64,000 bases of DNA from contig NZ_JACHVB010000012.1 in assembly GCF_014230085.1 (NCBI RefSeq), positions 248,001 to 312,000 on the forward strand, in the 5' to 3' direction. The position numbers and the translations under genes were made by a program. The notes under the pieces were generated by a model. The model worked only from the letters and a program-made list of their open reading frames with translations. It was not told the origin of the DNA and did no database searches. How positions within the stretch are numbered: position 1 is the first letter of the stretch; the number at the start of each line of letters is the position of its first letter. This document shows positions 1 through 64,000 of this stretch, piece by piece. The DNA is from Ruficoccus amylovorans. GTDB taxonomy: Bacteria; Verrucomicrobiota; Verrucomicrobiia; Opitutales; Cerasicoccaceae.

Positions 1-260
1 GCGTCAACCGCCGCCAGCAGCGCGAGCAACTGCTCGCGGTAGGGGTCGGTCTCGTTGACCCCGTCCAGAAAAGCGGTGAAGCCGATGTTGAGCGCGAGCT
101 TGGCTGCGGATTTACCAAGGACGACGGCGACATTTTTGACGGTGTCGGGTGTCTGCTCCCAGAGGTTTTGGAGCGTGCCGCAACCGGTGAAGAGCGTGCC
201 GGGGAGGACGGCAGCGACGCTCAGGGCTGAGAATGTGGTGAATGTTTTGATGCGGTTCAT
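1..260 (-). CDS. Prophage lipoprotein, C-terminus cut off by window edge
   Basis: The start is the ATG at 258-260 and the frame stays open to base 1, so about 86 residues are visible. The N-terminus has a basic/polar start (MNRIKTF), a hydrophobic stretch and a lipobox-like LFTGC near residue 27, so it is probably an exported lipoprotein. The rest contains a hydrophobic patch (KLALNIGFTAFLDGV). It is the last visible gene of the minus-strand prophage series, just after a small membrane protein. That position would suit a lysis-cassette lipoprotein (spanin-like), but nothing in the residues proves it. Confidence 0.6.
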   Translation of the reverse strand, partial: MNRIKTFTTFSALSVAAVLPGTLFTGCGTLQNLWEQTPDTVKNVAVVLGKSAAKLALNIGFTAFLDGVNETDPYREQLLALLAAVD

Positions 261-268
261 GGCGGTGT

Positions 269-286
269 GTATTGGAAGTTGGATAC
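269..286. repeat. 18-bp imperfect palindrome GTATTGGAAGTTGGATAC
   Basis: This short sequence in the leader of the lipoprotein gene recurs at 7737-7754 (GTATTGAAAGTTGGATAC) and, on the opposite strand, at 41711-41728. The outer bases (GTAT..GATAC) are partly palindromic. All three copies lie in gaps between genes. Confidence 0.45.
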
Positions 287-293
287 AAATAAG

Positions 294-566
294 TCAGGGG
301 CGCGGCCCGTGCGGGAGCGTGCCCTTGGCGGGCGAGTCGGTCTTTTGCGATTTCTTGATCGAGCGGTTCTGTTCGGCGACCTGCGCGCCGGATTCGGCAT
401 CGGTGCGGTCGTTGTCGCGTGCGAAAAGAAATCCGACGCCGGAGAGTACCAGGACGATGTCCTCGGTGTTGGGGATGCCCTCCCCGGCGAGCAGCGAGTA
501 AAGCGCCTTGGCCGCCCCGGCGATGATGGCCAGGATGGCCACGGTGGTTGTTTTGGGAGATCTCAT
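294..566 (-). CDS. Small phage membrane protein, holin-like
   Basis: 90 residues. There are two hydrophobic segments, about residues 6-27 (VAILAIIAGAAKALYSLLAG) and 33-49 (DIVLVLSGVGFLFA), followed by a charged, hydrophilic C-terminal tail rich in K, S and P. Two membrane spans plus a charged tail in fewer than 100 residues, next to a lipoprotein gene in a prophage, is the usual look of a holin or another lysis-associated membrane protein. No family signature is recognised, so the lysis role is inferred from size, topology and position only. Confidence 0.5.
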   Translation of the reverse strand: MRSPKTTTVAILAIIAGAAKALYSLLAGEGIPNTEDIVLVLSGVGFLFARDNDRTDAESGAQVAEQNRSIKKSQKTDSPAKGTLPHGPRP

Positions 567-572
567 GGCAGC

Positions 573-818
573 TTAGTCTTGAGGAAGCAGCCCAAGCTCG
601 GCCTGGAACGCCGTCTTGATGTTTGCTCCGGTGAAATCGGCGGTAGAGCCTATCAGGCTGGTGCCGGCGGTGACACCCTCCTGGATGACGGTTTCACCGT
701 CGGCGTCGAGCAGGTCTCCCAGCAGGTAGTCCCCGAGGATGCCGCCACGCCAGCCGAGCTTGACCGATTGTCCGTTGTACGCGCCTTCAAGGTCGATGAT
801 TTCAAGGTATGGATTCAT
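573..818 (-). CDS. Small hypothetical prophage protein
   Basis: 81 residues, acidic, no membrane segment or signal peptide. The sequence (NPYLEIIDLEGAYNGQSV...) is not recognised. It lies between the LamG tail-fibre-like gene and the holin-like gene in the same orientation and is probably co-transcribed. Its leader (819-855) carries TTTGAGCG-type words close to the ATG, like several chromosomal genes in this window. Confidence 0.5.
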   Translation of the reverse strand: MNPYLEIIDLEGAYNGQSVKLGWRGGILGDYLLGDLLDADGETVIQEGVTAGTSLIGSTADFTGANIKTAFQAELGLLPQD

Positions 819-856
819 AAGGTTTGAGCGTTTGAATATTTGAGCGTTTGAGAATT
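819..856. repeat. TTTGAG-word arm upstream of a prophage ATG
   Basis: Four tandem degenerate words of the type GTTTGAGC / GTTTGAAT fill the gap between the small gene at 573-818 and the LamG gene. They end 3-4 nt from the ATG of the former. On the mRNA strand this reads as a G-poor series of YTCAAAC words. It matches the arms at 40117, 41653, 42748 and 46814. Only a single arm is present, with no inverted partner. Confidence 0.6.
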
Positions 857-868
857 GTCCTGGGACGG

Positions 869-3142
869 CTAAATGCGCTCCAGAATGAAGGTTAAGTCGA
901 TGGAGGCCCCGCTCCAGGAGCCCGCCGGTGAGTCGTTGATATGGATGGGTTGTGCGTTTGCCCGGGCGGCGAATGCGCCGGTGACGCTCAGGTTCTTTGT
1001 CTCCCCGGCAGTGATCGAGAAGCCGGATACGATGTCCGCGCCGTTGGCGGTGGTGCCGAGGGCAAGGTTTGTCGCGGCATTGCCCGCCGTTTCGGTCGCG
1101 ATGATGTTCACGATCCGGAATCCCGCCGGAATCAGCAAGCGCTGTGAGCCGCCCAGCCAGGCATCGGCGATGGCGCTGCGCAGGCAGAGGCGGAGGCGAT
1201 CGGCAGGCGTGGTCCAGGTGCAGCCATTCTGGCTGATGAGAGCGTCGATGTGGTTGTATGAGCGATCATGCAACTGATAACCGCTTTGCGCATGGGCTGC
1301 AGGGCTGAGGCTGATAATCGCCCCCGGCAGCGGTGCGATGACAAAATCCGTGACGGAAAAGCCCGTCTGTCCCGTGCTGGATGCAAAGGTCCAGAAGGCC
1401 CTCTCGGCACTGGTGTTGACCGAAATGGCATGGTTGTTCGCCCCGGCCTGAACCACGTAGTTGCCCGTCAAGGCATTGCCCGCCGCATCGGCGAGTCGCA
1501 GGATAACGGTGCCGGAGATGCTGGATGCGTTGAAGTTCAGCGGGACGGTCGAGCCAGCTTTTACCGGAAAGCCGTTCTTGGGATATTGCCAGAGCCGCCA
1601 GGTACCACTGGCGCTCATGGTGAAGCTCTCATAGGAGGACGAGACCACCGACCCGCTACCCGTGCTGAAGCTCCAGCCCTCGCTGAACGGTCCGGGCCAT
1701 CCCCACCTGTAGGCAGGGATCGGGGCGGCCTGGGTGGGGACGGCTGAATAGCTGGCGATAATGAGCGCATCGGGGAGCGCCAGGTTGTAAAAGTCAAAGG
1801 ACGCCAGATATAACGGGGAAAGCCCGGCGGGGGTACTAACGGTGTTACGCACGCCCAGCCGGTCAAAAGGCGCATAGTCCAGACTGTCGGCGCTCTCGTC
1901 GATCTTCTGGCCGTCGATCCACAGCGAGGTCGTTCCAGATTGCTTGCGGATGACGGCCGCAACCCATCGACCGGGGATGAGCTCATAGCTGCCAACAGAG
2001 ACCGAGTTGCCAGTCCCGTGAGCCGATGTGCGCCATAATGATCCTGCCGGTTCATAAATGACACCGAGCGGCCCATATGAACTGCTCCCATTAGAGGAGC
2101 CGATCAGGTTGATTGCAGATGTCGGGGTCGCGTGGAGGTTGATGCGGAGAGCCGCCGTCCAGTCTCCCGGGCCGACCGGGATGGCGGTGCCCATTGCCAC
2201 GTAACCGCTCACGCCGTCCAGGTGCAGCGACGGACCGAAGTCGCGGGCGGCGAGCCGGAGTGTTTCGGATTTGCTGAAGATGTCGAGGTTGTCACGTGCG
2301 GCGGCGGGCGAGGAAAGATCGGACAGGTTGAAACTTTGCCGGGAGTAGCGGCTGTCCGCGCTCCGGCGGTTGAGTGCGTCCGTGTCGCTGACAGCATCGT
2401 CGAGTTCGCGCAGGCGATGGGAGTTCAGGTCGAGTTCGCCGCTGAGTGAGAGCCCGGCAAACGCGGGCTGGTCGTCTTCGCCCAGTCCCAGATTATCGCG
2501 CGCACTGGACGTGTCGGAAAGGTCCGAGAGGTTGTTGCTGATCTGGAGAAAGCGGACGTCGGATTCCTGTGTGTTATAGAAAGTCTCGGGTGTGCTTGCT
2601 TCGGGAGACGCGGACTGGCTGAGCCCGCCTCCGAGCACGCGGATGGGACCCGCGCACACGGTGCGGGTGCGGCCGGGGACATCGTTGGTGGTGACAGCGA
2701 TGGTCAGCCAGCGGTCACCGGAGGCAATGTTGCTTTCGGCAGAGTTGAGCGTGATCAGGGCGTGGCAATGTTCCGCCGCGCTGGTGTTCCAGTTGACTTC
2801 TGTGAGCGCGGGGTTGAGGTCCGTGGCGGCGATAGTCTTTACCCGGATGGGCGTGAGGCTCAGGTCCGGGCCACGCAGGTCGTAGTTGTCGGCGTCGTCG
2901 TCCTCGCTGAAGCGTTCAATAAGTTCCTCGTCGATGGGCTTGATCTCCAGCGTGACGCTGGCAATGCCTGAGATGTCCTGCAGGGTGCCGTTGTTAAAGA
3001 AACCGATCTCGAACTGGATGTCGTCACCGGCGCGGAATTTCGGGCGATACTCGTCGTCATCGGCGCGCAGCACGTCGCCGAAGGCTTCGAAACGGAATAG
3101 ATCCGCCTGGATGCGGATGCGGGTTGGAGGGATGGTACTCAT
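869..3142 (-). CDS. LamG-domain tail fibre / adhesin-like phage protein
   Basis: 757 residues from the ATG at 3140-3142. The open frame extends further upstream, but that part is arginine/proline-rich out-of-frame DNA. An N-terminal beta-rich region is followed near residues 190-290 by two copies of the fibre-type motif NLSDLS..(A)ARDNLGL / NLSDLSSPAAARDNLDI, known from phage tail fibres that precede collagen-like or lectin parts. A LamG/concanavalin-like domain follows (about 300-460, with LHLDGVSGYVAMG and ATPTSAINLIGSS) and then a beta-rich C-terminus. It is probably a virion surface or host-recognition protein. Its place directly after the gp36-like gene, inside the head module, is unusual for Mu-type phages. 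Confidence 0.65.
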   Translation of the reverse strand: MSTIPPTRIRIQADLFRFEAFGDVLRADDDEYRPKFRAGDDIQFEIGFFNNGTLQDISGIASVTLEIKPIDEELIERFSEDDDADNYDLRGPDLSLTPIRVKTIAATDLNPALTEVNWNTSAAEHCHALITLNSAESNIASGDRWLTIAVTTNDVPGRTRTVCAGPIRVLGGGLSQSASPEASTPETFYNTQESDVRFLQISNNLSDLSDTSSARDNLGLGEDDQPAFAGLSLSGELDLNSHRLRELDDAVSDTDALNRRSADSRYSRQSFNLSDLSSPAAARDNLDIFSKSETLRLAARDFGPSLHLDGVSGYVAMGTAIPVGPGDWTAALRINLHATPTSAINLIGSSNGSSSYGPLGVIYEPAGSLWRTSAHGTGNSVSVGSYELIPGRWVAAVIRKQSGTTSLWIDGQKIDESADSLDYAPFDRLGVRNTVSTPAGLSPLYLASFDFYNLALPDALIIASYSAVPTQAAPIPAYRWGWPGPFSEGWSFSTGSGSVVSSSYESFTMSASGTWRLWQYPKNGFPVKAGSTVPLNFNASSISGTVILRLADAAGNALTGNYVVQAGANNHAISVNTSAERAFWTFASSTGQTGFSVTDFVIAPLPGAIISLSPAAHAQSGYQLHDRSYNHIDALISQNGCTWTTPADRLRLCLRSAIADAWLGGSQRLLIPAGFRIVNIIATETAGNAATNLALGTTANGADIVSGFSITAGETKNLSVTGAFAARANAQPIHINDSPAGSWSGASIDLTFILERI

Positions 3143-3204
3143 CGTGGATGGCGGTAAAGGAATGGTTAGGTGACGTTGCGGGAGAGCGGCAAAGAGGCGG
3201 ACGA

Positions 3205-3666
3205 TTAAAGCCCGTTCAACTGGCTGCCGCTGAGCCGTTGAGTTCGTTTGCGGGTGACTTCGACGCCGAACTCCGTACGCACATCCGGGCTTTTCTGGGG
3301 GGTGGAGGGGAGGCGCACGGGCAGGTCGCCCTCGCGGATGCGCGAGAGGACTTCCTCGGCCTCGTCGGCGGCTTCTTCCTGCTGCTCGCTCAGGAGAAAT
3401 CCGCGGATTCTGCCCGGGAGTGTAGCGACGGCCAGTTGGCAAGCCGTGCGCTTGAGCTCGGGCGGGATCGTTGCCTCGTCCTCGGAGAGGATGTTGGTAT
3501 CCTGGGTGCGGATATCGGTGCGGATGCGGCTGACGGTCTCATCCAGCACGGACAGGAGCGGGTCCGAGGGACCGCTCCTGTTCGGGCGGCTCAGGAGCGT
3601 TTCTACCTGTGCGGCGTTCAGGTGCGGGCGAAGGTCCGCTTCGGTGAGGTGTATCCAATTTGTCAT
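3205..3666 (-). CDS. Mu gp36-like (DUF1320) head-tail connector protein
   Basis: 153 residues. The N-terminus MTNWIHLTEADLRPHL followed by a helical, acidic region and a central TACQLAVATLPGRIRGF resembles the DUF1320/Mu gp36 family. These proteins follow the major capsid gene in Mu-like phages and are thought to act in head completion or head-tail joining. The position, one gene after the capsid gene, supports this. Assignment is by position plus general pattern. Confidence 0.6.
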   Translation of the reverse strand: MTNWIHLTEADLRPHLNAAQVETLLSRPNRSGPSDPLLSVLDETVSRIRTDIRTQDTNILSEDEATIPPELKRTACQLAVATLPGRIRGFLLSEQQEEAADEAEEVLSRIREGDLPVRLPSTPQKSPDVRTEFGVEVTRKRTQRLSGSQLNGL

Positions 3667-3736
3667 GACAAAAGCGAAATGGTTGGTGTCCGGGCGGGGA
3701 ATGGGACCCCGCCCGGATGGGATGGCGGGAGGCGGG

Positions 3737-4678
3737 TTAGGAGGCGCTGACGGCGAGCTTACGCACGCCCAGAGCGCTGGTGGCGATAACGGTGCTGTAG
3801 TGCTCGACGGTCAGGTCGGTGTATTTGGCGGATTCCTCGACGTACACGCGGAAGTTGCCGCCGCCGTCAACCGGTGTGACGAAGCGCTTCAGGTTCGAGG
3901 GCTCGTCCTTGGTCACTGCATTCTGCTCGAAGAAGGCGTAGACCGCGTTGGCGACGAGGCCGGTCTTGTCTCCGGACACGCCCTGGTAGCGGGCCCCGGC
4001 GATGCGGACGCCCTCGACGAAGAGCTTGCGGGAGAGGCTCTGCGGGTCGAGCGCGAGCGAGCTGAAGGCCCCGGCGTTGTCCTGCGCCTCGTAGGCAGCG
4101 GCCCGGAGGTCCCAGGCCGATTCGCCGAAAAGCAGGCGGTTCGGGCGCACGCCGCTTTCGTCGGTGGCGTCGATGAGCGCGGCGCGGATATCGGCGTCGG
4201 GGGCCGAGGCGTTATCCCAGGTGTGGTTGGTGGCGGTGGCGGCCGTGTCCAGGGCGGAGATGGCGCGGCGCAGTTCGTTGCGCAGCAGGCGCTGGAGGAG
4301 GATCTGCGTGTAGCGCTCCTGCCAATCGTCGCCATAGACCTCGTCGTGGTCGATGCGCATGGTCAGGCCCTTGTTGAGGGTCTTGGCGCTGACGCTGTCA
4401 CCGGAGTACTCGACGCGCTTGAAGGCGCTACCGATGGCGCGGACATCGTCGGTCTCGGAGAAAAACGCCTCGGCATTGGTGGCACGTTTGAACTCAAAAC
4501 GCCGGCCCACGTTGACGCGGGGGGCAACGAAGTCGAGCAGTTCGTCGAGGTTCTCCGGGTCTTTCCAGCCCACGGTAAAGGCCGTCAGCGGCTCGGAATA
4601 ATGGGCCGCGTTGAAACGGCTTTCGTTGGCGGCTGTGATTTCGCCGGCATTGGAAGATTCTGTTTTTTCGGTGTTCAT
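3737..4678 (-). CDS. Phage major capsid protein
   Basis: 313 residues, no signal peptide. The composition and order of elements suit an HK97-fold coat protein: an N-terminal acidic arm (RFNAAHYSEPLTAFTVGW), a long central helix (DWQERYTQILLQRLLRNELRRAISALD) and a C-terminal beta-rich domain (KRFVTPVDGGGNFRVYVEESAKYTDLTV). It lies after the protease and decoration-like genes and before the gp36-like gene, where Mu-type phages keep the coat gene. There is no close family signature that I can name with certainty. Confidence 0.75.
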   Translation of the reverse strand: MNTEKTESSNAGEITAANESRFNAAHYSEPLTAFTVGWKDPENLDELLDFVAPRVNVGRRFEFKRATNAEAFFSETDDVRAIGSAFKRVEYSGDSVSAKTLNKGLTMRIDHDEVYGDDWQERYTQILLQRLLRNELRRAISALDTAATATNHTWDNASAPDADIRAALIDATDESGVRPNRLLFGESAWDLRAAAYEAQDNAGAFSSLALDPQSLSRKLFVEGVRIAGARYQGVSGDKTGLVANAVYAFFEQNAVTKDEPSNLKRFVTPVDGGGNFRVYVEESAKYTDLTVEHYSTVIATSALGVRKLAVSAS

Positions 4679-4716
4679 GGTAAAACGCAGGTTGAGGGTT
4701 GTGTAGTTGGGAAAAA

Positions 4717-5256
4717 CTACATGCCAGGCAGGACGATGACCTTGTCCGGGGCCTGTCCGAAGGTGTCGCCCAGCGTGGCCATGTCAGTGCTGGGATTGCC
4801 GGTGAACGCGTTGAGGACGATGACCTTGCGCGGGGCGAAGGCCTCGACCTCGACGAGGGTGTTGTCTCCGGAGGCAGCGGTCAGGGCGCGACCCACCAGA
4901 TAGTACGTGCCGGCGGCGGTCGGCTCATTCTGGACCTTGCCGGAGGCGGAGGTGTAGATGTCCTGGCCCGCGAGGATCGCTTCGGAGGCGACGAGGAGTA
5001 TCGTTGTGGACGAGGCCGAGAGCAGGCTGATGCTGACATGCTCGCCCGCCTCGCCGCTGTCGGTGATGACGCCCAGGGGCTTGTCGCCCGCGCCGCACAG
5101 ACTGGTCTGGTCGGCGGTGGGGCCGATCTTGCCCAGTAGGTTGCGTACACTGACGGTGTTTTCGAGAATGCGGGTAATGCGGCCCGCGTGGGTGCCCTCG
5201 GCGCTATTGGCAAAGACCGGACGGGCGTGAAACAGTTTTTTGATGAAACGAATCAT
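4717..5256 (-). CDS. Head decoration-like phage protein
   Basis: 179 residues. Beta-rich and glycine-rich with the phrase GDKPLGVITDSGEAGEHVSI, typical of DUF2190-like or head-decoration/stabilising proteins that lie between the protease/scaffold and coat genes. It lacks catalytic motifs. It starts with a basic segment (MIRFIKKLFHARPVF). The neighbours are the gpI-like protease upstream and the major capsid gene downstream, on the same strand. The role (capsid stabilisation) is inferred. Confidence 0.55.
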   Translation of the reverse strand: MIRFIKKLFHARPVFANSAEGTHAGRITRILENTVSVRNLLGKIGPTADQTSLCGAGDKPLGVITDSGEAGEHVSISLLSASSTTILLVASEAILAGQDIYTSASGKVQNEPTAAGTYYLVGRALTAASGDNTLVEVEAFAPRKVIVLNAFTGNPSTDMATLGDTFGQAPDKVIVLPGM

Positions 5257-5333
5257 GATGGATGGTTGTTAGGTGTGTTGGTTGCTTTCTTCGGAGCTGG
5301 ACAATCAGGTGTAGTGGAAAATTGAATACGTGG

Positions 5334-6446
5334 TCAGATCAGATTGAGCTGGTCGTAGAGATCGGGCCGGTCGCGCTTCACGCAGGACCAGGCCGTGGTA
5401 AAATCCTCGCCCGTGCTCTCGGCGCGTTCGTTGACGAGAGCGAGGAAGTCCCGGCGCTTTTGTACGAGCGGGGCCCGTTGCCCCAGTCCGTGCGTGCGGG
5501 GCTGGGTGTGGAGGGCGCAGTCAGTGTTGCACAGCTCGCGCAGACCGGTCTCGAAGTCCGCCTGCAGGCCGCGCTCCCAGTTCTCGCGCTCGTGGGGCAG
5601 GATGCGCCCGCGCAGGAGCGCATGGTCGAGCAGGAGGGCGATGCGGGCGCGACGCTCGTTGGAGAATGACTCCCTCGCCTGGGTGCAAACGCGTTCGCTC
5701 TCGGTGGCGATGCGGTAGAAGCGCTCGTTCTCGGCGGTGAGTTCTTCGCTGGTTTCGGCCAGTGGTGCGCCGTCTTTTTCCCAGCGACGGGCGTTGGCGA
5801 CGAGTTCGCGGCAGGCCGCGCGCCAGTCACCTTCGGGATCGACACCAATCAGCTCAAGCACATCGAGCGCTTCCACCGGGCGGACTTCCGTCGTGGGTTC
5901 TTCAGCGGTGTGAGTATCAGTCGAATCGGGTACTTGCTGCGGAGCGGAGGGGCGGATGATCTCATTGGCGATGGCTTCGCCGGGGATGTTGGGCTGGTTG
6001 GTCAGGCCGATGGAAATGAGCCGTACCGGCTCGTAGAGGTTGCCGTCGAGGTGGCGCATGGCCCAGCGCGGCGAGAGGAATTTATAAAAGGCATTGGCGA
6101 GGAGCTCGCGTCCGGCCTGCGACCAGCGCGGCAGCACGTAAAGGCCGTCGTCGCGGTCCTGCATGTCGGCGATCCAGGCGTAGGCGCGGGTGTCGTCGTG
6201 GCCGCTCTGGCCGGAGAATCCCGGATCGTCCGGGTGCCCGATGTAAACCGGGAGCCCGCCGAAGCGCCGGGCCAGGCGCCCGCGCAGAGATTTGAAATAG
6301 TCGCACATGCGGGTGGCGGCTTCTCGGCTAAGGCGCTGGACGCCGCGCGCGTGCGGCCAGTCCCCGTAGTCGGCCAGCTTGAGCCAGCCGCTGGTCGCGT
6401 TGGACCATTCCTGGGTGACGAGGGTGGTGATGGAGTCTTCTTTCAT
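5334..6446 (-). CDS. Mu gpI-like phage protease/scaffold
   Basis: 370 residues. The first half resembles the Mu I protease: RRFGGLPVYIGHPDDPGF, RAYAWIADMQDRDDGLYVLP and FKFLSPRW-type phrases, in which the H of GHPD and downstream S are candidate catalytic positions. The second half (about 200-370) is strongly helical and charged, as expected for a scaffold region released or used during prohead assembly. It lies between the portal and the decoration/capsid genes, the usual order in Mu-like heads. Confidence 0.75.
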   Translation of the reverse strand: MKEDSITTLVTQEWSNATSGWLKLADYGDWPHARGVQRLSREAATRMCDYFKSLRGRLARRFGGLPVYIGHPDDPGFSGQSGHDDTRAYAWIADMQDRDDGLYVLPRWSQAGRELLANAFYKFLSPRWAMRHLDGNLYEPVRLISIGLTNQPNIPGEAIANEIIRPSAPQQVPDSTDTHTAEEPTTEVRPVEALDVLELIGVDPEGDWRAACRELVANARRWEKDGAPLAETSEELTAENERFYRIATESERVCTQARESFSNERRARIALLLDHALLRGRILPHERENWERGLQADFETGLRELCNTDCALHTQPRTHGLGQRAPLVQKRRDFLALVNERAESTGEDFTTAWSCVKRDRPDLYDQLNLI

Positions 6447-6512
6447 GGGTGTCTGGAAAAGTTTAAAAGGAGGATGTATTTATCGAGGCAGAGGTCGTTG
6501 TGGCGGTGGGTG

Positions 6513-7721
6513 TTAGTTCGGACTGGATGGCTTATCTTTGCCCAGGAGGCGACGGACGAACTGGTTAATGACCTTGGGGATGGCGGTGCCGATGATTTCG
6601 CGGGCGGTGTCGAGTTCCTCGGCGGAGAGGCCGCTCTCCTTGTGGCGGATGACGATGCGGGCGCGGGGCTGGTTTGTATTGAAAAGGTAGCGCAGGACGG
6701 TGCGGTCGATCTGCGTGTGAAGTGTCCCGGCGATGTGTTCGGCGTCCTCGCGCTCGATGAGGGCGGTCTCTTTGCCTTGGAGAGAAATCCCCGCCCCGGA
6801 GTCGGCGACTGTGCCCATGCTGCTGCCGCGCCAGAGGGTGGCGATAGCCTTGTCCATGCGGTCAACCAGCGCGGGGTAGGGAAGCTCGCCCGAGCCGCGC
6901 AGGTCGATGGCCTCGATCTGCGTGCCCCGTGACATGAGCGCGTGGAACTCTGCCCCGAAGTCCCGTACGGCCTCGCGGGCGGCTTCCCATTCGGGGGTGT
7001 TGGGGGCGGCATCAGTCACGCCGCGGACGCCGGGCATGCCGTTGCGCTCGCAGTAAACGAGCCAGTCACGTAGCGGGAGGTGCTTGAAGAGGTAGGCAAT
7101 GGCGGTGGCCTCCATGAGCCCGTCGCCGGTAGTGACGAGCCAGCCTTCGCGCTCGAGCGGGCGGCCCTCGGTGGCGGTGTCGCTTTCCAGGAAGCGGAGC
7201 TGTCCGGTGCGGTTTTCCATGAACCACAGCGGCACGAAACGGAATTGCGCGGTGAGCAGCGTTGAGGGCAGGCCGGGCGTCTGTGCGTTGTCCTGTACGC
7301 GGATGGGTTGCCAGACGATTTCGTGGACGGCGTAGCGCTTGCCCACGGCGTCCATCATCTGCCGCACCAGGAGGGAGAAGCCGCCGCTTTCGTTCAGATC
7401 GCAAGCGTGGGCGGCGGTTAACTGCCGGTAGAAAAACTCCAGCGCGGCGGCATGGCGGGCGGCTTCTTCGGATTGGTCAAAAGTTTCGATCTGCCAGCCG
7501 AAACGACCGACTGCCTTTTTGCGCTTGGTGGCGACGGCCTTGACGAGGTCGTCGCGCTGCTCGATGGCTTCCCAGGCCAAGGCGGCCTGACGCAGTTCCC
7601 CGGCGTGGAAGGCGTCGAGCATGCGGGTGAGGGTGTCCGGAGTCAGGTGCCGGATCGGGTTGAAGCGCGCGCGTCGGGACGTCCGGGCGCGGTCGTGCGG
7701 GATGAGAGAGGCGGTTTTCAT
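6513..7721 (-). CDS. Mu gp29-like portal protein (DUF935)
   Basis: 402 residues from the ATG at 7719-7721; the frame is open 19 codons further but that stretch (RSTSPDPVSNFQYNPPSP) looks like leader. Signature DUF935 phrases are visible: LAWEAIEQRDDLVKAVATKR, VGRFGWQIE, LVYCERNGMPG and the late DKAIATLWRGSSMGTVADSG. DUF935 proteins form the portal ring of Mu-type heads through which DNA is packaged. It follows the large terminase by about 70 bp. A separate Mu F-like (gp30) minor head gene, normally next, is missing. Confidence 0.85.
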   Translation of the reverse strand: MKTASLIPHDRARTSRRARFNPIRHLTPDTLTRMLDAFHAGELRQAALAWEAIEQRDDLVKAVATKRKKAVGRFGWQIETFDQSEEAARHAAALEFFYRQLTAAHACDLNESGGFSLLVRQMMDAVGKRYAVHEIVWQPIRVQDNAQTPGLPSTLLTAQFRFVPLWFMENRTGQLRFLESDTATEGRPLEREGWLVTTGDGLMEATAIAYLFKHLPLRDWLVYCERNGMPGVRGVTDAAPNTPEWEAAREAVRDFGAEFHALMSRGTQIEAIDLRGSGELPYPALVDRMDKAIATLWRGSSMGTVADSGAGISLQGKETALIEREDAEHIAGTLHTQIDRTVLRYLFNTNQPRARIVIRHKESGLSAEELDTAREIIGTAIPKVINQFVRRLLGKDKPSSPN

Positions 7722-7792
7722 GGGCGATGGCGGGTTGTATTGAAAGTTGGATACGGGGTCCGGGCTGGTGGAACGCACTGGAGGCGGAGCGG

Positions 7793-9265
7793 TTAGCGGG
7801 AGCGTCCGGGCAGGTCGAGGGATTCGTAATGGGCGGCTGCCTGCGGGCGGCGACCGGCGTGGAGCGCGAGAGCGAGCGCCCAGAAACGGTCGGCGTGACC
7901 GTTCGTTCCACGGTCGGCGCAGAAGCGGATGTTGCCGCTGGAGGTGGCTTCTTTTTTGACCGCGCGCAGGTCGGCGCGGATGCGCTTGTCGGGCGGGATG
8001 CGCAGGCTGCGGCTCTCGAAGGCGCTGCGCACGGGGTAGGCGAGCGACTCCTTCAACCCGGCGGTGAAGGTCAGCCCCTCGACCCGATAGCCGCCGTAGC
8101 GGCTGGCGGCGCGTTCGGCGAACTGCCGCCCGAGGCCGCTCTGGTCGATGCAGGCCCGGCGAAGGGTGGGGAGCGAGAGGAAGGCGTCGAGGACTTGCTC
8201 CTGTTGGGCGAAGGGGGTGCGCTCGAGCGTGGTGATGTTGCGGGTCAGGAAGAGGTCGTTGACGCGTTCGACCAGCCAGAAAACGGACAGGTCGTGCTCA
8301 CGGCCGATGTCCACCCCCAGAAAGAGATCGTGCGCCAGACGGAGGTCGCGGCCGTGGGGGCGGTGGTTGGTGTCAACCGGTTGGGGGCTGCCCGAGGCGA
8401 CGGCGATGAGGGGGATCTCCCAGTCGTCGTGAACGGAGTATTCACACTCGCTGATCAACTCCCACGAGAGAAAGGCGGTGGTGTCGTCGGCGGGGCGGCA
8501 CAGGTACTCCTGCTGGAAGCTCTCCTCGTCCGGGCACGAGGCGCGGATGAAATCGTAGTAAGCGGCCTCGTCCATCTGGCTGCGAGGATCCTCGGGCGGG
8601 AGCTTCTCCTTGAGTTTGGTCAGAAAGCCCTGATCGAGCGCGTCCTGGAGCGTGACCCGGTGGTGGGAGAAATTTTTCGGATTTCCCTGCTCGGTGATTT
8701 CACGGATGAGCTGGTTGAAAAAGTTGTCCGAGCCGCGATGGGTCGAGACGATTTCAAGCTGCCCGCCCCAGGTGATGCCGGGGTAGGCGATGGCGTAGAG
8801 ACGGCGCGGGTCGGGGTGGAGCGCGAACTCGTCCAGCAGGCGAGTGCCGCGTTTACCGGCCTGGGCGTCGGCGTTGCTGGAAAGGCAATGCAGGCGGCGG
8901 CCATTGGCGAAAGCGAGCGTGAAGGCAGAGCCGTCGGAGTCGCTGACCACAGTGGCGTCGAGGTCACCGGCGGCGCGGTGGAGAATGGCGGCAAAGGCGC
9001 GGGCGTCCTCCAGAAAAAGGCGGGCCTGGGCCTCGTCTCGGGAGGAAATCCAGGCATCCAGCCGGGTGTCGCTGCGTGACTGTTCACGCACCAGCCGGTA
9101 GGCGCTGGTCCAGGACATGCCAACCTGGCGTGACTTTTCCATGATCTTGAGGCGAGAGGTGTCCTCGATCCACTTACGCTGGTAGGGCAGGAAAAACGGC
9201 AGCGGATCGCCCCCGGTGCTGGCGGGCCGGACGGTGGGGGATAGCTGTGCGGTGGCGGTGGTCAT
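7793..9265 (-). CDS. Mu gp28-like large terminase subunit
   Basis: 490 residues. The ATPase half has a Walker A-like MEKSRQVGMSWTSA (about residues 40-53) and a DE Walker B (GTRLLDEFALHPD). The nuclease half has FLGVDIGREHDLSVFWLV (acidic residue after a hydrophobic strand) and a late GHADRFWALALALHA. This matches the packaging motor of Mu-type phages, which cuts and translocates DNA into the prohead. Its start overlaps the stop of the upstream gene by 4 bp, implying translational coupling. Confidence 0.9.
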   Translation of the reverse strand: MTTATAQLSPTVRPASTGGDPLPFFLPYQRKWIEDTSRLKIMEKSRQVGMSWTSAYRLVREQSRSDTRLDAWISSRDEAQARLFLEDARAFAAILHRAAGDLDATVVSDSDGSAFTLAFANGRRLHCLSSNADAQAGKRGTRLLDEFALHPDPRRLYAIAYPGITWGGQLEIVSTHRGSDNFFNQLIREITEQGNPKNFSHHRVTLQDALDQGFLTKLKEKLPPEDPRSQMDEAAYYDFIRASCPDEESFQQEYLCRPADDTTAFLSWELISECEYSVHDDWEIPLIAVASGSPQPVDTNHRPHGRDLRLAHDLFLGVDIGREHDLSVFWLVERVNDLFLTRNITTLERTPFAQQEQVLDAFLSLPTLRRACIDQSGLGRQFAERAASRYGGYRVEGLTFTAGLKESLAYPVRSAFESRSLRIPPDKRIRADLRAVKKEATSSGNIRFCADRGTNGHADRFWALALALHAGRRPQAAAHYESLDLPGRSR

Positions 9266-9843
9266 AGGAGTTTGAGGGTCTGTTCGATCTCGCGGATGGT
9301 TTCGAGGGAGAGGCCGCCCTGGCTGCGGGCGGATTCGAGCTCGCTCAGGAGCTTGCGTTTGCGTTCCTCGCGCTCCTGGCGGTCGGTCTCATAGTCGCAG
9401 AGTTTCATTTCGAGGCTGCCGATCTGGGTAAAGGACGAGCAGAGCCGATGGATGATGGAGGAGAGGGTGTTGAACTCGGAAAGCTCGTTCAGCGGGAGGT
9501 TTTGGAGGAGGGAAAAGAGCATCTGCCAGGCTTGCTCCATCGCGCCACGGGCGGTGGCGTGACCAGGGTTGTAGTGCTCCATGATCGCGTTGGTCTGGCG
9601 GCGGACTTCACTCAGATGCCTGAGGTGCTCCCTGAACGGGTCCGGAAGCGCCGCCGGTGAGGGGGCGGAGCCTGGGGCTCCGCCCGCCTCGTTGTTGGCA
9701 GAATGCCGGCTTTTCATCGTCTGCCCGTTTGCGGGGGCCGACTCGATGGAACCGGCCGGCGGCGGTGTCTCACTACTGCTCTGGCTGTTATGGCTTTTCC
9801 CTGATTCCGGTTTTCCGGAGAAAGCTTTTAGGGGCGTATCCAT
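9262..9843 (-). CDS. Putative small terminase subunit (Mu gp27 position)
   Basis: 193 residues. The N-terminal 65 residues are low complexity and rich in S, N, P and A. The rest is predicted helical with a charged coiled-coil end (KLCDYETDRQEREERKRKLL). It directly precedes and overlaps the large terminase gene, as small terminase genes (DUF3486 in Mu-like phages) do. I see no clear HTH, so the family call rests on position and helical character. Confidence 0.5.
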   Translation of the reverse strand: MDTPLKAFSGKPESGKSHNSQSSSETPPPAGSIESAPANGQTMKSRHSANNEAGGAPGSAPSPAALPDPFREHLRHLSEVRRQTNAIMEHYNPGHATARGAMEQAWQMLFSLLQNLPLNELSEFNTLSSIIHRLCSSFTQIGSLEMKLCDYETDRQEREERKRKLLSELESARSQGGLSLETIREIEQTLKLL

Positions 9844-9856
9844 TTTCTGATACAGA

Positions 9857-10126
9857 TCAGGATTCGCTCAGTCCGTTGGCGTCGAGAAAGTCCTGCCCCT
9901 GGGCGGCCAGTCGGTAGCGCTTGTCGGCTGGATCGAGGTCGGGCAGAGCGCTGTCGATGAGCTTCTTGTCGTCGAGGTAGGCGAGTTCGCGGCGCAGGAT
10001 GCGATCGGTGATCTCGTGTCCGGCGTGGCGGATGCCGGTGCGCAGCGTATCGACGGGAAGGAAAGCCGGAGCGGCTGCCTCAAGTTGGAGAAGGATAACT
10101 TCGCGGAGGTGTTGGCGTTTGATCAT
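9857..10126 (-). CDS. Winged-helix-like prophage protein
   Basis: 89 residues. The sequence alternates short helices and a beta-wing-like end: REVILLQLEAAAPAFLPVDTLRTGI, then DRILRRELAYLDDKKLIDSA and KRYRLAAQGQDFLDANG. The second helix set plus RYRLTAQGxxFL is the usual shape of small winged-helix proteins that precede the terminase genes in Mu-like phages. It is the first gene of the visible prophage operon, so its upstream gap (10127-10361) probably holds the late promoter and the right prophage boundary. Confidence 0.5.
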   Translation of the reverse strand: MIKRQHLREVILLQLEAAAPAFLPVDTLRTGIRHAGHEITDRILRRELAYLDDKKLIDSALPDLDPADKRYRLAAQGQDFLDANGLSES

Positions 10127-10199
10127 GGATGGCGGTTGGAAAGGAGTTGGTGCCTCAGGCGGGCGGTTGTGGCGCTGATATTATCACAGATTTTTGATC

Positions 10200-10256
10200 A
10201 CACAATCGTTCGGTTGGCTGGGTTGGATCGGTTGGAATATCGTGTTCGGTTGGGAA
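10200..10256. repeat. Four NGGTTGG words on a 9-bp grid
   Basis: In the gap between the prophage operon and the next plus-strand gene, CGGTTGG occurs at 10211, 10229 and 10247 and GGGTTGG at 10220. All starts are multiples of 9 bp apart; only the 10238 slot is empty. Such phased words could be a binding array for a protein or a prophage end. The rest of the gap (10127-10361) is less GC-rich than the genes and shows no other structure I can name. Confidence 0.5.
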
Positions 10257-10394
10257 GCCGGAGGGATGGAAAGCGCACTTGCAGGCGGTAGATAAAATCC
10301 ACATCGCCAATCGTTTGTGTAAAAAATCCACCGCACTGTGGAATTTGGCTGGAAATAGGGGGTGAAGTCCTCATGGTTGACTCTATTTGTTGTT

Positions 10395-12455
10395 ATGCGA
10401 TTCGCAGATAGACTCAGGCGATTGATGACGGCTCTGGCACATTCTCCGGTAAAGGCCGGAAGCGCTGCGGTGCTGGTTGCGCTTGCCGTCTGCGCTATCG
10501 CGTCCGGGCAAGTGGCCGGGGCGCAAGTGAAGGGGGTGGAAATCGTCTCGCCGTCGCGAGCGGTTTGCCTGACGGATAGGCGAGCGTCTGTTCGACTGAA
10601 GGCCGCAGTTTTAGCCGGGGCCGATGCCCTGGCTTACATAGACAATGTGGTCTGGAGTGTGAATCCGGCGGTGGGAGCTGTTTTGACAGCCGAGTCCGGC
10701 GGGTGGGCGAACGTAAATTTCAGTGCCGACGGTGTTTACTCGGTGACGGCTTCGGTCGAGGCCGAAGGTACGGTGCATGCGGCCTCGCAGACTGTCGTCG
10801 TCGGTCGGCTCCCGGCGGGGGAAGGGCTTGCCGCTGAGTGGCTTTTTGAGGGAACTGGACCCGTGCTAACGGATACATCGGGGCATGGACTCGATGGGCA
10901 ACTGTCAAATAGCGAGGACCGTGGACCCGGCGTGGCTGGGTCGGCCTACCATGCGCAGGCGTTGGTGAGCCAGAAGGTGACGGTCGAGGATTTTCCCAGC
11001 TTGCCGGAGGTAACGGTCAGCGCCTGGGTCAAGGCGGACTCAGTCGCCGGAAGATTTCCGCGTATTATCGACGGTGAAGAGTGGGTATTCTTTCTCGGAC
11101 TCGACGGCTCGTGGGTGCCGTCCTTGAAGTTCGCCCGTCAGTACGATACCGGGACATCTATCTGGCACACACCCATTGGCTCGATAGAAACCGGACGCTG
11201 GTACCATGTCGCGGTGAGCTGGAAGGATGGCGATGAGGCTCCACGTCTTTACATTGACGGGATCGAGCAGCTGGTTACCCGCGAGCGAGAAGTTGCCGAT
11301 AATGCGGTTGCCATCGTTAAATCCGGGACCGCCTACCTCGGAAACGATGAAGCCGGTGAACGTGGCCTGGACGGAACGCTGGATGAGCTCCGCGTATATG
11401 GCCGTGAGCTTTCGCCTCAAGATATCGCTGTGCTGAGCGCTAACCATGCCCCCGCTCTGACGGCGCAACCGGACAGCCTGACCGGTGGCGGGAACCTCTG
11501 GGAGCCGTCAATCGCGGCGGAGGATAGGGACGCACCGTTGCCGCTGAGCTACCACTGGGATGTCCTTGAGGCTGCCGGTGCCTGGACGGTGGAGGATGCC
11601 AGTTCGGAGAGTCCGGTTTTTGATTTCGCGGCGGCGGGAGTTTATAAGGTAGCCCTCGACATTGACGACGGCCAGAGTGTCGTGAGATATGCTTGGGACA
11701 TTGCCGTTCAGGGTATGTATCGAGTTTTCATGACAATGCGTAACGCCGCCTTGTGGCAAAGAGCGGGTGATCGGGTAGAAATTGTTCTCGGGGTCGAGCC
11801 CGCGCCGACTGAGCCGCTAAGACTGAGCTATTCGCTGGGCGGTGACGCCGTTGCGGGCGAGGATTTCGTGCCCTTGCCCGGGGAGGTGGTTATCCAGGGC
11901 GGGGAGACCCGGACCATGATCGAAGTTGAGGCGCTCACGCGAATGAGCGGTGAGGCGCGGGTGTTGACGCTGACGCTGGAGGATTCCGGGGATTATGAGG
12001 CGGAGGGGGAAGCTGTGCTCGTGGCTTTCACGCCGTATTCCTACGAGAACTGGGCTGTGGACTACGGGTTCGCTACCGGTGTGAGCCCGGCGAAGCTCGC
12101 TCCGACGGCGGACGTGAACGCAGACGGGATCAGTAATCTGACCGAGTACGCGCTCGGGGTGGACCCGTGGCGAGATCGGGGCGAGTCCGTGCGCAAGCGC
12201 CTTCCGCGTGTGAGCGTGGGCGGCGACGGGGTGCTTTCCTTGTCCTACATTCGTCCGGCGGGGGCAGATCCGGCGTTCTACACGGTCGGAGTGAGCGATT
12301 CTCCGAGGGGGATGTCATTCGCGCCTTTGGCGGCGCCTGAATCCGTGAGCACCAACACCGACGGTACGGAAACGGTGACAGTGACGGACTCGGCTCCGTT
12401 AGGCGCGGGAGAGCAGCGTTTTCTGCTTTTGCGGGTGTCGGCGGGTTTGTTGTGA
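10395..12455 (+). CDS. Secreted LamG / Calx-beta surface protein
   Basis: 686 residues from the ATG at 10395; a GTG at 10362 is in frame but less attractive. A basic N-terminus and hydrophobic core (AVLVALAVCAIASGQVAGA) form a long signal peptide ending near residue 43. Then come an Ig/PKD-like region, a LamG domain (about 145-350: WLFEGTGPVLTDTSGHGLDG, GRWYHVAVSW, LDGTLDELRVYGRELS), a PKD-like domain, a Calx-beta-like domain (PLRLSYSLGGDAVAGEDF) and a C-terminal calcium-loop-like end (TADVNADGISNLTEYALG) common in verrucomicrobial exported proteins. It is probably an adhesion or polysaccharide-associated protein. No catalytic domain is seen. Confidence 0.75.
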   Translation: MRFADRLRRLMTALAHSPVKAGSAAVLVALAVCAIASGQVAGAQVKGVEIVSPSRAVCLTDRRASVRLKAAVLAGADALAYIDNVVWSVNPAVGAVLTAESGGWANVNFSADGVYSVTASVEAEGTVHAASQTVVVGRLPAGEGLAAEWLFEGTGPVLTDTSGHGLDGQLSNSEDRGPGVAGSAYHAQALVSQKVTVEDFPSLPEVTVSAWVKADSVAGRFPRIIDGEEWVFFLGLDGSWVPSLKFARQYDTGTSIWHTPIGSIETGRWYHVAVSWKDGDEAPRLYIDGIEQLVTREREVADNAVAIVKSGTAYLGNDEAGERGLDGTLDELRVYGRELSPQDIAVLSANHAPALTAQPDSLTGGGNLWEPSIAAEDRDAPLPLSYHWDVLEAAGAWTVEDASSESPVFDFAAAGVYKVALDIDDGQSVVRYAWDIAVQGMYRVFMTMRNAALWQRAGDRVEIVLGVEPAPTEPLRLSYSLGGDAVAGEDFVPLPGEVVIQGGETRTMIEVEALTRMSGEARVLTLTLEDSGDYEAEGEAVLVAFTPYSYENWAVDYGFATGVSPAKLAPTADVNADGISNLTEYALGVDPWRDRGESVRKRLPRVSVGGDGVLSLSYIRPAGADPAFYTVGVSDSPRGMSFAPLAAPESVSTNTDGTETVTVTDSAPLGAGEQRFLLLRVSAGLL

Positions 12456-12518
12456 ACGGAAAGTGTGGGTGCGATTTTTTCGTTTTGAAACCTCGGACGG
12501 AATCGCCTTTGCTGTTGG

Positions 12519-13613
12519 ATGATGAGAGTCGTATCCCGCAAGCAGGTCTTTGCGCACGGGCACGGGTTGCCGCCCGGTCAACTCGTGCGTGTCGGTGATG
12601 ACCGCGCCGCCGGCGCACCGACGATTCGTCTGCTGGCCTACAGCGGGACGGATTTTTTCGAGATCGAGACCGCCACGCTCGACGAGGTGAGCGAGCAACT
12701 GGGCAAATGGCCGGTGTGCTGGATCCATGTCTGCGGTGTTACGGACGAGGCCTTGGTCCGCAGCCTGGGCGAGATGCTCGGGATACACCCCTTGGCACAG
12801 GAGGAGATTCTGAACACCAATACGCGGCCCAAGTTCGAGGAGTACGGGCGGGACTTGTTTGTCGTGACGAAGTCGGCCACGGTGGACCGCGAGAAGCGCG
12901 AGATCATGATCGAACAGGTCGCCTTTTACGCCACGGAAAAGGCCGTCCTGAGCGTCCAGGAAAGCGCGGCTCACCTTTTTATCCCGGTCATCGGTCGGGT
13001 GCGTGACGCGCAGGCGCGCCTGCGCACGCGCGGCACGGGCTACCTGCTCTTCGCGCTAATGGATGTGAAGGCCGACAACATCCTGAGCATTCTCGACATG
13101 GTGGAGACGGACATTGTCGAAGTGGAGGAGGACCTGCTCACCGGCGATGAGGATTTTACCATCGACATCATTTACCAGCATAAGAGGACCGTGCTCGCGA
13201 TCATGCGCTTTGTCATGCCGATGCGCGACAATGCTCACCGGCTGGAGATAATCGACCACCCGCTGGTGAAGGAGGAGGACCGCTACTTTTTCCGCGACCT
13301 GGCCGACAACGCCCGCCGCGCCGCCGACCGACTGGAGCACGCCCGACTGCTGCTCCAGAACATGCAGGAGTATTACCACCTCATGGAGGAGCACAGGAAC
13401 AACCATGTGATGAAGGTGCTGACGATCATCGCGACGCTGTTTCTGCCGCTGACCTTCATCGCCGGGGTGTACGGGATGAACTTCGACCACGAAAAAAGCC
13501 CCTGGAATATGCCCGAGCTGTACATGTATTTCGGCTACCCGGTCTGCCTGTTGTTCATGGCCACGTTTTTCTTCTGCATGCTGTGGTGGTTCCGTCGCAT
13601 GAAGTGGCTGTGA
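12519..13613 (+). CDS. corA: CorA family magnesium/metal-ion transporter
   Basis: 364 residues. A large soluble N-terminal domain is followed by the long stalk helix (DNARRAADRLEHARLLLQNM) and two C-terminal membrane helices. The first (VLTIIATLFLPLTFIAGV) ends in the YGMN signature that forms the selectivity filter of CorA pentamers. The second is CLLFMATFFFCMLWWF, followed by a basic tail RRMKWL. Length and layout are typical. It follows the LamG gene by 63 bp but appears functionally separate. Two ATGs in tandem (12519, 12522) are possible starts, and no Shine-Dalgarno sequence is visible. Confidence 0.93.
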   Translation: MMRVVSRKQVFAHGHGLPPGQLVRVGDDRAAGAPTIRLLAYSGTDFFEIETATLDEVSEQLGKWPVCWIHVCGVTDEALVRSLGEMLGIHPLAQEEILNTNTRPKFEEYGRDLFVVTKSATVDREKREIMIEQVAFYATEKAVLSVQESAAHLFIPVIGRVRDAQARLRTRGTGYLLFALMDVKADNILSILDMVETDIVEVEEDLLTGDEDFTIDIIYQHKRTVLAIMRFVMPMRDNAHRLEIIDHPLVKEEDRYFFRDLADNARRAADRLEHARLLLQNMQEYYHLMEEHRNNHVMKVLTIIATLFLPLTFIAGVYGMNFDHEKSPWNMPELYMYFGYPVCLLFMATFFFCMLWWFRRMKWL

Positions 13614-13615
13614 TT

Positions 13616-13790
13616 ATTTACCATTTGTCATTTATCATTTGCCATATGCCATTGGGGGACAGTGCTCAATGTCCACGGATATGGCCACGTCGTCACGGGG
13701 CCCGGCGTCCTGAAAAGCCGAGGCAAAAGGAGTGCCGTTCATCATTGGCCAATCCCCATTGATAAATGACCAATGGCAAATGCCACCCTC
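13616..13790. repeat. Inverted-arm element of CATTTGTC/CATTTATC words between convergent genes
   Basis: The gap between corA and the SUMF1 gene (convergent) has a left arm at about 13618-13655 (words CATTTGTC, CATTTATC, CATTTGCC, CATATGCC) and an inverted right arm at about 13742-13786 (GATAAATGAC, CAATGGCAAATG). The roughly 90-bp spacer is GC-rich. It is a variant of the AAATGGCT family seen elsewhere in the window but with the arms turned inside out. It could also act as a bidirectional terminator-like hairpin, but there is no T-run. Confidence 0.65.
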
Positions 13791-13801
13791 TCCAATCCTC
13801 A

Positions 13802-16800
13802 CTATTCCCCGATGACCGGCCCCAGGCAGAGGCGGAAGCCGGTGGCGGAGTTGCGGGTATCGGGGGCCATGTTCTTGCGTGAGGCTATGCGGGAGCGGAT
13901 GGCGTAGTCTTCCCAGCCTCCGCCGCGGACGACGCGGTGGCTGCCCTCGCCGGTCAGCACCCAGTCGGTCTGTTTGCCGCCGGGGAGACGCCCGTTGTAA
14001 ACGTCGAGGCACCATTCGGCCACATTGCCGTGGATGTCGGAGAGGCCGAACGCGTTTGGCGGGTAGTCACCGACCTCGCTGGTGCCGTAGAATTCCGGGT
14101 CTTCGAGCTGCGAGGAGGTGAAGTCGCGCGGATATTTCCCGCGGAAGTTGGCGCGGGTGATGTCGGCGGTATCCCCCCAGTAAAAGGGCGTCGTCGTCCC
14201 GGCGCGGGCGGCGTATTCCCACTCGGCCTCGGTGGGCAGGCGGTAAACGTAGCCTGCGGGCAGGCGTCCAGCCTGTTGCTCGCGCTGGTTGAGCTTTTCG
14301 CAGAAGGCGACGGCTTCGAGCCAGGTGACTTTTTCGACCGGGCGGCGAAGACCTTTGAACTCCGAAGGATTCTCACCCATGAGGGCCTGGTACTGCTGTT
14401 GTGTGATCTCGGTGCGCGAGAGCCAGAAGCCGTGGGTGAGCGTAACCTCGGTCTGCGGGCCTTCGACGGGGAGGCGCGCGTGCTCTTGCACCGGGCTACC
14501 CATCAGGAACGTGCCCGGCGGTATCCAGGCCATGTCAATGCCGAGGTAAGGGACATTATACGTAAGGCCCGTGGCCGGGCCGGGGAGCGGGGTCAGGCGG
14601 GTGCTCCAGGTGCGTGTTTCGTTCGGGGCCAGCCGCAGGTTCAACTGTTGGGAAATGTAGTCGGGGGCTTCGAGGATGAGCGAGTAGTCCTCGTCCGGGG
14701 GGAGTGTGAAGCGTCGCGCATCCTTGAGGTGAAGGACTTTGTCGTTGGCGGAGACGGTGAGGGGGAGACCGGCTGGTTGAACATCCAGCTGCACGACTCC
14801 TGGCCGGGGGGGCAGGTCGAGCGGGAGGCGCAGGAGGGTGTTGTCGGCGAGTTGAAAGGTCTGGGTGGCGTCGAGGTAGTCGGGGTGCGTGGCGGTCAGT
14901 GTGACCCGGCCTTCGGGGATGTCGGAGAGGACGTTGGCAGTCCCGGGGAAGGTCTTGTCGCCGACGTGGTAGGTCAAGCCTTCGAGGAGCCGGGTGCTTG
15001 GCTCCTTGCCGCCGAATGTGACCTGCGGGAGCACTTCTCCCGAGCGCGGCGTAAGCTCGCCGAAGTCGAGCACGGTGCGGGTGTTCGGGGCGAGGTTGAC
15101 GGCCAGCTTCTCGGTCCGGAAGCCCGGTTTTTCCAGCGTGACGATAAACTCCTCCTGCACGGGCAAGCCCTCGATGGTGGCGTTGGTTTTGCCGATTTCG
15201 CGGCCCTCGACATAGATGGTGGCGTCGCGCGGAGTGGAGCGCACGCGCAGAGTACCGGGCAGCGGGACGAGCGGAAACTCAAGGAGCTGGCTGTCGCTTT
15301 CGCCGAGATGGAAATCCTCCTTTACCATCGTCATGTAGTTCTCCTTCTCCAGGCGAAGCGTGTAGGTGCCCGCGTAGAGGAACCGGGCGGCCTGGAGAAG
15401 ACCGTTTTCATCCGCTGTGCCCAGGTCGTACATACGGCGGGAGGCGTCGATGGCGACTGCGCGCGCGCCAGGCGTCGTCAGGATATTTACGTTAGCCAGC
15501 GCCGGTTCCAGCCGTATGTCGAGTGTTTGTGGTGTGCGACCGATTTCGACGATGCGGTTGTAGTCGAGGTGGTGCGGAGAGCTGAGCGTGAGCCGGTACA
15601 GGCCGGGCACCACATTCAGGTCGAGGCTGCCGTTGCGGATATTGAAGCTCGTATCTTTCCCGGAGAACTCCAGCAATGCGTTGGGAGGGTCTGTGCGGAT
15701 GCTGAGGCGGGGAGTCTGGCCTGCCGGTGTACGGATGGCGACTGCGGAATCGATGGGCGTCTCGCCGCCGAAAGCCAGATCATAGAACATCGAGAGCAGG
15801 TAAAACGCGACACAGGCGACGAGCCCGATGATGCCGATGCGAAAGGCCCGGGTGGTTTTGAGCCCATGCCGCTTGATCTGGCGGGGGACCGGGATGAAGT
15901 CCATGTGACGGAAGACGGAACGGGTCTGTGCCGTCCCAGGCTCAAGAGGCTCGTGGCGCTGCTGAATGTGGCGGAGGTCCTTGAGATCGTCGAGGACGGC
16001 CTTTGCGGAGGGATAGCGCTTGTCGGGGTCGCGCTCCAGGCAATTGGCCAGAAGCGTGTCCCAGCTTTTGTCCAGAGCGGGGTTTACCTCACTGGGCGGC
16101 GTGTAGTTGTAGCCGGGTTTTTGTCCCGTAAGCAGCCAGTATGCGGTGATCCCAAAGGCGTAAATATCCGAACGCTCGTCGCCGGGCTTGCCCAGCCGGG
16201 CCTCGGGCGAGAGGATGTCCACCGTGTTGATGCGGATGCGGCGCGGGCCGAGGGAGATCGGAGGGATACCGGCGGAGACGAGCGTCTCGAACAGCTCCTT
16301 GCCCGCCATCGTCATGACGCCCAGCTCGGCCAGCTTGATTTCGCCCTTGCTGTTGCGGAGGATGTTGGTGGGGTTCAGGTTGAGGTGGAGCTGCTTGTGG
16401 GTATGGGCGTAGCTAAGCCCCTCCAGTATCTGGCGCAGGATCTGCCGCACCTCTTCCTCGGGAAGGCCGACGGGCATGTCAGCCAGCAAGTCGTCACCCC
16501 GGGCGGGGTGGTGGCCTTTGTGCTGCTCAATGGCACACTGCTCCAAATAGTCGGCGAGGTTCTGCCCGTCGAAGGCTTCGTGAAAGATCGTGAAGCGGCC
16601 CTTGATCAGCTCGGCGTCTTCGGCCTTGAGCAGGTTGGGGTGGTCGAGTTGAACGAGGCGACTGGTGCTATGGAAGAAGCGCTCACGAAATTGCGCGTCA
16701 TTCTGAACCAGCGGGGGGAGCACAAAGAGCGAGCGCGTCTCCTTGACGCGGGCTTTGCGTACCCGGTAAAGGCTGCCCATGAGGTCGTAGGTCAGGCAGC

Positions 16801-16906
16801 GCAGGACCTGGTAGTCGCCAAACTTCTCCCCGGGGGTCAAAACCTCATAAGCCCGTCCCGGAGGCGGTTTTACGGGAAAAGAGGAATCGGCGGATTGGTC
16901 GGGCAT
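13802..16906 (-). CDS. Pseudokinase - PEGA repeats - SUMF1 membrane protein
   Basis: 1034 residues from the ATG at 16904-16906; the upstream open frame adds an unlikely basic stretch. Residues 30-310 have a Ser/Thr-kinase fold outline (GLSYAHTH, DERSDIYAFGITAYWLLTGQ) but key residues are lost. HRDLKPEN becomes HLNLNPTN at 174-181, DFG becomes ELG at 194-196, and no VAIK lysine is visible. A single membrane span lies at about 356-376. Several PEGA-type beta domains (about 390-780) follow, then an FGE/SUMF1 domain (about 795-1030: PPGTFLMGSP, LPTEAEWEYAARAGT, NVAEWCLD, VRGGGWED, GFRLC). The kinase part is cytoplasmic, the PEGA/SUMF1 part probably extracytoplasmic. It is likely a scaffold or ligand-sensing protein rather than a working kinase. 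Confidence 0.88.
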   Translation of the reverse strand: MPDQSADSSFPVKPPPGRAYEVLTPGEKFGDYQVLRCLTYDLMGSLYRVRKARVKETRSLFVLPPLVQNDAQFRERFFHSTSRLVQLDHPNLLKAEDAELIKGRFTIFHEAFDGQNLADYLEQCAIEQHKGHHPARGDDLLADMPVGLPEEEVRQILRQILEGLSYAHTHKQLHLNLNPTNILRNSKGEIKLAELGVMTMAGKELFETLVSAGIPPISLGPRRIRINTVDILSPEARLGKPGDERSDIYAFGITAYWLLTGQKPGYNYTPPSEVNPALDKSWDTLLANCLERDPDKRYPSAKAVLDDLKDLRHIQQRHEPLEPGTAQTRSVFRHMDFIPVPRQIKRHGLKTTRAFRIGIIGLVACVAFYLLSMFYDLAFGGETPIDSAVAIRTPAGQTPRLSIRTDPPNALLEFSGKDTSFNIRNGSLDLNVVPGLYRLTLSSPHHLDYNRIVEIGRTPQTLDIRLEPALANVNILTTPGARAVAIDASRRMYDLGTADENGLLQAARFLYAGTYTLRLEKENYMTMVKEDFHLGESDSQLLEFPLVPLPGTLRVRSTPRDATIYVEGREIGKTNATIEGLPVQEEFIVTLEKPGFRTEKLAVNLAPNTRTVLDFGELTPRSGEVLPQVTFGGKEPSTRLLEGLTYHVGDKTFPGTANVLSDIPEGRVTLTATHPDYLDATQTFQLADNTLLRLPLDLPPRPGVVQLDVQPAGLPLTVSANDKVLHLKDARRFTLPPDEDYSLILEAPDYISQQLNLRLAPNETRTWSTRLTPLPGPATGLTYNVPYLGIDMAWIPPGTFLMGSPVQEHARLPVEGPQTEVTLTHGFWLSRTEITQQQYQALMGENPSEFKGLRRPVEKVTWLEAVAFCEKLNQREQQAGRLPAGYVYRLPTEAEWEYAARAGTTTPFYWGDTADITRANFRGKYPRDFTSSQLEDPEFYGTSEVGDYPPNAFGLSDIHGNVAEWCLDVYNGRLPGGKQTDWVLTGEGSHRVVRGGGWEDYAIRSRIASRKNMAPDTRNSATGFRLCLGPVIGE

Positions 16907-17000
16907 GGAGGGATGCGTCGGGCTCTGTAAGCGGGCGGCAAGGCCAGACCGGAAGGGCGGGCATTGCGACCGGCGATAATCCGCGGCCCCGGCCAAAAGG

Positions 17001-17303
17001 TCAAGGCTTGAGGGTGTCGGGAGCGGCGGAGTCCTTACCCGCGACCTTGTGGTAGGTCCCAGTGAGTTTGTCCCGTTCGTAGCGCGTGAAGCCAGCCTTC
17101 TCCACGTTTTCGTTACTCAGCTTGTTCTGGGTCGAGCCGGGCGTGTACTTAGAGCCGAGATTGGGCGGAAGGTAAACGCGGCGAACCGGTTGGCCGGTGC
17201 GGGGGTGCTGGGTGAGCGGCGCGGCACTCATGGGCTGCTCGATCTCGAAGCGCTCACCGCTGCTGCCGTCGCCGGTTATGACTTCATAGACATAGATTGG
17301 CAT
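17001..17303 (-). CDS. FmdB-like small protein without zinc-ribbon cysteines
   Basis: 100 residues starting MPIYVYEV, the standard opening of FmdB/CxxC_CxxC zinc-ribbon proteins (usually MPIYEYxCxxCG). Here both expected CxxC pairs are absent and the protein contains no cysteine at all. The spacing phrase RFEIEQPMSAAPLTQHPRTG still follows the family outline, with HPRTG where CPxCG is expected. It is therefore a degenerate relative whose metal site is gone. Function unknown. It is encoded upstream of the giant SUMF1 gene on the same strand with a gap of about 95 bp. Confidence 0.65.
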   Translation of the reverse strand: MPIYVYEVITGDGSSGERFEIEQPMSAAPLTQHPRTGQPVRRVYLPPNLGSKYTPGSTQNKLSNENVEKAGFTRYERDKLTGTYHKVAGKDSAAPDTLKP

Positions 17304-17491
17304 GTCGGGAAAGATACTCGTTTCAGGGGAAATGGAAACATCGCATTTTTAAATGGGTATATTACCTTAACTTATTTAATACAACAAGATCCGTATGTAC
17401 TGATGGAAAGTTACCCTATTACCCGCGCGGAGAGACATTGGTGAAAGTGTAACCTTGTCAGTGTGAGTCGCTTGCCCTTAATAACCGGGCG
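17304..17491. promoter_or_regulatory. Divergent promoter region, AT-rich
   Basis: This 188-bp gap between the minus-strand FmdB-like gene and the plus-strand histidine kinase gene is clearly AT-rich around 17340-17400 (ATTTTTAAATGGGTATATTA, TTAACTTATTTAATAC) compared with the GC-rich genes. Divergent promoters are expected here, but I cannot pick a convincing -35/-10 pair. No hairpin with a T-run is visible. Confidence 0.4.
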
Positions 17492-20400
17492 ATGGGTGAG
17501 CCGACTAACGCCGCAAAAATGGCGAAAACCCCCTCTTTTGCGCAATGGCAGGTTTCGGGTGGACCGGTGCTCAATATGACTGTGCTGGTGTGGAAACTGA
17601 TCGCAGTCGCAGCGTTTTACCTTGTGCTGGCTGAGATCGGAAGCCAGATGGCGCTGCGGGCGCTCGATGGGTATGTCAACCTGCTTTGGCCGGCGTCGGG
17701 CCTCGCTGTGGCCATTCTGATGAGGGGTGGCCTGAAGTATATTCTGAGCGTCTTCGCCGGTTACGTGCTATGGTCCTTATGGCTTCGCGAGCAGCCGGCT
17801 GCCTATGCCATATCCCTGGGAGCGGTCTATGCGGTGACTTCCGCTTTCGGGGCCTTGGTCCTGCGTCGGGCGCTGCGAGATGACTATTCGTTGGAGAACA
17901 TTCGCGGGGTATTTCTCTTCATCCTTGGAGGACCGTTGCTGGTCGGCCTGCTTAGTGCCTCCCTCAGCGCGGCGGTGATTTGCGCGCTGGTGGACACCGT
18001 GCCGTGGAGGGATTACAGCCGCCTGTGGAGTCCCTGGTTTTTGGGGGAAGGACTGGGCATCCTGGTGGTGACGCCGTTTCTGCTCGTATGGACTTCCCGT
18101 ACAAAGATCAACTGGAGTAACCGGCAGTTTGCCGAGGTCGGAGTCTGGATCGGTGTGCTCTCGTTCTTCGGCATTGTGATTTTTGGAAACTGGGCACCGA
18201 CGGATACCCTGCGTTACCCGCTCGAACTGGTGCTTTTCCCCATCATGGCCTGGGGGGCGATCCGCTTCGGGCAGCGGGGGGCCACCACCGGCATCGTTCT
18301 GCTCTCGATCATGGCGATGTGGGAACTGCTCCAGGTCTTTGGCCCGGAAAAGAAGTACATCAGCCAAAGCCCCGAGTTTCTATGGGTCTTTGTGGGGGTC
18401 ATCAGTTGCACGAGCTATTTCCTGGCCGCGGTGCTGACTGAGCTGCGCCGCCGGGAGGAAGTCAGTCGCCTGAATGAAATCCGCCTGCGCGGGTTCATCG
18501 ACGCGCTGCCCGACATTGCCTTTGTGGTGACGGCGAAGGGGCGTTATCTGGAAATTTTCTCGCGTGAAAACAGCCCGCTCGGGCGCAGGGCGGAGGGGCT
18601 CAAGGGGCGTACTTTCAGCGAATCCTGGCCCCAGGTGCAAGCGCGTGAGTTTCAGGCGGCGGTGGACCTTTGCCTGGAAAAACGCGACCAGATTTCGCTG
18701 GAGTACTCGCTTGAGGTTGCCGGTTCGCCCTATTGGTTTGAGGGGCGTATTGCCCCCATCACGGGTGATCAAGGCGAGGAGGATCAGGTTATCTGGGTGG
18801 CTTACGACATCACCGAGCGAAAACGGACCGAAGCCGCTCTCGTGCAGAGAGACCAACTCCTGCAAGGGGTGTCTCGGGCGAGTTCGCTGCTGCTGGGAGT
18901 CCGCGATATGAGCGAAGCTGTTGAGCGGGCCTTGCGCGCCATCGGTGAGCATGCCCAGGTCGATCGCGTGACGATCTTCGAAAACCGCTTCGACATGGAC
19001 GGCAACCAGATACGTCCCGAAAGGTGCTACGGCTGGGCTCGCCCGGGCTTTGAGCTCGACCCGGAGCGGATCAATGCCGACTGCTGGCAGGGGGAACGCC
19101 GGGACTGGTATGACCGGATGGCCGCGCATGGTGTGGTCCAGGGCGTGGTGCGGGAAATGTCGCCCAACTTGCGCCGCTGCTATGAAGACCTGGGGGTGGT
19201 CACCATTCTGATGACGCCGATCCATGTCGAAAGCTACTTCTGGGGGGTGATGGTGATCGCCGATTGCGGTCGGGAGCGCCATTGGGAGGAAGGCGAAACG
19301 GCGGCTATTCAGTTGGCGGCGGCTGGCATTGGGGCGTTTTTCGTCAACCGCCAGGTCGAGGAACAGCTTCGCCATGCCAAGGAAAATGCTGACCGTGCCA
19401 ATATGGCCAAGGGCGAGTTCCTCGCGATGATGAGCCACGAGATCCGTACCCCGATGAACGCGATCCTGGGCTTTGCCGACCTGCTGGCACAGACAGCGCT
19501 GGACCCTGCGCAGATGGAGTCGCTGTCCGTGATCGACCGCAGCGGCAAGGCCCTGCTGGAGCTGATTAACAACATCCTCGACTACTCGAAGATCGAGTCC
19601 CGCGGGATCGAACTCGAATACATTCCTTTCAACCTGGAAACAACCATCGTCGAGTCGCTGGAACTGGTGCTGGTCAAAGCCCGCGAGAAAGGCATCAAGG
19701 TCAACTACACGCTGAGTGGGGCCGAGTCCTACGACTACGTGGGCGATCCGCACCGGCTCAAGCAAATCATTCTCAACCTGGTCAATAACGCGGTCAAGTT
19801 TACCCAGAAAGGACAAGTCGAGGTAAACGTGCGCGTGCACTCTACGCCTGCCAGCGACCGCGAGCGGGTCTATGTCGAGGTGGCGGATTCGGGCATCGGC
19901 ATCGCTCCGTCAAAGCTGGACCGGCTTTTCCAGCCTTTTTCGCAGGTGGATTCATCCACGACACGCAAATATGGCGGAACCGGGCTTGGGCTGGTCATTT
20001 GCAAGCGACTGGTCGAGAAAATGGGCGGGGACATCCAAGTCACGAGCGAGGTGGGAAAGGGGTCGGTCTTTTCCTTTGATTTTGAGCTCACCCGCTCAGG
20101 GGACCCGGTATTGTCGCGCCCAAACATCGGCAAGACCGTTTTGACGGAAGATTTCGCTCATGACCATCCCTTGTCGGTTCTTGTCGTTGAGGACGATCCA
20201 ATCAACCGCAAGCTCGTTCAGGAAATCCTCGCGCGGCTCGGCTACACGCCGGATATGGCGGAGGACGAGTCCGAGGCCTCACGGCTGCTGCGCAAAAACA
20301 GCTACGACATCGTGCTGATGGACATCCAGCTTCCCGGTCGGAGCGGGCTGGAGATCACGCGGCGTCTGCGCTCGGGCGAGTACGGAAAAGCCCGGCAGGA

Positions 20401-20572
20401 TATTTACGTGTTGGCGGTGACCGCGTTCGCGCTGGCCGAGGATCGCCGCAAGTGCCTTGATGCCGGCTGCAACGACTACATGGCCAAGCCGCTATCCATC
20501 GTCCAGCTCAAGGACACGCTTCTATACGTGTACAAACTGGGCAGCACCCGCAGACTGCATCCGGATTTGTAG
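17492..20572 (+). CDS. MASE1 hybrid sensor histidine kinase with PAS, GAF and receiver domains
   Basis: 1026 residues. The N-terminal MASE1 domain (about 30-320) has about eight hydrophobic spans and the phrase [17 protein letters not shown] domain follows (about 325-445, [14 protein letters not shown]), then a GAF domain (about 455-620). The HisKA phospho-acceptor box [15 protein letters not shown] sits at about 647 (His 649), and the ATPase has [25 protein letters not shown] and [10 protein letters not shown]. The C-terminal receiver has the acidic pair VVEDDP and acceptor Asp near 944 in [10 protein letters not shown], plus the K of MAKPLS. It is a membrane sensor that passes phosphate internally. 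No partner regulator is adjacent. The signal is unknown. Confidence 0.92.
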
Positions 20573-20587
20573 TGGGTTTCGGATACA

Positions 20588-20694
20588 AATGGCGGAATGG
20601 CTAAATGGTTAAAATGGCTAATTGTTGTTTTCCCCGTTCCGCATCCAACAATTAACAATTGGCCATTTAACCATTTAAAAGTTGTGGCTACAGT
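20588..20694. repeat. AAATGGCT-word inverted-arm element between convergent genes
   Basis: The left arm (about 20590-20625, words ATGGCTAA, ATGGTTAA, ATGGCTAA then TTGTTGTTTTCC) faces the right arm (about 20645-20690, CCAACAATTAACAATTGGCC, ATTTAACCATTT). Arms pair in inverted orientation around about 20 bp. It fills the gap between the histidine kinase and def stop codons. The copy at 34739-34830 is homologous across the whole core, including TTGTTGTTTTCC and CAATTAACAAT. Confidence 0.75.
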
Positions 20695-20709
20695 GTTTCT
20701 TAAGCCTCT

Positions 20710-21285
20710 CTAATTCTGAGACTTGAGAAAATCTCGGGTGTCGCGGCGCAGGCGGCGGATTTTCGACTCCAGCGGACGCAGAACACGAGGGTTCATTCGG
20801 TCGATGAAGAGCACGCCCTGAGTGTGGTCGTATTCGTGCTGAATGATCCGGGCGAAAAGCCCGTCGCAAACGATCTCGTGCGGGTTTCCGTCGAGGTCCT
20901 GAAAACGCATGCGCAGGCGGGTGGGGCGCTCGACCTTGCCGCGAATGCCGGGGAAGGACAGGCAGCCCTCCTCGTAAGGTGCTTCCTCGCCGGAGAGGGT
21001 CAGCTCGGCGTTGATCACAGCCAGGGGCATGATGAGGTCCAGCGGCGGGTGCTTGCCGTCGTAGAGGTAGTCGGGATCGTCTTGATCCTCATAGACGGGG
21101 ACCTCCATGACAAACATCTGAATGGCTTTGCCGATCTGCTGGGCAGCCAGGCCGATGCCTTCGGCTTCGCGCATGGTTTCAACCATGTCGTCGGCGAGCT
21201 TGCGCAACTCGTCGTTGAACTCCGTCACCGGCGCGCCCTTTTCCTTCAGGACCGGCTCTCCGTACTGGGTGATGCGTAACAGCAT
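20710..21285 (-). CDS. def: Peptide deformylase
   Basis: 191 residues. It removes the formyl group from the N-terminal Met of nascent proteins. All three family motifs are present: GIGLAAQQIG (GxGxAAxQ), EEGCLSFPG (EGCLS, metal-binding Cys) and QHEYDHTQGVLF (HExxH, two metal His plus catalytic Glu). An insertion (YEDQDDPDYLYDGKHPPLD) lies between motifs 1 and 2, as in some type I enzymes. It lies downstream of gatB on the same strand, so it may share the translation-related cluster, separated by about 150 bp. Confidence 0.95.
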   Translation of the reverse strand: MLLRITQYGEPVLKEKGAPVTEFNDELRKLADDMVETMREAEGIGLAAQQIGKAIQMFVMEVPVYEDQDDPDYLYDGKHPPLDLIMPLAVINAELTLSGEEAPYEEGCLSFPGIRGKVERPTRLRMRFQDLDGNPHEIVCDGLFARIIQHEYDHTQGVLFIDRMNPRVLRPLESKIRRLRRDTRDFLKSQN

Positions 21286-21346
21286 TAGACCGACAAGTTA
21301 AACGACCTCCCGCGCCGATGGGAACCCGAAAATGCCCTCTGGCGGC

Positions 21347-21436
21347 CCTGGTGTAGCGTTAGCCAAGTTCTTGCTATGTTTTTTGAGGGCTATGCACCCC
21401 CAACTTATGACAGGAACTAAGCGAAGACCACACTAG
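21347..21436. repeat. GTTAGCYAAGTTCTT element ending at the gatB stop codon
   Basis: The left end is CCTGGTG then GTTAGCCAAGTTCTT (21355-21370); the right end is CAGGAACTAAGCGAAG then ACACTAG (to 21436). The two ends are inverted relative to each other (GTTAGCYAAGTTC against GAACTAAGC). The gatB stop codon (CTA on the plus strand, 21433-21435) is inside the terminal ACACTAG. A second copy with the same ends and stop-codon relation lies at 28771-28924. Confidence 0.65.
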
Positions 21437-22902
21437 CCGAGAACCTTGGCGAGCATTTCCTGAATTTTGCGCGGGTCGGCCTTGCCCTGAGTTGCCTTCA
21501 TGATGGGGCCGATGAGGGAGTTGATGGCCTTGGTGTTGCCCTCCTTGAACTGGGAAATGGCCTTCTCGTGCTTGGGGTCGGCGGCGACTTCGCGCACGAT
21601 GGACTCCAGTTCGCCGTCGTCGTTGTGGGCCTGGAGGCCCTTTTCTTCGACGAGAGTGCTGGGCATCTTGCCGGTGGCGTACATCTCGGTAAAAATCGTC
21701 TGCGCGATCTGCTTGGTAATGACACCGTCCTCGACAAGCAAGGTCAGCTCGGCGATGTGGGCCGGGGCCAGCTTGCACTCGGAGAGGGGTAGACGGCCTT
21801 CTTCCTCGCCGCCGGAGAGTTCGCGCAACAGGTCGTTGGCGATGAGATTGGCCACGGCCTTCGGGGCGACCTTGCCGCCAGTGTCTTCAAGGGCTTCCTC
21901 GAAAAAGTCGGCCAGCTCCTTGTCCGGGCACAGCACAGACGTGAGTGTGTAGGGCAGGTCGAGCGTTTCCATGAAGCGCCGCTGCCGGTCGAAGGGCAGC
22001 TCGGGCAGCTCCTTGGCGAGGACCTTCAATTGTTCCTTGCCGATGGAGACGGGCATCAGGTCGGGCTCGGGGAAATAGCGGTAGTCGTGGGACTCCTCCT
22101 TGTCGCGCATCTTGGTCGTGACCTGCGTGCTCGGGTCCCAGCGGCGCGTCTGCTGGTGGATGGCCTCGCCGGAGGTGACGGCGTGGATCTGGCGTTTGAT
22201 CTCGTAGGCGACAGCGTTGCGCACGCCCGAGATGGTGTTCATATTTTTCAGCTCGACCTTGACGCCCAGCTCCTTCTGGCCCTTGGGGCGCACGGAAATG
22301 TTGGCGTCGCAGCGCATCTGGCCCTTTTCCATGTCGCAGTCGGAGAGACCGGCGGCGAGGATGTTATTGCGCAGCGCGGTGAGGAAGGCGAAGACCTCGT
22401 CGGCATTGTGCATGTCTGGCTCGGTCACGATCTCGCACAGCGGGGCTCCGGCGCGGTTGTAGTCCACGAGGCTGTCGTTGGCGAAGTGGGTGAGCTTGCC
22501 CACGTCTTCCTCCAGATGGATGCGCGTGAGCTGCACCATGCGGTGCTCACCCATGACATTGCGCGAAGCCCCGAGCATTTCGATCTCGACCTCGCCGCCC
22601 TCGCAGATGGGCTGGTCGTACTGGGAGAGCTGGTAGTTCTTCGGGCTGTCCGGATAGAAGTAGTTTTTGCGGTCCCACTTGCAGCGCTCGGCGATCTTGC
22701 ACTTGCACAGCAGGCCCAGCAGGACGGTCTTGCGGACGGCCTCCTTGTTCATGACCGGGAGCACGCCGGGCAGGGCGAGCACGACGGGGTCGGTCAGGGT
22801 GTTCGGCTCGGCCCCGTAGTGGTACGGCGCGCGCGTGAACATTTTTGATTTCGTCTTGAGCTGGACGTGGACTTCCAGCCCGATGTCTGCGGTGAATTCC
22901 AT
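21433..22902 (-). CDS. gatB: Asp/Glu-tRNA(Asn/Gln) amidotransferase subunit B
   Basis: 489 residues, normal for GatB. It activates Glu-tRNA(Gln) or Asp-tRNA(Asn) for transamidation within the GatCAB complex. The signature stretches are GLEVHVQLKTKSKMF at the N-terminus, YFYPDSPKNYQLSQYDQPI, EDVGKLTH, RAGAPLCEIVTEPD and DYRYFPEPDL. The C-terminal YqeY-like domain ends FKEGNTKAINSLIGPIMKAT. It follows gatA on the same strand; the gap is filled by an inverted-arm repeat (22905-23028). Genes for all three subunits are clustered, so the organism probably makes Gln-tRNA and/or Asn-tRNA indirectly. Confidence 0.96.
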   Translation of the reverse strand: MEFTADIGLEVHVQLKTKSKMFTRAPYHYGAEPNTLTDPVVLALPGVLPVMNKEAVRKTVLLGLLCKCKIAERCKWDRKNYFYPDSPKNYQLSQYDQPICEGGEVEIEMLGASRNVMGEHRMVQLTRIHLEEDVGKLTHFANDSLVDYNRAGAPLCEIVTEPDMHNADEVFAFLTALRNNILAAGLSDCDMEKGQMRCDANISVRPKGQKELGVKVELKNMNTISGVRNAVAYEIKRQIHAVTSGEAIHQQTRRWDPSTQVTTKMRDKEESHDYRYFPEPDLMPVSIGKEQLKVLAKELPELPFDRQRRFMETLDLPYTLTSVLCPDKELADFFEEALEDTGGKVAPKAVANLIANDLLRELSGGEEEGRLPLSECKLAPAHIAELTLLVEDGVITKQIAQTIFTEMYATGKMPSTLVEEKGLQAHNDDGELESIVREVAADPKHEKAISQFKEGNTKAINSLIGPIMKATQGKADPRKIQEMLAKVLG

Positions 22903-22904
22903 GA

Positions 22905-23028
22905 TGCTAAATGGTTAAATGGCTAAAGGGCTGAATGGTTGTGAGTGCTAAATGGCTGATTGTTGACGATGGCGCTTGTTTTTTCGGTAACTAATCGAGC
23001 AGCCCTTTAGCATTTAACCATTTCTATT
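22905..23028. repeat. AAATGGCT-word inverted-arm element between gatA and gatB
   Basis: The left arm begins directly next to the gatB ATG (GATGCTAAATGGTTAAATGG, then GCTAAAGGGCTGAATGG and GCTAAATGGCTGATTGTTG). The inverted right arm (CCCTTTAGCATTTAACCATT) abuts the gatA stop. The spacer has TTTTTTCGGTAACTAATCG. On the mRNA the gatB leader therefore consists of CCATTTAGC-type words and contains no Shine-Dalgarno sequence. Confidence 0.75.
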
Positions 23029-24489
23029 CTACAGTTCCGCGACGGCGTCCTTCCACTCGTGGGCCTGTTCGTAGCGGTGGGCGACCGCGAGCAGTTCGTC
23101 TTCGGCGAAGGGCTTGCCGATCAATTGCAGGCCGATGGGCAGCTTGCCGGAGGTGAAACCGCAGGGGACGGAGATGCCCGGCAGGCCGGCGAGGTTGACG
23201 TTGATGGTGTAGATGTCGTTCAGGTACATGGCGAGCGGGTCTGCCTTTTCGCCGCGCTTGAAGGACGGGGTCGGGGTGGTCGGGGTGAGGATGGTGTCCA
23301 CCGACTCGAAGACCTGCATGAACTCCTCGCGGATGAGGGTGCGGATCTTCTGGGCGCGCAGGTAGTAGGCGTCGTAGTAGCCGCTGGAGAGCACGTAGGT
23401 GCCCAGGATAATGCGGCGCTTGACCTCGGGGCCGAAGCCCTCGGCGCGGCTCTTGAAGTACAGGTCAACGGCGTCCTTGGCGTTCTTCGAGCGGTGGGTG
23501 TAGCGGATGCCGTCGTAGCGGGCGAGGTTGGACGAGGCCTCGGCGGTGGCCAGGATGTAGTAGGTCGGGATGGCGTACTCGGTCATCGGGAGCGAGACCT
23601 CCTTCACCGTGTGGCCGTCTTTTTCGTAAAAGGCGATGGCGTCCTCGACGGCGGCCTTGATCTCGGGGTCCAGCCCCTCGGCGAAGCACTCCTTGGGCAC
23701 GCCGATGGTCCACGGGCCTTCCTTCTCGGTGAGGGCGGCGCGGTAGTCGGGGAGCTTGGTTTTATAGGAAGTGGAGTCGCGACGGTCGTGCCCGGCGATG
23801 GCCTGAAGCAGGAGCGCGGCGTCCTCGACCGTGCGGGCGAACGGCCCGATCTGGTCCAGCGAGGAGGCGAAGGCGGCCAGCCCGTAGCGCGAGACGAGTC
23901 CGTAGGTGGGCTTGAGGCCGACCACGCCGCAGAAGGCCGCCGGTTGGCGGATGGAGCCGCCGGTGTCCGAGCCGATGGACAGCGGGGCCTCCAGCGCGGC
24001 CACGCAGGCGGCGCTGCCCCCGGAGCTGCCGCCGGGCACGCAGTCGAGGTTCCACGGGTTGGAACTGGTGTGAAAGGCGGAGTTTTCCGTGGACGAGCCC
24101 ATCGCGAATTCGTCCATGTTGAGCCGCCCCCACAGGACCGCGCCCTGGGCTTTTAAAAGCTCGGTCACGTGCGCGTCGTAGGGCGAGACGAAGTTCTCCA
24201 GCATGCGCGAGGAGCAGGTCAGGGGCTGGTCTTTGACCGCGAGGATGTCTTTGAGCGCGACGGGCACGCCGTCGAGTGGTCCGGCGGCGCCACCGGCGGC
24301 GCGGCGTTCGTCGCTGGCCTTGGCCTGAGCGAGTGTCCACTCGGCATCGCGCGAGTTGAAGGCCTTGACGCGGGCTTCCACCGCCTCGGCGCGGTCGATG
24401 AAGGCCTGGGCCACCTCGACGGCGGAGACGGCCTTGCTGGCGAGCGCCTGCGAAAGCTGGGCGGCGGTCTGATGGATGATGTCCGACAT
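23029..24489 (-). CDS. gatA: Asp/Glu-tRNA(Asn/Gln) amidotransferase subunit A
   Basis: 486 residues. GatA is the amidase-signature subunit that releases ammonia from glutamine for GatB. The Ser-cisSer-Lys triad context is visible: the lysine in [12 protein letters not shown], and [13 protein letters not shown] with [18 protein letters not shown] carrying the serines. Length and order are standard. Downstream lies gatB, upstream gatC at a distance of 286 bp, unusually wide for this operon and filled with repeat elements. Confidence 0.97.
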
Positions 24490-24507
24490 GGGAAATAGAG
24501 GAATTTA

Positions 24508-24545
24508 ATATTTCACCGCAAAGACGCAGAGACGCAAAGGGCAAC
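24508..24545. repeat. CGCAAAGACGCAGAG-word arm in the gatA leader
   Basis: The stretch CACCGCAAAGACGCAGAGAC plus GCAAAGG is a single arm of the CACAAAGA word family, about 20 bp from the gatA ATG. On the mRNA it reads as TTTGCGTCTCTGCG words. No inverted partner is adjacent. Between it and the hairpin element at 24711 lies about 165 bp without recognisable coding sequence. Confidence 0.6.
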
Positions 24546-24656
24546 TGCGCTGGGTGGGAATGTGAAAACGTCAGTCTTCTGAAGAGTGGCTTACTGGGTT
24601 TAAAATCAAAATGGCTGAAGCGTTCATTTCTGCTTTTCGAAGTCTCGTTGCTCTGC

Positions 24657-24776
24657 GGGGTAGGAGCCTAGATGGTTTGACGACTGAGTGAGCGAGTCTT
24701 GTTTGGTGCACTGGGGTAGGAGCCTTTCTGGCTCCGTAGGGGCGAAGCCCCTCAATGCCACCGGGTGTAACCCGGT
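24657..24776 (-). repeat. Three-hairpin element abutting the gatC stop, plus a truncated copy
   Basis: Hairpins are GGAGCC/GGCTCC (24719-24724 with 24730-24735, loop TTTCT), AGGGGC/GCCCCT (24738-24743 with 24747-24752, loop GAA) and ACCGGGT/ACCCGGT (24760-24766 with 24770-24776). The last base pairs into the gatC stop codon (24776-24778). A truncated copy (GGGGTAGGAGCCT) lies at 24657-24669. Homologous elements follow the SUI1 gene, sufT and rpe, always at the stop codon and in the same orientation to the gene. There is no T-run, so it is not a standard terminator. Confidence 0.8.
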
Positions 24777-25069
24777 CAGGCGTCTTCGACGACTTTGGGG
24801 ACGACGATCTGGTTGTCGCGTTGGGCGGGGGCGTTGCGGAGGGCCTGCTCGACGGGGAGGGGTTGGCCCGGCTCGTCGTCGTCGAGGACGTTTTCGAGGG
24901 AAAAGGCGTGGGCCATCGGCTCGACGCCGGAGACGTCCACCTGGTTGAGCTTGTCCACATAGGCGAGAATGTCCTCCAACTGCGAGGTGAAGGTGCGCTT
25001 TTCCTCGTCGGTGAGGTCGATCCGCGCCAGGCGCGCTACGTATTCGATGTCTATCTTTTCAGACGGCAT
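24776..25069 (-). CDS. gatC: Asp/Glu-tRNA(Asn/Gln) amidotransferase subunit C
   Basis: 97 residues. GatC is the small stabilising subunit wrapping GatA and GatB. Typical phrases are IEYVARLARIDLTDEEKRTF, LEDILAYVDKLNQVDVSGVEPMAH and the late LRNAPAQRDNQIVVPKVVE. It is the first gene of gatC-gatA-gatB and lies next to the start-proximal gap of the anion transporter gene. The leader (GATGTTAGAACCACTGG before ATG) has no Shine-Dalgarno sequence. Confidence 0.95.
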   Translation of the reverse strand: MPSEKIDIEYVARLARIDLTDEEKRTFTSQLEDILAYVDKLNQVDVSGVEPMAHAFSLENVLDDDEPGQPLPVEQALRNAPAQRDNQIVVPKVVEDA

Positions 25070-25170
25070 CCAGTGGTTCTAACATCCCCCGGGCAGAGGT
25101 CACGGAGATTTTTCAGCCGTTTTTGCTCAGAAAAAAACACCTTCCGGGCACTGCCACGGTCGCTGTTGGC

Positions 25171-26436
25171 TCAAAAACCGGCCATGAACAAGATCCAGAC
25201 CGCGGCCAGAGCCATGCTGACGAGAGTGACGGGGATGCCCGCCTTGGCGAATTCGCCGAAGCTGATCTTGATCCCGCAGGCCGCCGCTTGCTCCACAACG
25301 ATGATCCCGGCCAGGCTGCCGAAGATGATCATGTTGCTGGAGAAGCCGGTCCCCAGGGCGAGGGCGGCCCCGAGAGCGTTGGCGGTCTCGCCGGGATGCA
25401 GGTAGGGGACCAGCAGCATGACGGTCGGGTTGTTGCCGACGATGTTGCTGAGCGTCCCGCCGACGATGAAGAGGGAAAAGGGGTGGTTCAGGTCGATCCC
25501 CGCCTCGCGCAGCCGGGCGAGGATTTCCTGCGGCAGTCCGGTGTTGGCAAAGGCGGCGTTGACCACGAACAGACCCATGATCAGGAGCAGCAGATTGCCG
25601 TCCACGTTTTTGAGCATGTCTTTGGAGGAGGTGCGGCGGCTGATCAGCAGCACGCCCGCTGCGGCCAACGCGATCAACTCACGCGGCCAGGGGCTGAAAA
25701 TAAACGCCACGATGACGCCGCTCGCCACGATGGCCCCCTTAATTGTTTCGCCCATGTCGAACTTCGGGGCCTCTTCGGCGGGAGCGGTGGGGATGTCCGT
25801 TTCGGCGGTTTTGGGGATGCTCCAGCGCTTGCGGTACATGAAGGCGACCACCGCCCACACCAGCGGCAGCGAGATCAACGCCGGGATGCCAGCCACTTTC
25901 AGGAAACCGTCGAAGGACAGTCCCAGACCCTGCGCGGCAATCATGTTTTGCGGGCTGCCGATGAGCGTCCCGGCCGAGCCGCTGTTGGCGGCGAAGCAGA
26001 AGGCCAGCAGGAAGGGCACGGGATTCAGCCCGCGGGCCAGGGTGAGCGAAACCAGCAGCGGAGTCATGGCGACGACGACCACGTCGTTGGTCAGCAACGA
26101 GGACAATCCGCCGCCGACGGCGATGAGCACGGCCAGCAGGATCGGGGGGCTGACAGGGAGGGCGGCTACGCGCTGAGCCGTCCAGGCGTAAAAGCCGGAC
26201 ACAGCGAAGGCGGCCGATACGACCATGAGTCCGAAGAGCATCCCGACCGTGCGGTAGTCGATGGCGTCCCAGGCGGCCTCGGAGGTGATGCTGCCCATCG
26301 TGAGCATGGCGAGCATGCCAACGATGGCCGCGCCCGTGCGGTCCACCTTGAACCCCGGCAGGGTGCCGAAGCCCATGGCCACATAGACGAGCAGAAAGAC
26401 AATGAGGGTCAGGTCCGTTTGGCCGGTGAGGTGCAT
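25171..26436 (-). CDS. SLC13/ArsB-type anion permease
   Basis: 421 residues, about 11-12 hydrophobic segments. Family phrases are TGAAIVGMLAMLTMGSIT, GGGLSSLLTNDVVVVAMTPL, and CFAANSGSAGTLIGSPQNM near residue 150-170, where ion-transporter (ArsB/NhaD/DASS) members carry their N/G/S-rich hairpin. The second half repeats the arrangement (GGTLSNIVGNNPTVMLLVPY, FSSNMIIFGSLAGIIVVEQA). The substrate (arsenite, dicarboxylate, sulfate or Na+/H+) cannot be told from this. It is divergent from the BCCT gene. Confidence 0.85.
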   Translation of the reverse strand: MHLTGQTDLTLIVFLLVYVAMGFGTLPGFKVDRTGAAIVGMLAMLTMGSITSEAAWDAIDYRTVGMLFGLMVVSAAFAVSGFYAWTAQRVAALPVSPPILLAVLIAVGGGLSSLLTNDVVVVAMTPLLVSLTLARGLNPVPFLLAFCFAANSGSAGTLIGSPQNMIAAQGLGLSFDGFLKVAGIPALISLPLVWAVVAFMYRKRWSIPKTAETDIPTAPAEEAPKFDMGETIKGAIVASGVIVAFIFSPWPRELIALAAAGVLLISRRTSSKDMLKNVDGNLLLLIMGLFVVNAAFANTGLPQEILARLREAGIDLNHPFSLFIVGGTLSNIVGNNPTVMLLVPYLHPGETANALGAALALGTGFSSNMIIFGSLAGIIVVEQAAACGIKISFGEFAKAGIPVTLVSMALAAVWILFMAGF

Positions 26437-26689
26437 GCGGGTGAAAAACTTTGATGGCCCGGCGTTTATGCCAGCCTATGATAGTGTTTTTCTTAATTCC
26501 TCCGGTGCCGGAGGTCACGGACAATTTTGATTTTAATTACGGCCAACGGTTTCTCTCGGGAGGGGCCGTTTGTCTGTCTGACGTATTCAAGAGTGGATAC
26601 TTCAGGCGTCGCAGATTGCTTTGAAGGCCTGTTTGCGACGGTCGGTGACGGTGCGTGGGGGAAAGTTCCCTTGTCAGTATTTTCCGTGG
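26437..26689. promoter_or_regulatory. Divergent control region between the two transporters
   Basis: This roughly 250-bp gap separates the anion permease (minus) and BCCT gene (plus), so it should hold both promoters. There is a small hairpin CTCCGGTGCCGGAG near 26499-26512 and an AT-rich patch GACAATTTTGATTTTAATTA at 26520-26539. I see no confident -35/-10 pair and no riboswitch. Confidence 0.4.
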
Positions 26690-28660
26690 ATGCTATGGGT
26701 CTTAGTTGTGTCTATTTATGAAAAAATCAAAAAATCCGCCCGTTTAATAGATAAGCCCACCTTTTTGGGTGCTCTGGGGTTGCTTTTGGCGGCGACCTTG
26801 CCGCTGGTGTTCTGGCCGGCCTCGGGCGAAAAATGGGTGTCGGTTGCGCGCGCCTTCATGGTCGATGAGGTCGGATTTGGCTACCTTGTCCTGGGACTGG
26901 GAGCCTTTTTGTTCATGATCTATATCGTTTTCAGCAAGATCGGGCAGATCAAGCTGGGCGACCCGGATGAGGATCCTGAGTTTGCCACTGGCTCGTGGGC
27001 AGCGATGCTCTTTTGCGGCGGGATCGGGGCGAGTATCCTGTACTGGGGGATTATCGAGTGGGCCTACTATTTTACCAATCCGCCCTTTGGGGCCGAGCCC
27101 GGGAGCGAGGAGGCCATTAGTTGGGCCACGGCTTACGGGATGTTCCACTGGGGGCCGATCGCGTGGGCGATTTACCTGATCCCGGCCCTCCCGATCGCGT
27201 ATTTTTACTATGTGCGCAACCGGCCCGTGTTGAAAGTTTCGGCGGCGGTCGCGCCGGTCATCGGTGACAAGTGGGTCGAGAGCTGGCCGGGCAAAGTGAT
27301 TGATATTCTTTTCATCTTCGGCCTGCTGGGCGGGGCGGCGACGACGCTCGGGCTGGCCGCCCCCATGATCACCGAGGGCATGCACGAGCTCTTCGGCCTG
27401 CCCAAGTCAAACTTCATGCAAATCATGGCCCTGTTGGGCTGTACGGTGGTCTTTGCGGTTTCCTCCTATGTGGGACTTGAAAAGGGCCTGAAGCTGCTCA
27501 GCAATATCAACCTGTGGCTGGCGGTCGCTCTGTTGGCCTTTGTGCTGATCGTTGGGCCGACGATGTTCATGCTCGAAACGGGGCTCTCCTCGCTGGGCAG
27601 GATGCTGAACAACTTTTTCACCATGGCGACCTATACCGAGTCCTTCGGTGGGCTGGCCGGTTTCAGTAAAACCCACTTCCCGCAGGACTGGACGATTTTT
27701 TACTGGGCCTGGTGGCTGGTCTTTGCCCCGAGCATGGGGCTGTTTATCGCCCGCATTTCGCGTGGCCGTACGATCCGCGAGATGGTGATCGGCTCGATTT
27801 GCTTCGGCTCGGCGGGCTGCTTCCTGTTCTTTATCGTCCTGGGTAACTATGGACTGCACCTGCAACTGAGCGGGGAGCTGGATATTGTGAGCATCCTCAA
27901 GGAGGACAACGCCTTTACCGCGATCTTCGCCGTGCTCAACACGCTGCCGTTCAAATGGGTGGTGGTGCTGGCCTTTACTGTGCTGGCGGTGCTGTTCACG
28001 GCGACGAGCTTCGACTCCATTTCGTATATCCTGGCTTCGGTCGTGCAGAAGGATGTCTCCGAAGAGCCGATGGCCTGGAACCGGCTATTCTGGGCTTTCG
28101 CGCTGACCTTTATGCCAACGGTGCTGCTCCTGCTCGGTGGACTGGAAACGCTCCAGACGGCGGCCATCGTGGGTGGGCTTCCCTTGCTGGCCATTACCGT
28201 CATGCTGTCCATCTCGACGCTGCGCGTGGCGCGGCTGGACCTGATGCTGCACCCGGATTATACCGAGCCGGTCATCAACATCGAGAACGTTCCCGAGGTC
28301 GATCCCTGGTCGCCCGCCGGGCACGCACTGAAGACGTTTGAGGAGAAAAAGGATCAATTGCAGAAGGCCCTGAAAGAGGAACTGGAGCGCAAACGCGAGC
28401 TGCGAACCTTTAAGGAGCAAATCCGCCAGACCAAGGCCTTCCGCGCCTTTCACCTGCGCGGCCATGACACCTTGGACGTGATCCGCCTGGAGCGTCTGCG
28501 GGAACTGGAAAAAGCCGCCAACGACGCCAGCGAACGCCGGATCGAAACCGTCCGCGAGGCTCAGGAGGCGCGGGCTAATTTCGACCGGGCCGTGGTCGAG
28601 CAATCGGCCACGAAACAGGACAACGCCGGCGACGACTCCGGAGCCGACGCGAAAGCATAA
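26690..28660 (+). CDS. BCCT family betaine/choline/carnitine transporter
   Basis: 656 residues from the ATG at 26690; a GTG at 26708 and an upstream ATG at 26621 are alternatives. About 12 membrane segments are followed by a long cytoplasmic tail. BCCT phrases are FCGGIGASILYWGIIEWAYY, YGMFHWGPIAWAIYLIPA and the hallmark WTIFYWAWWLVFAPSMGLFI..RISRGRTIREMV. It imports osmolytes or related quaternary amines. The tail (about 540-656) is charged and coiled-coil-like (KALKEELERKRELRTFKEQI and on), longer than in most BCCT carriers, and ends in DDSGADAKA. A terminator-like hairpin follows the stop. Confidence 0.92.
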   Translation: MLWVLVVSIYEKIKKSARLIDKPTFLGALGLLLAATLPLVFWPASGEKWVSVARAFMVDEVGFGYLVLGLGAFLFMIYIVFSKIGQIKLGDPDEDPEFATGSWAAMLFCGGIGASILYWGIIEWAYYFTNPPFGAEPGSEEAISWATAYGMFHWGPIAWAIYLIPALPIAYFYYVRNRPVLKVSAAVAPVIGDKWVESWPGKVIDILFIFGLLGGAATTLGLAAPMITEGMHELFGLPKSNFMQIMALLGCTVVFAVSSYVGLEKGLKLLSNINLWLAVALLAFVLIVGPTMFMLETGLSSLGRMLNNFFTMATYTESFGGLAGFSKTHFPQDWTIFYWAWWLVFAPSMGLFIARISRGRTIREMVIGSICFGSAGCFLFFIVLGNYGLHLQLSGELDIVSILKEDNAFTAIFAVLNTLPFKWVVVLAFTVLAVLFTATSFDSISYILASVVQKDVSEEPMAWNRLFWAFALTFMPTVLLLLGGLETLQTAAIVGGLPLLAITVMLSISTLRVARLDLMLHPDYTEPVINIENVPEVDPWSPAGHALKTFEEKKDQLQKALKEELERKRELRTFKEQIRQTKAFRAFHLRGHDTLDVIRLERLRELEKAANDASERRIETVREAQEARANFDRAVVEQSATKQDNAGDDSGADAKA

Positions 28661-28717
28661 GCGGAGCTTGTTTAGCGTCTGATGCTACGAGGTTAAATAG
28701 CATCAGACGCGTAACGC
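28661..28717 (+). terminator. Strong stem-loop after the BCCT gene
   Basis: A perfect 13-bp inverted repeat, GCGTCTGATGCTA (28675-28687) with TAGCATCAGACGC (28698-28710), encloses a 10-nt loop. The stem can be continued outward by CGGAGC with GCTCCG across short internal loops. It begins directly after the BCCT stop codon. There is no T-run, so it is either a factor-dependent terminator or a 3' end stabiliser. Confidence 0.7.
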
Positions 28718-28770
28718 TCCGTTGCCATCGGAGCATCTCCACAATTTCCGGTGCCGCATTCAGCGTTTAC

Positions 28771-28924
28771 CTGGTGACTTGTTAGCTAAGTTCTTAACAA
28801 ATGTTAATGGCCACAAAAAGGCACAAGAAGCACAAAAAACTTCGTGGATACAGATGTCGCTCTGCGTCTTTGCGCCTCTGCGGTGAAAATATTTTTATCA
28901 GGAACTAAGCTAACGGGACACTAG
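28771..28924. repeat. Nested element: GTTAGCTAAGTTCTT ends around CACAAAGA-type arms, at the pheT stop
   Basis: The outer ends are CCTGGTG..GTTAGCTAAGTTCTT (28771-28797) and CAGGAACTAAGCTAACGGG then ACACTAG (28900-28924), inverted to each other and homologous to the ends at 21347-21436. Inside lie two arms of another family, CACAAAAAGGCACAAGAAGC (about 28813-28842) and CTCTGCGTCTTTGCGCC (about 28861-28890), in inverted orientation. The pheT stop codon is within the terminal ACACTAG, exactly as for gatB. Confidence 0.7.
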
Positions 28925-31344
28925 GTGCGGGTGGTGTAGCCCATGTCCTTCACGGCTGCCTGGATGGCGTCGAAGGCGGCGTTGACTTCCTTGTCGGTCA
29001 GGGTGCGGTCGGGGGCGCGGAAGCTGATGGCAAAGGCCAGGCTCTTTTTCCCCTCGGGCAAGCCCTGTCCGGCGTAGAGGTCGAAGGCTTCAACCCCCTC
29101 GCAGGCGAAGCCCGCCTTGCCGATGGCCTTGGAGGCGGCCTTGAGCAGGTCGCGGCGGACGGCTTCGGCGGTGGTGGCCGCATCGACCACGAGCGCGAGG
29201 TCGCGGGTCGAGGCCGGGAAGCTGCTGAACGGGCTCAGGCGAATAGTCTTGCCGGTCTTTTTCTCCAGAAACTCGGGCAGGAGGATGAGTTCCCCCGCCA
29301 GCACGAGCGTGTCCAGGTCCCAGTCCTTGAGCGCGTCCACGCTGACCAGCCCGGCGAAGGCCTTGTAGCCGTTTTTCTTCCAGCAGGCGGCGCGGGCGGA
29401 GTGGCCCGGCTGCCAGAAGGCCTCGTCCTCGATCACCTTGTAGTCGAGCTTGGCCGGTTTGATCCCGGCGAGTGTGGCCAGCTCGGCCACGAGCTTTTTG
29501 GCGGTGAAAAAGTCCGGGGCTTCGCGGTCACGCCAGCGGCGGCGTCCGTCGTCCACGGCGATGACAAAGGCGACGCTGGCCAGTTCCCAGAGCTTGCCCT
29601 CGACGGTGCGGAAGACGCGTCCGGTCTCGCAGAGGCGGGCCGGGTGGTTGCCGTTGTTGAAGTTCAGGCGCAGGGCGTCGAGCAGACCGGGGATGAGCGA
29701 GGGGCGCAGGTGGCTCTGCTCGGTCGTGAGCGGGTTGTCGAGGCGGAGGGCGTCGGCGCGCTCCTGCCCGAACCACTTGGCCACGCCGGTGCCGTCGGTC
29801 AGGGTATAGTGCGAGCACTCGGCGAAGTTCTCGCCCACGAGCTTTTGCACGGCCTGGCGGTTAAAGACGGCCAGCGCATCGTCCTCGCGGGTGAGGCCGG
29901 TGACTTTGACCCGTGACTCGGGGATGTCCGCCGTGCCGTGCAGGCGGATGAACTCCTCCACGAGGTCAATCGGGCGGTCCACCTCCGGGCGGAAGGAGGG
30001 CACGAGCACGCTCCACTGGTAGGAACTGGTGTCCACCGTGAAGCCCAGGCGGGTAAAGGTCTCGGCGATGGCGCTGTCCTCCACCTCGAAGCCGCAGACG
30101 CGGCGCACGTAGTCGGGGGTGATCGTGATGGTGCGGTCGCCCCGGGGCGGCTCGCCGACGATGATGCTCTTGCCGACGACTTCGCCCCCGGCCACTTGCA
30201 GGATGAGGTCGATGGCGCGGCGGGCGGCGAAGTCCACCCCGACCGGATCGACATCGCGCGAGAAGCGGTGCGAGCTGTCGGAAAATAGGTTGAGCGCGCG
30301 CGAGGCGGCGCGGATGGAGCCGGGGCGGAAGTAGGCGCTCTCCAGCACGATGTCGGTCGTGGAGGCGTCCACTTCGGCGTCGAGGCTGCCCATGACACCC
30401 GCAACCACGAGCGGGCGCTCAGCGTCGGCGATGACCATCATCCCGGCGGCGAGCTTGCGCTTGTGCCCGTCAAGGGTGGTGATTTCCTCGCCCTCGGCGG
30501 CGGGGCGGACCACGATCTTGCCGCCCCGGATTTTACTGGCGTCAAAGGCGTGCAGCGGCTGGCCGGTTTCCATCAGCACGTAGTTGGTCACGTCCACCAC
30601 GTTGTTGATCGGGCGCAGGCCGACGGCTTCGAGGGCCTTTTTCAGCCACTCGGGGGAGGGGGCGATTTTCACGCCCTTGATGGAGCGGGCGGTGTAGAGC
30701 GGGCAGTCGGCGGTCTCGACCTCGACGGCGGAGATCAGCCCCTCGCCGGTGCCGGGGTGCTGCTTGACCTTGGGCAGGCGCAGCTCCTTGGCATAAAGCG
30801 CGGCGATTTCGCGGGCCACGCCGATGTGGCTGAGGCAATCGCCGCGGTTGGCGGTCAGTTCAAGCTCGATCACGGTGTCGCCGCCGGGGAATACGTCGTT
30901 GATCGGCGTGCCGATCTCGGGGCGCTGCTCCAGAATGAGCAGGCCGGCATGGTCCTCGCCCATGCCCAGCTCCTTGGCCGAGCACATCATGCCGTTGGAG
31001 GGGACGCCGCGCAGCTTGCTCGCCTTGATCTTGAAATCGCCGGGCAGGACGCAGCCGGGCAGGGCCACGGGCACGCGGTCGCCGACCTTGTAATTACTCG
31101 CGCCGCAGACGATCTGCTGGGGCTCGCCGTCGCCGACCTTGACCATGCACACGCCGAGGCGGTCGGCGTCGGGGTGCTGCTCGCGGGAGAGGATTTCTCC
31201 GACCACGAGGTTTTCAAACTGCGGCAGGCCGGTGGATTCGACGCCCTCGACCTCAAGCCCGATCATGGGCAGGTCGTTGGCCAGTTGTTCCGCGCTCACG
31301 TCGAGATCGACGTAGTTCTTGAGCCAGTTGAGGGAGATTTTCAT
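28921..31344 (-). CDS. pheT: Phenylalanyl-tRNA synthetase beta subunit
   Basis: 807 residues, full length. The N-terminus has the tRNA-binding (OB) domain (LVVGEILSREQHPDADRLGV..VCGASN), followed by B3/B4 (ELTANRGDCLSHIGVAREIAALY), B5 (ITITPDYVRRVCGFEV) and the catalytic-like core (VDRPIDLVEEFIRLHG, NPLTTEQSHLRPSLIPGLL). The C-terminal anticodon-binding (FDX-ACB) domain has FPASTRDLALVVDA..FDLYAGQGLPEGKKSLAF. It pairs with pheS upstream on the same strand; the gap is an inverted-arm repeat. Confidence 0.97.
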   Translation of the reverse strand: MKISLNWLKNYVDLDVSAEQLANDLPMIGLEVEGVESTGLPQFENLVVGEILSREQHPDADRLGVCMVKVGDGEPQQIVCGASNYKVGDRVPVALPGCVLPGDFKIKASKLRGVPSNGMMCSAKELGMGEDHAGLLILEQRPEIGTPINDVFPGGDTVIELELTANRGDCLSHIGVAREIAALYAKELRLPKVKQHPGTGEGLISAVEVETADCPLYTARSIKGVKIAPSPEWLKKALEAVGLRPINNVVDVTNYVLMETGQPLHAFDASKIRGGKIVVRPAAEGEEITTLDGHKRKLAAGMMVIADAERPLVVAGVMGSLDAEVDASTTDIVLESAYFRPGSIRAASRALNLFSDSSHRFSRDVDPVGVDFAARRAIDLILQVAGGEVVGKSIIVGEPPRGDRTITITPDYVRRVCGFEVEDSAIAETFTRLGFTVDTSSYQWSVLVPSFRPEVDRPIDLVEEFIRLHGTADIPESRVKVTGLTREDDALAVFNRQAVQKLVGENFAECSHYTLTDGTGVAKWFGQERADALRLDNPLTTEQSHLRPSLIPGLLDALRLNFNNGNHPARLCETGRVFRTVEGKLWELASVAFVIAVDDGRRRWRDREAPDFFTAKKLVAELATLAGIKPAKLDYKVIEDEAFWQPGHSARAACWKKNGYKAFAGLVSVDALKDWDLDTLVLAGELILLPEFLEKKTGKTIRLSPFSSFPASTRDLALVVDAATTAEAVRRDLLKAASKAIGKAGFACEGVEAFDLYAGQGLPEGKKSLAFAISFRAPDRTLTDKEVNAAFDAIQAAVKDMGYTTRT

Positions 31345-31359
31345 CGGGAAAGAGAGGTT

Positions 31360-31500
31360 GTTTTAATGGGTCACGAAGAACACAAAGGAGACACGAAGAG
31401 CACGAAATAAAGTGCCGACGGTTTTGCGTCTATATCGGTTCTTTTTCTGAATAAAATCTTTGTGAGCTTCGTGCCTGCTTTGTGTTCTTTGTGACCGTAT
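31360..31500. repeat. CACAAAGA-word inverted-arm element between pheS and pheT
   Basis: The left arm (about 31364-31412) has the words GTCACGAAGAACACAAAGG, AGACACGAAGAGCACG. The right arm (about 31460-31498) is the near reverse complement (GAGCTTCGTGCCTGC, TTTGTGTTCTTTGTGACC). The arms are about 40 bp each with a spacer of about 50 bp. It fills the pheS stop to pheT start gap and lies about 16 bp from the pheT ATG. Confidence 0.8.
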
Positions 31501-31507
31501 TAATTCT

Positions 31508-32548
31508 TCAAGCGAACTGCTGGAGGAAGCGCAGGTCGTTCTGGTAGAAATAGCGGATGTCGTCGATGCCGTGGACGATCATGGCGATGCGCTCGATGCC
31601 CATGCCGAAGGCGTAGCCGGTCCATTTTTCGGGGTCGTAGCCGACGTGCCTGAAGACGTTGGGATCGACCATGCCGCAGCCGCCCAGCTCGATCCACTGG
31701 TTGGAGAGCTTGCCGAGGTTGGGGGTCTTCATGTCCAGCTCGAAGGAGGGCTCGGTGAAGGGGAAAAAGCTCGGGCGCAGGCGCACGGTCGAACCCTTGC
31801 CGAAGATCTCCGCCACGAAGTAGTCGAGGATCGCCTTCAAGTCCACCACGGTGACGTTTTTGTCCACGTAGAGGCCCTCCATCTGGTGGAAGTTGGCGCT
31901 GTGGGTGGCGTCGGTGGTGTCGCGGCGGAAGACCCGTCCGGGGGAAATGATGCGCAGGGGCGGCTCCTCCTTCATCATGGCGCGGATCTGCACCGTAGAG
32001 GTGTGGGAGCGCATGAGGTAGCGCTCGGAGCCGTGCTTGGTCACGTTGTCCACCGCGGCGGCTTCGGGCAAAAAGAGCGTGTCCTGGGCGTCGCGGGCGG
32101 GGTGGTCCTCGGGTGTGTTGAGCGCGTCAAAGCAGAACCACTCGGTTTCCAGCTCGGGGCCCTCGGCCACGGTGAAGCCGACCTTGCGGAAGGCGGCCTC
32201 CATCAGGCGGCGCGTCTGGGTGAGCGGGTGCAGGCTGCCCGAGGCGATGTCGGGGCAGGGCAGGGTCGGGTCGATGGGCGGGCCGAGCTTCTCGGCGGTC
32301 TCGGCGGCCTCGATGCGCTCCAGGGTCGCGGCGTAGAGGGCCTCGATCTGCTGCTTGGTCTCGTTGAGGAGCTTGCCCATGGCGGGCTTGTCCTCCTTCG
32401 GGACGTCCTTCATGCCCTTCATGGCGGCGGTCAGCTTGCCGTTGGGGCCGGAGATAGTGGCCTTGAACGCTTCGAACGCGGCGCGCTTTTCCAGCGCGGG
32501 CACGGCGCTCTCGACTTCGGTCACGATGGCTGCGAGTTGCTCTTTCAT
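31508..32548 (-). CDS. pheS: Phenylalanyl-tRNA synthetase alpha subunit
   Basis: 346 residues. The N-terminal coiled coil is followed by the class II catalytic core: motif 1 (HPLTQTRRLMEAAFRKVGF), motif 2 (FRRDTTDATHSANFHQMEGLYVD) and motif 3 (GFGMGIERIAMI, here YAFGMGIERIAMIVHGIDD). Order rpmI-rplT-pheS-pheT matches the common bacterial cluster, but infC is not in front. A terminator stands between rplT and pheS, so pheST may use its own promoter inside the repeat-filled gap. Confidence 0.97.
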   Translation of the reverse strand: MKEQLAAIVTEVESAVPALEKRAAFEAFKATISGPNGKLTAAMKGMKDVPKEDKPAMGKLLNETKQQIEALYAATLERIEAAETAEKLGPPIDPTLPCPDIASGSLHPLTQTRRLMEAAFRKVGFTVAEGPELETEWFCFDALNTPEDHPARDAQDTLFLPEAAAVDNVTKHGSERYLMRSHTSTVQIRAMMKEEPPLRIISPGRVFRRDTTDATHSANFHQMEGLYVDKNVTVVDLKAILDYFVAEIFGKGSTVRLRPSFFPFTEPSFELDMKTPNLGKLSNQWIELGGCGMVDPNVFRHVGYDPEKWTGYAFGMGIERIAMIVHGIDDIRYFYQNDLRFLQQFA

Positions 32549-32550
32549 GG

Positions 32551-32705
32551 AGTGGAAATGGTTAAAGGGTCAAATGGCTGGATGGTTGATGCAATAAACG
32601 GCTCAAATGGGCGATGAGGGATGGTTTGCGTATCGGAAACCGGCGGCAACGTGACAGGCGCGGGGGCCGCGCGACGACGCATTAACCATTTAGCCATTTT
32701 CAACC
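32551..32705. repeat. AAATGGCT-word inverted-arm element upstream of pheS
   Basis: The left arm starts close to the pheS ATG (GGAAATGGTTAAAGGGTC, AAATGGCTGGATGGTTG). The short inverted right arm (CATTAACCATTTAGCCATTT) is at 32680-32702. The spacer is about 90 bp, GC-rich (CGCGGGGGCCGCGCG). The right arm is followed at once by the rplT terminator. Confidence 0.7.
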
Positions 32706-32738
32706 AACAAAAAAGGCGGCCATAATGAGGCCGCCTTT
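32706..32738 (-). terminator. Intrinsic terminator after rplT
   Basis: On the minus strand the 10-bp stem AAAGGCGGCC (32729-32738 read in reverse) pairs with GGCCGCCTTT (32712-32721 read in reverse) around a 7-nt loop, followed by a run of T residues (AACAAAAAA on the plus strand at 32706-32714). It lies 37 bp beyond the rplT stop codon and would separate rpmI-rplT from pheST. Confidence 0.88.
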
Positions 32739-32774
32739 CGTAAATTTCAAGGTCGAGCTTGTGAGGAACGCGCT

Positions 32775-33134
32775 TTAGGCGTTGACCGCGGTCTTGGCCT
32801 TTTCGACCAGGGCGGCGAAAGCGGCCTCGTCATGGATGGCGAGTTCGCTCAGAGCCTTGCGGTCCAGCTCAATGTTGGCGGCTTTGAGACCGGCCATAAA
32901 TCGGCTGTAGGCGATGCCGTTGATGCGGCAGGCGGCGTTGATACGGATGATCCACAGCTGGCGGAACTCCGTCTTTTTCTTGCGGCGGTCGCGGTAGGCG
33001 TAAACGCCGGCGTGCATGGCAGCGTCCTTGGCGTAGCGAAACAGCCGGGACTTGTTGCCGAAGTAGCCCTTGGTGGACTTGAGGACGCGCTTGCGACGTT
33101 CGCGCGAAGCGGGTGCGTTGGTTGCTCTAGGCAT
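32775..33134 (-). CDS. rplT: 50S ribosomal protein L20
   Basis: 119 residues, standard length. Recognised by ASRERRKRVLKSTKGYFGNK, FRYAKDAAMHAGVYAYRDRR, RQLWIIRINAACRINGIAYS and FMAGLKAANIELDRKALSELA. It binds 23S rRNA during large-subunit assembly and in many bacteria represses its own operon. It follows rpmI by 84 bp. A standard intrinsic terminator follows. Confidence 0.98.
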   Translation of the reverse strand: MPRATNAPASRERRKRVLKSTKGYFGNKSRLFRYAKDAAMHAGVYAYRDRRKKKTEFRQLWIIRINAACRINGIAYSRFMAGLKAANIELDRKALSELAIHDEAAFAALVEKAKTAVNA

Positions 33135-33218
33135 GTTGTGTAGTCTTTCTTAAGTATGGGAGCGGCAGGGTCGCCTGGTGGTTGTTCACCCTGTCCGGCT
33201 CAGTTAATAATCAATCAC

Positions 33219-33419
33219 TTAGATATCGTGATGCGGGAGGCCGACACGGAGCTGCTTGACGTAGCCTGACGGGACGAGCTGGTCCTGACGGGCGGCACGC
33301 TTTTGCTTGGAGCTCTTGTTGCGCAGGAGGTGGCGGTGGTTGGGTTTGCGACGCATAACCTTCCCGGTGCCGGTCACCTTGAAGCGCTTGGCCATTGCTT
33401 TGCGGGTTTTCTGACTCAT
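33219..33419 (-). CDS. rpmI: 50S ribosomal protein L35
   Basis: 66 residues, basic. Typical L35 phrases are [39 protein letters not shown]. It is the first gene of rpmI-rplT here; infC, usually upstream, is absent from this locus. The leader at 33420-33480 contains a small hairpin-forming stretch (GGGTTTTGCCCC on the plus strand) but no clear L20-type operator that I can define. Confidence 0.97.
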
Positions 33420-33522
33420 GATTTCGTGAAAAGCGGAGAAAACAAAGGGTTTTGCCCCTTATGGCAAGGAGAAATGTAAAAAAGTGCGCTCGCCGCAGCG
33501 AGTATTGCCTGTGCCGGGGAGT

Positions 33523-34470
33523 TCACTGAGGGCGAACACGGATGGTTGTCACCGCGAGGATGCCGACGTGGTCGGAGAAACGGGTTTCGCCGTCGGGCAG
33601 GTGGCCGTCGAGTTTTTCGCCCTCGGTGTGTTCAAAAACAAAATCCGTGCTCCCCACGGCCAGCACGTAGTCGATGGGGGACCAGCGCCGGGAAAGCTCG
33701 ATCAGGCCGCAGCTCTCAATCTGCCCGGTCCAGAAGGGGTCGTCCTTGCGGTAGTTCAAATCTCCCGCGATCAGGACCGGGGTGTCGTTGGCTCCGGCGG
33801 TTTCGGCCAGCCCGAGCAGTTCGGCCATCTGTTGCTGGCGCAGTTCACGGTAGCGGTCGCCAGAATAACGGGCGTGCAGGTGGCTGTTGATGACGCGGAT
33901 CGGGCCCAGACCGGGCAGGGTGACGGAGATGAGGCCCGCGCCTTTGCCGGCCCACCAGTCCCCCTCCTCGAAGGCGAAAGGATCACCCCCGCGTGAGAAG
34001 CGCATGAACGCCGCCTCGTCTATCGGATAGCGGCTGACGGTCAGCAGGCCACTGCCGCCGGGGGCGCTGGAAAAGTACCGCCAGTGCGCCAATCCGGCCC
34101 GGGCCAGGATGTCGCAGAGTGTACGGCGGTCGGCTTCGAGAAACACTTCCTGAAAGCAGGCGATGTCGGCACCGCTTCGGGCGACGGTTTCGGCCAGGGC
34201 CTGGATACGCTTCGCGCGGTGGGGCGTGAGCGCGGGCAGGCCCCAGACGTTCCAGGTGGCCAGGCGCAGGGTGGCTTCGCCCGGAGGGAGAGGGAACCAG
34301 GGAGATTGCTCCAGCGCGTCGGGCGAAGAGACCGCCGGCTGCACATGCCAGGTGGCGAACATGCGCCCGCCGATCAGGATCAGGCCCATGAGCAGCAGGG
34401 CCAGAACAATGCCCGCCTGACTCAGCCTGGATCTCCGCCTGAACCAGTTGCCCGTCTTTTTCTTCCTCAT
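33523..34470 (-). CDS. Membrane-anchored endonuclease/exonuclease/phosphatase-fold enzyme
   Basis: 315 residues from the ATG at 34468-34470 (MRKKKTGNWFRRRS). The frame is open 40 codons further up but that part looks non-coding. A signal anchor follows the basic start (GIVLALLLMGLILIGGRMFA). The EEP fold shows in RLATWNVWGLP, ADIACFQEVF (metal-binding Glu), INSHLHARYSGD, LIAGDLNYRKDD (Asp/Asn), SPIDYVLAVG and FSDHVGILA (catalytic His). Sphingomyelinase-like phosphodiesterases have the same NVWGLP phrase. The substrate (phospholipid, nucleic acid or inositol phosphate) is not determined. Confidence 0.82.
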   Translation of the reverse strand: MRKKKTGNWFRRRSRLSQAGIVLALLLMGLILIGGRMFATWHVQPAVSSPDALEQSPWFPLPPGEATLRLATWNVWGLPALTPHRAKRIQALAETVARSGADIACFQEVFLEADRRTLCDILARAGLAHWRYFSSAPGGSGLLTVSRYPIDEAAFMRFSRGGDPFAFEEGDWWAGKGAGLISVTLPGLGPIRVINSHLHARYSGDRYRELRQQQMAELLGLAETAGANDTPVLIAGDLNYRKDDPFWTGQIESCGLIELSRRWSPIDYVLAVGSTDFVFEHTEGEKLDGHLPDGETRFSDHVGILAVTTIRVRPQ

Positions 34471-34738
34471 TGCCCGTACATTCGAGCAGTGGGCAGGGAA
34501 GTGCAACGCCACAGCTTGCGGGGCCTGCTTTTTGTCGTCAACTTCGGCGCTGAGGTGATTGAACAATACGGGGGCGTGTCGCGTAGTCACGTGTCATGAC
34601 GCGGGGGCGGGCTTTTGCTATACTGGAACCTCCGGCGGCAGCCTGATAGGCGATTCCTTTATATCTCTCGCCTGTCCGCAGGTTTGCCTTACTCCAGTTT
34701 AAAGCGGTTAGAATAAAGTCGTAGCCACCGTTTAAACG
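34471..34738. other. Non-coding stretch between divergent genes
   Basis: This part of the 371-bp divergent gap shows no coding sequence I would support; open frames here are short and have no family character. It should contain promoters for the EEP enzyme and the esterase. An AT-richer patch lies at 34650-34735. I could not find a convincing sigma-70 promoter pair. Confidence 0.35.
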
Positions 34739-34830
34739 CAGAATAGCTAAATGGTTAAATGGCCGATTGTTGTTTTCCGAATTCACCATCCAGCAATTAA
34801 CAATCAGCCATTTAACTATAATATCCCTAA
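34739..34830. repeat. AAATGGCT-word inverted-arm element in a divergent promoter region
   Basis: The left arm AATAGCTAAATGGTTAAATG then GCCGATTGTTGTTTTCC faces the right arm CCAGCAATTAACAATCAGCC then ATTTAACTATAAT. It is the closest relative of the element at 20588-20694: arms and core words agree in order. It ends about 12 bp before the esterase ATG. Confidence 0.75.
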
Positions 34831-34841
34831 AACCCTTTACT

Positions 34842-35765
34842 ATGAAAACCTGCCCATTCAGAGGTGTTTCCTTCTTTTTCCTGTTAACGATGGCCATCGG
34901 CATGATGGTCCCGGCTCTCTGCCGCGCGGCCCCGGAGTCGGGGCCTTTCAAGGTGGAGGAATCCCAGGTCGTTTTTAAGGAAATCAACGGCGTCAAGCTG
35001 GCGATGAGCGTTTACTCGCCGGTGATGAAGGAGCGCAAGGACCTGCCCGCGATCATCTTTTTCCACGGCGGCGGCTGGAATGTGGGTTCGCGCCGTTCCT
35101 TCGACTTGCAGGCGAAGTACCTCGCCTCGGTCGGGATCGTGGTGTTTTCGGCCGATTACCGCTTGGCCACCCGCGACAAGGTGACCGTCGCCGAATGCGT
35201 GAAGGACGCGAAATCCGCCATCCGCTACATCCGTGAAAACGCGAAAGACTTCGGTATTTCGCCGGACAAGATTGTTGCCTCGGGGGCCTCGGCCGGAGCG
35301 CACCTGGCGGCCTGCACGGCGGTGGTCGAAGGCTATGACGAGTCTGGCGACGATCTGGACGTGTCCGCCGTGCCGGACGCGATGATTCTCTTTTGCGCGC
35401 CGGTGCGGATCGAGCGCGAACGCCTGAACGCCGCCTATCAACAGCGTTTCGACGGGCAGGAGGAAGCGCTCTCGCCCTACAACCATGTCCGGGCCGGGCT
35501 GCCGCCGACGCTCCTGCTCTCCGGCGACAAGGACACGCAGGTGCCGATTGAGTTTGTGCGCGGCTTTGCTGAAAAAATGCAGGCCTCCGGCAACGAATGC
35601 GTCGTGGTCGAATTCGCGGGCAAGGGACACGATTTTTCCCGTTACGACCGCCAGCCGGATTCCTTTACCCAGTCGCTGGCCGAGGTGGAAAAGCGCATGG
35701 ACGAGCTCTACGGGCAGAATCAACCGTCCTGGCTTGAGGCCTACGTCGCGACCCTGAAACAGTAG
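34842..35765 (+). CDS. Secreted alpha/beta hydrolase (esterase/lipase-like)
   Basis: 307 residues from the ATG at 34842. The signal peptide is MKTCPFRGVSFFFLLTMAIG to about residue 29. The hormone-sensitive-lipase-like layout is clear: oxyanion HGGGWNVGS, nucleophile elbow GASAGAHLA (GxSxG), acid in SGDKDTQVPI and His in AGKGHDFSRY near the C-terminus. It probably hydrolyses a carboxylic ester outside the cytoplasm, for example on acylated polysaccharide. It is monocistronic, ending ahead of a bidirectional terminator. Confidence 0.87.
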   Translation: MKTCPFRGVSFFFLLTMAIGMMVPALCRAAPESGPFKVEESQVVFKEINGVKLAMSVYSPVMKERKDLPAIIFFHGGGWNVGSRRSFDLQAKYLASVGIVVFSADYRLATRDKVTVAECVKDAKSAIRYIRENAKDFGISPDKIVASGASAGAHLAACTAVVEGYDESGDDLDVSAVPDAMILFCAPVRIERERLNAAYQQRFDGQEEALSPYNHVRAGLPPTLLLSGDKDTQVPIEFVRGFAEKMQASGNECVVVEFAGKGHDFSRYDRQPDSFTQSLAEVEKRMDELYGQNQPSWLEAYVATLKQ

Positions 35766-35876
35766 GCGCGCTGCGGCTGCGGTTTAGTGCGCCGGTGCGA
35801 GCGTGTGTCGTGGCGATGGCCACACGCCCGGGCGAACTGCAAGCGGCGAGACGATTTTTGCAACGACAAGACATAA

Positions 35877-35911
35877 GAAAAGCCGTCCGGAATCACTCCG
35901 GGCGGCTTTTC
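35877..35911. terminator. Bidirectional intrinsic terminator between the hydrolase and clpP
   Basis: AAAAGCCGTCCGGA (35878-35891) pairs with TCCGGGCGGCTTTT (35897-35910) with one G-T wobble and a short loop. A-run and T-run flank the stem, so it can end transcription from both the plus-strand esterase and the minus-strand clpP. Confidence 0.88.
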
Positions 35912-35953
35912 TGCTGTTAAAAACGTGGGCGAAGATGCCCCGGCGGGACAACT

Positions 35954-36598
35954 CTAGATCTGCTCGACGATCTTGTCCACCAGGCCGTATTCGATGGCCT
36001 GGGTGGCGGTCATGTAGAAGTCGCGGTCGGTGTCCTTGACGATCTTTTCCAGCGGCTGGCCGGAAGAGGCGGCGAGGATGTTGTTGAGCTCGACACGGAG
36101 CTTTTCCATTTCCTCGGCCTGGATGTTGATGTCCACGGCGGGGGCGACGATCCGGCCCATGATGAGGGGCTGGTGGATGAGCACGCGGGCGTGCGGGAAG
36201 ATGAAGCGGTTGCCCTTGTCGGCGCCGCAGAGCAGGATCGAGCCCATGCTCGCGGCCATGCCCGTCACGGTGACGCGGATGGGCGAGGAAAGGAGCTTCA
36301 TCGTGTCATAGACGGCCATCCCCGCGGTGATGGAGCCGCCGGGCGTGTTGATGTAGAAGTCGATGGGCTCGCCGGGCTTGTCGCAGTCCATATAGAGGAG
36401 CTTTTCCATGACTTCCTGCATGGATTCGTCGTTGACTTCGCCCCAGAGGAAAATTTTGCGCTGCTCGAGGAATTTCTTTTCCACCAGCATGCGGAAGCCG
36501 CCCTTGGGCTCTTCCTTGCCCTTTTCTTCGCACCCGCCGTCGAAGCGAACCGTGTCTTTATCGAATGTGTTCATAGGATTGAGTGCGAATGTAGGCAT
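35954..36598 (-). CDS. clpP: ATP-dependent Clp protease proteolytic subunit
   Basis: 214 residues with the start at 36598; 36616 and 36574 are also possible. ClpP forms the tetradecameric peptidase chamber working with ClpX or ClpA. The oxyanion strand (DFYINTPGGSITAGMAVYD), nucleophile GMAASMGSILL, His in HARVLIHQPL and Asp in DTDRDFYMTA are all present. An N-terminal extension (FDGGCEEKGKEEPKGG) of about 35 residues precedes the body and might be removed as a propeptide. No clpX is adjacent. Confidence 0.93.
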   Translation of the reverse strand: MPTFALNPMNTFDKDTVRFDGGCEEKGKEEPKGGFRMLVEKKFLEQRKIFLWGEVNDESMQEVMEKLLYMDCDKPGEPIDFYINTPGGSITAGMAVYDTMKLLSSPIRVTVTGMAASMGSILLCGADKGNRFIFPHARVLIHQPLIMGRIVAPAVDINIQAEEMEKLRVELNNILAASSGQPLEKIVKDTDRDFYMTATQAIEYGLVDKIVEQI

Positions 36599-36748
36599 GA
36601 TGTGCAGTTTTACCAATCAAAAATGCGAATCTCTGCCAACGCGATTGCGTCGCATACGGAGCGGAATGTCGCTTAATGTATGATAAAATCATCACGCGGG
36701 ATCGTGAATTGCCTTTAAACCCGGCCATGAAGCTCCGATACTGGACCC

Positions 36749-37126
36749 ATGCCTGTAACAACAACCTCAACGTCTGTTGCCGCCGGGGAGGGCGAGGACT
36801 CCTCTGACCGAACGGACCTGTTCGGCTGGTTCAAGCCCTGGGTCCGGCTGGGGAGTTCCTATATTTCCTGGGAAGAGGGGGAGGAACTGCGCTCTCACAA
36901 GGTGATGGTGCGCACCCGGCCCGGTGTGCAGCTCTCCGTGCTCAGCGACGGCAGCGAGCATGTGCGTTTCCACAGCAACCTGACCTGTCTCGACGAGCGG
37001 GGCTACTATCAACTGAAGGTCTGGCCGCGCTCGACCCGGGGCTATTGCGAGGATAAGATCACCCTGCTGGCTACGCTACCCGGCGGGCGCGAAAAACTCT
37101 ATCGCATCCGCGCCTGTGTGGATTGA
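36749..37126 (+). CDS. Stand-alone Ig-like protein related to the DUF1573 neighbour
   Basis: 125 residues, no signal peptide. The stretch ISWEEGEELRSHKVMVRTRP then GVQL aligns with VKWSTADGREAKVLEIPTQP then GVEL of the next gene, and YQLKVWPRSTRGYCEDKI..GREKLYRI aligns with YTLTLTPLEGERGSGILP..GRSRVYNI. It therefore looks like a copy of that protein's C-terminal beta-domain without the signal peptide and Cys-pair domain. Function unknown. Confidence 0.65.
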   Translation: MPVTTTSTSVAAGEGEDSSDRTDLFGWFKPWVRLGSSYISWEEGEELRSHKVMVRTRPGVQLSVLSDGSEHVRFHSNLTCLDERGYYQLKVWPRSTRGYCEDKITLLATLPGGREKLYRIRACVD

Positions 37127-37237
37127 TGCGCCTGTGTGGTTGGGGGCGTGAAGGGGTGAGAATGGACCAGGGGGCATTCGCCTGAAATCACGGCGTCCGC
37201 TTGACCTGTAGGCCGGAGTTGTTTTGCTGAGAGGATC

Positions 37238-37966
37238 ATGAAGCCGATAAACTTTGCACTGGCCGCTCTCCTCGGGGCCGGAACCGTCCTCCCCCTCCGT
37301 GCCGAGCTGGAGTGGGAAACGACCACGGTGACCGCCCCGGCCGAGTTCGGGCAGGCGTCCCTGCAGGCCGCTTATCCCTTTAAAAATACGGGCAGCGAGC
37401 CGGTGCGCATCGTCGAAGTGAAGACCTCCTGCGGGTGTACCTACGCCGCTGCCAGCCAGCAACTGATCCCGCCCGGCGAATCCGCCGAGATCGTGGCCTT
37501 CTTTGAGACGGAGGAGCGCGAGGGGCCGCAGACCTCAAGTATCACCGTGCTGACCGACGAAAAGGCCCATCCGGCGACGGTGCTGCGCTTTCACTCCGAT
37601 ATCCCTCCGGCGGCGTTGCTGCCGACGCGCGTCGTCAAGTGGAGCACCGCAGACGGACGTGAGGCGAAGGTTTTGGAGATCCCGACGCAGCCGGGAGTCG
37701 AACTCGTGTTGGGCAAGCCGAAACGCCCGCTGCCCGTCACCGTGCAACTGGAAACCTACGATTCCAAAACGCGCCCGGCCAGCGCCTCCGCCGCCCAGCC
37801 GGGTAGCGACAGCGATCCTGCCTCTGCCGGGCAAGCCCCCGCTAACGGCTACACCTTGACTCTTACTCCTCTGGAAGGGGAAAGGGGCTCAGGCATCCTG
37901 CCCATTGAGGCGCATTGGGCCGATGGGCGCTCACGCGTTTATAATATCTACGTGCGCTGCCAGTAG
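37238..37966 (+). CDS. Secreted DUF1573 domain protein
   Basis: 242 residues. The signal peptide is MKPINFALAALLGAGTVLPL ending near residue 22. The DUF1573 Ig-like domain (about 30-120) has YPFKNTGSEPVRIVEVKTSC then GCTYAA and LIPPGESAEIVAFFETE, with the typical TSCGC pair. A proline/alanine/serine-rich linker precedes a second beta-domain (about 130-242). DUF1573 proteins are common in Planctomycetota, Verrucomicrobiota and Bacteroidota; the precise role is unknown. One of the few genes here with a purine-rich possible ribosome site (GAGAGG) before ATG. Confidence 0.85.
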   Translation: MKPINFALAALLGAGTVLPLRAELEWETTTVTAPAEFGQASLQAAYPFKNTGSEPVRIVEVKTSCGCTYAAASQQLIPPGESAEIVAFFETEEREGPQTSSITVLTDEKAHPATVLRFHSDIPPAALLPTRVVKWSTADGREAKVLEIPTQPGVELVLGKPKRPLPVTVQLETYDSKTRPASASAAQPGSDSDPASAGQAPANGYTLTLTPLEGERGSGILPIEAHWADGRSRVYNIYVRCQ

Positions 37967-37990
37967 CGTCTATCCAGCTTTGAGGTTTAT

Positions 37991-38026
37991 GCGAGAGGGT
38001 GTTTTTTGAAAAAAACACCCTCTCGC
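37991..38026. terminator. Perfect 17-bp hairpin, bidirectional terminator
   Basis: GCGAGAGGGTGTTTTTT (37991-38007) is followed by two bases and its exact reverse complement AAAAAACACCCTCTCGC (38010-38026). It lies between the convergent DUF1573 gene and sufT. Its T-run and A-run lie inside the stem next to the loop rather than after it, so termination by the standard mechanism is probable but not certain. Confidence 0.7.
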
Positions 38027-38138
38027 GCTCTCCCCAAAAACGTTTGAGACGGAACTTCGTTCCTTCGCAAGAACGGCGGCTTTCAACCAGCTTTCAATGC
38101 CGGAGAGACTCGCTATTAGACACACCCGGTTTCCCCGG

Positions 38139-38214
38139 GGCAGCGGCCTTTCTGGCCGCGATGGGGCGGAGCCCCATCACGGTGCGCAGCACCGAGGGTG
38201 CAGGGCATGCCCTG
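38139..38214 (-). repeat. Multi-hairpin element abutting the sufT stop
   Basis: Hairpins are GCGGCC/GGCCGC (38143-38148 with 38154-38159, loop TTTCT), TGGGGC/GCCCCA (38162-38167 with 38171-38176, loop GGA), CGGTGC/GCACCG (38180-38185 with 38189-38194) and the 14-bp palindrome CAGGGCATGCCCTG (38201-38214), which touches the sufT stop codon. Compared with 24711-24776, stems 1 and 2 change on both sides while loops stay, which argues for conserved RNA structure. Confidence 0.78.
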
Positions 38215-38787
38215 TTAGATGAGGCCGAGCTCCATCTTGCCCTCTTCGGAGATCATGTCCTGATTCCAGGGCGGGTCCCAGACGATGTCCACCTGCGCTT
38301 CGCTGACGCCGGGCACGGTCTCGCAGCGGATGCGGGCATCCTCGGCGATGGCGGGGCCCATGCCGCAGCCGGGCGCGGTCAGGGTCATCTGGACGTTGAC
38401 CTTGTAGCCGCCTTCCTCGCGTTCGCTGGCCTCCAGCGAGTAAACAAGCCCGAGGTCCACGATGTTGACCGGGATTTCCGGGTCGTAAACGGTCTTGAGC
38501 GCCTCCCACAGTGCGCCTTCTTCGGGCGGGCCGGAGTGGTTGGCGTCCGCGCCGCTGGCGGCGGCGGGAACGCCACCGTTTTCCGCGCCGGGCTGTTCTT
38601 CGCCGAGGGCGTCGGCGTCTTTGCCCAGGATGCGGAACATCCCGTAGTCGCACACGATGGTGAAGTTGCCTCCGAGGCGGTGGGTGATGTCCACCTCCAT
38701 GCCTTCGGGCAGGTTGATCTTGTCACCGGCGGGAATGACGGTGGCTTCGACTTCGCGGGTGAGGGTGCGGTGGTTGTCGGCGGGCAT
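38215..38787 (-). CDS. sufT: SufT: MIP18/DUF59-type Fe-S assembly protein
   Basis: 190 residues. Residues about 100-190 form the DUF59 domain ([53 protein letters not shown]) with the conserved Cys in APGCGMG. The N-terminal part ([20 protein letters not shown]) is the extension typical of SufT proteins. It acts in maturation or delivery of Fe-S clusters. The gene follows sufD by only 3 bp and ends the operon. Confidence 0.9.
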
Positions 38788-38790
38788 GGT

Positions 38791-40116
38791 TTACTCGGAT
38801 TCCTGGAATTTCGATTGTACGAGGTTCCTCAGGTTATCTTTGAGTTCCTCGTTGTCGATCTTTTCGATGATTTCCTCGAAAAAGCCGAAAACGAGCAACT
38901 GCTCGGCGATCTTTTTCGGGATGCCGCGCGCGCGCAGGTAATAAAGTTGGTCGGAATCGATCTCGCCGGTAGTGGCACCGTGGGAGCACTTGACGTCGTT
39001 GGCCTCGATCTCCAGGCCGGGCAGCGAACAGGCCTCGGCGGTGGGGGAGAGCAGCAGGTTGCGGTTGGTCTGGTAGGCGTCGGTCTGCTGGGCGTCCGGC
39101 TCGACTAGGATCATGCCCGAGAAGATCGTGCGGGCGTCGTCCATGAGGGCGTTCTTGTAAAGCAGGTCGCTGGTGGCGTGGGGGGCGGCGTGCGTCTGGA
39201 GCGTGCGCTGGTCAAACTCCTGCTCGCCAGTGGCCACGGTGAGCGAATACATCTTCACGTCCGCTCCCGGCCCGGCGACGCGGGTCTGGTTCTCCAGGCG
39301 GGCGTAGGTGGCGCCGAGGTTGACGGCGATGGTCTTGACGCTGGCGTCGCGTCCGGCGGCGTTGGCCTCGACCTGGAACGACTGCGCGGTGGGGGAGAGG
39401 TTCTGGACGATTTTCCGGAAGACCTGAGCGCCCGACCCGGCGTGAATGGTCCCGGTGGCGATGGACAGCGACGGGCAGCAGGCCGTTTCCTTGGCCGAGC
39501 CGTAGTAATCGACGAAGTCCACCTTGGCGTTGTCCTCGGCCACGAGCAGGGTGTGCGGGAAGACGGCCTCCTCGCAGTCGCCGCACCAGTAGTAGGCGCA
39601 GAGCGGGTCCTTGATCTCGACGCCCTTGGGCACGTAGAGAAACGCGCCGTCCTGGAAAAAGGCGTTGTGCAGGGCGAGGAGCTTGTCCGAACCGAGCTTC
39701 TGGTCCTCGGCCAGGAAGTACTTCTGCACGAGCTCGGGGTGCTCCTTGAAGGCCTGGCTGAGGGGCATCCAGACGACGCCCTTGTCGAGCAGTTCCTGCG
39801 CCGCCGGGTCAAAGGCGGTCACGCGGTTATCCGCGAAAACGAGCCGTCCGGCCCCCTTGGTGACGAGGTTCGACCGGGCCAGCAGGGCCTCCTTTTGCTC
39901 CGGGGTGGATTCGCTGGCCGGGCGGAAGGTGTCCAGGTCGATGTTCTTGATGCCGGAGAAGCGCCAGCGCTCGTCCTTGCGCGAGGGCATGGGGAGGGTT
40001 TGGAAGGCTTCCCAGTTGCTGCGCTTGATGTCCTGCAACCAGGGCAGAGCGGACCATTCGGCCAGGTGCGCCTCGAAAGTCGCGGTGTCGAAAGCGGGTT
40101 TGTCTAAGGTGGGCAT
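38791..40116 (-). CDS. sufD: Fe-S cluster scaffold subunit SufD
   Basis: 441 residues. SufD works with SufB and the ATPase SufC as the Fe-S scaffold complex. The SUF core beta-helix domain holds FIYVPKGVEI-like FLYVPKGVEIKDPLCAYYWC, EVEANAAGRDAS, LENQTRVAGPG and the C-terminal NDVKCSHGATTGEIDSDQLY with RARGIPKKIAEQLLVFGFF. The ATG is at 40114-40116, directly beside a TTTGAGAG-word arm. It is co-directional with sufB upstream and sufT downstream. Confidence 0.95.
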   Translation of the reverse strand: MPTLDKPAFDTATFEAHLAEWSALPWLQDIKRSNWEAFQTLPMPSRKDERWRFSGIKNIDLDTFRPASESTPEQKEALLARSNLVTKGAGRLVFADNRVTAFDPAAQELLDKGVVWMPLSQAFKEHPELVQKYFLAEDQKLGSDKLLALHNAFFQDGAFLYVPKGVEIKDPLCAYYWCGDCEEAVFPHTLLVAEDNAKVDFVDYYGSAKETACCPSLSIATGTIHAGSGAQVFRKIVQNLSPTAQSFQVEANAAGRDASVKTIAVNLGATYARLENQTRVAGPGADVKMYSLTVATGEQEFDQRTLQTHAAPHATSDLLYKNALMDDARTIFSGMILVEPDAQQTDAYQTNRNLLLSPTAEACSLPGLEIEANDVKCSHGATTGEIDSDQLYYLRARGIPKKIAEQLLVFGFFEEIIEKIDNEELKDNLRNLVQSKFQESE

Positions 40117-40239
40117 TTCTAGAAGTTTGAGAATTTGAGAGTTTAAAAGTTTGAGAGTTGGTGGGCGGTCGTCGTCAGGAGTTCGGAAGTTTAACTTTCA
40201 AACTCTCAAACCCGAGACTCTCAAACTGCGCCGGAGGCC
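40117..40239. repeat. TTTGAGAG-word inverted-arm element between sufB and sufD
   Basis: The left arm (about 40122-40162) has GAAGTTTGAGAATTTGAGAG, TTTAAAAG and TTTGAGAGTTGG words; the inverted right arm (about 40188-40226) has TTTAACTTTCAAACTCTC then AAACCCGAGACTCTCAAAC. The spacer is about 25 bp and GC-rich. The left arm lies 5 bp from the sufD ATG. It is homologous to the element at 46814-46939, including the ATTAACTTTCAAACTCTC/TTTAACTTTCAAACTCTC core. Confidence 0.8.
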
Positions 40240-41652
40240 TTAGCCGACGGAGCCTTCCATTTCCAGGTCGATGAGGCGCTTGAGCTCAACGGAGTACTCC
40301 ATCGGGAACTCGCGCACGAGGTCGTTGACGAAGCCGTTGACGGCCAGGCTCATGGCCTCGCCCTCGTTCATGCCGCGCTGCTGCATGTAGAAGATCTGCT
40401 CGGCGCTGACCTTGGAGACGCTGGCCTCGTGCTGGACGCTGTTGTGATCGCCCCGGACGTTGATGGCCGGGTAGGTGTCGGTGCGGCTGTTGGTGTTGAT
40501 CAGCAGCGCGTCGCACTCGGTGTTGTTTTTGCAGCCCTTCAGGTGCTTGGGTATCTGGACCAGCCCGCGGTAGCTGGAGCGGCCCTTGCCCACGCTGATG
40601 GACTTGGAAATGATGTTCGAGGTCGTCTCGTCGGCGGCGTGGACCATCTTCGCGCCGGTGTCCTGGTGCTGACCGTCGTTGGCTAGGGCGATGGAGAGCA
40701 CCTCGCCGCGGGCCTTGCGGCCCTTGAGCACGACGCCGGGGTACTTCATGGTCAGGCGCGAGCCGATGTTACAGTCGATCCAGCGCACTTCGGCCTCTTC
40801 CATCGCCATGCCGCGCTTGGTCACGAGGTTGAAGACGTTGTTGGACCAGTTCTGCACGGTGATGTACTGGATTTTCGCGCCGGGCAGGGCGATCAGCTCG
40901 ACCACGGCCGAGTGCAGGGTGGCGGTGTCAAACCTCGGGGCGGTACAGCCCTCCATGTAGGTCATTTCGCTGCCCTCATCGGCGATGATGAGCGTGCGCT
41001 CAAACTGGCCGAAGTTCTCGGCGTTGATGCGGAAGTAGGCCTGGAGCGGCTGGGCGACCTTCACGCCCGGGGGCACGTAGATGAAGCTGCCACCGGAGAA
41101 GCACGCGCTGTTGAGCGCGGAGAATTTGTTGTCGCCGCTGGGGATGATTTTGCCGAACCACCTCTTGAAAATCTCGGGGTACTCGTGCAGCCCCTCGTGC
41201 GGGCCGACGAAGATCACGCCCAGTTCGGCCAGCTCTTCCTTCATGCGCGAATAGACGGCCTCGGAGTCGAACTGCGCTTCCACCCCGGCGAGGAACTTGC
41301 GCTCGCTCTCGGGGATGCCGAGGCGCTCGAAGGTCTGCTTCACGTCGTCGGGCACCTCGTCCCACGAGCGGCTGGCCTTCTGGCCCTTGGCCAGGTAGTA
41401 GCGCACGTCGTCAAAGACGATGTTCTCGAGGTCCTTCGTTGCCCAGTGGGTGGGCAGCGGCTTGTCCTCAAACATCTTGAGCGCCTTTTTGCGGAATTCC
41501 CGGACCCAGGCGTCTTCGTTTTTGACGTTGGAAATGTAGTCAATGGTGTCTTCTCTGAGGCCGATGCCTGCGTCGAAGGCGTAGTCTTCGGCAAAGGAGA
41601 AGTCTCCCCTGCTGCGGTCGATGTTGATATCGGGTGTGGCGGTGTCGCTCAT
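40240..41652 (-). CDS. sufB: Fe-S cluster scaffold subunit SufB
   Basis: 470 residues, normal. Signature phrases are [59 protein letters not shown] and [20 protein letters not shown] with [20 protein letters not shown] near the C-terminus. It is the main scaffold protein for de novo cluster assembly. In most suf operons sufC follows sufB or precedes sufD directly; here an alcohol dehydrogenase and a four-helix-bundle gene separate it from sufC. Its leader is a TTTGAG-word arm (41653-41695). Confidence 0.97.
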
Positions 41653-41728
41653 GATAAGTTTAAAAAATTGAGGGTTTGAAGGTTTGAGTGTTCCGGACGG
41701 GCTGTGGCGTGTATCCGTTTTTCAATAC
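41653..41728. repeat. TTTGAG-word arm in the sufB leader plus 18-bp palindrome-like unit
   Basis: Words GATAAGTTTAAAAAATTGAG, GGTTTGAAGGTTTGAGTG lie 1-40 bp from the sufB ATG. At 41711-41728 stands GTATCCGTTTTTCAATAC, the inverted counterpart of the 18-bp units at 269-286 and 7737-7754. Confidence 0.6.
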
Positions 41729-41742
41729 AGCGTGGCGCGGGC

Positions 41743-42747
41743 TCAGTTGCGGTCGAGGACGATGCGGTAGCGGGCCTTGCCGCTGCGCAGGTGGTCGAAG
41801 GCGTCGTTGATCTTCTCCATCGGGAAGTGTTCGGTTACGGGTGCGATGTTGTGGCGGGCGCAGAACTCCAGCATGTCCGCCGCGGTGGCGGGGCTGCCGG
41901 TGGGGGAGGCCATGATGCGCTTCGCGCCCATGATCATGGGCATGACCTCGAACTCGACCGGCGGCACCGCGCCGACGAAGTACAGCGTGCCCGCCGGGCG
42001 CAGCGTGTTGATGTAGGCGTTCCAGTCGAGGTTGACGTTGACGGTGACGAGCACCATGTCGAGCGAGCCCCGGACTTTTTCCAGCGCCTTGGGGTCGCGG
42101 GAATTGACAAAGTGGTGCGCGCCCATCGAGCGGGCTTCCTCTTCCTTGGCCGGACTGCCGGAGAAGGCCGTCACCTCGCAGCCCCAGGCGCGGGCGAACT
42201 GGAGGGCCAGGTGCCCGAGTCCGCCGATACCGACCACGCCGACCCGCTGGGTGGGGCGGATGTCCGCCTCGATGAACGGGTTAAAGACTGTGAGTCCGCC
42301 GCAGAACATCGGGCCGACCTTGGAAGCGTCGAGCGCCGCCGGGATCGGGATGGCCCATTCGCTTTTGCAGACAACGTGCGAGGCAAAGCCGCCGTGCCGC
42401 CCGACGATGGTCGCCTCGACGGTGGAGCAGCGGTTGTGGTGGCCGCTCATGCACTCGCGGCAGTGCATGCACGAGCCGGAGGACCAGCCCACGCCGACCT
42501 TTTGGCCGAGTTGGAGGTGGCGCACGTCGTCGCCCTTCCACAGCACGGTGCCGACGATCTCATGCCCGCCGACGAAGGGGTAGGTCGTGATGCCCCAGTC
42601 GTTGTCGAGCATGGAGAGATCGCTGTGGCAGATGCCACAGTGTTCGACCGCGACCAGCACCTCGTGCGGCCCGAGATCGGCGGCCTTGTATTCAAAAGGC
42701 TTGAAATCGGCCTTCGGTTCGGCCGCGGCGTAGGCTTGGATGTTCAT
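41743..42747 (-). CDS. Zinc-dependent NAD(P) alcohol dehydrogenase
   Basis: 334 residues of the cinnamyl-alcohol/YahK-like MDR subfamily, which reduces aldehydes. Catalytic zinc ligands Cys37 (VEHCGICHSD), His62 (GGHEIVGTV) and the later Cys are present. The structural zinc site (Cys93, Cys96, Cys99, Cys107 in GSCMHCRECMSGHHNRC) is intact. The Rossmann motif is VGIGGLGHLALQFA. It lies between the four-helix-bundle gene and sufB, in the operon direction, so it is probably co-transcribed with suf genes without an obvious role in Fe-S assembly. Confidence 0.9.
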   Translation of the reverse strand: MNIQAYAAAEPKADFKPFEYKAADLGPHEVLVAVEHCGICHSDLSMLDNDWGITTYPFVGGHEIVGTVLWKGDDVRHLQLGQKVGVGWSSGSCMHCRECMSGHHNRCSTVEATIVGRHGGFASHVVCKSEWAIPIPAALDASKVGPMFCGGLTVFNPFIEADIRPTQRVGVVGIGGLGHLALQFARAWGCEVTAFSGSPAKEEEARSMGAHHFVNSRDPKALEKVRGSLDMVLVTVNVNLDWNAYINTLRPAGTLYFVGAVPPVEFEVMPMIMGAKRIMASPTGSPATAADMLEFCARHNIAPVTEHFPMEKINDAFDHLRSGKARYRIVLDRN

Positions 42748-42790
42748 GCGGAAGTTTGAATGTTTGAGAGTTTGAGGGTTTGAAAGTTGG
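42748..42790. repeat. TTTGAGAG-word left arm between the IVP gene and the dehydrogenase
   Basis: GGAAGTTTGAATGTTTGAGA, GTTTGAGGGTTTGAAAGTTG. It begins 3 bp from the dehydrogenase ATG and ends at the stop codon of the four-helix-bundle gene. It is inverted relative to the arm at 43232-43270, so the gene lies exactly between the two. Confidence 0.78.
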
Positions 42791-43228
42791 TTAGGCGGAG
42801 GGGAGGGTGAAGGCGGTTTCTGGTTCGCGCAGTTCTGTGGGTTTGAATTTCATGCCCTTGATATCCGATTTCGACAGGTAGCCGATGAAACCGCTGAGCA
42901 GCGCCTCGGCTTCGGTGGCGACTGCATAGACGCTATCGAACTGAACCTGGTTAATGTAATCGGCATCGAGCATGACGTAGAGTTGGCTTTTGACTTCGGC
43001 CAGGGAGCCGCGAGCGACGTAGAGGAACTGCAAAAACTCGCGGTTGCCGCTGCGCCCGAAACCCTCGGCGATGTTGGACATGGCCGAGATGCTGCTTCTG
43101 CGGATTTGGTCGCAGAGCGCGAAGTCTCTGCTGACAGGCTCCGCAGACGTAAGAGCATAGACCAGACGGGAAAGCTCGCGCGCTTTCTGCCAGGCTTGAA
43201 TCTCCTCGAATGTTCGGATGCTTGCCAT
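42791..43228 (-). CDS. Four-helix-bundle protein (23S rRNA intervening-sequence type)
   Basis: 145 residues from the ATG at 43226-43228. Family phrases are IQAWQKARELSRLVYALTS, DQIRRSSISAMSNIAEGFGR, REFLQFLYVARGSLAEVKSQ and LSGFIGYLSKS. This family (TIGR02436) was first known from ORFs inside 23S rRNA intervening sequences of Leptospira and Coxiella; the fold is a helical bundle that makes pentamers in known members, function unclear. Here it stands in the suf operon, framed by inverted TTTGAGAG-word arms at 42748-42790 and 43232-43270. A C-terminal tail (KFKPTELREPETAFTLPSA) is extra. Confidence 0.9.
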   Translation of the reverse strand: MASIRTFEEIQAWQKARELSRLVYALTSAEPVSRDFALCDQIRRSSISAMSNIAEGFGRSGNREFLQFLYVARGSLAEVKSQLYVMLDADYINQVQFDSVYAVATEAEALLSGFIGYLSKSDIKGMKFKPTELREPETAFTLPSA

Positions 43229-43283
43229 CTGCTGAACTCTCAAACTCTCAAACCAAAAACTCTCAAACGTCCCGCGCGTCGGC
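43229..43283. repeat. CTCTCAAAC-word right arm between sufC and the IVP gene
   Basis: GAACTCTCAAACTCTCAAAC then CAAAAACTCTCAAACG, followed by GC-rich sequence up to the sufC stop at 43284. It is the reverse-complement partner of the arm at 42748-42790 across the 438-bp IVP gene. Confidence 0.78.
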
Positions 43284-44042
43284 CTAGGCCGACGCCGGGG
43301 CCAGCTCTTCCTTGACCCAGTCGTAGCCCTTTTCCTCGAGTTCGAGGGCGAGGGTCTTGTCGCCGCTCTTGACGATCTTGCCGTCGTACATGACGTGGAC
43401 GACGTCCGGCACGATGTAGTCGAGCAGGCGCTGATAGTGCGTGATGACGAGGAAGCCCCGGTCTGGGCCGCGCATGGAGTTGACCCCTTCGGCGACGATG
43501 CGCAGCGCGTCGATGTCGAGGCCGGAGTCGGTCTCGTCCATGATCGCGTACTCGGGCTTGAGCATCATCATCTGGAGGATCTCGCAGCGCTTCTTTTCGC
43601 CGCCGGAGAAGCCGTCGTTGACCGAGCGCGAGGTAAAGGCGCGGTCCATCTTGAGCTGGTCCATGGCCGCGTACAGCTCCTTGTAGTACTTCGTGGCGAC
43701 GAGGTTCTCACCCTCGGGCAGACGGGCCTGGACGGCGGCGCGGATGAAGTTGGCGATGCTCACGCCGGGGATTTCCGCCGGGTACTGGAAGGCCAGAAAA
43801 AGGCCCGAGCGGGCGATTTCGTCCGGCTCCATGCCGACGATGTTGGTCCCGTCGAGGAGGGCTTCGCCGCCGATGATGTCGTAGTCCTCGTGCCCGGCGA
43901 GCGCCTTGGCGAGCGTGCTTTTACCGGTGCCGTTCGGGCCCATGATGGCATGGACTTCGCCCTTGGGGACGGTGAGGTTGAACTCCTTGAGGATCGGCTT
44001 TTCGCCGATGCTGACGGTCAGGTTACGGATATCCAGTGACAT
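43284..44042 (-). CDS. sufC: Fe-S assembly ATPase SufC
   Basis: 252 residues, ABC ATPase. Walker A is GPNGTGKST (about 36-44), the signature [15 protein letters not shown], Walker B with the family-specific [18 protein letters not shown], and the H-loop [12 protein letters not shown]. It powers SufB-SufD scaffold rearrangement. It is the first structural gene after the Fur-like gene (gap 74 bp, containing an AAATGGCT-word arm at the sufC ATG). Downstream the operon is interrupted by the IVP and dehydrogenase genes. Confidence 0.97.
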
Positions 44043-44090
44043 GATGTTTAAATGGCTGAAGGGTTAATGGCTAATTGTTAAAGGATAAAA
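44043..44090. repeat. AAATGGCT-word arm in the sufC leader
   Basis: GATGTTTAAATGGCTGAAGG then GTTAATGGCTAATTGTTAAA stand directly before the sufC ATG (44040-44042). Only one arm is present. The mRNA leader again has CCATTTAA/TTAGCCATTAA words and no Shine-Dalgarno sequence. Confidence 0.65.
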
Positions 44091-44116
44091 AGGCGGTTTG
44101 CTGCTTCGGGGGGGCT

Positions 44117-44563
44117 TCAGGAGGCGCGCTCGCTGTTGATTTTTTTGGGCGCGTAGCCGGTGAAACTGAGTTTGAATTTCTTCGCCTGAAAGCCCTGCGG
44201 GAGGACGTTCGTGATCTCGCGCATGAAGTTTTCAGGCAAATCGATATCGAATACCCGTCCGGTCTCCTCGTCCAGAAAATGCGCATGCTCGCCATCGTTA
44301 GGACAGAAGCGGCTGGGCTCGCGCTCGTAGTTGAGCTTTTTGATCAGGTCGCACTCGACGAGGGTTTCCAGGCAGTTGTAGACGGTGGCGAGCGAAATGG
44401 ACGGCATGCCTTGCTTGGCCCGGGCGTACACCTCGTCTGCGGTCGGGTGGTCGCGCTCGGTCAGGAGCACAGTGTAGACGTGCTCACGCTGGCGGGTGGC
44501 GCGCAGGCCGTTGGTCAGCAGCGCTTCCTCCAGTTCGCGTTTGGCGGTGGTGTTTATTTTCAT
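44117..44563 (-). CDS. Fur/PerR-family regulator of the suf operon, no CxxC zinc site
   Basis: 148 residues from the ATG at 44561-44563. The winged helix (GLRATRQREHVYTVLL, HPTADEVYARAK, ISLATVYNCLETLVE) is normal. The regulatory metal area keeps HAHF (His93, His95), but the structural CxxC that follows in most Fur/PerR proteins is DEETG here, so the Zn(Cys)4 site is missing. It heads the suf cluster and has three GAATNATT-centred boxes in front of it, so it probably senses iron, Fe-S or oxidants and controls sufC-sufT and itself. Confidence 0.88.
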   Translation of the reverse strand: MKINTTAKRELEEALLTNGLRATRQREHVYTVLLTERDHPTADEVYARAKQGMPSISLATVYNCLETLVECDLIKKLNYEREPSRFCPNDGEHAHFLDEETGRVFDIDLPENFMREITNVLPQGFQAKKFKLSFTGYAPKKINSERAS

Positions 44564-44586
44564 GGATGGCAACACGACTACTAAAT

Positions 44587-44599
44587 TGGAATGATTCCA
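44587..44599. promoter_or_regulatory. Perfect 6-1-6 palindrome, Fur/PerR-like box 1
   Basis: TGGAATGATTCCA, the exact inverted repeat TGGAAT-G-ATTCCA, about 24 bp upstream of the Fur-like gene's ATG. Its centre GAATGATT shares GAATNATT with boxes 2 and 3. Fur/PerR operators typically centre on AATNATT. Confidence 0.6.
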
Positions 44600-44614
44600 G
44601 AAATCAACCGAAAT

Positions 44615-44629
44615 TGAGAATTATTTTCA
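44615..44629. promoter_or_regulatory. 7-1-7 palindrome, Fur/PerR-like box 2
   Basis: TGAGAATTATTTTCA: TGAGAAT-T-ATTTTCA is a palindrome with one mismatch. Such TGA(A/G)AATNATTTTCA sequences are the familiar Fur-box shape. It lies about 52 bp upstream of the regulator's ATG, in an AT-rich promoter region. Confidence 0.65.
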
Positions 44630-44669
44630 TTACAATTAGAGAAGTTGTTCTACTGAAGGCCATTAAACA

Positions 44670-44686
44670 AAGAATTATTATCGTTC
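44670..44686. promoter_or_regulatory. Third GAATTATT box, weaker
   Basis: AAGAATTATTATCGTTCT near 44670-44687 again has the GAATTATT core and partial palindromy (AGAA..TTCT). With boxes 1 and 2 it makes a three-site array within about 100 bp. Confidence 0.4.
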
Positions 44687-44742
44687 TAAAAAGAAAAAAA
44701 TCCCCACAAGGGTTATTTACTCGGAAAACGCCCGCTTCCGGG

Positions 44743-44775
44743 CATGAAAAAGCCCGGGGAATGAAGCCCGGGCTC
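44743..44775 (-). terminator. Intrinsic terminator for the 28-codon ORF
   Basis: On the minus strand AGCCCGGG pairs with CCCGGGCT around CTTCATTC and is followed by TTTTTC. It lies just downstream of the micro-ORF at 44817-44903 and just upstream of the Fur-like gene's control region, so it ends a short independent transcript. Confidence 0.75.
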
Positions 44776-44816
44776 GCTGGATCAGGGGATGCGGTGTTTA
44801 CGCCGTTGCAGGCCTG

Positions 44817-44903
44817 TTATTCCGGAATGTCCTGCTGGCAGCATGAAAACAGGATCGTGGCTCCCACGCACACCGCAACCGTTATCAATGCCAAGGTAAA
44901 CAT
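44817..44903 (-). CDS. 28-residue membrane micro-protein
   Basis: ATG at 44901-44903, stop TAA at 44817-44819. The sequence is a single hydrophobic helix (MFTLALITVAVCVGATILF) followed by SCCQQDIPE. It is too short for standard gene callers but sits in a non-coding gap, has a terminator directly after it and an AT-rich region in front. The dicysteine after the helix might bind metal or be lipid-modified, but nothing is known. It could still be a chance ORF. Confidence 0.45.
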   Translation of the reverse strand: MFTLALITVAVCVGATILFSCCQQDIPE

Positions 44904-45005
44904 AATGGTAATATAGTCGCACTTTAGGGAAAAAGCTGACACCGGCGGACGATTTTTTGCGAAACGGGGTTGTATGGCCGGGCCGGGACGCTATTGGGTA
45001 GGCGT

Positions 45006-45371
45006 ATGGAAACCTTTGAAAACCCGAATCCCGGTCGCGATTATGTCATCCAGCACATCGCTGAAGAGTTCACCTCCGTCTGCCCGAAGACGGGGCACCC
45101 GGACTTCGGCACCGTCGTGCTGACCTACGTGCCGGACAAGCTCTGCGTCGAACTCAAGGACTACAAGCTCTACCTGCACGATTACCGCAACAAGGGGATC
45201 TTCTTCGAGGCCGTGACCAACAAGATCATGGACGACCTCTGCGCCGAACTCCAGCCCCGCTGGTTGCGCATCGAAACCATCTGGAAAGGCCGTGGCGGCA
45301 TCCGCTCCGTCGTCCGTATCGAACAGGCCGCCCCCGACTTCAACGGCCCAACCCCGCCATACTTCTGCTAG
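45006..45371 (+). CDS. queF: NADPH-dependent 7-cyano-7-deazaguanine reductase
   Basis: 121 residues from the ATG at 45006 (METFENPNPG); type I (short) QueF. It reduces preQ0 to preQ1 in queuosine synthesis. The catalytic Cys and Asp are in TSVCPKTGHPDFGTVVLTYV; the substrate-binding stretch is VELKDYKLYLHDYRNKGIFF then EAVTNKIMDDL. The C-terminal GRGGIRSVVRI is also family-typical. The position often written as FHE or FYE is FFE here. I do not see a preQ1 riboswitch in the 100 bp upstream. Confidence 0.88.
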   Translation: METFENPNPGRDYVIQHIAEEFTSVCPKTGHPDFGTVVLTYVPDKLCVELKDYKLYLHDYRNKGIFFEAVTNKIMDDLCAELQPRWLRIETIWKGRGGIRSVVRIEQAAPDFNGPTPPYFC

Positions 45372-45375
45372 CAGG

Positions 45376-45400
45376 AACGCGGGGCGCGTAGCCCCGCGTT
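45376..45400. terminator. Hairpin between queF and lpd
   Basis: AACGCGGGGC (45376-45385) and GCCCCGCGTT (45391-45400) form a perfect 10-bp stem with loop GCGTA. It lies between two convergent genes and probably ends both transcripts. No long T-run follows on either strand. Confidence 0.7.
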
Positions 45401-45415
45401 TACCATCGCCGTCCG

Positions 45416-46813
45416 TTAGAGGGAGTGGATGGAGGATTTGGAGACGGCCATGGCGGCTTCTTTCATGGACTCGGAGAGGGTGGGGTGGGCGTGCATGGTG
45501 CGGGCCCAGTCCTCGGCGCTGCCGGAGTACTCCATGTGGGCGACGGCGGTGGCGATCAGCTCAGAGGCGTTGCGGCCGATGATCTGTACGCCCAGGAGGC
45601 GGTCGGTTTCGGCATCGGCGATGACCTTGACAAAGCCGTCGGTGGCATCGGTGGCGATGGCGCGCCCGTTGGCGATGAAGGGGAATTTCCCAATGTTGAC
45701 CTTGAGACCTTTTTCCTTGGCGGCGTCTTCGCCCAGGCCGACCGAGGCGATTTCCGGCTCGGTGTAGACGACGCCGGGGACGAGGTCGTAGTTGACGTGT
45801 CCGGCCTTGCCCGCGATCAATTCGACGCAGGCGACGCCTTCCTCCTCAGCCTTGTGGGCGAGCATGGGCCCGGCGATCACGTCGCCAATGGCGTAAATCC
45901 CCTGCGCGGTGGTGCGGAAGTGCTCGTCGGTCTTGATGCGGCCCTTGTCGTCGAGTTCGACCCCGGCCTTGTCGAGGTCAAGTCCGCTGGTGCAGGGCTT
46001 GCGGCCGACGGCGACGAGGATCTTGTCGGCGGGGAATTCGAGCGGCTTGCCGTCTTTTTCGGCGGTGAGCACGGACTTGCCCTTGTCGGTCTTGACGCCG
46101 GTGACCTTGGCCCCGAGCGAGAACTTGAGCCCCTGCTTGGTCAGGAGGCGTTCGGCGAGTTTGGACACGTCCTTATCGTAGGTGGGGGCGATCTGCGGGA
46201 GCAGTTCGACCACGGTGACTTCGCTTCCAAGGCGTGCCCAGACCGAACCGATTTCCAGCCCGATGGCACCCGCGCCGACGACGACGAGCTTTTCGGGCAC
46301 CTTGTCAAAGGCGATAGCCTCGGTGCTGCTGACCACAGTCTTGCCGTCGAACTTCATAAACGGCAGTTCGACCGGGACGGAGCCGGTGGCGATAATAACA
46401 TGCTTGCTCTCAAGCGTTTGGCCGCCTTTGTCCGTCTCGACAATGATCTTGTTGTCATTGCCGCCGAGGCGTGCCTTACCCTGCACGATGTCGATCTTGC
46501 GCTTGGTGACGAGGGTTTTGACCCCGTTGTTGAGTTGGTTGACGACGGCCTCCTTCTTTTTCATCAGGGTGGCGATGTCGGTCTTGATTTCCTTGGCGCT
46601 GATGCCGCTGGCGGCGGCGTTGTGCTCAAGGGTGTGCAAAATTTCGGTCGAGTGCAGGAGCGCCTTGCTCGGGATGCAGCCGACATTCAGGCAGGTGCCG
46701 CCGAGGACGGGGTCTTTTTCCACCAGGGCTGTCTTGAGCCCGAGCTGGGCCGCGCGGATAGCCGCGACGTAGCCGCCGGGGCCGCTGCCAATAACGATGA
46801 GGTCGTAATCCAT
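45416..46813 (-). CDS. lpd: Dihydrolipoyl dehydrogenase (E3)
   Basis: 465 residues from the ATG at 46811-46813 ([18 protein letters not shown]); upstream open sequence is leader repeat. It is the FAD flavoprotein that reoxidises dihydrolipoamide in 2-oxoacid dehydrogenases. The redox disulfide is [16 protein letters not shown], the NAD site is [16 protein letters not shown], and the C-terminal interface has [14 protein letters not shown] with the catalytic His-Glu pair. It is the last gene of the sucA-PTP-sucB-lpd cluster. Confidence 0.96.
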
Positions 46814-46939
46814 AAGAAGTTTGAAAGTTTGACGGTTTGAAAGTTTGAGAGTTGGGAGGAGGGGCGTTTGAGCGTGCGAAAGATTAACTTTCAAACTCTC
46901 AAACCCTGAACTCTCAAACACGGGATTCAGGCCTGTGGC
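46814..46939. repeat. TTTGAGAG-word inverted-arm element between sucB and lpd
   Basis: The left arm (about 46816-46854) reads AAGAAGTTTGAAAGTTTGAC, GGTTTGAAAGTTTGAGAG. The right arm (about 46884-46922) reads ATTAACTTTCAAACTCTC then AAACCCTGAACTCTCAAAC. The spacer is about 30 bp. The left arm is 3 bp from the lpd ATG, the right arm about 20 bp from the sucB stop. It is homologous to the sufB-sufD element. Confidence 0.82.
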
Positions 46940-48211
46940 CTAAATCCCGAAGAGCAGGCGGTCGGGGTCTTCGATGGCTTCCTTGATCTTGACCAGGAAG
47001 GTGACGGCCTCCTTGCCATCGACCACGCGGTGGTCGTAGCTCATGGCGAGGTACATCATCGGGCGGGCGACGATCTCGCCGTTGACGACGACGGCGCGCT
47101 GCTGGATATTGTGCAGGCCGAGGATGCCGCTCTGAGGCATGTTGAGAATCGGCGTCGAGAGCATGGAGCCGTAGATGCCGCCGTTGGAAATGGTGAAGAC
47201 GCCGCCTTGCAGGTCGTCGATGGTGAGCTTGCCATTGCGGGCGGCCTGGGCGTAGTCGGCGATGTCCTGCTCGATCTGGGCAAAGCTCTTTTTGTCGCAG
47301 TCGCGCACGACCGGGACGACCAGCCCCTTCTCTGTGCCGACGGCCACGCCCACATCGTAGAAGTGGTTTTGCAGGAGCACGTCGCCGTCGAGCTGGGTAT
47401 TGATCTGCGGGACGGCCTGGAGCGCGTGGACCACGGCCTTCACAAAGAACGACATGAACCCGAGCTTGATCCCGTGTTGGGCGACAAAGGCGTCCTGATG
47501 CTTCTTGCGCAGGCCCATGACGCGGCTCATGTCCACCTCGTTAAAGGTGGTCAGCAGCGCGGCTTCCTGGGTGGCGGCCACAAGGCGCTCGGCGATCTTC
47601 TTGCGCAGCGGGGACATCTTCTTGCGGGTGACGCGGCCTTCCTGCCCGGCGGCGGATGTCGGGGCCTTCGCAGCTGGAGCCGGAGCACTGGCGGCGGGCT
47701 TGGTCGCAGGACGCGTCTCGGCGCGAAGCATGTCGCCCTTGGTCACTCGGCCATCCTTGCCGGTGCCCTCGACCTGAGCCGGGTCGATGCCGGTCTCAGA
47801 GGCGATGCGGCGCACGGCGGGTGAGGGCGGCAGGTCCTTGGCCTTGCCCGAGGGGGCGCTGGCGGGGGCCGGTTCCTCCTTGGCGGGGGCGGGCTTTTCC
47901 TCCGGCTTGCTCTCGGTCTTGGCGGGGGCTTCCTCCTTTTGCTCAGCAGCTTCCGGCGCACTGGCGGGCTTCTTCGCGGACTCGTCAATCTCGGCCACGG
48001 TCGCGCCGATCTCGACTTCGTCACCCTCGGCGACTTTCAGCGAAATGACACCGGCGGCTTCGGCCATGCCCTCCGAGGTGATTTTGTCGGTTTCCAGTTC
48101 GTAGAGGAGCTGGTCCTTGGCGACATAATCGCCGTCGTTGACGTGCCAGGAGGCGAGGATACCGCTGGTGATCGACTCGCCCAGGGAGGGAACTTTGACT
48201 TCGGTGGCCAT
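46940..48211 (-). CDS. sucB: Dihydrolipoyllysine succinyltransferase (E2 of 2-oxoglutarate dehydrogenase)
   Basis: 423 residues. The lipoyl domain (1-80, lipoyl Lys in [15 protein letters not shown]) is followed by an Ala/Pro/Lys/Glu-rich linker, a peripheral subunit-binding domain ([20 protein letters not shown]) and the catalytic domain, ending with [20 protein letters not shown] (HxxxD). [12 protein letters not shown] identifies the succinyl type. It transfers succinyl groups to CoA in the TCA cycle. A small PTP-like gene separates it from sucA. Confidence 0.95.
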
Positions 48212-48232
48212 GAGAGGGTAAATTAAATGGCG

Positions 48233-48598
48233 TTAGCGGACTAAAGATGATTCGGGAGCCTCTGGCAACAAGATGTGTGCCGCGAGTTTGGTGCGGAGCA
48301 CATCCTGAAGCGCGGGCTCCATGGGTTGGTAAATGTCTTTGATGAAAAGCGTGGTCAGCGGCTTGCCGCTGGTGCGGAAACGTGTGCGGATCAGTTCGGT
48401 GTGTTTTTTCTCCATCGTGAAGATGGCGTCGGCCCAGCCGATGTCCTGATCGGTCAACCGAATCCGGGCACCCTTTGCCGTGCCGCGTGAACGTACCTGA
48501 TAGCAGTCGGAGCGCTGAAGCATTTTTTCGGCGGTCAGGCTGCGGCACTTGTTCATGCTACACACAAAGAGCAGTTTCCGGATCGGTTGCTCGGACAT
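48233..48598 (-). CDS. Low-molecular-weight protein-tyrosine phosphatase-like protein
   Basis: 121 residues. The N-terminal phrase LLFVCSMNKCRSLTAEKML carries the CX5R phosphatase loop (Cys13 to Arg19). A DIYQPMEP-type acid loop lies near residue 88. Such short proteins are annotated as phosphotyrosine phosphatases of unknown target. It lies between sucA (stop overlapping by 2 bp region) and sucB, 20 bp before the latter, in the same direction, so it is part of the operon. The link to 2-oxoglutarate dehydrogenase is not obvious. Confidence 0.72.
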   Translation of the reverse strand: MSEQPIRKLLFVCSMNKCRSLTAEKMLQRSDCYQVRSRGTAKGARIRLTDQDIGWADAIFTMEKKHTELIRTRFRTSGKPLTTLFIKDIYQPMEPALQDVLRTKLAAHILLPEAPESSLVR

Positions 48599-48599
48599 C

Positions 48600-51344
48600 T
48601 CACAGGGTGAATGCCTCTTCGACGAGGGCCTGCTGCTCCATCCGGTGCTGGTAGAGCGAGCCGGGGGCGGGGCTGGCGGCGGCCTGGCGTCCGGCGAAGA
48701 CCGGGGCCTGTCCGGCGGCCTTGAGCAGGTACGGGTACATGTGCGTCCACGCGCCCATGTTCTGCGGTTCCTCCTGACACCAGACGAGGTGCTTGTAGCC
48801 CTTGTACTTGTCGAGGATTTCCGCGAGGCGCTCCTCGTTCATCGGGTAGAGCTGCTCGACGCGGATGATGGTGGTGTTGGTGATCTTGTTTTCGGCGCGG
48901 TGGTTGATGAGGTCGTAGTAAACCTTGCCCGAGCAGAAGACGATGCGTTCGGTCTTCTGGACGGGGCGTTCGTCGTCGAGGATCTCGTGGAAGCGGCCCT
49001 TGGTGATGTCCTCTACACTGGAGACGCAGTCCTTGTAGCGCAGGAGGCTTTTGGGGGCCATGATGACGAGCGGCTTCTTGAAGGAGCGCTTCATCTGGCG
49101 GCGCAGGACGTGGAAGTACTGCGCGGGGGTGGTCATCATGCAGACCTGGATGTTGTCCTCGGCGCAGGCCTGCAGGTAGCGCTCAAGGCGGGCCGAGGAG
49201 TGCTCGGGGCCCTGGCCCTCGTAGCCGTGCGGCAGGAGCATGACCAGCCCGGAGACGCGGCCCCACTTGGACTCGCTGGAGGTGATGAACTGGTCAAAGT
49301 GCGTCTGCGCCCCGTTGCTGAAGTCGCCGAACTGCGCCTCCCACATGGCGAGCATGTCGGGGTAGTCGAGCGAGTAGCCGAAGTCGAAGCCGAGGATAGC
49401 CGCCTCGGAGAGCGAGGAGTTGTGGACGCAGAAGGTGGCCTGGTCGGGGTCGAGGTTGAGCAGGGGGACGTAGCGCACGCGCGTTTCCACATCGTAGAAG
49501 GCGGCGTGGCGCTGGCTGAAGGTGCCGCGTTCGCTGTCCTGTCCGGAGATGCGTACCGGGGTGCCTTCCAGCAGAAGCGTGCCCCAGGAGAGCTGCTCGG
49601 CGAAAGCCCAGTCGATGCCGCCGCCCTTCTGGAAGTTGGCCCACTTGGTCTCGACCTGACGGGCGATCTTGCTGTTGGGCTTGAAGTTCGGCGGGATGGC
49701 GGTGAGGGTTTCGGCCACGCGGGTGAGCACGCCCTTGGTCACGGCGGTCTTGACCGGCTCGAAGTTGTAGGCCGGTTGCTTGATCGCGGAGGCCTCCTCG
49801 AAGGTTTTTTTCTTCTTGGTACTCTTTTCTTCTTCCTCCTTTTTGACGCGGAAGAAGGAGTCGTTGAGCGCCTGCTGGAACTCCTTGGTCAAGTCGTTGG
49901 CCTGCTCGTCCGTGAGGGCCTTTTCCTTGACCAGGCGCTCGCGCAAAATCTGGCTGATGGCCGGGTGCTGGGAAATCTGCTTGTAAAGCCCCGGCTGGGT
50001 GAAGCCCGGCTCGTCGGACTCGTTGTGGCCGTGCTTGCGGTAGCAGTACATGTCGATCACGACGTCGTCGCCGAACTGCTGCCGGTACTCCAGGGCGATG
50101 TCCATGACATGGGCGACGGCGAGCGGGTCGTCCCCGTTGACGTGGAAGATCGGCACCTCGATCATCTTGGCGATGTCGGTGCAGTAGCGGCTGGAGCGCG
50201 ACTCGCGCGGGTCCGTGGTGAAGCCGATCTGGTTGTTGATGACGAAGTGGATCGTGCCGCCGGTGAGGTAGCCCTTGAGGCGGGAGAGGTTGAGCGTCTC
50301 CATGACCACGCCCTGCCCGGCAAAGGCGGCGTCGCCGTGCACGAGGAAGGGCAGCACGCGCTTGCGGTCCCAGTCCCCGCGGATGCGCTGGCGGGCGCGG
50401 GTCTTGCCCTCGACCACGGGGTCAACGGCCTCCAGGTGGCTCGGGTTGGCAGCCAGGCGCAGATCGACTTCCTTGCCAGTCGAGGTCTTGTGGGTGCACT
50501 CGAAGCCGAGGTGGTACTTCACATCGCCGTCACCGTGGATGGTGTCGGGGATGTAGTTCTCAGAAAACTCGCGGAAGATGTACTCGTAGGATTTGCCTAA
50601 AATGTTGGCCAGCACGTTGAGACGGCCGCGGTGGGCCATGCCCATGACGATTTCCTCGACGCCCATGAGGGGGCACTTCTCGATCAGCACGTCGAGCGCG
50701 GCGATAAGGGTCTCAGCCCCTTCGAGGGAGAAGCGCTTCTGCCCGACATAGCGGGTGTGCAGGAAACGCTCGAACTGCTCGGCCTCCATGACCTTGCGCA
50801 GGATGCGGATTTTCTGGTCGGCCTTGAAATCGGGCTGGTTGTCGCTGGGCTCGATGCGGGCCTGGAGCCAGCGGCGTTTCGGAGTCTCCTGGATGTGGAT
50901 ATACTCGCAGCCGATGTGGCCGCAGTAGGTGCGCTTGAGGCGCTGCAGCAGCTGCGGCACGCTCATGAACACACCGCCCAGGTAGTTGCCGGTGTGGAAA
51001 GTCTTTTCCGGGTCGATACTTTCGAGACCGAGGCGGTCGAGCTTCAGGCGCGGGTTTTCCAGCACGCGGGCCTGGAGCGGGTTGAAGCGGCCTTCCGTGT
51101 GCCCGATGGAGCGGTAGGCGTAGATCGCGCCAATGACGCGCGACTGCGTGATCGGGTCGGTGTCGCCGGCGGCAGCGGGCAGGGGAGAGGCCCCGCCCTT
51201 GAGGGCGACCTGCTGCGCCAGTTCGAAGCCTTCAAAGAAAGCGCGCCATTCCTGGTCAAGCCCGTCGGGGTTTTCGAGCCAGCGTTGATAATATTGGTCG
51301 ATCAAGTCCGCGTTCCAGCGGTTGGCGAAGGTGAGGTTTTTCAT
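48600..51344 (-). CDS. sucA: 2-oxoglutarate dehydrogenase E1 component
   Basis: 914 residues from the ATG at 51342-51344 ([20 protein letters not shown]); an in-frame ATG 8 codons earlier is less likely. It decarboxylates 2-oxoglutarate with thiamine diphosphate. Signature parts are [79 protein letters not shown] and the C-terminal [15 protein letters not shown] with [12 protein letters not shown]. The N-terminal motif is the one that binds E2 in full-length E1o. It heads the cluster sucA-PTP-sucB-lpd. Confidence 0.97.
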
Positions 51345-51423
51345 CTCGTTAGGGTATTTGCAGCCCAATTGTTAGGATATACGTTGACCTTGAGGCTGTG
51401 ACAAGTATTTCCGTTAGTTTTCT

Positions 51424-51648
51424 ATGAGCCTGAGAGATAGTATTTATCAGAATCTCGAATCGATTATCGTGTATAAGCAAAATGTGGCGGCGGCGGTCCT
51501 CGCATTGGACGGCCTGCTGCGCGAAAACAAGCGCGAGCTCCCCGGCGACCTGGCCCACTACCTGGAAAATCGCAGCTACGAAAAGGCCTGGGCCTGGCTC
51601 AACGAAGGCAAGCAGGCGCCGCGCGGCACGTGTTCGCCCAAGTCATAG
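51424..51648 (+). CDS. Small hypothetical protein
   Basis: 74 residues, divergent from sucA. It is mostly helical (RDSIYQNLESIIVYKQNVAA, ALDGLLRENKRELPGDLAHY). No membrane segment or known motif. The codon usage looks like the neighbours. It is followed by the SUI1 gene after 77 bp on the same strand, so the two may be co-transcribed. Function unknown. Confidence 0.6.
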   Translation: MSLRDSIYQNLESIIVYKQNVAAAVLALDGLLRENKRELPGDLAHYLENRSYEKAWAWLNEGKQAPRGTCSPKS

Positions 51649-51725
51649 GGGCGTTTGGTTTTCGCGGGGCGGGGGCGGTTAATTCTGGGTTGCGGCCACC
51701 GGCGAACTTCGGAACTTTCTCCATC

Positions 51726-52127
51726 ATGGCCAAAAAAGAAAAACTCTCGACCGACGGCGGGCAGGCCCTGAACGCGGACAACCCCTTTGGCGGCCTCTCG
51801 GCGGCGGGGCTGCCGCAGGCGCAACCCGCGCCCGCGCCGGTCTCGAAGCCCGTTCCGGCCCCGGCTGCGCCGAAAAAGCGCGGGCGGGTGGACATCAAGC
51901 GGGTCAAGGCCGGGCGCGGTGGCAAGACCGTGACCTTGTGCGCGGGCGAGGGCCTGCTCCACACTGGCCCGCAGGAGCTGGACTCGCTCGTGAAAACCCT
52001 GAAAACCCGCTGCGGCACTGGCGGGGCGGTCAAGGGCAAGACCATCGAAATCCAGGGCGACCAGCGCGAAGCCGTCGCCGCCGAACTCGAACAACGCGGT
52101 TACCGCGTCGTCTTCGCCGGCGGCTGA
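51726..52127 (+). CDS. SUI1/YciH-family translation initiation factor
   Basis: 133 residues from the ATG at 51726 (MAKKEKLSTDGGQA). An unstructured Ala/Pro-rich N-terminus (about 1-55) precedes the SUI1 domain (KRGRVDIKRVKAGRGGKTVT, LKTRCGTGGAVKGKTIEIQG, AAELEQRGYRVVFAGG). The family includes eIF1 and bacterial YciH, thought to help initiation fidelity. Directly after the stop stands a three-hairpin element (52128-52190). Confidence 0.9.
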   Translation: MAKKEKLSTDGGQALNADNPFGGLSAAGLPQAQPAPAPVSKPVPAPAAPKKRGRVDIKRVKAGRGGKTVTLCAGEGLLHTGPQELDSLVKTLKTRCGTGGAVKGKTIEIQGDQREAVAAELEQRGYRVVFAGG

Positions 52128-52190
52128 CGGGGTGCCCCCGCTGGCAATGAGGGGCTTCGCCCCTACGCGCCCAAAAAGGGCGCTACCCCG
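52125..52190 (+). repeat. Three-hairpin element abutting the SUI1-gene stop
   Basis: On the plus strand, hairpins are CGGGG/CCCCG (52128-52132 with 52136-52140), AGGGGC/GCCCCT (52150-52155 with 52159-52164, loop TTC) and GCGCCC/GGGCGC (52167-52172 with 52178-52183, loop AAAAA). Read on the minus strand, the order is the same as in the gatC element (GGGGTAG start). The TGA stop (52125-52127) is the first base triplet next to the first stem. Confidence 0.8.
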
Positions 52191-52249
52191 TGCGGTGGCG
52201 GGGGATTCCAAGAGGAGGTTTTGGAGTTTTTAAGGCTTTCTCAGGCTGG

Positions 52250-52633
52250 TCATTTAAACCGGGTCAGGCGCAGGTAAAGAATGAGCAAGACGATTTCGGC
52301 CACGAGTAAATTCCAACTCTGGGAGAACGAGTCGAAGGTGCCGTTGACGGCGAGCACGGCAGTCGTGACACCCGCCGCGACCATGACGATGAGAAAGGTC
52401 AGTAGCACCCGTCTGCCCTGTGGGCCGTCGCCAAGCGCCCACAAGATAAAGAGGGCAGGACAGTAAAAGACGATGGTGACCGCGAAGGGCAGGAACACCA
52501 TCCCCGCCAGCCGCGAATACAGCGGGAGTTCCCAGTCCCAGGGGCGTACCAGCCAAAGAGTCGGGAGAGCCAGCACGAGCCAGGCGATAAAAAACTCTTT
52601 CGTCAGGCGAAAAGGTTTTTCGAGGCGGTTCAT
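52250..52633 (-). CDS. Four-helix integral membrane protein of unknown function
   Basis: 127 residues with four hydrophobic segments: FFIAWLVLALPTLWLV, MVFLPFAVTIVFYCPALFIL, VLLTFLIVMVAAGVTTAVLA and WNLLVAEIVLLILYLRL. No known motif. It follows tatA on the same strand with 48 bp between and could be co-transcribed with it. Function not assignable from sequence. Confidence 0.6.
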   Translation of the reverse strand: MNRLEKPFRLTKEFFIAWLVLALPTLWLVRPWDWELPLYSRLAGMVFLPFAVTIVFYCPALFILWALGDGPQGRRVLLTFLIVMVAAGVTTAVLAVNGTFDSFSQSWNLLVAEIVLLILYLRLTRFK

Positions 52634-52681
52634 GGCGACTGTCCGGGACAGCCTGAGCTGGGTTTCAGTCAGCCGGTTCTG

Positions 52682-52990
52682 CTAGCGCTGGGTGGTTTCG
52701 GAACTGGTGGTCTCCGAAGATTCGGGGGCCTTGGGTGTTTCAACCGGGCGCGGAGCCGGATTTTCGCGGCGGGCGGATTGTTGCTTGTTGTCCTCTTCTT
52801 CGAGGGCTTGCTTAAAGGTGCTTTCAGCTTCCTGCGTGGCCTTTTTGAATTCCTTCATCGATTTGCCCAGGCCCTTGGCCAATTCGGGCAGGCGCTTGGC
52901 CCCGAAGAGCAGCAGGATAATGATGAGAATGAGCAGGATTTCCTGCCAGCCCAGGTTTTGGATAAAGGCGAGAGCGTTGATTGAATTCAT
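52682..52990 (-). CDS. tatA: Sec-independent protein translocase TatA/TatE
   Basis: 102 residues from the ATG at 52988-52990 ([20 protein letters not shown]). A single N-terminal membrane helix ([20 protein letters not shown]) with the FGxxRLPEL hinge is followed by the amphipathic helix ([20 protein letters not shown]) and an acidic, proline-rich tail. TatA forms the pore for folded proteins with TatC. No tatC or tatB is adjacent. Confidence 0.93.
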
Positions 52991-53053
52991 GGGAATCGTT
53001 TGTGAGTGAAAAATAGGGCTACTCGGGGCGCAAAACAACTCCAAATCCGTGTT

Positions 53054-54064
53054 TTACGGGGAGACTTGCCGGGTGCTGGGCGAGAGTTGGCCCGAACTGT
53101 ACAGTTCGTTGACAAAATCCGTGTACTGCGGGCCGGGGTAAATGATCTCGTTGCCGGGCTGCGGATCGCCGACGATTTGGGTTAATCCGACCGCCTTGCC
53201 ATTGCGCATGAGCGTCATCTGGTAGGCGCCGGTCACGGCAAGGTCGTCACCGCGGGCCAGCAGTAGCTCGTCCCCGAAAAACGCCATGTAGCGGCTGTCG
53301 AGCCAGACCACGCCGAAGCCCCGCTCCTTGTCCACGCTGACCAGTTCGCCGACGCGCAGGTTACGCGAGGACGCAGGATTGTCCGTTTCGGGGGTCGGTT
53401 CCTCGGCAGTCTTCTGGGGTTCTTCGTCCTCATCCGAGCCGAACAGAAAACTGAAAAAGCCGCCGGATTCTTTCTGGGGAGGAGTTGCTTGCGCCGGGGC
53501 GGGGTCAAATGCCGGGGTAGGCGGTGTAGGTGTCGAGGACGCGTCCGCATCCGTAAACGCGCTCACGGGCTCGGGAAAGGTGGTTGGCGGCTCCAGCGGG
53601 TTGCCGTCGGCATCGACGCGCACGGCCTGCACCACGATGTCCGGCTGCGGACCATTGTCCGAAGGCAGCGCAAAGGGCTCGCCGGTGGCCGAGCTGTCAA
53701 TGTAGTCACCCTTGATCTGGGTAGTGTAGCCGGTGGTCATGGTGACGCCGGGCGGCAGGCCGGGGATGGCGGCGGCGTTGCCAGCGCCCGCGGAGGCTCC
53801 GCTCTGTCCGCCGGCATTGGCTGCTCCCGCGCTGCGGGGCGAGGCGCCGGACGCGGTCGCCGTCGTAGTGACACCGCCCAGCGTGACGCCGGGGATGGAA
53901 TCAACATCGCCGCCAGCAGGAGCCTCGTCTCTCTCGTCGTCGAGTTGGACGGGCTTGCGCTGCTGGGAAATGGGCGGCTTGGCCTGCCGGGGCGCGGCCC
54001 AGACATCCGTGACTACCAGGGAAGAGGCGGTCAGCAGGAAGAGGGCTGTTTTGATCCCGCGCAT
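53054..54064 (-). CDS. Secreted low-complexity protein with beta-rich C-terminus
   Basis: 336 residues. The signal peptide is MRGIKTALFLLTASSLVVTD then VWAAP. The central 200 residues are Pro/Ala/Thr/Ser-rich, with no clear fold. The last 110 residues (RNLRVGELVSVDKERGFGVV, WLDSRYMAFFGDELLLARGD, LTQIVGDPQPGNEIIYPGPQ) look like a beta-rich domain. No family recognised. It lies between rpoD (upstream) and tatA in the same direction. Confidence 0.6.
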   Translation of the reverse strand: MRGIKTALFLLTASSLVVTDVWAAPRQAKPPISQQRKPVQLDDERDEAPAGGDVDSIPGVTLGGVTTTATASGASPRSAGAANAGGQSGASAGAGNAAAIPGLPPGVTMTTGYTTQIKGDYIDSSATGEPFALPSDNGPQPDIVVQAVRVDADGNPLEPPTTFPEPVSAFTDADASSTPTPPTPAFDPAPAQATPPQKESGGFFSFLFGSDEDEEPQKTAEEPTPETDNPASSRNLRVGELVSVDKERGFGVVWLDSRYMAFFGDELLLARGDDLAVTGAYQMTLMRNGKAVGLTQIVGDPQPGNEIIYPGPQYTDFVNELYSSGQLSPSTRQVSP

Positions 54065-54092
54065 GGGGCAGGCTGGCGCAAAGTTGGAAGGG

Positions 54093-55820
<1,728 letters not shown>

Positions 55821-55855
55821 GATCGGACGGACGGATTGTTACAGGGGGAAAGCGT

Positions 55856-57691
55856 TTAGAATCGGACAACGGGCGGCTGCCTTAACAGCTTGCGCAGTTC
55901 GATCCGCTGGCGGTGAAGGCCGCGGATGGCCTCGGCGTTTTCCGGAGGGGTGTTCATCAGCTTGAGATCCAGCTCCTTTTGAAGTTGCGCCAGGTGGCGG
56001 CGGTAGAGCGCACCGACAGGCTCAAGAACCTGCTGTTCGGGCTCTTTGAGTGACACGTCCCGGTTGAGCAGGGCGTAAAGATAATTTCTTTCTTCGTCGG
56101 ACTCAAGCAGTTCAATAAAATCATCAAGACCGCTCCAGGCATCATTCTGGAACTCGATTAAAAGTTTTCGAAACAGGGCTCCCTCCGGCGTCTTGTCGTT
56201 AACCCACTGGTGGTCAACGGCATTGGCAATGGATCGAGCCAAGCTCTCACTATGCAAAGCGATTAACAATAGCTGTGATTCAGCCGTTGTCAATGCCTCC
56301 GAAGATAATCGGGGTAAACTATCCGACGGCTCGGGGGCGGCCGGGCGGGCCTGCCCGCTGATGAACCGCTCGAAGTCGCGGTGAAGCGCCAGGCGGTCCA
56401 CCCGGCTCAGGCGGATGGCGAGTCCGGCCAGGGCCTGCTCGCGGATGACCTCGCTCTCGCTCTGGGCGATGGTGCCGAAAATCTCGTCCAGCCCCCGGCG
56501 TTCCTCGGGGCTGCCGGGTTCGACCGTGGGAGGGACGAGCACCCCGGTGGCGAAGTCGATCCAGCTCAGGGACTCGGCGCGAAGGGCTTCCAGGGCCTCG
56601 GCGCCGCCCTCGGCCAGCAACTCGTCCGGGTCGCTCCCGGCGGGCAGGCGCAGGAAGCGTACGTCCAGCCCGGCCTTGAGGGCGAGCGGGAGCATGCGCA
56701 GGGCGGCCTTTTGCCCGGCGCTGTCGCCGTCGAGCAGGACTTCGGCCCGCGAGGTGTAGCGGCGCAGGAGGGCGAGCTGGTGCTCGGTGATGGCCGTGCC
56801 CTGTGGGGCCACGGCGTTGAGAATGCCTTTTTCCACGCAGCGCAGGCAGTCGAGCTGGCCCTCGACCAGGATCAGGCTCTGGCCGTCGCCGACGTGCTGG
56901 CGCGCCCGCTCCAGTCCGAAGAGCACGTCGCTCTTTTTAAAAAGAGGAGTTTCGGGGGAGTTGATGTACTTGGCCTCGCGCGAAGGGTCGTCCTGCGGGG
57001 TGAGGTCGGTCTGGCGGGCGGTAAAGGCGATGACGCGCCCCTGCACGTCGCGGATGGGGATCATCAGCCGCCCCCGGAAGCGCGGGCGGGCGGCGCGGGC
57101 GGCGGTGTCATGGTCGTTGACGTAAAAGAGCCCGCACTGGGCGATGGCCTCGCCGGAGAAGCCCTTTTTGTGCAAAACATCGAGCAGCTTGCCGCCGTTG
57201 GAGGGAGCGAAGCCGATCTGGAACTCGTCCGCCAGTTTCAGGGGGAAGCGGCGCTTGCCGGTCCAGTACTCGCGCATGGCGGTGGAGTCGGCGTGCTCGG
57301 CCTGGAAGCACCGGTGGTAGTAGTCGGTGGCGGCTTCGTGGATGCCGAGCAGTTCCTTGCGCAGGGAGAGGCGTTCGCGGGGCTGGCCGTCGTCCTCGTA
57401 CTCCAGCGGGACGCTGAAACGCTCGGCCAGCAACTCGATCGCCTCGCCGAACTCCAGGTTCTCCTTCAACTGCACGAACCGGAACAGGTCCCCGGCGTTG
57501 CCCGAGGAGTAGTCCATGAAGACGTTTTTCTCCGGGTGGACGTAGAAGGAAGGCGTTTTTTCCGGGTTAAACGGGCTGAGACCGCGATACTGGGCTCCGG
57601 CGCGCTTCATCTGCGTGTACGGGGCGACCACCTCAAGAAGGCTGACCCGCTGACGGAGATTTTCGATACTGCTACGCTTGACCCTGGGCAT
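55856..57691 (-). CDS. dnaG: DNA primase with zinc ligands replaced
   Basis: 611 residues. The N-terminal zinc-ribbon part keeps the usual EKTPSF phrase, but ligands Cys-x2-His-x17-Cys-x2-Cys are Ser39, Asn42, Asp60 and Ser63 at exactly the standard spacing. The core has the RNA-polymerase domain and Toprim (LILVEGQLDCLRC, EG at about 277; LLDGDSAGQK at about 320). The C-terminal helicase-binding part is present. It makes RNA primers for replication. The loss of the zinc site is unusual; whether function is altered cannot be told here. Confidence 0.93.
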   Translation of the reverse strand: MPRVKRSSIENLRQRVSLLEVVAPYTQMKRAGAQYRGLSPFNPEKTPSFYVHPEKNVFMDYSSGNAGDLFRFVQLKENLEFGEAIELLAERFSVPLEYEDDGQPRERLSLRKELLGIHEAATDYYHRCFQAEHADSTAMREYWTGKRRFPLKLADEFQIGFAPSNGGKLLDVLHKKGFSGEAIAQCGLFYVNDHDTAARAARPRFRGRLMIPIRDVQGRVIAFTARQTDLTPQDDPSREAKYINSPETPLFKKSDVLFGLERARQHVGDGQSLILVEGQLDCLRCVEKGILNAVAPQGTAITEHQLALLRRYTSRAEVLLDGDSAGQKAALRMLPLALKAGLDVRFLRLPAGSDPDELLAEGGAEALEALRAESLSWIDFATGVLVPPTVEPGSPEERRGLDEIFGTIAQSESEVIREQALAGLAIRLSRVDRLALHRDFERFISGQARPAAPEPSDSLPRLSSEALTTAESQLLLIALHSESLARSIANAVDHQWVNDKTPEGALFRKLLIEFQNDAWSGLDDFIELLESDEERNYLYALLNRDVSLKEPEQQVLEPVGALYRRHLAQLQKELDLKLMNTPPENAEAIRGLHRQRIELRKLLRQPPVVRF

Positions 57692-57729
57692 TCCGCTGAA
57701 AAAGTAGAAAAGAAACCACTATCGCCTCC

Positions 57730-57758
57730 CGTGCAAGCTTGCACGGTGTCGGATTATA
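57730..57758 (-). promoter_or_regulatory. Candidate dnaG-rpoD promoter with 16-bp palindrome
   Basis: TATAAT on the minus strand at 57753-57758 would be a -10 element about 60 bp ahead of the dnaG ATG. Directly after it, in the expected start-site area, is the perfect palindrome CGTGCAAGCTTGCACG (57730-57745). No good -35 is visible. It could be an operator at the transcription start. Confidence 0.4.
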
Positions 57759-57779
57759 TCCGGTGACAAATGTCCGGCG

Positions 57780-57951
57780 TTTAATCCGAATGAAGAAACC
57801 GCGTGATCGCCTCTGCGTTTTATCTGTTTTTTAACCACAAAGACACAAAGGGTTTTTGATAGAGCATCTTCGCCCTCATTTCAAATGAGACGCTTTTGCG
57901 AGAGCCTGTGCTTCCGTCCTTCCCGTCCTTCCTGTTAAATCCTTTTTATCC
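57780..57951. repeat. Intergenic words: CACAAAGA arm and CCGTCCTTCC words
   Basis: ACCACAAAGACACAAAGGG (57834-57852) is a single arm of the CACAAAGA family. Further on CCGTCCTTCCCGTCCTTCCTG-type words (about 57911-57931) form a short direct repeat of CGTCCTTCC. The rest of the gap between dnaG and the TPR gene has no supported gene. Confidence 0.5.
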
Positions 57952-59637
57952 TTACGGGTACGTTATCAGTAACTGCTCGATTTCGGCGCGCTTGGCGTGG
58001 TCGGCGGGGGCGAGCTGGAGGAAGGTCTCGTACATGATGCGGGCGTTGCGGGGGTTCTGCTCGATCTTGTCGTAGCCGCGGGCCAGGGCCAGGGCGATGT
58101 CCGGGCTGTCGGGGAATTGCTCGTAGGCCTTGGCCAGCTCGATCATCAGGCGCTGGCGGGACTGGCTTTTCTGGACGGTGCGCAGGTACTGGGCCCGGTA
58201 TTGGAGGTTGCGCGGCTGGCGGCGCATGGCCTCGGAGGCGTAAAGCTCGGCCTGCTGCCACTGGCCGATGGCGTAGTAGGCCCGCGAAAGGTCGTAGTAG
58301 GTCTGGGGGTTCTCGCTGTTTTCGTTGGCGAGGGAGAGCTGGTAATGCCGGATGGCAGCCGCGTAATTGCCCTCCTGATAGGCGAAAAGGCCGCGCTCGT
58401 ACTCGTTTTTAGCCTCGGGCATCTCCGGTTCGGGGTCGGGGAGCGAGCTTTCGGTGTCGGCCAGCGGGGTCGGGGCCACGGCGGAAAGGGTGTTGTCCTC
58501 GGTCACGACGACGGAGACCGTGTCCGTCGGGGTGCCGTCTCCGGCATCGCCCCAGGTCGCGGTCAGCACCTGTTCGCCACTGCCGGTTGCGGTGGAATCA
58601 GCAGGCGTCCCGCTGGCGACGACGGTGGTGGTGCCGTCGGGTTCCGTGACCAGATTTTGCCCGGCGGGGGCAAGATATTCGGAATCAATAACCTTTGCGC
58701 CGCCGCCCGGTGCGTCGGGGATGTCGGCCACGTTAGTGGTGTCGGTGGAGGTACTGCTGCCCGAAGTGCCGCCGGTCGCAGTGGCCGCAGTTCCGGCCGA
58801 AGCGGCCCCGGCCTGAGAGCCGGGAACTTTGATCGAGGTGCCGGCCTTGAGGTCTTTTAACTGCTGGCGCACGCCGGAGAGGTCGCTGTTGTCGAGAAGG
58901 GCAGGGGATTGCTCGTCGAGGCGGGCCACAAGCTGTTCGGCCTGGTCCCAGTGCTCGCGGGTGAGGGCCAGACGGAGCAGGCCCATGCGGGCCTGGGCGT
59001 AGCCGTCGCCCTGCTCAGGCATTTTCAGGGCGTAGTTCCACCAGTCTCCGGCTTGAGCCTGATTGCCGAGTTCGTAGTAGAGTTGGCCCAGTTGGACGGC
59101 CTCGGCGCAGGTGGGCTTGTTGTTCGAGGTCTTGAAAGCGCGCAGCCATGCGTCGAGCGAGGGCTGGAGTTTACCGGCGGCGCGCTGGGCCTTGGCCAGT
59201 TCCTTCCAGGCCTGAGTGTCGAGCGGTTCGCCGGCGAGGTAGTTCTGGTAGGCGGTGGCGGCGGCGTTCCAGTCCTTCATCCGCGAGTGGGCCTGTGCGG
59301 CGAAAAGCGCCAGGTCGGTGCGGGTGTTGTCCAGCCCGTAGGCCTGGTCGAAGTAAAAGGCGGCCATCGCCGGATCGGGGACTTCGAGGTAGGCGAAGGC
59401 AAGCTGCTCAATGACGGCGGGGCGGTTCGGGTGGTCGGCGTCGAGCAACTCCAGGGCGCGGACGGCCTGCTCAACGTTGCCGCTGTAAAGCTGGGCCTTG
59501 GCTGTGTCAAGCTGGGCGGCGACTTCCGCGTCGATGCGCGCGCGTTCGGCCTCGGGGTCACTGCGAGAGCAACCGGCCACGAAAAAGGTTGCCACTGATA
59601 AACAAATGGCCGCAATCTTGCCGACTGTGATAGACAT
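57952..59637 (-). CDS. TPR-repeat lipoprotein
   Basis: 561 residues. The signal peptide with lipobox FVAGC (residues about 18-22) marks a lipoprotein. TPR-like helical repeats occupy about residues 40-250 (e.g. PAMAAFYFDQAYGLDNTRTD, GEPLDTQAWKELAKAQRA) and again 390-555 (YQEGNYAAAIRHYQLSLANE). The middle is Thr/Gly/Ser-rich and unstructured-looking. It is probably an envelope-associated scaffold. It lies divergently from the DUF362 gene and downstream of dnaG on the same strand. Confidence 0.8.
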   Translation of the reverse strand: MSITVGKIAAICLSVATFFVAGCSRSDPEAERARIDAEVAAQLDTAKAQLYSGNVEQAVRALELLDADHPNRPAVIEQLAFAYLEVPDPAMAAFYFDQAYGLDNTRTDLALFAAQAHSRMKDWNAAATAYQNYLAGEPLDTQAWKELAKAQRAAGKLQPSLDAWLRAFKTSNNKPTCAEAVQLGQLYYELGNQAQAGDWWNYALKMPEQGDGYAQARMGLLRLALTREHWDQAEQLVARLDEQSPALLDNSDLSGVRQQLKDLKAGTSIKVPGSQAGAASAGTAATATGGTSGSSTSTDTTNVADIPDAPGGGAKVIDSEYLAPAGQNLVTEPDGTTTVVASGTPADSTATGSGEQVLTATWGDAGDGTPTDTVSVVVTEDNTLSAVAPTPLADTESSLPDPEPEMPEAKNEYERGLFAYQEGNYAAAIRHYQLSLANENSENPQTYYDLSRAYYAIGQWQQAELYASEAMRRQPRNLQYRAQYLRTVQKSQSRQRLMIELAKAYEQFPDSPDIALALARGYDKIEQNPRNARIMYETFLQLAPADHAKRAEIEQLLITYP

Positions 59638-59693
59638 GCCCGTACTGATACGAACAATGTCTTGCCCAGTGTAAACTCTGTCAAGTGTTGAGA

Positions 59694-60752
59694 ATGCCCG
59701 TCTTTTTCAGATTGATCCTCCTTTTTCTGGCAATGGTGTCGCTCCGGCCCGCTTTCGCGGCGGACTATACGCCCGATGCGGACCTTCAGTCCTACGTGTG
59801 GGAATACCCGATGGTGAGGTTCAACTACTACGGCTACAAGGCCGGAGTCGAAACCCTCTTCCGCGCCTACGAGCACACCAGCGACAAGTCCCTCAAGCCG
59901 GGCGAACACGGCGTGGTCGGGATCAAGATATACACCGCCTCTGGCCCCGGCATGCGCACGCCGCCGAACCTTGTCCGCGCCGTGGTGGCCTGCCTGGAAG
60001 AGCGCGGCTTTGACCGGAAAAAACTTTTCCTCATCGACTCCAACGCCGAACGCCTGCGCGAAAGCGGCTACCTGCCCCGGCGCGACACCTCCCCGAACGA
60101 GTTCGAAGGCATCCCGGTTTATGCGCTGGATAGCGGCGACTACTACGACAAGGAGTGGTCCTACGACTCGAACCTGCCCTCCCGCGAACGCGTGGCGATG
60201 GCGGCCTCGAACTCACGCTTCAGCTATGAGGACGACCCTGAGGAGCGCAAAAGCTACCTGGCGTACCCGCTGATTTCGCAGGTGGACTTCTGGATCAACC
60301 TGCCGATGGCTTCCGACAACAAAGCGCTCGGCATCAGCGGCGCACTGGCCAACGCCACACTCTGGAACATCAGCAATAACACGCGCTTTCTGGCCAGCCC
60401 GGCCAACGCCCCCGTCGCCGTGGCGGAAATCGCCGCCATCCCCGAACTGCGTGAAACCTGGGTCTTTACCCTGCAAACGCTGGAGCGTTACCAGTTCATG
60501 GGCGGGCCGCGCTTCAACTCCCTCTACACCGGGCAGGAGCCCAAGCTCTGGCTGAGCGCCAACCCGGTCGCTATCGACTACCTGATGTGGCGCCGCATTT
60601 ACAATGGCCGCGCCCGGGAGAGATTCCCCGTGCCGGATCGCGATCCGCAGCTCTTCGAGTACGCGCAGGCCGTGGGCCTGGGCAACTACAAGCTCGACCA
60701 GCTCAAGCTCGTCCGCCTGCAAAAAGCCGAAGGCAGCGACAGCTCCGACTAG
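59694..60752 (+). CDS. Exported DUF362-like protein
   Basis: 352 residues from the ATG at 59694 (a GTG lies 3 codons earlier). The signal peptide is MPVFFRLILLFLAMVSL then RPAFA. A DUF362-like region is suggested by GEHGVVGIKIYTASGPGMRT then PPNLVRAVVACLEERGF and by the late VAIDYLMWRRIYNGRARERF. No ferredoxin-type Cys cluster is present (DUF362 proteins can carry one), so an Fe-S role is not supported. Substrate and role unknown. Confidence 0.65.
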   Translation: MPVFFRLILLFLAMVSLRPAFAADYTPDADLQSYVWEYPMVRFNYYGYKAGVETLFRAYEHTSDKSLKPGEHGVVGIKIYTASGPGMRTPPNLVRAVVACLEERGFDRKKLFLIDSNAERLRESGYLPRRDTSPNEFEGIPVYALDSGDYYDKEWSYDSNLPSRERVAMAASNSRFSYEDDPEERKSYLAYPLISQVDFWINLPMASDNKALGISGALANATLWNISNNTRFLASPANAPVAVAEIAAIPELRETWVFTLQTLERYQFMGGPRFNSLYTGQEPKLWLSANPVAIDYLMWRRIYNGRARERFPVPDRDPQLFEYAQAVGLGNYKLDQLKLVRLQKAEGSDSSD

Positions 60753-61066
60753 GTGCTCGGATAAGAGATTTTACGGAAGGCCGGAAAGGACGGGAACGTT
60801 CGCTTCCGGCTTTTTCTTTGCGTTCATTCCGGTCTTCTCCGGCCAGGCGAATGTTGAAATAGAAGAAGCTGCTCACCGAAGCCATGCGCAGAGGACACGA
60901 GATATTTCTTTCGTCACTTCGCGTGATTTATGCCGGTAACCTTGTTCCCTGTATTTGAGTAAGGCATAGGCCTTTCCGCTGTCCTGAAGGGGGTGTGATG
61001 GTTACCTCAGGGCGGGGCAATCTCGAGTGGGGGAAGGTAAGGGAAGGTAAAAGGCGGTACCGGTAA
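60753..61066. other. 314-bp gap with terminator
   Basis: Between the DUF362 gene and the Cys-containing exported protein gene (convergent). It holds the terminator described at 60780-60818. The remainder (60819-61066) has short open frames of no family character and a direct repeat GGGAAGGTAA (61032-61050). I see no RNA gene or coding region I would support. Confidence 0.4.
60780..60818 (+). terminator. Intrinsic terminator after the DUF362 gene
   Basis: GCCGGAA (60780-60786) pairs with TTCCGGC (60804-60810), followed by TTTTTCTTT. The 17-nt loop can fold further. It lies 28 bp after the stop codon. Confidence 0.8.
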
Positions 61067-61612
61067 TTACTCGGCTTCCTTGTCCTTCAGGTACTCGAAC
61101 TTCATGATACAGGTCCACTTACCGTTGTACTTGGCAAAGGTGGCGGACTTGATCCAGTATCCGGCCGAGTTGGCCCGGCAGCGGCTTTGGGCGCGCTCGT
61201 CTTTTTTATCGTTGATGCGCGCTGTGCTCCGGCACGAATCGGAAAGCAGGGCCGTGGCCTTGTCGCGGGCGTCTTCATAGGCGCGTTCACAACTGTTGCC
61301 ATAACCGGCGACGACCTGCTGGTCCCGGGTCTGCGTCGGGCGCATGTAGATCTTGTGCTCGATGAGCATGCGGGTGTAGCAGATGCCTCCGCCCACCTCG
61401 ATCAACAGGCCCTTGGTTTCGTAATCGCCGTCGATGGCGCGGGTGGCGGCTTCGGCGATGGCTTCCTCCTCGGCGCGCTCGGGATCGCTGTCGAAGCCGA
61501 TGACAAATTCTGTGATGGTTTCGTTGGGCTTGTTCAGCTCCGCAGCACCAGCCGGTGCGCCCAAAAAAGCGCACAGTAATAGAACAGGAATATATTTCCT
61601 CAAAAGACCCAC
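61067..61612 (-). CDS. Secreted cysteine-containing hypothetical protein
   Basis: 181 residues. The signal peptide is MGLLRKYIPVLLLCAFLGAP then AGA. The mature part has five cysteines (ICYTRM, NSCERAYED, DSCRSTARI, SRCRANS, WTCIMKFE), a helical EEAIAEAATRA stretch and a C-terminal beta-like GYWIKSATFAKYNGKWTCIM. No family recognised. The cysteines suggest disulfides in the periplasm. It precedes rpe on the opposite side of a 222-bp gap, in the same direction. Confidence 0.65.
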   Translation of the reverse strand: MGLLRKYIPVLLLCAFLGAPAGAAELNKPNETITEFVIGFDSDPERAEEEAIAEAATRAIDGDYETKGLLIEVGGGICYTRMLIEHKIYMRPTQTRDQQVVAGYGNSCERAYEDARDKATALLSDSCRSTARINDKKDERAQSRCRANSAGYWIKSATFAKYNGKWTCIMKFEYLKDKEAE

Positions 61613-61786
61613 AGACGAACCATTCAGTTAAAAGTAAAAAAGCATGTCAACCTTGACATTGGCTAAATTGCATTTGTTCGCAGCTTTTTTATCTTTTTTC
61701 GGGCCTAAATAACCGGCTTTAATGCAGGTAAGAAGCTGGTCTGTCCTGTGGCCTGTTCCGCCCGCTTTGAAGGTAACCGTTTTTTG

Positions 61787-61860
61787 CGGCGCAGGGGCGA
61801 TTGCTGGTCCGGTCGGAAACCGGACCGCTCAACGCTATCGGGTTTCACCCGGGGCACCTT
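61787..61860 (-). repeat. Degenerate three-hairpin element overlapping the rpe stop
   Basis: The hairpin GGTCCGGT/ACCGGACC (61806-61813 with 61819-61826) is followed by CTCAACGCTATCGGGTTTC then ACCCGG (61828-61852). The third stem (CGGGT 61839-61843 with ACCCG 61847-61851) lies inside the last rpe codons; the stop codon CTA (61835-61837) sits between stems 2 and 3. It matches the gatC element in flanks (CTCAATGCCACCGGGTGTAA). Confidence 0.6.
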
Positions 61861-62509
61861 CGAGGGTGCGGACGAATTCCGCGCGGTCGGCGTGCTTGAA
61901 GAACGCGGTCCCGGCGACAAAGGTGTCGGCTCCGGCGTCGCGGCAGCGCAAGCCGGTTTCGAGGTTAACGCCGCCGTCCACCTCGATGCGCCACTGGTAG
62001 CCGTGCTGTTCGCGCCAGTGGGCGACCTTTTCGATCTTGGGCAGGACATCCTCGCGGAAGGACTGCCCGCCAAAGCCGGGCTGGACGGTCATCAACAAAA
62101 CAAGGTCCACGGCTTCCAGGTAGGGCTCCAGCATTTCCACCGGGGTTCCGGGGTTGATGCAGATGCCGCAGGTCGCCCCTTGCGCACGGATCTGGCGCAG
62201 GGTTTCGGCCTTCGGGTAGTCGGGCTCGGCGTGGATGGTCACGTTCTGGGCTCCGGCCTTGATGAAGGCGTCAATGTAAAGGTGGGGGTTGTCCAGCATG
62301 AGGTGGACATCGAAAAACAGTTCGCTGCCCCCGCGCAGGTCGGCCACGGTCTGGGGGCCGAAGCTGAGGTTCGGGACGAAGTGCCCGTCCATGATGTCGA
62401 TGTGGACCCAGAAGACGCCGTCGGTCTGCTCGGCCTGGGCGAGGCTGTCGGCCAGACGGGCATGATTACCGGCGAGGATGGAGGGGGCGACGATGGGACG
62501 GTGGGACAT
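61835..62509 (-). CDS. rpe: Ribulose-phosphate 3-epimerase
   Basis: 224 residues, standard TIM barrel. Rpe interconverts ribulose-5-P and xylulose-5-P in the pentose phosphate pathway. Phrases are IVAPSILAGNHARLADSLAQ, VHIDIMDGHFVPNLSFGP (metal His and Asp), LFFDVHLMLDNPHLYID, LLMTVQPGFGGQSF and EVDGGVNLETGLRCRDAGAD. The last residues (EGAPGETR) are encoded by a hairpin-forming repeat. It is co-directional with lptE upstream (gap 14 bp). Confidence 0.96.
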   Translation of the reverse strand: MSHRPIVAPSILAGNHARLADSLAQAEQTDGVFWVHIDIMDGHFVPNLSFGPQTVADLRGGSELFFDVHLMLDNPHLYIDAFIKAGAQNVTIHAEPDYPKAETLRQIRAQGATCGICINPGTPVEMLEPYLEAVDLVLLMTVQPGFGGQSFREDVLPKIEKVAHWREQHGYQWRIEVDGGVNLETGLRCRDAGADTFVAGTAFFKHADRAEFVRTLEGAPGETR

Positions 62510-62523
62510 GGGCTGGGATTCCT

Positions 62524-63045
62524 TTACCAGGTGCTGACTACGGCGTTGGAGATCTTCTGAGCCATGGTGCGGGTCAGCACCGGCAGGGCCTGGTACTCGG
62601 CGATCTGGAAGCCGCCCTGGACGAAAGCCTGCTGCTCGGCCCAGATCTCACGGCTGTTCATCAGGATCTCGCCGGTGCGGTTGTTCTTGAGCGTGACGAT
62701 GCACTGCATGCGCAGCATGTAGGACTGGGCCAGGCCGGTGTCCTGCTTTTGCGTGGCACCGACGGTGCGCTCGTAGTTGGCGATGAGAATTTCCAGGGTG
62801 GCGTCGGCCGAGGCGTTTTCGACGATCTTGAGGTTACTGTGGCCTTGCAGGTCGGTGATCGTCTGGTCGGTCAGGGTGGCTCCGGCCTGGGGGGCGAAGG
62901 AGCCGTTCTTGACCGGGGCGACGTAGAGCGTGCGGAAGGGCAGCTCCCCGGGAGGGCCGAGCCGGTAGTGCGAGCAGGCCCCGAAGACGAGGGCGAGCGC
63001 GACCAGCGCGAACCAGGAAAGACGGAGTCGGGCAGGGCGGAACAT
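62524..63045 (-). CDS. lptE: LPS-assembly lipoprotein LptE-like
   Basis: 173 residues. The N-terminal hydrophobic stretch (FALVALALVFGAC) carries the lipobox FGAC. The phrase SHYRLGPPGELPFRTLYVAP, with TLTDQTITDLQGHSNLKIVE and ILIANYERTVGATQKQDTGL, fits the LptE family (plug of the LptD outer-membrane translocon). It lies between the bamD-like gene and rpe with tiny gaps, so the three are likely one operon. The identification is by pattern; LptE sequences are variable. Confidence 0.72.
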   Translation of the reverse strand: MFRPARLRLSWFALVALALVFGACSHYRLGPPGELPFRTLYVAPVKNGSFAPQAGATLTDQTITDLQGHSNLKIVENASADATLEILIANYERTVGATQKQDTGLAQSYMLRMQCIVTLKNNRTGEILMNSREIWAEQQAFVQGGFQIAEYQALPVLTRTMAQKISNAVVSTW

Positions 63046-63048
63046 GAC

Positions 63049-64000
63049 TTACTGGGCTCCGGCGGGCAGGTTCTGGTTTTCGGCGGCTTCGGTCTGCTCC
63101 TTGTCCACGGCTTCCTGCTGGGGGGTGTTCGGGCCGGGGAGCTGGACGGGGAAGAGGTTGTCCACCCCGAACTCGGGGCCGATGAGCGGATCGGCGGGCC
63201 ACATGCCCTCGTACGGCTCCATGATCGGATCGTCGAGATAGGGATCCATGAGAGGAGCGCCGACACCCATGTAGTCCTCGGTGGTGCCAGTGGCCGGGTC
63301 GTAGATCTCGGCGGCTTCGGCTCCGGGGGTGGTCAGGAAGTCTTCGGTCTGTTCGATCTGGAAGCCTTCGTCCTCAAGCATGTCGATCTCGCTCTGCTCG
63401 TCGTACTGGCGGTCGCTCGGCTCCTTGTAGCGGCCAAAGACCCAGTCGTAGGGGGTCATGGGAGGCTTTTCGCCGGACTTGATCTCGATGATCAGCTCGC
63501 GGGCCTTGCGGGCGCTGGGAGAATCGGGGGCGACGGTGATGGCCTCGTTGAGGAAGATCAGGGCGGCGCGGGGGTTGTTGCGGTATTCCCAGTAAAAGGT
63601 GCCCATGTCGTAGCGGTTGGCGGCGAGGGTTTCCTCCATGTAGTAGAGGCCGGCTTCAGCCTCGGAGACGCTGGTTGAGTCTGGAAAGAGGATGAGGAAG
63701 TCCTTGTAGTAGGAAATCGACTGGCGGGTGGCTCCCTGGTCGTACTGGGGGCCCTGGACGAGGGCGCCGTAGGTCTGGGCGAGGCTGAGGTAAGCGTCGG
63801 AGGTGATGAAGCTGTCCGGGTAGTTGTTGATCAGGCGGTCGAGCGCGTCGATGGCCTCCTCGGGCTTGTCGTTGTCGTTGGCGACCATAGCGAGGTTCAT
63901 GAGGGCCATGGGGGCGTAGTCGCTGTACGGGGCGCTCTGGACAACTTCCTCGTAGGCTTTGGTGGACATGTCGGCATTGTAGAAGCCGGGGAAAAGCCCC
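63049..64000 (-). CDS. bamD: BamD-like outer membrane assembly lipoprotein, 5' end missing
   Basis: At least 317 residues are visible; the frame is open to the right edge (GLFPGFYNAD before the first Met). TPR-type helical repeats (YEEVVQSAPYSDYAPMALMN, EAIDALDRLINNYPDSFITS, RQSISYYKDFLILFPDSTSV) agree with YfiO/BamD, which links BamA to the other subunits. A long acidic/proline-rich C-terminal part follows (about 200-306), longer than in E. coli. The signal peptide must lie outside the window. It ends 3 bp before lptE. Confidence 0.78.
   Translation of the reverse strand, partial: GLFPGFYNADMSTKAYEEVVQSAPYSDYAPMALMNLAMVANDNDKPEEAIDALDRLINNYPDSFITSDAYLSLAQTYGALVQGPQYDQGATRQSISYYKDFLILFPDSTSVSEAEAGLYYMEETLAANRYDMGTFYWEYRNNPRAALIFLNEAITVAPDSPSARKARELIIEIKSGEKPPMTPYDWVFGRYKEPSDRQYDEQSEIDMLEDEGFQIEQTEDFLTTPGAEAAEIYDPATGTTEDYMGVGAPLMDPYLDDPIMEPYEGMWPADPLIGPEFGVDNLFPVQLPGPNTPQQEAVDKEQTEAAENQNLPAGAQ

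Follow-up and report, generated by a model that had tools for sequence, protein, structure and literature searches.

Organization of the sufC-ahr element

The analyzed window is a 64,000-nt stretch (C12:248001-312000) of the 4.5-Mb draft genome G000. Profile searches identified sufC, ahr, sufB, sufD, sufT and a Fur-family gene as neighbors of an S23p gene, which encodes a protein of the four-helix-bundle type and is enclosed by two inverted arrays of the 8-nt word GTTTGARRG (Table 1). Along the minus strand, the sufC stop is followed by the left arm, 6 nt, the ATG at 43228, the ORF with its TAA ending at 42791, 2 nt, the right arm, and the ahr ATG at 42747; the array between sufC and the S23p ATG reads GTTTGAGAG-TTTTTG-GTTTGAGAGTTTGAGAG. 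The ORF matches PF05635 with an E-value of 7.7e-33 and TIGR02436 with an E-value of 4e-31, PF05635 being its only match in Pfam, and dN/dS for the pair formed with its G009 orthologue is 0.09. According to the sequence and the predicted fold (RNA fold z -5.2), the complementary ends flanking the ORF are able to close one stem. Profile matches and word-array coordinates thus confirm the S23p-type ORF between inverted word arms inside the suf operon, as described by the sequence-only reading of this DNA, with the small correction that the word tracts exclude positions 42748-42753 and 43269-43283.

Table 1. Location of the S23p gene and of GTTTGARRG-type arms in the window.
Feature	Position	Strand	Remarks
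PF05635/TIGR02436 (S23p, four-helix-bundle) ORF	42791..43228	-	145 aa from ATG at 43228
Left arm, 5' of ORF	43235..43268	-	GTTTGAGAG TTTTTG GTTTGAGAGTTTGAGAGTT
Right arm, 3' of ORF, inverted	42754..42788	+	GTTTGAATGTTTGAGAGTTTGAGGGTTTGAAAGTT on + strand
Arm of ORF-less element, sufB-sufD gap	40125..40159	+	RNA fold z -3.3
Opposite arm of sufB-sufD ORF-less element	40193..40226	-	
Arm of ORF-less element between sucB-like and lpd-like genes	46819..46853	+	RNA fold z -5.3
Opposite arm of sucB-lpd ORF-less element	46886..46919	-	
Single arm directly upstream of sufB start	41666..41692	+	partner not found; fold not unusual (z 0.17)
Single arm elsewhere in the window, same word as sufC-ahr element	822..851	+	

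Word arrays in the window and in the genome

The sequence GTTTGARRGTTTGA, with at most two mismatches, has 23 matches in the window, compared with a mean of 1.09 and a largest count of 4 in 100 dinucleotide shuffles. Two ORF-less elements, 40117-40239 and 46814-46939, fill the sufB-sufD and sucB-lpd gaps, respectively (gene names sucB and lpd were assigned by eye). Their arms are as in the ORF element, their spacers are unrelated, and the RNA of both is predicted to fold closed via the arms. Both elements had been noticed from the letters and are real; their interpretation as miniature derivatives is not supported, as the spacers look mutually unrelated, here and in a relative. An origin as deletion copies of the ORF element was rejected for the same unrelatedness of the spacers, in which only a weak C-rich likeness beside the inner end of the right arm was seen by eye. 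An Rfam scan of the 36-52 kb part of the window yielded one sub-threshold miRNA match and no rRNA.

A larger sample of G000 (524 kb, consisting of 344 kb of C12 chosen without regard to matches and 180 kb chosen for matches) contains 25 GTTTGARRG clusters, including one at C12:106007 that appears to be a chance occurrence. In each of the 14 two-strand clusters the G-rich strand comes first, facing the spacer, and the spacers are mutually dissimilar by eye; the other 11 of the 25 have the word on one strand only. A word-free scan of 344 kb of G000 found 21 tandem arrays of 7-8-nt units, 18 of them with an inverted partner, although some of these 18 are the two arms of one pair and several come from a MITE-like family; no arrays were found in 164 kb of mononucleotide-shuffled sequence. 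The same scan found eight arrays in 400 kb of G003 (three with a partner), four in 40 kb of G009 (three with a partner), and none in 40 kb each of G007 and G008, where it missed degenerate G008 arrays visible by eye.

Two other kinds of repeats were observed. First, an inverted array pair of a different word (ATTTGCCATTTATC type) is present at 13616-13653 of the window with the partner near 13746, and no PF05635-family ORF was found near it. Second, C12 of G000 contains a palindromic MITE-like family of about 145 bp, with ends TTTAGAGCGTTT...AAACGCTCTAAA (by eye) and arrays of AATGGTTA-type words in the middle. It occurs at about 20654 and 34749 of the window and at other C12 places, and a similar word array is found at 22905. 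The core of this family has 19 matches in 344 kb, at least three pairs of which are the two strands of one copy, and one copy is situated inside the spacer of a GTTTGA array pair (C12:206685-206988).

One further S23p gene and no more was found in this genome (G000:C64:14518-14700, L002); its reading frame is broken, and it has inverted flanks of the TCATTTTTCATT type. As the arm score of these flanks (12) is under the threshold of 15 introduced below, the genome gives a weak answer to whether its other S23p ORFs are armed, a point raised by the sequence-only reading.

Distribution of armed S23p genes

PF05635 was searched in 10 genomes of the same family (9 positive) and in 240 genomes of the phylum (181 positive). 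To these were added named loci from other bacteria, found by the pattern [VIS]S[IA]x[SAH]NIAEG, the best 80 of 575 confirmed being used; owing to this pattern, one part of the PF05635 family is over-represented among them. All 41 listed family places and 90 phylum places were taken, and, as the latter came from a capped list ranked by score, strong matches are over-represented in the phylum set. The resulting 211 loci, from many phyla, contain 216 PF05635 ORF matches; three with incomplete flanks were dropped, leaving 213, with five loci that gave two matches counted twice.

The arm score was obtained by aligning the 150 nt that precede the start codon with the 150 nt that follow the stop codon, the latter reverse-complemented. 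Its mean is 20.5 for an ORF's own pair of flanks and 9.3 for displaced windows of the same spacing. A score of at least 15 was reached by 169 of the 213 ORF matches (30/42 in the family, 67/90 in the phylum and 72/81 in the named set) and by 8 of 812 displaced windows, and a score of at least 20 by 114 of 213 and 0 of 812, respectively. The remaining 44 matches score below 15, and 28 of those below 13. According to record titles, Acidobacteria, Bacteroidetes, Chloroflexi, Planctomycetota, Patescibacteria and Clostridia are among the sources of armed named loci.

An armless PF05635 subfamily with the starts MSNFFPHE or MTSYFPHE was observed in six family genomes (L046, L047, L098-L101). It provides a natural contrast to the armed ORFs, is under purifying selection (dN/dS 0.03 and 0.06 in two pairs) and is perhaps a domesticated member.

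A tblastn search for PF05635-type proteins matched 43 of 72,556 plasmid records, mostly cyanobacterial. Inverted arms scoring 17-34 were found in 18 of the 22 loci examined out of these 43, and 2 of 80 displaced plasmid windows reached 15. One plasmid ORF (L354) has no matching arms, and another (L357) is a truncated copy; at L304 and L361 the flanking arrays run in the same direction instead of being inverted. Elements L304, L308 and L309 lie within CRISPR operons on cyanobacterial plasmids, between cas6 and cas4 or between cas10 and a cmr3-family gene, which suggests that S23p elements are passengers in these cas operons. Such elements may explain the "23S rRNA IVP" named in a figure legend on CRISPR-linked proteins (PMC10910872). 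A viral origin was rejected, with 0 of 50,697 phage records matching; the viral_contigs set contained 17 PF05635 loci.

Structure and evolution of the arms

Among the 169 armed ORFs, the paired arm has a median length of 34 nt or 4.7 units, for which the score cut of 15 sets a floor. The better-fitting unit is 7 nt in 128 of them and 8 nt in 41; the sufC-ahr element has 8-nt units. G exceeds C in the left arm of 147 of the 169 (7 ties), and self-identity at the best period is 0.72 in arms and 0.42 in upstream control segments. The ORFs between the arms are under purifying selection: of 16 orthologue pairs compared, three were saturated, two belong to the armless subfamily, and the 11 armed ones have dN/dS of 0.02-0.16.

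By crude gene calls, and with loci having less than 600 nt on either side dropped, 101 of 149 elements with an arm score of at least 17 are oriented along both neighbors and 10 against both, and the neighbors are divergent for 29 and convergent for 9; the cassette is therefore usually transcribed together with its hosts. Unarmed ORFs are oriented along both neighbors in 10 of 20 cases. This codirectional bias, the purifying selection on the ORF and the predicted folds (z -3.3 to -5.3) would suit an RNA-processing cassette without mobility, in which the arms are RNase III hairpins that uncouple operon genes and free a small mRNA, and S23p is a host gene with ordinary gain and loss; RNase III cutting has been published for the Coxiella element (PMC4990558). 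However, mismatches in the arms carry no signature of sense-strand G.U pairing: 237 are compatible with it and 278 are of the opposite kind, and thus pairing of the sense RNA is not visibly selected, despite the strong predicted folds. The single arm upstream of sufB, which forms no hairpin, also argues against this explanation.

Homologous genes on both sides served to recognize elements that occupy one site in several species. In 74 same-site pairs with ORF identity of 0.45-0.85, which are not independent and from which pairs with an arm score below 13 or from one locus were dropped, the similarity of left and right arm within an element exceeds that between the left arm of one element and the right arm of its counterpart in 60 cases and falls below it in 11, with three ties. 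At one Flavobacterium/Sphingobacterium site, words range from AGGTTCAA to AGTAGCTG among ORFs that are 63-94% identical. Hence both arms change their word in concert, and the ORF stays under purifying selection. Quasi-palindrome correction would also change both arms together, and, as unit number and word drift along lineages, a purely mutational origin may be considered, with tandem arrays growing by slippage, inverted pairs perfected by hairpin template switching, and the ORF a mere passenger. We hold this to be very improbable, as it leaves unexplained why 169 of 213 ORFs are armed when displaced windows rarely are, why words follow the ORF across phyla, and why whole cassettes are present or absent.

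The association of word and ORF is measurable: likeness of words tracks likeness of ORFs among 149 elements, a set that leaves out proteins with inner stops or of at least 170 aa (Mantel rho 0.137, null sd 0.023). Across phyla, with phylum labels assigned by hand from record titles, rho is 0.20 for 1637 pairs of 63 named elements; none of 1000 free permutations and 3 of the 1000 made within phyla reached this value.

The suf region and word arrays in the family

Genomes G009 and G000 share the sufC-ORF element and the sufB-sufD mini-element. Both are absent from G007, where the sufC-ahr site is a 27-nt gap without arms. In G008 (same genus), ORF-less inverted arrays of a different word are present at sufC-ahr and at sufD-sufT, the latter gap measuring 114 nt there and 7-16 nt between matched ends in the others. 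The condition that the sequence-only reading had named as refuting, older arms shared by relatives at this place without the ORF, thus has a mixed outcome: the place has no arms in G007, and in G008 it has arms of another word and no ORF. The arrays of G008 (G008:C33, L285-L286) are composed of the word AAATTTRTAAATYCGTAGATT, the one PF05635 ORF of that genome having another word; the AAATTTRTAAATYCGTAGATT family also occurs at G000:C12:349725 and G009:C10:39474.

In a tree of all 41 family loci and 31 others chosen by hand, the sufC-site ORFs of G000, G009, G002 and G003 group into a single clade that is divided by genus (support 100/98). Their words are GTTTGAGAG in G000 and G009, GTTCGTAA in G002 and GTTAGTAAAG in G003. 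As this clade spans two genera, either the ORF at this site is old and has been lost, or insertion here happened repeatedly; a single clade at the site would also be expected of the RNA-processing cassette described above.

Seven GGCAGAAGG elements, six in G003 and one in G004, picked because they span about 140 bp, closely resemble each other in their arms and have about 80 nt of unrelated spacer. A terminator function was rejected, because several G003 elements are T-rich before and A-rich after the hairpin (by eye), opposite to the order in a terminator.

Genomes that bear the ORF also contain, with exceptions, scattered ORF-less inverted arrays whose word is the same or related. First, whole-genome counts of GTTTGARRG are 97 in G009, 84 in G000, 16 in G003, 11 in G002, 2 in G007 and 0 in the others, and the sufC-type ORF is present in exactly G000, G009, G002 and G003; the matches of G002 and G003 have a word related, though not identical, to that of their own ORF arms. 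Second, TTATGAA is counted 44 times in G003, 27 in G004, 9 in G002 and not at all in the others, and the TTATGAA ORF clade (support 86/84) is found in exactly these three genomes, its G002 member L056 having another word. Third, GTKCTTRG counts are 55 in G009, 27 in G005, 20 in G002, 4 in G003, 3 in G004 and 2 in G001, with ORFs in G002 and G009 only. Fourth, GTGCGGA counts are 16 in G002 and 9 each in G003 and G004, with ORFs in G002, G004 and G006 (no matches in G006). Finally, GGCAGAWGG counts are 32 in G003, 10 in G004, 8 in G006, 5 in G002 and 1 in G005, with ORFs in G003 and G004. Taken over genome/word cells, at least five array matches are present in 13 of 14 ORF-bearing and 4 of 36 ORF-free cells, the cut having been set after the data were seen, phylogeny being uncorrected, and the arms of the ORF elements being included in the counts. 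Reversed patterns gave 0 for TTATGAA, GTGCGGA and GGCAGAWGG and up to 6 per genome for GTKCTTRG; for GTTTGARRG this control is uninformative, since the repeat reads nearly the same backwards.

The exceptions are arrays without a cognate ORF, namely GTKCTTRG in G005 (27), GTGCGGA in G003 (9), GGCAGAWGG in G006 (8) and G002 (5), and the own word of G008. They would be expected if an unrelated transposase or recombination moved the elements, with S23p only regulating or binding and the arms serving as targets of another system. The MITE-like family of about 145 bp, which has word arrays in its middle, and the lack, to our knowledge, of a catalytic motif in PF05635 point in the same direction. However, the coupling of word and ORF and their co-occurrence suggest a role for the ORF, and we give this explanation only a small chance.

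Presence, absence and dispersal of the cassette

Whole cassettes are present or absent at otherwise near-identical sites. In Nostoc sp. ATCC 53789, homologous stretches of the plasmids pNsp_c (L302) and pNsp_a (L356) are 91% identical over 687 aligned columns, and on each of them an S23p element with a word of its own occupies an intergenic site at which the other plasmid has no insert. The two S23p ORFs are 40% identical. The pNsp_a insert starts inside the upstream gene's stop codon, which reads TAA there and TAG in pNsp_c and is thus a stop in both plasmids. On pNsp_c, the stretch that is missing from the empty site also includes about 35-40 nt past the right arm. No clear target-site duplication was seen at these inserts: TTCTA is found on both sides of one of them, but the arm itself ends in TTC. 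The reciprocal empty sites support insertion of the cassette as a unit.

Dispersal is also seen among closely related elements. The word TCAGGAGTCAGAAG is kept by L310, L355 and L356 (ORFs 79-83% identical) and the word GCAGGGG by L358, L360 and L362 (ORFs 77-85% identical) at unrelated sites, the flanks within each group matching at background level only. At one gap (atpA-atpG by eye), the ORFs of different taxa belong to three unrelated types. In the tree, some copies at a shared site appear to have been inherited vertically. The same ORF and word at unrelated sites, the reciprocal empty sites and the unrelated ORFs at one site argue against an RNA-processing cassette without mobility, an explanation that we consider unlikely.

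Relation to known repeats and proteins

The 23S rRNA intervening sequence (IVS) of Coxiella burnetii has three GACAGAT repeats before the S23p ATG and a 28-bp terminal stem, and is cut by RNase III (PMC4990558). The sufC-ahr element resembles it in the S23p-family ORF, the stem-closing complementary ends and the tandem words, heptamers in Coxiella, right before the ORF start (PMC4990558). Unlike a 23S IVS, it lies between protein genes, outside any 23S or 16S rRNA gene; it also differs in its 8-nt word and in the purifying selection on its ORF, as opposed to the reductive evolution of the Coxiella ORF, the product of which is probably not made in vivo (PMC4990558). On these likenesses, the Coxiella IVS seems to belong to the same element family as the suf element, and we regard both as the same kind of element in different settings.

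REPINs and RAYTs share inverted doublets, intervening spacers, extragenic dispersal and one ORF type per repeat type (PMC3116915), and dispersed inverted doublets with variable spacers were found here. In contrast to the RAYT/REPIN system, the ORF is of PF05635 and not a Y1/HUH tyrosine transposase, and the repeat is a tandem word array and not a REP palindrome (PMC3116915).

Heptamer arrays have been described on their own. The GGGAATC and GGGGA(C/T)T arrays of Xanthomonas and Nostoc are mostly non-coding, prefer four units, occur as convergent inverted pairs (70 in one genome, 75 in another), and have the G-rich strand near stops and the antisense near starts (PMC4692102); the non-coding location, the preference for four units and the inverted pairs are features in common with the arrays considered here. 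The tandem TAACTGA heptamers of Beggiatoaceae, Cyanobacteria and Bacteroidetes are, in one genome, located mostly just upstream of starts, and their horizontal spread was suggested, with no evident mechanism (PMC4679880); unlike the inverted arms, they are described as direct repeats. Neither "s23" nor "four helix" occurs in the text of PMC4692102 or of PMC4679880. In the P6b stem of the Nostoc trnL intron, 7-nt motifs also build a stem and the motif class shifts between lineages, but these repeats are inside a group I intron, and no ORF is mentioned in the passages on them (PMC4476775). In print, we thus found arrays alone (PMC4692102, PMC4679880), the P6b stem (PMC4476775) and the heptamers of one IVS (PMC4990558). 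Literature linking S23p ORFs to dispersed word arrays was not found, a weak negative, since subscription papers and preprints were outside the search.

No reverse transcriptase, a feature of DGRs, was found among the seven neighborhood proteins profile-searched at the suf locus. The DGR accessory protein Avd is a pentamer. It is homologous to PF05635 (PMC10053308), and the S23p protein of Xanthomonas is likewise a homopentameric toroid, S23p proteins being without assigned function (PMC4990558). Each of the entries 2gsc and 2rld, which are solved structures of relatives, contains five chains.

A proposed mobile S23p cassette

The architecture, the wide occurrence, the differing words, the concerted turnover of the arms and the purifying selection on the ORF are direct observations, as are the presence or absence of whole cassettes and the ORF-less arrays in ORF-bearing genomes. 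With a probability of roughly 0.58, we interpret the suf element as a non-rRNA member of a pan-bacterial family of cassettes. It consists of a single S23p gene that is flanked by inverted arrays, each with four to five copies of a private 7-8-nt word, and it is inserted between genes and usually read with them. The sequence-only reading had proposed a mobile or processed element of inverted repeats and an ORF, not tied to rRNA; of this, the IVS-like form outside rRNA with ORF-less relatives that have the same arms and, from the reciprocal Nostoc sites, the insertion as a unit are supported. The comparison with an IVS is correct as to form, and what was noticed then is part of something larger, a widespread cassette with private inverted word arrays. 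Beyond architecture, unit insertion and selection on the ORF, the steps of the mechanism, namely word binding by S23p, S23p-driven movement and RNase III cutting, are inferences.

The protein TRAP wraps repeats, with one repeat unit per subunit. In a similar manner, a homopentameric S23p ring could bind the word array of its own cassette; about one word for each subunit is suggested because the arms hold four to five words and the solved relatives have five chains. Word binding would let S23p maintain and spread the cassette and, in trans, ORF-less arrays, as is thought for RAYTs and REPINs. We know of no catalytic function of PF05635, and the enzyme moving the DNA may be a host protein. In RNA, the arms would close a stem that RNase III could cut, and we propose that the host genes tolerate the insert for this reason. 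More tentatively, and with rather less confidence than in the cassette family itself, we suggest that a small ring protein without a transposase reads a private 7-8-nt word, that the orphan heptamer arrays of cyanobacteria, Xanthomonas and Beggiatoaceae are non-autonomous offspring of such cassettes, and that the word drifts freely as both arms and the protein stay matched.

This proposal offers one story, across many phyla, for S23p proteins, which lack an assigned function (PMC4990558), and for the bacterial heptamer arrays of the papers cited above, to which no origin has been assigned. If it is true, at least some 23S rRNA IVSs would be recast as members of a much larger mobile family. If each S23p recognizes its own word, the word-protein pairs would form a natural series in which a binding code and the joint change of protein and target could be followed. 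Finally, as the arms adjoin stop and start codons in operons such as suf and cas, many operon transcripts may be cleaved or bound at sites that are not annotated.
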